In this document: positions 1-22,315 of the stretch, piece by piece
Position numbering within the stretch: position 1 is the first letter of the stretch
How the letters are laid out: each line of letters opens with the position of its first letter
Virus record (IMG/VR): IMGVR_UViG_3300033153_002190
Location: 1-22,315 of that record
Length of the DNA stretch: 22,315 nucleotides
Origin: a virus
Direction: 5' to 3' (one strand)
Notes under the pieces: generated by a model
Seen by the model: the letters and a program-made list of their open reading frames with translations, nothing else
Told to the model about the DNA's origin: nothing
The model's database searches: none
Program-made: the position numbers and the translations under genes

Positions 1-141
1 ATCAATTCTCCGCATTTCCCAAACACGGATAGAGCAGTCCGGCCAATACTTCTTGAAACTTTCGTAAATAGCATCGCCACCAGACTGCCCCCCCCTCATC
101 CGTGCGTTAGCGATAATTAATATTTTCAGGTTGTCTGCCAC
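1..141 (-). CDS. Glycosyltransferase-like protein, N-terminal fragment (runs off left edge)
   Basis: The first 47 codons of a leftward gene are visible, starting at a GTG that overlaps the end of the DUF2061 gene. The fragment reads KILIIANARMRGG, then SGGD, then AIYESFKKYWP. That is the hydrophobic first beta strand and glycine-rich loop seen at the start of GT-B (family 4-like) glycosyltransferases. It fits the neighbouring sugar genes. No strong ribosome binding site precedes the GTG, so translational coupling to the upstream gene is likely. The tenth to nineteenth codons contain an uninterrupted run of eight G on the coding strand (88-95). The catalytic half lies outside the window, so donor, acceptor and completeness are unknown. 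Confidence 0.5.
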   Translation of the reverse strand, partial: MADNLKILIIANARMRGGQSGGDAIYESFKKYWPDCSIRVWEMRRID

Positions 142-518
142 TTGATGTTGTCCCAAATAAACTCGTTCCAAACATAGATGAAATGCTTGATTCCAATATA
201 GGTAAGCGTTATCTTGCTCATTGTCTGAACGTCGCCTGTGATGCTCAGAGTGATAATCGCTAGAATGAAATTCCCCAAGATCGTTTCGTAGCATACTGCC
301 TTGAGAACTTTGCGTGTCATTCCCTGATAGTCAATGTGTTGCCAAAACCTTTCGTGGAGTGCAAACACGAAAAGAAAAACAAAGTGATGCAGGAACGTCA
401 CCCAGGATGTCGTAACCCAATTCCCGGTGTATGCGAACGTCACCGCCCCTAAAATTAAAACTCCAACCACGCGCCATATTGCGCTTTTAGTCCACGACCT
501 CATATTAGTTTCTATCAT
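126..518 (-). CDS. DUF2061 membrane protein, two tandem copies
   Basis: This 130-residue membrane protein resembles the DUF2061 family (function not established). The typical pattern is present: an RSWTKSAIWR start, a hydrophobic helix, a TGNW turn, a second helix and an HERFW ending (about residues 5-60). The second half repeats it in degenerate form, starting RKVLKAVCYE and ending in NEFIWDNIKW, so the protein is an internal duplication with about four membrane segments. The ATG at 518 is chosen because GGAGGA (526-531) lies 7 nt upstream; an earlier in-frame ATG at 542 has no such site. It sits 4 nt after the cytidylyltransferase stop, in the cargo operon. A role in the membrane steps of the glycan or lipid pathway is inference only. 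Confidence 0.7.
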   Translation of the reverse strand: MIETNMRSWTKSAIWRVVGVLILGAVTFAYTGNWVTTSWVTFLHHFVFLFVFALHERFWQHIDYQGMTRKVLKAVCYETILGNFILAIITLSITGDVQTMSKITLTYIGIKHFIYVWNEFIWDNIKWQTT

Positions 519-522
519 TTTT

Positions 523-936
523 TTATCCTCCGCATGGAACAATTTTTATTTGTTCTTTTATTTGAGTTGAACTCTGCCCGACGTAATAGGGCATCACCAT
601 AACTTTACCGCCTATCGTATTTATAAAGTTATTAGCAGGCATTTCATTGTGCGATGTGCTTTCAAATAAAATGTCCGGCCTAATATCTTTGCAATTAAGA
701 AGCGGGGAGTATTGGTCTTGGCACACGGCTATATCCACATACTTAATGCTGCCAATGATCTCTAAACGCTCGTCGAGGGGGAGAATCGGTTTCGGTTTCT
801 TTTCTGTAACCGCCGCTTCCGATAACACCCCGCAGATCAAAACGTCGCAGAGAGCCTTGCAGTTTTTAAGATGTAAAAGATGACCGCGATGAATAATATC
901 GCCCACCACATAACAATAACCAACTGTCTTTTTCAT
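523..936 (-). CDS. Cytidylyltransferase-like nucleotidyltransferase
   Basis: This 137-residue protein belongs to the HxGH nucleotidyltransferase superfamily, close to glycerol-3-phosphate and ethanolamine-phosphate cytidylyltransferases. These join CTP and a phosphorylated alcohol or amine to give a CDP-activated compound and pyrophosphate. The nucleotide-binding motif HRGH is at residues 16-19 and the C-terminal SSTQIK motif (family ISSTxI) at 122-127; PLDER near 53-57 is also typical. The length matches single-domain family members. The ATG at 936 overlaps the stop of the DegT-type gene, preceded by a GAGG-type site. With the CDP-alcohol phosphatidyltransferase in the same operon, the simplest reading is that it makes the CDP-linked substrate. 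The exact substrate cannot be read from sequence. Confidence 0.75.
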   Translation of the reverse strand: MKKTVGYCYVVGDIIHRGHLLHLKNCKALCDVLICGVLSEAAVTEKKPKPILPLDERLEIIGSIKYVDIAVCQDQYSPLLNCKDIRPDILFESTSHNEMPANNFINTIGGKVMVMPYYVGQSSTQIKEQIKIVPCGG

Positions 937-1562
937 TGATACGCCTCGATTTTTGACAGGTCTGGATAGCCCTGCGTCTTTGGATTAATGTCCGGCAGGG
1001 TCTTGTCCTTGATCGTATCGAATAACATCAACCCCCGCGCCGCCTGTTCAGGAGTGAGATACATATTGTAGCCCACCATTTCTATCTTGTCCTCTTTCAA
1101 CGGAACTTCGGATCGCCCGTCGAACCGTGCCTTCTTGAACCATTCATAGGCCACCCGGTCGTCGCAGAGAATCATCCCGCCCCTACCAATCGGAAGGTGT
1201 TTCTTTGCGTGAAAGGACAGGCAATAGAAACTGCCCTTGATATACATTCCCCATTTGAATCGAAGCGCGCTGTCATAGATTTTCGTATTTCCCAATTCAT
1301 AAGCACCGCGCCACTTTCGGTCACGAAACAATAAAACATATCCGTTGTGAATAATAGAGCAGGCCACGCCAGGATAAGTTCTTTTCGGAATGTCAACAGA
1401 TGTATATGAACGGATCATATAATCAGAATAATATTTCAAACACAGGAACAAAGCGTTGCAACAACTGTCAACCGCCACCGCATACTTCGACCCAGCGTAG
1501 TCTGCAATCGTTTTCTCAAACTCATTCACCGTGTCGTAAGCGGAAATGTTCTTCTTCCTCAT
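933..1562 (-). CDS. Short DegT/DnrJ/EryC1/StrS-type PLP protein
   Basis: This 209-residue protein resembles only the large domain of sugar aminotransferases of the DegT/DnrJ/EryC1/StrS family, which transfer an amino group to keto-sugars using PLP. An N-terminal EFEKTIADYAGSKYAVAVDS matches the substrate-entry region. D97 in IYDSAL and K121 in FHAKKHLPIGRGG sit where the PLP-contacting Asp and the Schiff-base Lys are expected. GYNMYLTPEQAARGL matches the family's GYN segment. Full-length members are about 370 residues; the C-terminal small domain is absent and the GEGG motif reads GRGG. The ATG at 1562 has AAGGA 7 nt upstream and lies inside the end of the phosphatidyltransferase gene (41-bp overlap). 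It is either a compact phage form or no longer a normal transaminase. Confidence 0.7.
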   Translation of the reverse strand: MRKKNISAYDTVNEFEKTIADYAGSKYAVAVDSCCNALFLCLKYYSDYMIRSYTSVDIPKRTYPGVACSIIHNGYVLLFRDRKWRGAYELGNTKIYDSALRFKWGMYIKGSFYCLSFHAKKHLPIGRGGMILCDDRVAYEWFKKARFDGRSEVPLKEDKIEMVGYNMYLTPEQAARGLMLFDTIKDKTLPDINPKTQGYPDLSKIEAYQ

Positions 1563-2277
1563 CGTCAAGTCCTTTCAATACTCTTAGAACGTGCAATCCT
1601 TTTTCCCCACCCAAATAAAAAGCATAAATCGAATACATCACAAACCATTTCACATTTGCAATCACAGTCATAATCATAAACATCAACGGCATCAGCCCAA
1701 AGACCGCACCGACGACAATGAAATATCGGTATGTATAAATCACCAGAGCGAAATAATCTGATGTCGGGTCGATCATTTGTTTTAGAATTATATTCTGCAA
1801 GCCAGGCTTCTCGTCCATACCGTTTCGGAATACCTCATTACCGCTTGCGCTATCAAAGCCGAACTTGTGGTTGTAATGAAACGACACAAAGTTGTTGGCT
1901 GAGTTTCCAATCGCAAACATCACCACCCATATCAAAGGCATTCCCATCTTGAAACACCCGATTGCAATAGCACCAAGCACCGCGTTCTGAACGATAACGT
2001 CAAAGCCTGAATCGAGCCAAGCACCCAACTTTGAATGTGTCTTATTAATCCTTGCCAAGTCGCCGTCAAGGTAGTCCAGAATCCCGTTGATTATACAAAT
2101 TCCTAACCCTGCCAGCCCAAACAAATACGTTCCCCGACTAAAGAACCAACACCCAAACGTCAACGTCAGGACATGGTTGAAGATCGTCACCTGATTCGCT
2201 GAGAACCCGCACTTTACCGCGAACTTAATGAACGGCAGTTTTATGTCTTGGTAGACAACTTTTGACCATTCTCGCAT
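1522..2277 (-). CDS. CDP-alcohol phosphatidyltransferase
   Basis: This 251-residue integral membrane enzyme transfers a phosphoalcohol from a CDP-linked donor to an acceptor alcohol, as in phospholipid head-group synthesis. The family signature D-x2-D-G-x2-A-R-x8-G-x3-D-x3-D is complete: D68, D71, G72, A75, R76, G85, D89 and D93. These aspartates bind the metal ions and carry out catalysis. Several hydrophobic segments follow. The ATG at 2277 is preceded by AAGGA and lies inside the end of the radical SAM gene upstream. The C-terminus is acidic (DDEEEE) and overlaps the next gene. Placed beside a cytidylyltransferase, it would consume that enzyme's CDP product. The lipid acceptor is unknown. 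Confidence 0.85.
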   Translation of the reverse strand: MREWSKVVYQDIKLPFIKFAVKCGFSANQVTIFNHVLTLTFGCWFFSRGTYLFGLAGLGICIINGILDYLDGDLARINKTHSKLGAWLDSGFDVIVQNAVLGAIAIGCFKMGMPLIWVVMFAIGNSANNFVSFHYNHKFGFDSASGNEVFRNGMDEKPGLQNIILKQMIDPTSDYFALVIYTYRYFIVVGAVFGLMPLMFMIMTVIANVKWFVMYSIYAFYLGGEKGLHVLRVLKGLDDEEEEHFRLRHGE

Positions 2278-3676
2278 AATTGTCCTTGTGCTTATAAAAC
2301 CCTAGTTTCTTCTGAATCGCCCGCCATGTGAAGAACAACTCGTTCTGAACCATAGCGTTTGCGATGAACCCTCTACCCGCTTTCAAATGAACCACCAGCT
2401 TGATAGCCCACATCGGTAAGAACTCCCACACCAGAGAGCCTAACGGGATTGTAACGAATGCCTTTGCATATTTGTTATAGAAATGCCCGGACTTGTTGCC
2501 CTGCTGATAGATGATGTGTTCGCCCCGGTTGATTTTGTCGATGTCATCATTGCAAAGATAGCGACACTTCAAGGCGTGTTCGTTTATCTTGGCCTTCGGA
2601 AAATATAAACACTCGTAGACGTTCACAACGTCCGGCTTGATTTCAGAATATAAAATATGCGACAACTCATTCGTCATGTCAGATTCAAACGGCAGGCCGC
2701 AGATGTGGTCAATCATCAACTTGATTCCGTGCTTCTTCACCCACCCGGCGGCTTTCTTAATCTGCTCGTTCGTTTCCTTACGGTCAAGAATCTCTTTCCT
2801 GTGATGCTCACACCCTGTCTGAATACCAATCCAGATTGTCTGACACTTCGACTTCGCCAACGCCTCGACCCGTTCTTCATCCATAGCGTTGACATGACCG
2901 AAGCAGGCGAAGGGCAGGTCAATCTTCTCTCGGTATTTCGGAAGAAACTCCAAGAGCCATTTCTTATCAAGCGTCAGTATATCGTCAACAAACAGAACCC
3001 TCTCCATCCCCCAATGCTTTTTCAGATGCTTGAGTTCCTTGATGCAACTGTCAACGGTTCTTCTCAGTTTGAGATAATGCCCGACTTCCCGGAGTTGTTG
3101 ATTGCCACAGAACGAACAGTTGAACGGGCATCCGTAGGAAGTCATAAACAACTGCGTGTGCCTATGCTCTGGTGGCAACTCGTTAAAGAAGTCCCACCGG
3201 GCAGGCCACAGATAGTCAGGGTCAAACTTCCCCCCGAAATGCTTTATCCCGTCACCCTGAACAACCTCGTCAATGAAAGCGTTTTCTTTCACGATCTCAG
3301 GAACAAGCGTCGGCATCGTTCCCCCGAAGATAATCTTGCACCCAACTTCTTTCTTCACCCTCTCTGCTAACGCAAGCCCCCATTGGTAGGTAGCAGACAG
3401 AACGGAGAAACACGCAACGTCCGGGTCAAACTCTTTCATTTCTTTTATCAACCAGTTCTGAATGCTGAATGCTTTTTCAAGGAAGCGGTTTCTTGAATAC
3501 CCCCTGGCGAACTGTTTTGGATCGAAGAATAGCCTGACATCGTGGCCCTGATTTCTTAGGTAGGACATAACGTAAGATGCCCCTGGATTCATGTCCTCGG
3601 CGACACAGAAGGCGAATTTTGTTCCTTTAGGATACATCGCAAGTTTTTCGTCTATGGGTTTTAATGTGTTCTCCAT
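2225..3676 (-). CDS. Radical SAM protein with B12-binding-like N-terminus
   Basis: This 483-residue protein has an N-terminal Rossmann-like region (about 18-150) of the B12-binding radical SAM class and a radical SAM barrel starting near residue 175. The iron-sulfur motif is canonical Cx3Cx2C: C183, C187 and C190 in SYGCPFNCSFC. Family members use cobalamin and S-adenosylmethionine for methylations, ring contractions and similar chemistry on lipids or natural products. The B12 His loop (DxHxxG) is not present, as in many of this class. The ATG at 3676 is the first ATG in frame, but the ribosome binding site is weak and it lies 50 bp inside the preceding HNH gene. An ATG at 3637 is an alternative. 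The 5' end may have been disturbed by the HNH insertion. Confidence 0.8.
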   Translation of the reverse strand: MENTLKPIDEKLAMYPKGTKFAFCVAEDMNPGASYVMSYLRNQGHDVRLFFDPKQFARGYSRNRFLEKAFSIQNWLIKEMKEFDPDVACFSVLSATYQWGLALAERVKKEVGCKIIFGGTMPTLVPEIVKENAFIDEVVQGDGIKHFGGKFDPDYLWPARWDFFNELPPEHRHTQLFMTSYGCPFNCSFCGNQQLREVGHYLKLRRTVDSCIKELKHLKKHWGMERVLFVDDILTLDKKWLLEFLPKYREKIDLPFACFGHVNAMDEERVEALAKSKCQTIWIGIQTGCEHHRKEILDRKETNEQIKKAAGWVKKHGIKLMIDHICGLPFESDMTNELSHILYSEIKPDVVNVYECLYFPKAKINEHALKCRYLCNDDIDKINRGEHIIYQQGNKSGHFYNKYAKAFVTIPLGSLVWEFLPMWAIKLVVHLKAGRGFIANAMVQNELFFTWRAIQKKLGFYKHKDNYARMVKSCLPRHKTAVH

Positions 3677-4022
3677 TACAAGAAAACAATTCAAGGTTCT
3701 CAGCCCTGTTATCTTTTATATCTCCGTTCTTATGGTGGACAACTTCCCCTCTTTTCAAACATCTTCCTAATCGTTCTTCCATAACAACGCGATGTTCACG
3801 AACATATCCTTTTGAATCGGACGACGGATGGCTCGGATTGTATCGAAGGACATAGCCCTTCTGTGATATTATCCTTCCACCCTTCCAAGATGGGTTTAGT
3901 TCACCTGACTTTGAAATGCTTATCCTTCTTCTTGTTTCTTGCGAAACGCTTTTGCCAAAGTTTGCTTTTCTCAGTTTTTCCGCAAACTCTTTCCCTCTCT
4001 TTTTTCCTTTAGGCCAGGGCAT
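3627..4022 (-). CDS. HNH homing endonuclease, embedded in cargo operon
   Basis: This 131-residue free-standing HNH nuclease starts MPWPKGKK, carries a basic NUMOD-like segment (about residues 5-45) and then the HNH_3-type core: EHRVVMEERLGR, EVVHHKNGDIKDNRAENLEL and EHIKTH (about 75-125). The paired His and the downstream Asn and His are the expected metal and catalytic residues. Such genes spread by cutting alleles that lack them. The ATG at 4022 has GGAGG 9 nt upstream. The gene overlaps the glycosyltransferase before it by 14 bp and the radical SAM gene after it by 50 bp. It is in the same orientation as the operon and AT-rich like the adjoining part of the glycosyltransferase. It is related in its core to the plus-strand HNH gene at 18268. 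Confidence 0.85.
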   Translation of the reverse strand: MPWPKGKKRGKEFAEKLRKANFGKSVSQETRRRISISKSGELNPSWKGGRIISQKGYVLRYNPSHPSSDSKGYVREHRVVMEERLGRCLKRGEVVHHKNGDIKDNRAENLELFSCNGEHIKTHRRKTCDVS

Positions 4023-5019
4023 TATCGTATTCCTCCAGAAATGTTGATGCGTTAGAACTACTGAAATTCTCTTTTGCAAATTGATATGCCTTCAATCCCA
4101 TCGACTTGTAATCTATTGTCAAGATTGCTTCCGCAAATGTTATTGGGCTAGGCTCAACAATCATCCCAAAACCTTTGACTTGTTCTGGTAGCGATCCCCT
4201 ATTACTTGCAATTATGGCACACCCGAAAGACGCAGATTCAACCACCACGCGAGTAATCCCTTCGTCATATATGCTAGGGATAACACAAATATCAGAACTT
4301 TTATAAATCTCTGCAAGGTTTTGTGGTTTAACATTCTCAACATAAACAAATTCAAACCTATCGCCATACAATATCTTCTCTGCATCCTCGACGATTCGCT
4401 TGCCTTTCTCTGGTATGGCGCGACCGACAAACAACACCCTAGTTTTACAGTTGTTTGGTTTGTCATCATGTCTGAATGTGTTGTCGGCGCGCCAATGATT
4501 AAACTTTCTTAATTTTTTCTTATGAACATAATAATTGTAAACATTGTCAAGGCCCGATTCGCCTTCGCAAAATATCAAATCCATTTTCTTAAATATCCAA
4601 TTTGCAATATCTTTTGTTGGTGATTCCCATTTATATAATGCCAGCAACGTCACAAACAACTTCGCCTTGCCCTTTATTATCGCCCCGATCAATCCGCTTA
4701 TCAATCCCTGTGCGTGGATAATGTCGAACTTCTCCCTGCGGTGTAAGCGATAAGCAGACCAAAGGAGCTTCGGGAATACATTTATAAAATTACGAACCGT
4801 CAATCCCTTCCAAGTCTTTTGCGGAAGTAGCCAGTTGATTCGGTAGACAGTCAGGTTCTTGCTGACTTCCATTTTCGGTGCGCCGCCTTTGAATGGCTGA
4901 TAGGTTAGCACCGTGACGTTGTGGTGCTTCCTTGCCTCATCCACAAGCCCTTGCGTGAACGATTCCGCGCCGCCGATATTCGGTGGATAAAACGGAGTTA
5001 ATATCAAAATCTTTTTCAT
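4009..5019 (-). CDS. GT-B glycosyltransferase, family 4-like
   Basis: This 336-residue glycosyltransferase would move a sugar from a nucleotide-sugar donor to a lipid-linked or glycan acceptor. The N-terminal domain begins with KILILTPFYPPNIGGAES, typical of family 4; HAQG sits near residue 103. The C-terminal donor domain has FVGRAIPEKG (R200, K205) and the E-x7-E motif (E253, E261). The ATG at 5019 shares an ATGA junction with the gene upstream. Base composition changes inside the gene: codons up to about residue 116 match neighbours, while the rest (about 4022-4670) is clearly more AT-rich, roughly 33-38% against 47-57% GC in 60-base samples counted by eye. The AT-rich part abuts the HNH gene. 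The fold looks intact. Confidence 0.85.
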   Translation of the reverse strand: MKKILILTPFYPPNIGGAESFTQGLVDEARKHHNVTVLTYQPFKGGAPKMEVSKNLTVYRINWLLPQKTWKGLTVRNFINVFPKLLWSAYRLHRREKFDIIHAQGLISGLIGAIIKGKAKLFVTLLALYKWESPTKDIANWIFKKMDLIFCEGESGLDNVYNYYVHKKKLRKFNHWRADNTFRHDDKPNNCKTRVLFVGRAIPEKGKRIVEDAEKILYGDRFEFVYVENVKPQNLAEIYKSSDICVIPSIYDEGITRVVVESASFGCAIIASNRGSLPEQVKGFGMIVEPSPITFAEAILTIDYKSMGLKAYQFAKENFSSSNASTFLEEYDNALA

Positions 5020-5798
5020 TTATATCTTGCCTGTTGAACCAGCATAATAACCCCGCGAGCAAACAGAAGCATGAACATAAGGATCGCCAGGTCAGGCCGC
5101 CGCAATAACCGTTTCCATTTCCCATTCTCAACGAACACCTGCCAGCACCGATAGCGGAATGTCACAAGCCTGTCGCCGGGATTCTTTCTTCGGTAAAGAT
5201 TCAAACTCTGCGCATAATAACATTTTTTTTTCAGGTATTTAATCAGGTCGCATTTGTCGTGGTGATAGAATGGATAGTCGCTCGTTGCAAAGTTCTTGTT
5301 CTTGATTTGTCTTTCCCAAGAACTATCTTCGACCCCATGCAGTTCTTCATCGAACAACGGGCAGTCCTTTGTCCTAATGAATCGCACCACATCAACCAAC
5401 GAGCCGTTATAGAACTGCCGTTCCCAATCCCTGAGATACCCGAAGAACCCCTCTGTTACAATGCGTTCGGGAATGTAAACGGCGGTTGGTTTTGTCGTCA
5501 TAAATGAACATTCTTCTCCTGGCTTCCAATTAAAGAAGTCCGAACCTTCTTCTATCTTCTCAACGCAATCAGCCAATAAGTCCGGGTGCAATCTCATATC
5601 AGAATCAATCCAGATTAAATATTCCCCTGTTGCTTTCTTAATCCCGAAGTTCCTCTGGTATGACCGTTCCCTGCCCTCGTCTACTACGATGATCTCCACG
5701 TTCTTATATGCAGAGTTCTTGATCGCTTCAATGCAACCAGCAACGTGGGGGTCGTTGTGAACAATAGGAATGACGCAACTGATTAAAGGCTCTTTCAT
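5016..5798 (-). CDS. GT-A glycosyltransferase, family 2-like
   Basis: This 260-residue protein has a GT-A fold of the family 2 type. ISCVIPIVHNDPHVAGCI (residues 6-23) is the opening strand and loop. VEIIVVDEG follows, and WIDSD (D65, D67) is the metal-binding DxD that holds the nucleotide-sugar. HGVEDSSWERQI near 155-166 fits the catalytic-base region. A hydrophobic segment near the C-terminus (ILMFMLLFARGVIMLV) could anchor it to the membrane. The ATG at 5798 is used rather than an upstream TTG because it forms a TGATG junction with the radical SAM gene and follows a GGTGG site. Donor and acceptor are not predictable. Confidence 0.85.
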   Translation of the reverse strand: MKEPLISCVIPIVHNDPHVAGCIEAIKNSAYKNVEIIVVDEGRERSYQRNFGIKKATGEYLIWIDSDMRLHPDLLADCVEKIEEGSDFFNWKPGEECSFMTTKPTAVYIPERIVTEGFFGYLRDWERQFYNGSLVDVVRFIRTKDCPLFDEELHGVEDSSWERQIKNKNFATSDYPFYHHDKCDLIKYLKKKCYYAQSLNLYRRKNPGDRLVTFRYRCWQVFVENGKWKRLLRRPDLAILMFMLLFARGVIMLVQQARYK

Positions 5799-7189
5799 CA
5801 ATCCACCGCCACCTTTCCAGAATCAACGACATCCCCGAATCGGTTAAAGATTTTCTTCGATAGCCGGAAATAATATTTCAGTTCGCTGAAACTTCTTATG
5901 CGTTTAAGTTTGTTCCAGATAAATTTCCAATGCCAGGCGATATTGTAAATCCCCTTCTGAAACTTCAAAACTTCCTTGAAATCATACTTCAACTTCACAA
6001 CAGGCTTGGTCATATCCCAATCGTTCCAGTCCTTTGTCAAGACAAGACCTTCTTCGTCAAGGTGCTTGTAAATCTCCGTTCCGGGGTAGGGCATAAAGAC
6101 CGTCGCCTGGGCCGATGCCGCCCAATCTTCTAACAACAACCACCGCACCATTTCATAGGTTCGCTTTTCTTCTTCGAGCGTTTCCCAGGGGTAGCCGAAC
6201 ATCACGGTCAAGTGATTCCAGATTCCTAACTGTGATGATACAATTAAATCCTGCGGCACGCGCTTAACGTCTAACCCTTTGTTGAGAAGATCAAGCGTGG
6301 ACTGGTTCGCGCTCTCAAATCCCCACAGAATAAATCTACACCCCGCCTTCGCCATTAACTTTAACTCATCTTCGGACAGCGCGCCAAACCTCATGTTGCA
6401 ACCCCATACGATATATTTTGTGTAACCTCTTTCAATCATTCCGTCGCAAAATTCTTTCAGCCACTTCCCAACAGGGAACGTCCCCGAATCGTCAAAGAAC
6501 TCAACGAACCCTTTATTGATTAACGATTCAATCTCATTCAGGCAATCGTCAACTGATCTCGTCATTGTCTGTTCGTGATAGGTCGCCCAGGCACAGAACT
6601 TACACCCAGGTCTGTGCCAACAGTCTTGAGAGAACATCGTGTAGGTCGCTGGAGTATATTTATAATTCCCGTTGTCGTAAGCGTAAAGCCACCACCGCGT
6701 CACGTCCCGGTTGATATGTGGAAGTTGTTTGTCCCAACGCTTCCCTGTAATCAAAGAGAAGGCTTCGTGATACCACTTCCCGCCCTTAAAAATATAATCT
6801 GCTTTGCACTTATCCCTCGCCTCAATCGGTAGAGCCGTCGCGTGTTCGCCTGTCAAAATGATTTTAATGTTCGGAATGTTCTCTTTGATTCCGTTGATGA
6901 TTTCGTAATACCGATCAATCAACATCGTGTGGGATTCAAAGACAATCCATTCAGGTTTCATTTCGACAATCACTTTGCCGAACTCTAAATCGTCAAGCCC
7001 TTCGGCAACTGCGTCGATCCACAAACATTCATAACCGGGTTCTGAAATTAACATCGAAACAAACGTGGCGGGAATAATGGGATAAATATATGTCGGGTCA
7101 CGAAAATATTGGGACTGACGATTTTGAGTTGCCTGGGCGTGACCTTTTTCTGACTTGCACGGTGGAACAGCGAATATGATCTTCGTCAT
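5798..7189 (-). CDS. B12-type radical SAM protein with unusual Cx5Cx2C motif
   Basis: This 463-residue protein has an N-terminal B12-binding-like region (about residues 35-150; LTGEHATALP in the middle) followed by a radical SAM barrel. The cluster motif reads C190-WHRPG-C196-KF-C199, that is Cx5Cx2C, instead of the usual Cx3Cx2C. Downstream barrel features are normal: EFFDDSGTFP, FILWGFESAN, VMFGYPWET and MPYPGTE. The C-terminus is basic and aromatic, with WKFIWNKLKR. The ATG at 7189 has GGGGAG just upstream, and the gene follows the dolichyl-phosphate mannosyltransferase-like gene after 22 nt. It is the second radical SAM enzyme of the operon and only distantly like the first. A substrate made or carried by the neighbouring glycosyltransferases is likely but unproven. 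Confidence 0.8.
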   Translation of the reverse strand: MTKIIFAVPPCKSEKGHAQATQNRQSQYFRDPTYIYPIIPATFVSMLISEPGYECLWIDAVAEGLDDLEFGKVIVEMKPEWIVFESHTMLIDRYYEIINGIKENIPNIKIILTGEHATALPIEARDKCKADYIFKGGKWYHEAFSLITGKRWDKQLPHINRDVTRWWLYAYDNGNYKYTPATYTMFSQDCWHRPGCKFCAWATYHEQTMTRSVDDCLNEIESLINKGFVEFFDDSGTFPVGKWLKEFCDGMIERGYTKYIVWGCNMRFGALSEDELKLMAKAGCRFILWGFESANQSTLDLLNKGLDVKRVPQDLIVSSQLGIWNHLTVMFGYPWETLEEEKRTYEMVRWLLLEDWAASAQATVFMPYPGTEIYKHLDEEGLVLTKDWNDWDMTKPVVKLKYDFKEVLKFQKGIYNIAWHWKFIWNKLKRIRSFSELKYYFRLSKKIFNRFGDVVDSGKVAVD

Positions 7190-7211
7190 CTATCTCCCCT
7201 TATTGACTACA

Positions 7212-7955
7212 TTATATCAAACTTTTCGGAGAATAAAACCTTTTTTTCATTTTTATCCATATCATTATTGTGTCGAAAAATGTCCTGAATATCGACCCGA
7301 ATCCAATCGCCCCTCTGTTCATTTGTTTCTTAATCGTGACCGGGGCATCTGCGATCCGATACCGCGAAGCCCTCAACGCAACAATCATTTCCAAGTCGAA
7401 AGCATACTGCTTGACGCTTACCTTGCTAATAATATCTTCGAGGACATACTTCTTGAATATCTTGATTCCGCATTGCGTATCTTCAAACTTCAAATCAAAA
7501 AGTGTGCGGATCAGAAAGTTATATCCCTGACTTATCACCCGGCGTAGCATTGTATATTCTGTCATGCTGAACTTGTGCCGCTTGTTTCCAATCACGCATT
7601 CAGCGTTGTAGAGTTCCATTATATTGTAAAGCGTTGAGATTTCTTTCGGGTCTATCTGTCCGTCACCGTCGAGAAATATAATATCATCATCGTCCTTCAT
7701 CGTGTAGACCATGCGCGTTAAAACATAGCCCGTCTTTAACGCAGACCCTTTTCCTCTATCAAATAAATTGTCGAACACTTCAATGTTATCGTTGTCAACT
7801 TCCTTGCACAGTTCCGGCGTGCGGTCTGTCGATCCGTCATTGATAACAATAATCTTGAACTCGTCTAAATTTGCAGAAGCCCATGCGTGAATCTCAAACA
7901 GGGTGTTTGCGATTGTTGATTCTTCGTTCTTAACTGGTAGGATAATTAAAGTCAT
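7212..7955 (-). CDS. Polyprenyl-phosphate glycosyltransferase-like GT-A protein
   Basis: This 247-residue GT-A enzyme resembles dolichyl/undecaprenyl-phosphate sugar synthases, which move a sugar from a nucleotide to a polyprenyl phosphate carrier. Seen are LIILPVKNEESTI (residues 3-15), VINDGSTD (37-44), the DGDGQ metal site (D96, D98), the FEDTQCGIKIF segment and the late QMNRGAIGF segment. There is no strong C-terminal transmembrane pair, so it matches the short soluble form. It is the first gene of the cargo cluster. Its AGGT ribosome binding site forms part of a base-paired stem in the leader (7964-8046), so its translation may be controlled by that RNA. It could supply a lipid-linked sugar for the glycosyltransferases downstream. 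Confidence 0.85.
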   Translation of the reverse strand: MTLIILPVKNEESTIANTLFEIHAWASANLDEFKIIVINDGSTDRTPELCKEVDNDNIEVFDNLFDRGKGSALKTGYVLTRMVYTMKDDDDIIFLDGDGQIDPKEISTLYNIMELYNAECVIGNKRHKFSMTEYTMLRRVISQGYNFLIRTLFDLKFEDTQCGIKIFKKYVLEDIISKVSVKQYAFDLEMIVALRASRYRIADAPVTIKKQMNRGAIGFGSIFRTFFDTIMIWIKMKKRFYSPKSLI

Positions 7956-7963
7956 AGAATTGA

Positions 7964-8046
7964 CCTGTGGGAAGGATGGGCGGTAGGATATATCTTATAG
8001 CCCTTACCGCAAGGACTTAACCCTTCACCAGAGCCTTCCCATCAGG
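7964..8046 (-). promoter_or_regulatory. Three-way-junction leader RNA before the cargo operon
   Basis: The 98-nt gap before the first cargo gene can fold, as minus-strand RNA, into a three-way junction. The closing stem pairs 8034-8046 with 7964-7975: 12 pairs with one bulged A. One arm is AAGGG/TCCTT (8011-8025) and the other GCGGTA/TACCGC (7980-7985 with 8005-8010), extended by GG/CC and TATA/TATA around a 3-nt loop. The 3' side of the closing stem ends in the AGG that serves as ribosome binding site for the gene starting at 7955, 8 nt away. I could not match it to a known riboswitch, ribozyme or tRNA. Stability was judged by eye. Confidence 0.5.
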
Positions 8047-8053
8047 CGTATGT

Positions 8054-8344
8054 TTACGGGTTCATTGTTCCGTCAATAAAAAGACCGCCGTTGCCTGTTG
8101 CCGGGTCGTCGTCTTTGATGTAAGCCAAAACGTCAGCGTCGTTCCACGAATCCACCATTGCCTGACAATCAATCGCGCCTGTTTCCTGACACATCGTAAC
8201 TGCTTTCTTCCGGCGAAATGATTTCTTAACGCCTGGAAGTTGACTGATGCCAATGTTGATTAGTGCAATTACGATGAAGATTGAAGGCACAAGATCAATT
8301 CCCCCAAACAGAAACCCCTTCTTATTTCTCATACGCTTTTTCAT
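8054..8344 (-). CDS. Small single-pass membrane protein, unknown
   Basis: This 96-residue protein starts with a basic stretch (MKKRMRNKKG), followed by one membrane segment (FGGIDLVPSIFIVIALINIGI, about residues 13-33). A soluble tail of about 60 residues has two Cys in CQETGAIDC and ends in acidic and glycine-rich sequence. The topology suggests the tail faces outward. The ATG at 8344 is preceded by GGGGG at good spacing. An in-frame ATG at 8386, with GGAGG 10 nt upstream, would add 14 residues. I do not recognise the family. It lies between the nuclease gene at 8449 and the structured leader of the cargo operon. Confidence 0.6.
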   Translation of the reverse strand: MKKRMRNKKGFLFGGIDLVPSIFIVIALINIGISQLPGVKKSFRRKKAVTMCQETGAIDCQAMVDSWNDADVLAYIKDDDPATGNGGLFIDGTMNP

Positions 8345-8426
8345 ACCATCCCCCTTTCGGTTTCGCTTCCCTTGACTGTTTTCCATAACTGAACTTCCTC
8401 CACAAACTGCCCTCTTTTGGCTTGTT

Positions 8427-8447
8427 GGTTGTGAACGGTTCACCACC
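8427..8447. promoter_or_regulatory. 21-bp near-perfect palindrome, operator-like
   Basis: Two 10-bp arms (GGTTGTGAAC and GTTCACCACC) around a single central base match with one mismatch. It lies in the short gap between the stop of the nuclease gene (8449) and the small membrane protein. Size and symmetry fit a binding site for a dimeric repressor, but it could also form a small RNA hairpin. No second copy was noticed in the window. Confidence 0.35.
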
Positions 8448-8448
8448 C

Positions 8449-8814
8449 TTATGATAACCTTTTGGCATCTAATATCCATCCTTTTATTTCTTCAAAGTCT
8501 TGGTATTTGGCGATTGCCTTCTTAGTTTCAAGCAAGGCTTTGAACCGCACCAGCCCAATGACTTGCTCCCGGATAAACTTTTCCATCACCAAATGCTGAT
8601 CGAATGACTGATGACATTTGAAACAAAGACACAGACCATTGAGATCATAAGTGTCACCGATCCACACGCCCCATCTGGTAGTTCTGTAAGCCCGCCCAAC
8701 AATGTGCGCCCCTTCAAGTTTCTTGTCTGTCTTAAAACAACACTCACACCGCCCGATCTCTTTGACCTTCTTCGCCCAAATCTTATCGAGTTTCTTCATA
8801 TCAGATCGTATCAT
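8449..8814 (-). CDS. HNH-type nuclease, NinG/recombination-endonuclease-like
   Basis: This 121-residue protein has a zinc-binding HNH-like core: C23, C25 and C26 (RCECCFKT), then AHIVGR (H37), then DLNGLCLCFKCHQSFDQH (N59, C62, C64, C67, H68). This arrangement of a Cys pair, an Ala-His strand, an Asn and a second Cys pair is typical of phage nucleases such as NinG and small McrA-like HNH proteins, which act on recombination intermediates or other DNA. The basic N-terminus and long C-terminal helix could bind DNA. The ATG at 8814 follows GAGG closely and overlaps the gene upstream by 14 bp. The exact substrate is uncertain; a recombination role fits the position beyond the replication module. 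Confidence 0.6.
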   Translation of the reverse strand: MIRSDMKKLDKIWAKKVKEIGRCECCFKTDKKLEGAHIVGRAYRTTRWGVWIGDTYDLNGLCLCFKCHQSFDQHLVMEKFIREQVIGLVRFKALLETKKAIAKYQDFEEIKGWILDAKRLS

Positions 8815-9118
8815 CTATCCTCTTTTCCATTTTTGCGATGCAAGCGTTGTTATCCCTGGCCCCACAATTACAACTACTGTGAGCGTCTTTAGGTTCAATG
8901 TGAGCGATACACCATTTCTTATGTTCCTTCTTCTCAGGCAACAAAGCCTTGTAGTGAGCCTTGATAAATAAAAGAACAGAGCCGGTAAGTTCATCTATGT
9001 CATTTTCGTAATGCTCAAACCACATGCCGTTGTCTTTTAGGGTTTCATACGGAAGCCAACCAGCTTTTATTCTTTCCTTCAACCTTTCCCTGAAATTTCC
9101 ATCAATCCTCTTTGTCAT
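8801..9118 (-). CDS. Hypothetical phage protein with Cys-rich C-terminus
   Basis: This 105-residue soluble protein is charged and mostly helical in character. FRERLKERIKAGWLPYETLKDNGMWFEHYENDID occupies the first third, written here from residue 9 on as two contiguous helices. A histidine/cysteine segment follows (CIAHIEPKDAHSSCNCGARD and a final Cys) that could bind a metal. The ATG at 9118 has GGAG 8 nt upstream. It overlaps the nuclease gene at its 3' end and the next small gene at its 5' end. I do not recognise the family; only its place among accessory genes is informative. Confidence 0.55.
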   Translation of the reverse strand: MTKRIDGNFRERLKERIKAGWLPYETLKDNGMWFEHYENDIDELTGSVLLFIKAHYKALLPEKKEHKKWCIAHIEPKDAHSSCNCGARDNNACIAKMEKRIDDTI

Positions 9119-9341
9119 TTTGGCTACTCCTCACAAACTGATTATTCTTTGCGTGTTCTGGGCAGAAATATCCCCAACCTGGCAGATTTCCGTATATACC
9201 TCCACATTTTTTCCATCCAGCTTTATTCATAGTCTCGCACGCTTCTTTAAAATTATCTTCCGAAACCTCTATTGTATTGTTACAGGTAGGGGAGCCTGGA
9301 TAACCAACAAATATAAAGAGATCGCATTTAATTTCCTTCAT
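9102..9341 (-). CDS. Hypothetical small Cys-containing phage protein
   Basis: This 79-residue protein has five Cys: KCDLFIF at the start, PTCNNTIEV, EACETM, WKKCGGIYG and YFCPEHAK. The spacing could make a small metal-stabilised fold, with the final CPEH segment typical of short zinc-binding phage proteins. The ATG at 9341 shares an ATGA junction with the Lar-like gene and has GGGGGAG just upstream, so the two are translationally coupled. The function is not recognised. Its tight pairing with the Lar-like gene is the only hint of a shared role. Confidence 0.55.
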   Translation of the reverse strand: MKEIKCDLFIFVGYPGSPTCNNTIEVSEDNFKEACETMNKAGWKKCGGIYGNLPGWGYFCPEHAKNNQFVRSSQNDKED

Positions 9342-9655
9342 TTCTCCCCCAGATACCTCTCAACCACCTTGCGGATGGCGGCCCACAATTCGCTTTGAGT
9401 TTGTTCATAAAAATTACACATTTTCTTGTTCTTGAGAATCTTTTGAAGCGGCTTCATCAACTCTGCGGTGTAGGCTCTGGTATTCCAGGCTAAATTCTCT
9501 AAAGTCGTCATGCCTAAAACTTCTCCTGTTTCCATTGAACATCCACAATCGCCACATTCAATTATCGTGCTTTGTCTGCACGACCCTTTTCTTTTAATTA
9601 TAGGTAGCCCCCCGCAAAACGGGCATGGCTTTAGCTTACTCTGTTCTTTTGGCAT
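9338..9655 (-). CDS. Lar-like restriction alleviation protein
   Basis: This 105-residue protein matches the Lar family pattern: LKPCPFCGGLP near the start (C11, C14), a second Cys pair in CGDCG (C34, C37) and the AWNTR signature at residues 56-60. Lar-type proteins of lambdoid phages reduce type I restriction by favouring modification of incoming DNA. Many phages also carry family members of untested function. The C-terminal 40 residues are a charged helix not typical of the core. The ATG at 9655 has AAGGAG at ideal spacing; an upstream GTG at 9676 is less likely. It lies next to the adenine methyltransferase gene. Confidence 0.75.
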   Translation of the reverse strand: MPKEQSKLKPCPFCGGLPIIKRKGSCRQSTIIECGDCGCSMETGEVLGMTTLENLAWNTRAYTAELMKPLQKILKNKKMCNFYEQTQSELWAAIRKVVERYLGEK

Positions 9656-9695
9656 TAGAAACTCCTTTGCCGCCACGTTGTCGGCCTAAAACATC

Positions 9696-10100
9696 TCAAT
9701 ATTCGCACCCACCAGACCCTCGGAATACAACAACGGCACTTGGAAATGGTGCTGAATTTTTACTATTGCCGAACTTAAGGCGACCCTTTATAAATATGAT
9801 CTCATCTGCTTTCATACAATATTCGTGCCATGCTATTGTGTCCGTTCTTGATGGAATTAGCATAACAACTAATTTCCCTTTTAGGCTTTCTTCATAGCCC
9901 TTCTTGACCCACGCTTTAAGTTGTGAGTATGGCGGGTTAACAAATGTCCTGGAGCCCCATGAACGCTGTAGACCATCAACGCCGTCATTATTATTAAGAG
10001 GGCAGGGATCATCATTAAAATTAAAACGAATATTAAGTTTCGTATAGACTTCTTTTGGTGTTGACCAATGATCGGTTAAACTCAAAAAATGAACGCTCAT
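9696..10100 (-). CDS. Phage Dam-type DNA N6-adenine methyltransferase
   Basis: This 134-residue protein fits the phage DNA N-6-adenine methyltransferase family, which methylates adenine in short sites (GATC in characterised members) using S-adenosylmethionine. Seen are the HWSTPKEVYTKL start, DDPCPLNNNDGVDGL, the catalytic NPPY at residues 55-58 in place of DPPY, LIPSRTDTIAWHEY, and the GRLKFGNSKNSAPFPSAVVVF end. It is slightly shorter than typical members (about 150-170), but all main blocks are there. The ATG at 10100 has GAGG 8 nt upstream. It could protect phage DNA from host restriction or time gene expression; with the Lar-like gene next door, protection is the likelier role. Confidence 0.85.
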   Translation of the reverse strand: MSVHFLSLTDHWSTPKEVYTKLNIRFNFNDDPCPLNNNDGVDGLQRSWGSRTFVNPPYSQLKAWVKKGYEESLKGKLVVMLIPSRTDTIAWHEYCMKADEIIFIKGRLKFGNSKNSAPFPSAVVVFRGSGGCEY

Positions 10101-10126
10101 ACCAATATCCTCATTTGCTTAGACAA

Positions 10127-10675
10127 TTATTTTGTAGGCCATACCTCTCCTCGTGCCTCATATTCACTTAAACCTTCACTCATTAATTTATAAAAATCTC
10201 TTTCTTTTTCGACTTCTCCTAGGGCTTCATAAATTCTTGGGGGCATTCCAGGGCCGATACAATCTTCGTGTGGGAACGGTCTATTGGGGTGCTGTTCGCA
10301 TACAAAATTACACCCTGTGTCCCACTTAAATAAAGCCTTTTCGTATAGTTTCATTTCTTCTAAATCCCATTGACCATGTTCGTCAGGCGCAAGGTCTATG
10401 GTTAATAAATAATTATCCCCATGATTAAAAACCTCCCCCTTTGGTAAAAATTTATGCCCAGGAGTTTTTCCTGCCCACACAATTATTTTCCCCTCTACGC
10501 CCCACCTATAATCGGTAGGGTCTATTTTGAATCTATTGTCTCTTAAATGTGTAGCATATTCGTGTTCTTCACCGTGTTTACAAACATAATTGTTCCCATA
10601 AGTTCCTCCCCAGGGCCACGACGTATCAAACCAAACCTTTTCTTTTGTTTTCTTGTGTATTCCGATTATTCGCAT
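10127..10675 (-). CDS. Hypothetical phage protein, 182 residues
   Basis: The soluble protein is rich in aromatic residues and glycine. It starts MRIIGIHKKTKEKVWFDTSWPWGG, given here only as its first segment, and ends in a helical, acidic stretch with SEYEARGEVWPTK. Three Cys and several His (KHGEEHEY, CNFVCEQHPNRPFPHEDC) could bind a metal. No signal peptide or membrane segment is seen. The ATG at 10675 has GGAGGTG immediately upstream, and this start region lies in a 60-bp sequence repeated at 11383-11442. I do not recognise the family. Confidence 0.55.
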   Translation of the reverse strand: MRIIGIHKKTKEKVWFDTSWPWGGTYGNNYVCKHGEEHEYATHLRDNRFKIDPTDYRWGVEGKIIVWAGKTPGHKFLPKGEVFNHGDNYLLTIDLAPDEHGQWDLEEMKLYEKALFKWDTGCNFVCEQHPNRPFPHEDCIGPGMPPRIYEALGEVEKERDFYKLMSEGLSEYEARGEVWPTK

Positions 10676-10732
10676 TACTCACCTCCCGTATTTAAGCAAA
10701 TATTGAGTTTGTTTACTCGCCATCGTCGTGCT
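10673..10732 (-). repeat. 60-bp repeated leader, copy A
   Basis: This 60-bp segment is repeated at 11383-11442 with 9 mismatches and no gaps. The central 26 bp (10691-10716) are identical. It includes the start codon and ribosome binding site of the gene at 10127-10675 and the end of the gene upstream. The core holds a CAAA/TTTG inverted repeat around CTCAATA, possibly an operator or RNA control site shared by both genes. Confidence 0.7.
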
Positions 10733-10946
10733 GAGAAAGTCGTTTGAGTATTGTGGAACGGCAAGAGTTCCAGGCCTTATTGCCCTCGTATCCTTTTTCT
10801 GGTGACTTAAAACTTTCCGGCACGTATCTTTCCTCCGGCACTATCTCGTCTTTGAGCCAGGTGTTGATGGCTTGGGCTATCTGCTTACGGACAGAATAAG
10901 GCAAGGTCATATCAGATGCTTCTTGTATTTTTTGTTCTATCGTCAT
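10713..10946 (-). CDS. Hypothetical small phage protein
   Basis: This 77-residue soluble, charged protein begins MTIEQKIQEASDMTLPYSVRKQ with a helix-rich first half (AINTWLKDEI). It carries a single Cys in AWNSCRSTIL and an acidic end. The ATG at 10946 has AAGGAG 8 nt upstream, a strong site. The 3' end runs into repeat copy A. No family is recognised; size, spacing and ribosome binding site support a real accessory gene. Confidence 0.55.
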   Translation of the reverse strand: MTIEQKIQEASDMTLPYSVRKQIAQAINTWLKDEIVPEERYVPESFKSPEKGYEGNKAWNSCRSTILKRLSQHDDGE

Positions 10947-10957
10947 TACTTATCTCC

Positions 10958-11119
10958 TTACGCATTTGCTATTCTCATAGATCGTTTCTGTTTTATAAAA
11001 TCAGCAGTATCTTTCTCAACGTGCATCCCTTTTTTTGACTTCTGCCATGATCTCTCACCGTAATTACATGCACAGCAAAATAGTAGACTCCGACCATGTT
11101 TGCATTTTTTATTGCTCAT
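10958..11119 (-). CDS. Small Cys-rich basic phage protein
   Basis: This 53-residue protein starts at the ATG at 11119, which has AAGGAG at 4-5 nt in a leader reading CAACGTAAGGAG. That leader recurs before other genes of this block. The reading frame is open upstream to 11245, but only this start has a good site. The N-terminal half holds CKHGRSLLFCCACNYG, which could be a small zinc finger, and the C-terminal half is lysine-rich. The function is unknown. Confidence 0.5.
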   Translation of the reverse strand: MSNKKCKHGRSLLFCCACNYGERSWQKSKKGMHVEKDTADFIKQKRSMRIANA

Positions 11120-11175
11120 TTCTCTCCTTACGTTGACATTTCTTAGCACACCCTCGTCGGGGGAAAGCGTTTTAG

Positions 11176-11385
11176 TTACACCGTTCTTTTTTCGCATTGT
11201 CTTATTATGGCTTCGTCCCCTGCAATTTCTTCTGCAAGCCCACAAAGGTAATCTTCCGTAAATCCAAAATTCTGTTCTATTAATATTGACAATATTAAAT
11301 CTTCATTCATTTCAATTTCACATTCTCCGACATCATATGCTGAAAATTTACCTTTCATATCTACTACGTCTTTTATTTTTGCCAT
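11176..11385 (-). CDS. Hypothetical small acidic phage protein
   Basis: This 69-residue protein starts MAKIKDVVDMKG at the ATG at 11385, with GGGAGG upstream inside repeat copy B. The middle is acidic (YDVGECEIEMNEDLILSIL) and the second half helical (FTEDYLCGLAEEIAGDEA). An in-frame start at 11409 lacks a ribosome binding site. No family is recognised. It shares its leader sequence with the 182-residue gene at 10127-10675, so the two may be co-regulated. Confidence 0.5.
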   Translation of the reverse strand: MAKIKDVVDMKGKFSAYDVGECEIEMNEDLILSILIEQNFGFTEDYLCGLAEEIAGDEAIIRQCEKRTV

Positions 11386-11442
11386 TACCCGCCTCCCATG
11401 TTTAAGCAAATATTGAGTTTGTTTACCCGACTACGTTGTGCT
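11383..11442 (-). repeat. 60-bp repeated leader, copy B
   Basis: This is the second copy of the leader found at 10673-10732; the identical 26-bp core is 11401-11426. It covers the start region of the gene at 11176-11385. Both copies sit in the same position relative to a start codon, which points to duplication of a control region rather than of a coding sequence. Confidence 0.7.
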
Positions 11443-11447
11443 AGGTT

Positions 11448-11687
11448 TTACGTTGACCTGGGCACAACCTCATTATATATTTTAGAGAATCCAGCAAATA
11501 ACCCTGACCCGGTAAGCCATTCTTTATCATTGTCGTCCTGTAATCCCCATTTATTCCATTCAGGATTAAACTTTACTGTGCATAAAACCCAATGGTTACA
11601 ACATTCTCCGCTATGCTTTGGGAACATCATTTTATCGCCACCATAAATCTTAACATTGTTATTGTCTTTAAATCCCGTATATTCCAT
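11448..11687 (-). CDS. YopX-like phage protein
   Basis: This 79-residue protein opens EYTGFKDNNNVKIYGGDKM, matching the YTGLKDKNGxxIYxGD start of the YopX family, a widespread phage protein fold of unknown function. A beta-rich body follows (WVLCTVKFNPEWNKWGLQD) and a final GFSKIYNEV resembles the family's closing GNIYEN segment. The ATG at 11687 has GGAG/GGGAG directly upstream. It is shorter than many members (about 120) because the middle is compact. It lies between repeat copy B and the hexamer repeat gene. Confidence 0.6.
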   Translation of the reverse strand: MEYTGFKDNNNVKIYGGDKMMFPKHSGECCNHWVLCTVKFNPEWNKWGLQDDNDKEWLTGSGLFAGFSKIYNEVVPRST

Positions 11688-11845
11688 TCTCCCTCTCCTT
11701 CCTTACGTTGGCTTGGCTGGGCAGGGATTTGACGAGTTTCGCATACTTGATTCGCTACTTACCCGTATAGTCACCCTGCATTTCCCGATTTAGTTGACTT
11801 ACGGTTTACATTACCTATTCTGCCACCAGACCAAGCCAACTTAAT
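11688..11845. other. Non-coding gap with short repeats
   Basis: No convincing gene is seen between the YopX-like gene and the hexamer repeat gene; only peptides of 8 and 13 codons without good ribosome binding sites occur. It contains GTTGGCTTGG (11707-11716) and its inverted copy CCAAGCCAAC (11831-11840), which could pair across the gap. No consensus promoter or terminator was found. Confidence 0.4.
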
Positions 11846-12085
11846 TTACCTCGACCTCGACCTCGACCACGACCACGACCTCGACCACGACCTCGACCTC
11901 GACCTCGACCACGACCTCGACCACGACCACGACCTCGACCACGACCTCGACCTCGACCTCGACCACGACCACGACCCCGACCCCGACCCCGACCTCGACC
12001 ACGACCACGACCTCGACCACGACCTCGACCCCGACCCCGACCTCGACCTCGACCATATAGAGCCAATATAATTACTTGCTACCAT
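11846..12085 (-). CDS. Hexamer-repeat-encoded Ser-Arg/Trp/Gly protein
   Basis: The ATG at 12085 has AAGGAGG 5 nt upstream, one of the best ribosome binding sites in the window. The predicted 79-residue protein has a short head (MVASNYIGSIW) followed by alternating serine with Arg, Trp or Gly, because each repeat unit reads TCG AGG, TCG TGG or TCG GGG. It stops right after the repeat. All three frames of this strand are open through the array: a second frame (11815-12066, TTG start, no site) gives pure Arg-Gly, and a third gives Glu/Val/Gly-Val. The ribosome binding site favours the Ser frame, while unit variation is silent only in the Arg-Gly frame. The function is unknown, and the annotated frame is uncertain. 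Confidence 0.4.
   Translation of the reverse strand: MVASNYIGSIWSRSRSGSGSRSWSRSWSWSRSGSGSGSWSWSRSRSRSWSRSWSWSRSWSRSRSRSWSRSWSWSRSRSR
11849..12052. repeat. 34-unit hexanucleotide array, CCNCGA
   Basis: Thirty-four consecutive 6-bp units CC-N-CGA occur without indels. N is T, A or C (never G) and the other five positions never vary. The order of N from 11849 is TTTAATATTTATAATA, then TTTAACCCTAATATCCTT. Blocks such as TAATAT recur three times, which suggests growth by slippage or recombination of multi-unit blocks. There is no stop codon in any frame on the minus strand. Confidence 0.95.
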
Positions 12086-12095
12086 ATTAGCCTCC

Positions 12096-12437
12096 TTATT
12101 TCTGAGTGTCGGGTAATTTGTGTTTCCAGGGGAAAATGTCCGTAACGGTGTTAATATTCACATATGCCCTGCCGACAGGCTCAACTTCATTCAATTTACC
12201 CTCTTTAATGGCTTGCATAAATCTTCCACTATCGGCAATCCAAGCAGCGTGTTCCAACTCAAGCAATGACCCAATAACCTTTTTAACTCTGCCAGTAAGG
12301 TGGTAAGTAACTGTCCTGAAATAATACTTCTCCCCAACCATATCCTTCAATGAATCTACTTCTTTGAATGTTTCCTCGCCCAACTGCTCTTTGATTTTTT
12401 CATAGGTTTCTTCCGATACTTCGATTATTTTTGTCAT
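12096..12437 (-). CDS. Hypothetical phage protein, 113 residues
   Basis: This is a soluble protein. It starts MTKIIEVSEETYEKIKEQLG, followed by a beta-rich core (GEKYYFRTVTYHLTGRVKK) and a helix AAWIADSGRFMQAIKEG. The end reads EVEPVGRAYVNINTVTDIFPWKHKLP. A WIADSGRF segment followed by an EP and an FPW/LP end recalls a common phage protein of unknown function. The ATG at 12437 has AAGGA 8 nt upstream; a TTG at 12467 is not used. It ends 10 nt before the start of the hexamer repeat gene. Confidence 0.6.
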   Translation of the reverse strand: MTKIIEVSEETYEKIKEQLGEETFKEVDSLKDMVGEKYYFRTVTYHLTGRVKKVIGSLLELEHAAWIADSGRFMQAIKEGKLNEVEPVGRAYVNINTVTDIFPWKHKLPDTQK

Positions 12438-12470
12438 CTTTCTTTCCTTTCTGTTAGACCAAGCCAACTG

Positions 12471-13142
12471 TTATTCGTCAAAATGTTTGTATTCTTTCCG
12501 ACCCCGGTTATTGACAGGCTTCGCTTTTGCGTCCGCGTCAGATCGCTTCTCCCAAGTCCTGACCGCCGCGCGCCAGTCTTTCATCTTGTTCTTGCCGATC
12601 ATCCAGTTCTTCGCTTCGTAAAAGTCAATGAACGCTTCCGGGTCTATCTTGCCGCCGCGATCTTTGCAGTAGGTGGACACTTCTTTAACGTTCGGCTTTT
12701 TGAATTTGTTGTTTCCCCCATTATTTACTTTACTATACCTTACCTTTACTATACCTTGACCCCTACCAAGCCCCTCGCTAGGGGCTTCAAAGGGGCTTAT
12801 GATTCCCTCTGATTGAAGTATCTTCATAATGCTTAAGTGACAGATATTATTGGGGTTAAGAGAATCTAAGGAATCGACCTTCTGCTGAAACAAAACGAAC
12901 TTCTTTATGAACCACTTGCTGTTAATAACTTTTATCCTGTCAGCAAAAACGGAGATTGTTTCTTCTTCCGGGAATGTTTCTTTTATAGAGAACTCAGCCA
13001 GTTCAAAGTCAACCTTCCAAATACCAGCATGATCGCAGTTGTCCAGAATGTAGAGCCAAAAGGCCTTGTATTTAACAGGAAGCCTTCTGAACCAGGGGTC
13101 AGACCATTTGCCGGAATCTGTAAACCTATTCGCCATTGTCAT
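12471..13142 (-). CDS. Phage replication initiator-like protein
   Basis: This 223-residue protein resembles phage replisome organisers. An N-terminal winged-helix-like domain (FTDSGKWSDPWFRRLP, then KAFWLYILDNCDHAGIW) is joined by a low-complexity linker (about residues 120-160). A C-terminal DPEAFIDFYEAKNWMIGKN and DWRAAVRTWEKR segment is typical of lambda O/DnaT-like partner-binding regions. Such proteins bind the origin and load the host helicase. The linker-coding DNA carries iterons and a hairpin (12728-12798). The start is ATG 13142 or ATG 13136; neither has a close ribosome binding site, and the start lies just beyond a terminator-like hairpin, so expression may be attenuated. The consensus promoter is at 13267-13294. 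Confidence 0.7.
   Translation of the reverse strand: MTMANRFTDSGKWSDPWFRRLPVKYKAFWLYILDNCDHAGIWKVDFELAEFSIKETFPEEETISVFADRIKVINSKWFIKKFVLFQQKVDSLDSLNPNNICHLSIMKILQSEGIISPFEAPSEGLGRGQGIVKVRYSKVNNGGNNKFKKPNVKEVSTYCKDRGGKIDPEAFIDFYEAKNWMIGKNKMKDWRAAVRTWEKRSDADAKAKPVNNRGRKEYKHFDE
12728..12798. other. Candidate replication origin inside initiator gene
   Basis: Two identical 14-bp repeats (CTTTACTATACCTT, 12728-12741 and 12744-12757) lie 16 bp apart in an AT-rich tract. Next comes a perfect 8-bp stem, AAGCCCCT/AGGGGCTT, around a 4-nt loop (12768-12787), then a third copy of AGGGGCTT (12791-12798). The segment encodes the low-complexity linker of the initiator. Lambda-type phages place their origin iterons in exactly this part of the initiator gene. 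Only two full iterons are seen, fewer than lambda's four. Confidence 0.5.
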
Positions 13143-13150
13143 AATTAAAT

Positions 13151-13209
13151 AAAAATCCCCAGGCACCGTGAGGAATTAAGACCTTCTCGCGAGAGGCAGT
13201 CGCCTGGGG
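13151..13209 (-). terminator. Terminator-like hairpin upstream of initiator gene
   Basis: An 8-bp GC-rich stem, CCCCAGGC/GCCTGGGG (13202-13209 with 13157-13164), is followed on the minus strand directly by ATTTTTATTT and preceded by a run of eight A. The 37-nt loop can fold further into a small hairpin with a GCGA loop. It lies between the consensus promoter and the initiator start, so it could end most transcripts early. It may also work on the plus strand, with a T run 6 nt after the stem. Confidence 0.55.
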
Positions 13210-13244
13210 GAAATCTTTTTTTTATTTGTGATTTTTGTTTTCAT
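13176..13244 (-). CDS. 22-residue basic leader peptide (candidate)
   Basis: An ATG at 13244, just behind GAGAGGTGG, opens a 22-codon frame reading MKTKITNKKKISPRRLPLARRS. It starts about 17 nt after the predicted transcription start, and its codons run through the 5' arm of the terminator-like stem. It stops in the hairpin loop (13176-13178). A ribosome finishing it would therefore keep the stem open. It is strongly basic, like arginine-rich RNA-binding peptides, but no homology is claimed. The ribosome binding site can be sequestered by pairing with 13189-13200. Confidence 0.4.
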   Translation of the reverse strand: MKTKITNKKKISPRRLPLARRS

Positions 13245-13257
13245 TACCACCTCTCGC
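13189..13257 (-). promoter_or_regulatory. Long-range stem crossing the terminator stem
   Basis: On the minus-strand RNA, 13246-13257 (GCGAGAGGUGGU) pairs with 13189-13200 (ACUGCCUCUCGC) over 12 bp, two of them wobble. This stem holds the leader peptide's ribosome binding site. It crosses the 13202-13209/13157-13164 stem with only one unpaired base between them. The two can form an H-type pseudoknot or act as alternatives. Confidence 0.45.
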
Positions 13258-13266
13258 ATTTCTTCC

Positions 13267-13294
13267 ATTATAGCGAAGATCAGCGAAATGTCAA
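13267..13294 (-). promoter_or_regulatory. Perfect sigma70-type promoter (replication)
   Basis: TTGACA (13289-13294) and TATAAT (13267-13272) are separated by 16 bp on the minus strand; both boxes match the consensus fully. Transcription should start near 13261. The spacer and -10 contain TTCGCT-GATC-TTCGCT, two direct repeats 10 bp apart that could bind a regulator, with a GATC site between them. It lies right after the HTH gene stop and serves the leader RNA and the initiator gene. Confidence 0.85.
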
Positions 13295-13465
13295 CTAAAA
13301 AGAAAACAATCTCTTGTGGTTTACCCGGTTCCCTTTCCCCTTCGACAAACCCAACACCTTCGCGTAGTTCTTGATCGTTCCGATGCTGACTTTCAACTTA
13401 TCAGCCATTTCTTGCAGAGTTGTTTGCTTGTATAACTTCTTAAATCGTGCCTTCGTAACATTCAT
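13295..13465 (-). CDS. 56-residue helix-turn-helix protein
   Basis: This small basic protein has a clear helix-turn-helix at residues 17-40: LQEMADKLKVSIGTIKNYAK followed by VLGL. A basic tail (SKGKGNRVNHKRLF) could contact DNA. The ATG at 13465 is preceded by AAGGGGGTG at good spacing. It sits between the small gene at 13505 and the perfect promoter at 13267-13294, whose -35 box directly follows its stop codon. It may therefore regulate that promoter, although no binding data exist. The HTH is of the simple AsiA/terminase-small/resolvase-like kind and cannot be assigned to a specific family. Confidence 0.65.
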   Translation of the reverse strand: MNVTKARFKKLYKQTTLQEMADKLKVSIGTIKNYAKVLGLSKGKGNRVNHKRLFSF

Positions 13466-13486
13466 CACATCACCCCCTTTTCATTT

Positions 13487-13514
13487 ATCTTATCAAAAAC
13501 TTTGTTATTTGCAA
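13487..13514 (-). promoter_or_regulatory. Possible promoter for the HTH gene
   Basis: On the minus strand TTGCAA (13509-13514) lies 16 bp before TAAGAT (13487-13492). TAAGAT is preceded by TGA, giving an extended -10 (TGNTAAGAT). Each box matches 4 of 6 consensus bases. It overlaps the end of the small gene at 13505. Confidence 0.35.
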
Positions 13515-13771
13515 GATAAAATTTCAAAATAACTGTCTGCGTCGATCAGGTTCTTAGACTTAGTAATCAACCCGTTAAGCCACAACTCCTGGATGCTGTA
13601 TTTGATAGATTCCCACCGTTCAATGATCGGCTTCCACCGGGCGAAGTTCCCATATCGGGGATAGATGCAGGTCTTGTATGACTTGCCTTCGTCGCTTTTG
13701 AAGAATATGTAATAAAAGAACCCACCTTGAAAAGACTTCCTTATGTCGATCTTTGTGACCTTTGCTTTCAT
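13505..13771 (-). CDS. Hypothetical phage protein in recombination operon
   Basis: This 88-residue protein begins MKAKVTKIDIRKSFQGG, followed by a strand-rich, aromatic segment (FFYYIFFKSDEGKSYKTC) and a helical C-terminal half (WKPIIERWESIKYSIQELW). The ATG at 13771 has AAAGGGGCGA upstream and overlaps the ERF gene stop by 4 bp; the longer frame to 13798 has no ribosome binding site. It is co-transcribed with the annealing protein and exonuclease, so a DNA-metabolism role is plausible. The family is not recognised. Confidence 0.55.
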   Translation of the reverse strand: MKAKVTKIDIRKSFQGGFFYYIFFKSDEGKSYKTCIYPRYGNFARWKPIIERWESIKYSIQELWLNGLITKSKNLIDADSYFEILSCK

Positions 13772-14367
13772 TTCGCCCCTTTCTGACACCCGAAGCACAA
13801 TGCCTTGCCGAATTTCTTCATACTATAATCAAAAACCTTCTGTGTGATCGCCGCGCCACAAGCACATTCTAACGCCTGTGATGGTGGATGGCTATCATCT
13901 ACGGGGTCAACTGCTTCCTGAATAGGCTTAGAATCGCCAGGATTGCCCTTAGAATCGCTTTTCTCATGCCTATTGATACTATCTGCATCCTTTGTGTCAT
14001 CTATGCAGAATAAGCCGTTGAGAGCATATTTTCTAGCATAAGAACTCGTTGCCCCGGTTATCTGTGAACTGTCCATCCCTTTCCGTGTTTCTTCTTCCCT
14101 TGCAAACGCTGAAACCGTGACCTTCCCATCTTTGTCTGAGATTTCAGCAGTAGCCTTTACATAATACCGATCCCCAATCAGAACTAGGTCGTCATAAATA
14201 ACCAAGATAAGACCGTGTTCTTTGAGCAAAGGCTTGACCGCTTCCAGAATATCCTCGGCTTTTCGGTAAGTATAGTTCCCGAATTTATTGAACTGGCTTT
14301 TCGGTGCTACCAAACTCGTTTGAATAAGGCACAACTTTTCATGCAACTGTAACTCGTTCTCCATCAT
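13768..14367 (-). CDS. erf: ERF-family ssDNA annealing recombinase
   Basis: This 199-residue protein of the ERF superfamily anneals complementary single strands during phage recombination. Seen are FNKFGNYTYRKAEDILEAVKP and LLKEHGLILV (residues 26-56), and the family signature QITGATSSYARKYALNGLF (102-120). After an acidic, low-complexity linker it carries a zinc-ribbon-like tail with CAC (C168, C170) and CFGC (C191, C194). The ATG at 14367, followed by a second ATG, has AAGGAAGG upstream. It follows the YqaJ exonuclease gene with a 4-bp overlap. This is the usual two-component pairing: the exonuclease resects ends and ERF anneals them. Confidence 0.9.
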   Translation of the reverse strand: MMENELQLHEKLCLIQTSLVAPKSQFNKFGNYTYRKAEDILEAVKPLLKEHGLILVIYDDLVLIGDRYYVKATAEISDKDGKVTVSAFAREEETRKGMDSSQITGATSSYARKYALNGLFCIDDTKDADSINRHEKSDSKGNPGDSKPIQEAVDPVDDSHPPSQALECACGAAITQKVFDYSMKKFGKALCFGCQKGAK

Positions 14368-15248
14368 TCACCTTCCTTTCTTACGTTCCTGACCCTTAAA
14401 ACCCTTGATTGTGACGGCGTTAAATAATGATCGTAAACCTTCGCATCCTTCAACGCTTGGATGTCCACCCTTGCCGTTCTCTGTGTTTTCCAAGTGACAA
14501 CATATTCCGAAGTTGATATGCCTAAGTTGTCACCGATTACCTGTTTGATGCCAGCTTCAATCTCGTTCTTCTGGTCAATCGTTTCTTTAATGGTGTTCTT
14601 TAACTGTTGCAACATTGCAATCCTGTCGTTCATTTCTTCGATGGCCTGAACCTGATCGTCACTCTCCGGCTTGATCTCCGCGATGAAACTGTTGTCAAGA
14701 CCAACCGCCTGCGGCTCGATTCTGTTGGTAACACAATCCCAAAAGTCAACCGCAGAAGTAACCATATTATTATACATTTCTTTATCGAAGTCAATCCTTT
14801 TGTGAAGAAACTTTTGGCCGCCAATCAGAACTGCAATCCATCCGATCTTTCGCCCGGTGATTCCCAACTGCCACATCACTTGCAGAATATACTCTGTCGG
14901 TATATCCTCGCCTTCCCATTCCTTAACCTTCCACGCGGAACAAGTTTTGCATTCGAGAAGTTCATCCTTCCCCTGTATTAAGCGGTCGACCTGACAACGC
15001 ATGAACGGATGATCTTTGTTGGTATAATATTGCGGGGCGCGTCTTACTTTCAACCCCGATGCCTTCTCGAATTTCTTAGCGACAAAATCTTCCAACTCCG
15101 AACCAAGCTGAACCGCTTCGACATTTGACAAGTCATCCGGCTCAACAATCCCTGTCTTTTCAGCCCATAGATGCAACGGTGTTTTCCATCTGCTCTTTCC
15201 CATTACTGATGCAATATCCGAACCGCCTATAAATCCTTTTCTATTCAT
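14364..15248 (-). CDS. YqaJ-type viral recombinase (exonuclease)
   Basis: This 294-residue protein has a YqaJ/lambda-exonuclease-type nuclease fold: GFIGGSDIASVMG (5-17), LGSELEDFVAKKF with the first catalytic acid, CQVDRL (D88), and LLECKTCSAW (E99, K101), the E-x-K of the PD-(D/E)xK core. YILQVMWQLGI matches the family's QxxW/Y helix. It degrades one strand from a duplex end to expose a 3' tail. The C-terminal 100 residues form a helical, coiled-coil-like region (IAMLQQLKNTIKETIDQ). The ATG at 15248 forms an ATGA junction with the gene upstream. It is coupled to ERF downstream. Confidence 0.9.
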   Translation of the reverse strand: MNRKGFIGGSDIASVMGKSRWKTPLHLWAEKTGIVEPDDLSNVEAVQLGSELEDFVAKKFEKASGLKVRRAPQYYTNKDHPFMRCQVDRLIQGKDELLECKTCSAWKVKEWEGEDIPTEYILQVMWQLGITGRKIGWIAVLIGGQKFLHKRIDFDKEMYNNMVTSAVDFWDCVTNRIEPQAVGLDNSFIAEIKPESDDQVQAIEEMNDRIAMLQQLKNTIKETIDQKNEIEAGIKQVIGDNLGISTSEYVVTWKTQRTARVDIQALKDAKVYDHYLTPSQSRVLRVRNVRKEGE

Positions 15249-15451
15249 AAAATCACGCCCCTTTCGATTGCCAGTTCCATTAATTTCTGATCCGATACCC
15301 TTGTCACATAAACTGCCGTGTCCTCAATTATCATGTCCTCAAGCGTTGTTCTTTCGTTGCCCGTCAACTCCGTGAAATCCTCTTTGCACTTAAACGTGAT
15401 GCGGTCATAAACTGAAACAAATTGGCACTTCGGTCTTGCAGTCGTTTTCAT
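15245..15451 (-). CDS. Hypothetical small phage protein
   Basis: This 68-residue soluble protein begins MKTTARPKCQFVSVYDR. It has ITFKCKEDFTELTG, then ERTTLEDMIIED, and ends MELAIERGVIL. The ATG at 15451 has GGGGG about 6 nt upstream and shares an ATGA junction with the exported protein gene. It ends on the start of the exonuclease gene. It is co-transcribed with recombination genes, but its function is unknown. Confidence 0.55.
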   Translation of the reverse strand: MKTTARPKCQFVSVYDRITFKCKEDFTELTGNERTTLEDMIIEDTAVYVTRVSDQKLMELAIERGVIL

Positions 15452-15795
15452 TTGTTCCCCCTTTCAAGGAAATACTTGACGTTTTTCTTCCAGTTCTTGT
15501 TAAGATTAGTTGGGTCGTTCTCTGCCCCGATGGGTGCATAGCGTCTTGCCAAGCAAGTAAGGTCATCTTCGCCCTTCTTACATCTGATTGACCGATACTT
15601 CACAAGCGTATTGTAGACCGTGTTCTTGCAATATCTCCGGCATTCATCCGTTGTCGGATCGCATTTGATTGATACGATTCCATAATTCGGATTGCCTTCT
15701 GCCTTTAGAATCGCGTCTGCCCACCTGTCCAAATCAATTTCTGCACTCACCGTCGTCGAGAAAATCAAAATCAAAACTGTTAAAAATATTCGCAT
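15448..15795 (-). CDS. Exported protein, possibly a murein transglycosylase-like fold
   Basis: This 115-residue protein has a clear signal peptide: MRIFLTVLILIFSTTVSA, probably cut before EIDL. The mature part has WADAILKAEGNPNYGI, with a Glu where lysozyme-like transglycosylases carry their catalytic acid. Five or six Cys (CDPTTDECRRYC and later) fit disulfides outside the cytoplasm. A closing ARRYAPIGAENDP and NLNKNWKKNVKYFL segment recurs in phage cell-wall proteins. The ATG at 15795 has AAAGGAG upstream; the frame reaches 15864, but that would spoil the signal peptide. It is the first gene after a consensus promoter, ahead of recombination genes. It could be a lysis enzyme or a superinfection-exclusion protein. 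Confidence 0.55.
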   Translation of the reverse strand: MRIFLTVLILIFSTTVSAEIDLDRWADAILKAEGNPNYGIVSIKCDPTTDECRRYCKNTVYNTLVKYRSIRCKKGEDDLTCLARRYAPIGAENDPTNLNKNWKKNVKYFLERGNK

Positions 15796-15820
15796 CGCTT
15801 CTCCTTTCGCTAACGTCTTT

Positions 15821-15848
15821 ATTATATGCTTTTCCTTTACCTTGTCAA
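15821..15848 (-). promoter_or_regulatory. Perfect sigma70-type promoter (recombination unit)
   Basis: On the minus strand TTGACA (15843-15848) and TATAAT (15821-15826) are separated by 16 bp. Both boxes match the consensus, and the spacing equals that of the promoter at 13267-13294. It lies between an intrinsic terminator and the exported protein gene. It should drive the exported protein, small gene, exonuclease and ERF operon. Confidence 0.85.
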
Positions 15849-15862
15849 GCATTATTTCAGAC

Positions 15863-15894
15863 AAAAAAGCCCCCCGATATTAACCGAGGGGCTT
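15863..15894 (-). terminator. Intrinsic terminator after tail/membrane genes
   Basis: The 7-bp stem AAGCCCC/GGGGCTT (15867-15873 with 15888-15894) has a 14-nt loop. On the minus strand it is followed by six T (15863-15868). It ends the transcript of the tail and small membrane protein genes; the next promoter begins 15 nt further on. Confidence 0.85.
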
Positions 15895-15910
15895 CTTGAC
15901 CTTCCCTATA

Positions 15911-16219
15911 TTAGAACTCGAAACGCAGACCTGCGCGAATCCCTGCATTCATTTCATCGTGCTGTGTTTCAACTCCTGCGAATCCTTCAACGAAAGGAAT
16001 AAACATCCTCTTGGACTTCTGAATAATGTTCACTTCACCAACGTCACCCTGGAATGTGGTTTCTTGCGAGGCTTCTTTCTTAAAGAACTTCGCGTAGATA
16101 AACCCGACAATGCACAGGATTATTATAATCCCGGTCAGGTGTCGGATTGTTTTCAGCCAGGGCAACCATTGGAAGAAACTCATTATGTATTTAGAGAGAG
16201 AGAACTTTTCTTCGCTCAT
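15911..16219 (-). CDS. Small membrane protein, unknown
   Basis: This 102-residue protein has an N-terminal amphipathic stretch (IMSFFQWLPWLKTIR), one strong membrane segment (GIIIILCIVGFIYAKFF, about residues 30-46) and a soluble tail. The tail ends FVEGFAGVETQHDEMNAGIRAGLRFEF in a strand-like pattern. The start at 16219 shares an ATGA junction with the 28-residue gene upstream. With that small gene it lies between the fibre gene and the terminator, a usual place for lysis or host-envelope proteins. A holin or spanin-like role is possible but not shown. Confidence 0.55.
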   Translation of the reverse strand: MSEEKFSLSKYIMSFFQWLPWLKTIRHLTGIIIILCIVGFIYAKFFKKEASQETTFQGDVGEVNIIQKSKRMFIPFVEGFAGVETQHDEMNAGIRAGLRFEF

Positions 16220-16302
16220 CCCTTATAGCCTTTGTTCTTCCAGAAGAACATTCCTAAGCCGCCGATCACTAACCCAATAACAAAACCGATTATTGCATCC
16301 AT
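16216..16302 (-). CDS. 28-residue single-pass membrane peptide
   Basis: The frame reads MDAIIGFVIGLVIGGLGMFF followed by a basic tail WKNKGYKG. The ATG at 16302 has AAAGGGGG upstream. The stop overlaps the next start as ATGA, so the two are translationally coupled. Glycine-rich membrane segment, length and position next to another membrane protein fit a small phage membrane peptide such as a holin-type or inhibitor peptide. No family is assigned. Confidence 0.55.
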   Translation of the reverse strand: MDAIIGFVIGLVIGGLGMFFWKNKGYKG

Positions 16303-16317
16303 AATAACCCCCTTTCG

Positions 16318-17073
16318 TTATGCCCCATAAACTAACAGTTCAGCAAAGTAAGCATTGTTCGGTGATGCCTCCCTTCTTATTTTGAAATCAATATCATAAA
16401 CGGTTCCATTTGATACACCCGACACATCAAGGAAAACGCTTCCCTGCAAGGTCGGGTTTGTTTGATCCAGCGTTGCGCTTGCGGCGGTTGACGCACCGAT
16501 CCCCATGCTTACCTGAACCCACTCCGCATCACTCGACCAACAATTAAAAACCGCTTTAAGAGTATTCACGCCCTGTATTTTTTCCCATTGGATTGAATCT
16601 CGGATTTCAACGAATGTTGTTGACGCGCTGTTTTTGTTCCAATATCTATATGAACCCTCTGTTCCTGTTGAGGATAACAAGCCAGTTGAATATGAAATCC
16701 CGACACCTGTGTCGCTTGAACTTTCCCATGAGGATTGAAAAATCACATTGCTTAACGACCCGCCGACGGACTGTTGTGTTCCGTCTGTCTGAATAAGTTT
16801 GACAACCCCTGCGTCCGTGTCATACCAAATCATCCCAGGGCTTGTGGGTTGAGGAACGCCCGCTGACGAGATAAGATAACCGCTTGGATTAATCATCGCG
16901 TTAAATCTTGAGCCAAGGCTCGATTGATCGCCCTGCGGGTTCGTGCCGACATACTGTTGAAGCGCAACAACCTCAACCTGTAACTGGTTTATATGGTCGT
17001 CGTCGGCAACGTCAATTCTATCTTGCTTTGTCGTGAACGATATTTGCCCGGTTGGATATGAAGCTGTTACCAT
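16318..17073 (-). CDS. Tail fibre or receptor-binding-like protein
   Basis: This 251-residue protein has an N-terminal segment (INQLQVEVVALQQYVGTNPQ, then SLGSRFNAM) typical of the attachment or trimerising start of small phage fibre proteins. Next comes a short GMIWYDTDAGVVKLIQTDGT repeat-like strand pair and then a beta-rich C-terminal domain of about 150 residues rich in Ser, Thr and Gly. The ATG at 17073 follows GGGGGAG. It lies directly after the hub protein, where adsorption proteins usually sit. The C-terminal domain may bind a glycan receptor; this is inference from position and composition. Confidence 0.6.
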   Translation of the reverse strand: MVTASYPTGQISFTTKQDRIDVADDDHINQLQVEVVALQQYVGTNPQGDQSSLGSRFNAMINPSGYLISSAGVPQPTSPGMIWYDTDAGVVKLIQTDGTQQSVGGSLSNVIFQSSWESSSDTGVGISYSTGLLSSTGTEGSYRYWNKNSASTTFVEIRDSIQWEKIQGVNTLKAVFNCWSSDAEWVQVSMGIGASTAASATLDQTNPTLQGSVFLDVSGVSNGTVYDIDFKIRREASPNNAYFAELLVYGA

Positions 17074-17082
17074 GATCTCCCC

Positions 17083-18204
17083 CTATAAATTTGCGCTTCG
17101 CTCTTGGTCTAAAGAGAATCTTAATTGTGAAATCTGCTCTGCAATGATCGGTCTTATCTGCCCCAAATCCAAACCGACCGCCATGCTGTTATTGTCAGAC
17201 AAATTATAATTGATTCGATTTACGACGCGCTCGATCTGCCCGGAATAAAGGAACTCGCCATATCTCTTTTCGCCATACTTGACTTCCTTTCCAAGAATCA
17301 CAAATAACGGGATCGGGTTCGTGCTTTCGATCTGTCCGTTGAAATCCACCAACTCGCAACTGGACTTCCTAACGACCTCGTTGAACTCAGCAAAGATCGA
17401 AGTGGCGATCTGTGAGGCCACCGTATCCGTTGACACCGATCCATTCTGCTCGACGAAAGACCTGATTCCATACTTGAGTTGTGAAACCGAATCATTGTAG
17501 ACGTTCTTGTATGATGTTCCCCCGGCCTCCGCGCCCTGAACAATCACCCGGTTGATGATGTCGGAAAAGTCCTGCTGTTCCTGGAAACTTCTTATCTTAT
17601 ATCCTAACGGGAACCGCCAGCCAACCGTTGAACTCCTGGCCTTAAAGAAATAGTTTCTGTCCTGGTCAACGCCATGTTCCCTTGTGCCTACAATGTCAGC
17701 CAGTTTCTCCAGGGCCGATGAAGCCATTTCGTTGAACTTAATCGCGTCAATCGTGAAGCCTGTCGCTTCAATGTCGGGCGCGTTGTAGGATATGTCTGTG
17801 TTCGGCGTGATATAATTGTCCAAGATGTCTTTGACAATAACCGAAACCTCTGTGTTTGAATACGTCACATCATCAAGATATATCCGGCCTAACTGAACGG
17901 AATAGCCATGTCCGTTAATCCCTATGGCCTCAGAGTTCCCGCGAATCGAAGGGTCTTTGGTTTCGACCAATCCCTGATAGCGTAGCCCGAAAGAGCCTGT
18001 CACCGGGTCACGGTAATAGACCCTCAAATTATAATCCCCGGACAGATTCTTTTCTTCAAACAATTTCCTGGGTAGCCGGAAACTACACTCACCGCACCCT
18101 CCGATGCGCCCGTAAGACCACGACAACCCGGTGAACTCGCGGTCTAATATCTCCAACAGATTGAAGTCCCTGTCCCGAAGTTCTAAGCGATAAGCCCCGG
18201 TCAT
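17083..18204 (-). CDS. Siphovirus tail hub / Gp37-like tail protein
   Basis: This 373-residue protein begins YRLELRDRDFNLLEIL and then LSWSYGRIGGCGECSFRLP, the opening of siphovirus tail-associated (ReqiPepy6 Gp37-like or hub) proteins. The rest shows the usual hub blocks: YQGLVETKDPSI, SVIVKDILDNYI, ALEKLADIVG and FSDIINRVIVQGAE, and a closing helix ISQLRFSLDQERS. These proteins form the distal tail tip under the Dit ring. The ATG at 18204 has AAGGAT upstream. It lies 63 bp from the divergent HNH gene inserted between it and the Dit-like gene. Confidence 0.7.
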   Translation of the reverse strand: MTGAYRLELRDRDFNLLEILDREFTGLSWSYGRIGGCGECSFRLPRKLFEEKNLSGDYNLRVYYRDPVTGSFGLRYQGLVETKDPSIRGNSEAIGINGHGYSVQLGRIYLDDVTYSNTEVSVIVKDILDNYITPNTDISYNAPDIEATGFTIDAIKFNEMASSALEKLADIVGTREHGVDQDRNYFFKARSSTVGWRFPLGYKIRSFQEQQDFSDIINRVIVQGAEAGGTSYKNVYNDSVSQLKYGIRSFVEQNGSVSTDTVASQIATSIFAEFNEVVRKSSCELVDFNGQIESTNPIPLFVILGKEVKYGEKRYGEFLYSGQIERVVNRINYNLSDNNSMAVGLDLGQIRPIIAEQISQLRFSLDQERSANL

Positions 18205-18232
18205 AAGTATCCTTATAATAATCTATGTTAAT

Positions 18233-18261
18233 TTGACACAACCACCAAACTATGATAAACT
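18233..18261 (+). promoter_or_regulatory. Promoter for the plus-strand HNH gene
   Basis: TTGACA (18233-18238) lies 17 bp before TAAACT (18256-18261), which is preceded by TGA, giving an extended -10. The predicted transcription start falls at 18267-18269, on the ATG itself. The mRNA would therefore have almost no leader. Confidence 0.6.
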
Positions 18262-18267
18262 TAGTTC

Positions 18268-18717
18268 ATGATTAAAAACAAAATTAAAAAAATATGTTCT
18301 ATCTGCAATAAGCCGTTCCTTGTATGGCGATACCGAAAAGATTCTGCTAATTTTTGTGGATACGAATGTCTTTACAAGGCGCGAAAATTTCGAGTAGGTG
18401 AAAACAGTTCTCACTATAAGGGTGGCAAATCTAAGAGTTCGCACGGATATGTTATGATTATAAAAAGAAACAATCCTAATCTTCGAGGGTATAGAGTATA
18501 TGAACATAGGGAAGTTTGTTCTAACCTTATCGGTAGGCAACTTAAAAAGAAGGAAGAAGTTCATCATCTTAATAATATAAAAAGTGACAATCGTCCAGAG
18601 AATCTCATGGCATTTTCTTCCAAGTCTGCACACATAAGATTCGAGCGCGGTGGGAAAGTCCTCAAGAAAGAAATTATTTTTGACGGCAGGAATTATCATA
18701 AAAATCTCTCGAAGTAG
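18268..18717 (+). CDS. HNH homing endonuclease on the opposite strand
   Basis: This 149-residue free-standing nuclease has an N-terminal zinc-finger-like segment (C10, C13, C30, C34), a NUMOD-like basic region (NSSHYKGGKSKSSHGY) and the HNH core. The core has YEHREVCSNLIGRQLKK, EVHHLNNIKSDNRPENLMAF and HIRFER. The core aligns with the HNH gene at 3627-4022. It is markedly AT-rich and is the only clear plus-strand gene. It sits exactly between two tail genes: its 3' end overlaps the Dit-like gene by 22 bp and its 5' end is 63 bp from the hub gene. No ribosome binding site precedes the ATG, so leaderless translation from its own promoter is likely. It is a mobile intergenic insertion. Confidence 0.9.
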   Translation: MIKNKIKKICSICNKPFLVWRYRKDSANFCGYECLYKARKFRVGENSSHYKGGKSKSSHGYVMIIKRNNPNLRGYRVYEHREVCSNLIGRQLKKKEEVHHLNNIKSDNRPENLMAFSSKSAHIRFERGGKVLKKEIIFDGRNYHKNLSK

Positions 18718-19892
18718 TCTATATTTATAGTGCATGGCGATCCGCTGAACCTAAAGTAGTTCGTCCCCCGGACAATGCCTAAGAAGTCGCTTCCTGTGAA
18801 GTTCGCTATCTGATCGACTGAACTCGCAAACACCGTTCCATTATCGCTGTCAACATTCAACGCTACGTTTGTCGGGACCGTGCCGACATAGACCATGTTT
18901 TCCCCGGTGGTCAGGTTCTCCAAGTTGCAGGTTGTTATCGCCCCGCCCTGATCTGCGATAATAGAAATCTTTGGCTTTGACTGTTCGTTCCCACCGTAGG
19001 AAAAGTTAAACTCTGTCACCGATGCCGCAATGACTTCTCTGTGCCTAAACATTCCTAATGTTCTCGTCGAGGAATCGGGTGCCGTCAACTGTAAATTAAA
19101 TCTAACGAACTTCAAACTGTTCATATAGTCCCAATTAAAGTTCTTTAAGAATACCTCTTGCACCCTGTCCTCGTATAAATACATATTCCTTTTCTCGTCC
19201 CTCTGCCAGCCGATGATAGATTTCATCAACTGGTCGAAGTGTGTTCTTGCAGAAACAACGTCTGACCCTACGACTGATCCGACCACCTTTATATTTCTTC
19301 CTGTCAAATGTGTGTCGGCAATGAAACTTCCTTCTCTCTGTGCGATGTCGTGCTGATCCATTCTCATATTCAAAGATGGTTGCCATTTGGAAATAACAAT
19401 ATTGTCATCGAAGGACGTGAACAAATCCTCGCCCTCGCAGAGAACGCCTGAATCAAAGTAGGCCGTCGCGCCTACGGATGCGTAAAGATTAACCCGAATC
19501 TGTGTCGCGCTCGCGTCTAACTTCATTGCAGGTGTGGTCAGTTCCGCGAAAGTGTCAAGGCCGTCAAGGTGAACTGTCTGTGACGATACGCCGTCATTCA
19601 ATTCAATGTATGGCCCGGTCGACGCTGACTTCGCCCATAGCCCTAACTTGAATGTCCGGCCCGCGTAGTCCTGACCGTCAGGAATCGTCCTGTATATCCC
19701 GCCCAATCCACCAGAACCGATCACAACAGCCCCACGATCCCCAAACTTCTTGTTGACGGCATCGCTTGAGATCAAGACTGTGGAAGCCGCGATCCATCCG
19801 TCCGGCGCAGAAGCGGCCCCCGCCCCCCAGGATTCAAACTCGCCCCAATCGTCCAGGTAATTCTTTGGAAGTATTTTGAACGCCGTAACCAT
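18696..19892 (-). CDS. Dit-like distal tail protein with carbohydrate-binding-like domain
   Basis: This 398-residue protein has an N-terminal jelly-roll-like region (about residues 10-160) with WGAGAASAPDGWIA, then FKLGLWAKSAS and IRVNLYASVGATAYFDS, resembling CBM/CenC-type sugar-binding modules. The middle has Dit features: REGSFIADTHLTGRNIKVVG, then VSARTHFDQLMKSIIG and DYMNSLKFVRFNLQLTAP. The end DYFERFL is typical of distal tail proteins, which join tube and tip. The ATG at 19892 forms a TAATG junction with the tape measure gene. The C-terminus appears complete despite the HNH gene overlapping its last codons from the other strand. Confidence 0.7.
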   Translation of the reverse strand: MVTAFKILPKNYLDDWGEFESWGAGAASAPDGWIAASTVLISSDAVNKKFGDRGAVVIGSGGLGGIYRTIPDGQDYAGRTFKLGLWAKSASTGPYIELNDGVSSQTVHLDGLDTFAELTTPAMKLDASATQIRVNLYASVGATAYFDSGVLCEGEDLFTSFDDNIVISKWQPSLNMRMDQHDIAQREGSFIADTHLTGRNIKVVGSVVGSDVVSARTHFDQLMKSIIGWQRDEKRNMYLYEDRVQEVFLKNFNWDYMNSLKFVRFNLQLTAPDSSTRTLGMFRHREVIAASVTEFNFSYGGNEQSKPKISIIADQGGAITTCNLENLTTGENMVYVGTVPTNVALNVDSDNGTVFASSVDQIANFTGSDFLGIVRGTNYFRFSGSPCTINIDYFERFL

Positions 19893-21493
19893 TAAAAGCC
19901 TTTCGTGTATCTCAACTGTCGGTCTATCTCAACACCGATCAGATTGGTCAACTCTTTGACATCTTCTTTATTGTTGAATCGAGGGTTGTAAATATTCACG
20001 TTGATCTCGCCACCCCCACCAAAGGATTCATCTGCATTCAATCGGTTCAACGCAGACGGCCCGCCAAGATTCGCCATTCCCCTTCGTGAAAGAATGCCCT
20101 CGCCTGTCTGTGCGATGATCGGCACTTCATCAACGGCAAGCCCCTGATGCGCCCGGATCGGAACCTGACCGCCCTGGTGAAAACTTTGAACCTCACCGCC
20201 TCCATGAAAGAATCCGAAGAATCTTCCTATTGCCCGGAGTGCAAGAAAGGCCAGCCACTTCGCGATCATAGCCGCCACCTGTGCGATAAACGATGCCGCC
20301 ATTTGCTTAAACGCATTCTTCATTGCGTCTGCAAAACTTTCCCCCTCAAATATCATATCTGAAAAAGCCTTGCCGACTGCGTTGCCCCATTCGTTGACGG
20401 ACTTGATTATTATTTTCCCGATATTCTTTTGGAACTTTTCAAGAGCATCAATCTGGTCTTGTATGGCTTCACCGATCTTTTCATATTTAGCGGGTATCTC
20501 GTCGAGCTTCTTCGATTCTTCGTTGTATTGTCTAGTGAACTCTGTGAGTTCATTCTGTGCAATAGCCGCCCTTCGCATCTTGTTCGTCAAGTTGCTTTGG
20601 CCCAAGATTAGTTTTTCAAACGGCGCGAGAAGTTTATCCCAAATCGTAACCCCGGCAGACCAAGCCTGGAAAAACTGCTTTGCCTCGGCAGTCGCTTCGT
20701 TTAACTGTCGGGCGATAAACCCTATTGCATCCTGAACTGGCTCTGCTTCAATGGCGGCTTTCCCGACTTCGGCACGGAAGAAAAACCAGGCATCTTTCAT
20801 TTCAGCAAGACGGCCTTCCCATGTGTCCCTGAGATTATCAACGGCCCCGACCATCTTGTTCGTGCCTTGTTCCCATTGGTCGGTTATGAACTTAACGGAT
20901 TCCTCCGCGTTGACCTGCACGCCCTGTCGGAAACCAAGAGCCGCAGTCACACCAGCGTCACGGAAAGCATCAGCCGCCGCGATACCACCACCCATGACAC
21001 GAACCATGTTCGATGTCACAAGGTCTATTCTTAACCCGGTTGTTGCGATGTCTAAAATAACAGGGATCAGCTTCCTGACATCCTCCGCGCCTTTCTTTGA
21101 AACGGCTGACAGAGTGACAACAGACTTGAACACCTGTTCAAACTCAACAGGGGCGGTCTGGACAAGCTCTTTCATGTCTGCGAACAGTTCGTTTGCTTCT
21201 GCTGTGTTTTGAAGCGTCTGTTGCAACCGAAGATTCAACTGCTCGACAGTCGAAGCCGCGCCGATAAAAGCATCAACGGCACGCGCCATTTGACGCATAA
21301 CGATAACAGTCGCACCGATCCGCAGGGCCAACTCTTTCCAATCCCTCGACATCTTCTGGACAGACTTCGAGTTCTTCTGCGAATTTCTGTCAAGACCCTT
21401 GCTGAATGTGTTGAACTTACCCTGGACGTTCTTTAGGGACTTGGTAAGTTCGTCGCGCAACCGCAAGAAAATATTAAGTTCTGTGCTTGCCAT
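19892..21493 (-). CDS. Tape measure protein
   Basis: This 533-residue protein sets tail length. The N-terminal third is helical (TELNIFLRLRDELTKSLKNV), followed by a conserved tape-measure block (VEFEQVFKSVVTLSAVSKKG, DIATTGLRIDLVTSN, GVTAALGFRQGVQV). Coiled-coil stretches come next, then a hydrophobic run (FIAQVAAMIAKWLAFLALRA) and a glycine-rich end (FHGGGEV, HQGGQV, ILSRRGMANLGG). The short length predicts a short tail, roughly 80 nm by the usual 0.15 nm per residue rule. The ATG at 21493 has AAAGGAT upstream; the longer frame to 21538 is not used. It overlaps the frameshifted chaperone gene by 20 bp, the standard order. Confidence 0.9.
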   Translation of the reverse strand: MASTELNIFLRLRDELTKSLKNVQGKFNTFSKGLDRNSQKNSKSVQKMSRDWKELALRIGATVIVMRQMARAVDAFIGAASTVEQLNLRLQQTLQNTAEANELFADMKELVQTAPVEFEQVFKSVVTLSAVSKKGAEDVRKLIPVILDIATTGLRIDLVTSNMVRVMGGGIAAADAFRDAGVTAALGFRQGVQVNAEESVKFITDQWEQGTNKMVGAVDNLRDTWEGRLAEMKDAWFFFRAEVGKAAIEAEPVQDAIGFIARQLNEATAEAKQFFQAWSAGVTIWDKLLAPFEKLILGQSNLTNKMRRAAIAQNELTEFTRQYNEESKKLDEIPAKYEKIGEAIQDQIDALEKFQKNIGKIIIKSVNEWGNAVGKAFSDMIFEGESFADAMKNAFKQMAASFIAQVAAMIAKWLAFLALRAIGRFFGFFHGGGEVQSFHQGGQVPIRAHQGLAVDEVPIIAQTGEGILSRRGMANLGGPSALNRLNADESFGGGGEINVNIYNPRFNNKEDVKELTNLIGVEIDRQLRYTKGF

Positions 21494-21812
21494 GTTTATC
21501 CTTTTTGGGAATTTGCAGTTTCCCAAACTCGATGTCAAGAATCATCATTGCCTGCAAATACTTTTCGCTTTCGTGCGTATAAATCAATCCGTTTGGATAG
21601 CGGCCTTTGTCATAAAAACTAAACGCCTTTATGTATTGCCACGATAAAGGCGTTATAACTGTCAACGGACAGCGCAAAATCCTTTCGCCGTCGACCATGA
21701 AAGGAATGATCCCGTCTTTATCATGCCCGCGTTCTTCCCTTAACTTTTCATCACACATCGAGCAGTCAAGTTCACCCTTGTAATCTGATAGAATCTTGAC
21801 CGCTAAAATCAA
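21474..21812 (-). CDS. Tail assembly chaperone C-terminal part, reached by -1 frameshift
   Basis: This 112-residue frame lacks a good start: a stop lies four codons upstream in the same frame, its first codon is TTG, and no ribosome binding site is near. It begins exactly where a -1 shift at A-AAA-AAT (21812-21818) would leave the upstream chaperone gene, giving a 229-residue fusion. It ends inside the tape measure start. This is the lambda G/GT arrangement, in which the minor fusion binds the tape measure. The frame has CSMCDEK and a later Cys, and the body includes SWQYIKAFSFYDKGRYPNG. Confidence 0.7.
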   Translation of the reverse strand: MILAVKILSDYKGELDCSMCDEKLREERGHDKDGIIPFMVDGERILRCPLTVITPLSWQYIKAFSFYDKGRYPNGLIYTHESEKYLQAMMILDIEFGKLQIPKKDKHGKHRT

Positions 21813-22162
21813 TTTTTTCTTTCATCATCCTTTATCTTATTCAAATTCCCGGCTTCCAGAGCAAGCTCGCTGATTACGTTGATCGGCAACTGATCCAGTA
21901 ACGCCATCGGGACGACTTCCATATCCCTGCCATGAACCTTTTGTGATTCGGTCTTAAACTCGATCCCTTCTAAGTTCTCCCACCCCTTCAAAGCAACTTG
22001 AAGAAACTTATACTGAGATTCAATCGGGTCGGCTGTCGCGTCTGTCATCAGCTTAACGAACAGATAGCTTGGGACAATTCCCAATTTCCAAATTGTCGGG
22101 TTGTCCTCATCAGACTTCAACTGATACGGAACAACCTTGCTTAAATCCAAACCTGTTATCAT
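21809..22162 (-). CDS. Tail assembly chaperone (G-like)
   Basis: This 117-residue protein lies between the probable tail tube gene and the tape measure gene. It starts MITGLDLSKVVPYQLKSDED, followed by NPTIWKLGIVPSYLFVKLM, and ends KIKDDERKN. Size, place and the slippery A-AAA-AAT over its last codons identify it as the short tail chaperone. Two ATGs occur (22165 and 22162). The second is chosen because GGAG lies 4 nt upstream; the first is only 1 nt from it. The sequence itself is not diagnostic, so the call rests on order and the frameshift. Confidence 0.7.
   Translation of the reverse strand: MITGLDLSKVVPYQLKSDEDNPTIWKLGIVPSYLFVKLMTDATADPIESQYKFLQVALKGWENLEGIEFKTESQKVHGRDMEVVPMALLDQLPINVISELALEAGNLNKIKDDERKN
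21812..21818 (-). promoter_or_regulatory. -1 frameshift slippery site
   Basis: The minus strand reads AGA-AAA-AAT-TGA in the chaperone frame, so the heptamer A AAA AAT fits the X XXY YYZ rule. It is followed at once by the stop codon of the short product. A -1 slip continues into the 112-residue downstream frame. No strong downstream hairpin was identified. Confidence 0.65.
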
Positions 22163-22174
22163 CATGCTCCTTTC

Positions 22175-22315
22175 TTATGCGAATGTTAAAACGATTTCCT
22201 CGTTGCTTGAATTTACGTCGCTGGAAACAAGCGATGCCACACAATCATATTTTCTTACGCCGTCCTGGTCGCCATACTTGTTTGAATCATATTCAAAGTT
22301 GCCTGTCATTATGAT
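22175..22315 (-). CDS. Probable tail tube protein, C-terminal fragment
   Basis: The last 46 codons of a gene that enters from the right edge are visible, ending at TAA (22175-22177), 12 nt before the chaperone start. The fragment reads MTGNFEYDSNKYGDQDGVRK in its first part and SSNEEIVLTFA at the end, a beta-strand-like finish. In siphovirus genomes the gene directly before the tail chaperones is usually the major tail tube protein. The call rests on position alone; the fragment carries no diagnostic motif. Confidence 0.45.
   Translation of the reverse strand: MIMTGNFEYDSNKYGDQDGVRKYDCVASLVSSDVNSSNEEIVLTFA

Follow-up and report, generated by a model that had tools for sequence, protein, structure and literature searches.

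A Leader with Crossing Stems Before a Phage Replication Gene, a Candidate Translation-Gated Attenuator

Promoter, Leader and Gene Order

What is the function of a short leader in which a consensus promoter is followed, about 110 nt further on, by a terminator-like stem placed immediately before a replication gene? The question is raised by a locus at 13.2 kb of the window, the stretch of 22,315 nucleotides of viral DNA that was analysed (IMG/VR record IMGVR_UViG_3300033153_002190, positions 1 to 22,315). A preliminary description had proposed that it is either a switch controlling phage replication by attenuation or a small RNA in its own right.

The leader element, read from the minus strand, has a small HTH gene (13465–13295, minus strand) as its upstream neighbour and is followed by the replication gene rep (12471–13142, minus strand), whose conserved start is ATG 13136, with a further in-frame ATG at 13142. 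The promoter TTGACA-16-TATAAT (13294–13267, minus strand), announced as perfect, indeed matched the consensus at 12 of 12 positions, with a predicted start at about 13260. From the positions of the promoter and of the U tract, the leader RNA is predicted to span 13149–13260 (minus strand), or about 110 nt if terminated. A single other 12/12 promoter was present between positions 8000 and 22,315, at 15848–15821. As it is identical in hexamers and in the 16-bp spacing, TTGACA-16-TATAAT is probably the phage's own promoter type. A promoter with identical hexamers and spacing, again 12/12, was found in a related phage, L110.

The order at 13.2 kb, promoter then terminator-like stem, is reversed at 15.9 kb. 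There, a strong classical terminator (15897–15864, minus strand) is followed at once by the 15848–15821 promoter, which drives a lysozyme-like gene, an exonuclease, Erf and HTH genes, and no crossing stems were present 3' of this promoter.

Two Crossing Stems at the Leader

Stem S1 pairs 13258–13246 with 13200–13188 (12 bp and a terminal G-U). Its 5' arm, TGCGAGAGGTGGT (13246–13258, minus strand), comes directly after the A of ATG 13259 and holds the SD-like GAGGTG (13253–13248), so that the ribosome-binding site of the leader ORF lies under 12–13 bp of stem, as had been claimed. Its 3' arm, ACTGCCTCTCGCG (13188–13200, minus strand), is within both the leader ORF and the loop of S2. Stem S2 pairs 13209–13201 with 13165–13157 (8 bp and a G-U) and is followed by ATTTTTATTT. 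The S2 5' arm, CCCCAGGCG (13201–13209, minus strand), is within the leader ORF, 0–1 nt before the S1 3' arm. The S2 3' arm, TGCCTGGGG (13157–13165, minus strand), holds GGGG, the sole SD-like sequence before ATG 13142 of rep. Directly after S2 comes the terminator-like U tract TTTTTATTT (13147–13155, minus strand), in agreement with the earlier reading of a GC stem with a T tract just before the replication gene. On the plus strand the S2 palindrome (13156–13227) is also followed by T8, and bidirectional termination could occur there; plus-strand genes were not evident.

The arms are ordered S1a-S2a-S1b-S2b with 0–1 nt from S2a to S1b, which is the layout of an H-type pseudoknot. The first loop measures 36 nt and is A-rich, and the third measures 22 nt. 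In stacking energy, S1 ranked third and S2 fifth among the 1849 minus-strand helices with a span of at most 110 nt. Whole-window shuffling reproduced a crossing pair as strong and as close in 4 of 100 trials. With the position ahead of the gene fixed, none of 2000 shuffles matched the crossing of S1 and S2, and the same count was obtained for L110 and for L332 (8 of 2000 for L337); S1 alone, with S2 given, had p = 0.002 in the window. Nested folding of the whole leader was unremarkable (z −1.3) because it has to pick one stem, and the two alternative folds are each stable (−21.5 and −25 kcal/mol). The signal resides in the crossing pair, not in the nested fold.

The modest nested z-score, together with the fact that the S1 arms form a DNA inverted repeat, is what speaks for chance structures or DNA operators (the TCTCGCGAGA palindrome) beside an ordinary promoter. 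The operator reading was rejected since the window holds no other copies of the palindrome, and the recurrence described below, family-wide and with replaced sequences, is against chance as well. This explanation is already largely refuted, and we give it almost no weight.

A Leader ORF Spanning Both Stems

The leader ORF (13176–13259, minus strand) starts at ATG 13259 (27 codons) or at ATG 13244 (22 codons) and stops at TAA 13178–13176. The 22-codon version is the leader peptide of the preliminary description (13244–13179, product MKTKITNKKKISPRRLPLARRS), and it is in the same frame as rep. ATG 13244 is the SD-led start, and ATG 13259, at the predicted 5' end and directly before S1a, occupies the place of the start codon in the relatives. 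The ORF spans S2a and S1b, and the S2 5' arm (13209–13201) is thus inside it, confirming that translation of the peptide would cover the 5' arm of the terminator-like stem. The rep start at 13136 has no usable SD; most early genes of the window have one.

In the window and in L110 the 0-frame leader ORF ends before the S2 3' arm, 42–60 nt from the rep start, and any coupling to rep is consequently less direct; in L223 and L230 the stop comes earlier still. Programmed −1 frameshift sites consist of a conserved slippery heptamer located 5–9 nt before a stable structure. In the window, the heptamer A_AAA_AAG (13215–13221, minus strand) is in frame 5 nt before S2, and from it a −1 frame would continue until a stop slightly beyond the rep start. 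In L110, the heptamer U_UUU_UUA overlaps the beginning of S2, with the −1 frame likewise uninterrupted as far as the rep start. No slippery heptamer was present in the remaining members whose leader ORFs are short. That a −1 frameshift in the leader delivers ribosomes to rep is speculative.

The Layout Recurs Before Replication Genes of Other Phages

Similarity searches with the 165-nt leader DNA retrieved no relative in phages, plasmids or viral collections; matches in 384 Omnitrophota genomes were rejected as A-rich chance matches. The product of the neighbouring HTH gene had no relatives in a protein search. The window rep protein belongs to the phage families PHROG 15768/28809, and its C-terminal part is common to a lambda-O-like replication protein. 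Its direct relatives are 46–55% identical, the nearest full-length one (L084) being in an Omnitrophota MAG. Among 106 rep relatives, a first scan with strict thresholds gave no elements, and a later detector applied to the same set showed that L057 and L071 carry one. The closest rep relatives (L002, L003, L006, L084, L191, L193 and L194) are without the leader element, which is therefore gained and lost.

Phage L110 was found through the neighbouring exonuclease. Its rep has only the C-terminal part in common with that of the window, the N-terminal domain being unrelated and lambda O-like. The arrangement before it is the same and the stem sequences are different: S1 is TTCGGAGG/CCTCCGAA with the SD inside, the leader ORF has 28 codons, and a 14-bp S2 is followed by T7 and by the rep gene. 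A search with the L110 rep then gave a matching layout ahead of many rep genes. Among distinct rep upstream regions (dereplicated by ungapped identity below 75%), 29 of 77 beat all of their 100 shuffles, compared with 4 of 110 regions taken from ahead of other genes on the same contigs. In all, about two dozen further replication-gene leaders show the arrangement. The control rate is overstated if anything, since one of the four, at L313:1086, has the look of a genuine element preceding a different gene. The detector considers uninterrupted helices only and, for this reason, misses members and mis-registers some (L232, L236). The contigs compared are metagenomic, and the whole analysis rests on sequence. 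A clear case is L332, an Omnitrophota genome, with an S1 of 11 bp and an S2 of 16 bp followed by T8.

The sequences of S1 and S2 differ almost everywhere across the family, and complementarity is kept. The family stems as a whole cannot be aligned. In those few pairs of phages that can, the changes were compensatory: in S2 of L254/L310, 8 of 15 pairs were changed on both sides with 100% pairing (against 3 of 500 shuffles), and in L219/L245 3 of 16 pairs showed a compensatory change. Covariation, whose absence had been set as a refutation of the proposal, is thus seen. With S2 fixed, S1 reached p ≤ 0.05 in 18 of 29 members and the 0.01 level in 9 of 29; some S1 calls (L245, L310, L219) are uncertain because about 11 of the 29 S1 helices are individually non-significant. 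An ATG ORF starting at S1 and open through S1b was found in 14 of 24 members, where shuffles gave a mean of 2.4 and at most 7; in 8 of those 14 the stop lies between −15 and +8 relative to the rep start (shuffle 0.5, maximum 3). The crossing geometry before many phage replication genes, with stems replaced yet complementary, lends support to the attenuation switch first suggested. Between the two options of the preliminary description, covariation and the recurrent leader ORF favour a leader acting in cis over a stand-alone small RNA, although the terminated leader RNA may also act in trans.

Control in trans is an alternative. The terminated leader RNA, through S1b in the S2 loop, would pair with S1a of other copies and so set immunity or copy number, in the manner of the P4 CI RNA or Gifsy-1 IsrK, and a fast change of S1 would be a change of specificity. 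S1 does differ in nearly every phage with its complementarity kept; in P4, an RNA brings about premature termination that represses the replication genes, and IsrK, a small RNA with its own promoter and terminator, is also extended by read-through into a small ORF to which translation of the following gene is coupled (PMC4825925). However, cis pairing alone also predicts the turnover of sequence and is well suited to the close crossing geometry. Moreover, S1 8-mers occur near the elements at about the chance number plus the two arms, so the further copies of the S1 segment, at two or more target sites as with seqA/seqC, were not found. We regard control in trans as unlikely.

The sequence after S2 bears on another reading, in which control is translational only: the knot masks the start of the leader ORF together with the sole SD-like sequence before rep, no termination takes place, and the U-rich stretch serves only to leave the rep start open. 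This reading draws on the position of both SD-like sequences inside stems, on a leader ORF stop at the rep start codon in several relatives, and on the poor terminators that some tails make. On the other hand, the T fraction in the 12 nt after S2 was 0.50 in the family versus 0.24 in matched controls, and the U-rich stretch directly follows S2 in most members, 18 of 28 having a tail at least half T, versus 7% of controls. The leaders of L110, L223 and L230 contain in addition a second hairpin with a T tract. Control at translation without termination therefore seems to us rather improbable, a little more so than control in trans.

The element is not confined to rep, since copies precede other early phage genes, sometimes more than one per phage. 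The same layout was found before early genes, some of them not rep, at L053:1000–1330 and 5060–5400, L057:300–520 and 2820–3030, L110:4200–4300, L037:1790–2000 and, as noted, L313 at about 1086. In L053, for example, ATGAGACCCAGCGC/GCGCTGGGTCTCA occurs with GGAAAGCCC/GGGCTTTC and T7. Elements within one phage had no common sequence. Several elements before different early genes (L053, L057, L110) would suit a common trans-acting factor, as in lambda Q-type antitermination, which combines a promoter-proximal terminator, a Q binding element and a Q gene. The leader would then be a promoter-proximal terminator awaiting a phage antitermination protein, with the small ORF and S1 incidental. The promoter-proximal terminator layout is seen, but the elements of one phage share no sequence, and the conservation of both S1 and its ORF exceeds what chance would give; we consider this explanation very improbable.

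Other Sequence Features

Other features were observed in the window and in the contigs compared. In the window, two 68-nt copies (10665–10732 and 11375–11442), 82% identical, each extend over the end of a gene, the intergenic DNA behind it and the RBS of the following gene, and an array of 12-bp units (GACCTCGACCAC-like) at 11800–12093 is open in several frames. Radical SAM and glycosyltransferase genes are present within 126–7955 of this phage record. They may be phage-borne rather than host flank, because in L082 (3970–4683) a glycosyltransferase directly follows a rep-like gene. In L302, L304 and L305, repeated TGATAAC palindromes surround a promoter region near position 1400 and are probably operators or iterons. 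Six Omnitrophota loci (L336, L338, L340, L344, L346 and L347) have Rep_O-like genes with a common leader, CAGTCCTATT...GGGGCTGG...CCAGCCCC-T6, which ends directly at the start codon. It is possibly a further attenuator; Rfam gave no match at this leader.

A Model of Translation-Gated Attenuation

The structure of crossing stems itself is well supported. What it does, namely termination, dependence on translation and coupling to rep, we infer. Our preferred explanation, which we judge somewhat more probable than its alternatives taken together, is a translation-gated transcription attenuator in the form of an H-type pseudoknot before the phage replication gene. In this model, the strong promoter would produce the leader RNA constitutively. 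If no ribosome promptly loaded on the ORF at the 5' end, S1 would shut over the ORF start region once its 3' arm had been transcribed. S2 would then form across S1, and S2 with the U tract would stop transcription before rep, giving the RNA of about 110 nt. A translating ribosome would sit on the S2 5' arm and the S1 3' arm, both of which are within the leader ORF, so neither stem could form and the polymerase would read through. A ribosome stopping near the rep start would then aid initiation on rep, which itself has little or no Shine-Dalgarno sequence. In the window and in L110, ribosomes would have to reinitiate over 30–60 nt or shift to the −1 frame on the slippery heptamers to reach rep. 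What tips the balance may be how fast ribosomes load, a protein of the phage or an RNA acting in trans. Points against the model are the weak tail after S2 in L254 and L310, an S2 loop that is long for a terminator, the early stop of the leader ORF in the window, L110, L223 and L230, the S1 helices that fall short of significance, and the absence of the element from the closest rep relatives.

A phage commits itself at its replication genes, and, to our knowledge, P4 is one of the few systems in which RNA-level control of these genes has been described. If the model is true, the element would represent a new cis-regulatory RNA family in many unrelated-looking phages, some of them in little-studied groundwater bacteria such as Omnitrophota. 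Such a family is invisible to sequence search because the pairing alone is conserved. The element provides a search recipe: a promoter, a start codon at S1, S2 crossing S1, a U tract and a gene start. A bolder proposal, to which we grant only a small chance, is that of an undescribed and widespread class of phage RNA, in which a 5'-terminal start-codon stem and a terminator stem are interlocked to sense ribosome loading within a second or two, the private stem sequences possibly serving also as a code of RNA immunity among phages that co-infect a cell or reside in it.

Comparison with Known Systems

At the gathering threshold, Rfam 15 gave no match at the window element or at 20 loci, most of them carriers, and a permissive search yielded nothing beyond chance hits. 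Covariance models cannot hold a pseudoknot. In a limited search of the open literature we encountered no description of a pseudoknot leader of phage replication genes. Type III toxin-antitoxin systems are recognized by tandem pseudoknot repeats before a ToxN-like RNase; a ToxI identity was rejected, as the element has no repeats and the downstream protein is of the phage families PHROG 15768/28809.

In attenuators of the pyrBI/trp type, a ribosome translating the leader ORF over the terminator 5' arm blocks termination. The element is similar in that, ahead of the regulated gene, the 5' arm of its terminator-like stem falls inside a leader ORF, in the window as well as among the 14 of 24 members mentioned above. 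Unlike in pyrBI/trp, the ribosome start region is in a second stem crossing the terminator, and no series of codons for a single regulated amino acid is common to the family. The IncI/IncB repY-repZ system also places a replication gene under a leader peptide, and a pseudoknot and translational coupling take part in it. In these plasmids the pseudoknot is an activator of translation and is accompanied by the antisense Inc RNA, whereas in the element the knot holds a terminator-like stem and would be inhibitory.

A pseudoknot with far-upstream sequence controls translation initiation at a small ORF in the timP mRNA (PMC11228461). That pseudoknot is needed for translation, of a type I toxin, and has no terminator in it, in contrast to the terminator-like stem in the knot of the element. 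In Gifsy-1, one promoter gives the short terminated IsrK RNA and a read-through mRNA, and, as proposed for the element, a small ORF has a hidden RBS and the next gene is translated by coupling (PMC4825925). The target of IsrK is an anti-repressor, not a replication gene, and its hidden ORF is downstream of the terminator; the word "pseudoknot" is absent from the text of that paper. In P4 immunity (CI RNA, seqA/seqC), the replication operon is under premature termination control (PMC4825925), and, as proposed here, replication genes are controlled via leader termination by complementary leader segments. A processed RNA pairs with two sites in P4, seqA and seqC, whereas in the element a single S1 pair crosses the terminator stem and a leader ORF is located at S1; the two have no sequence relation. 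The P4 CI RNA and Gifsy-1 IsrK are the nearest functional parallels of the element.
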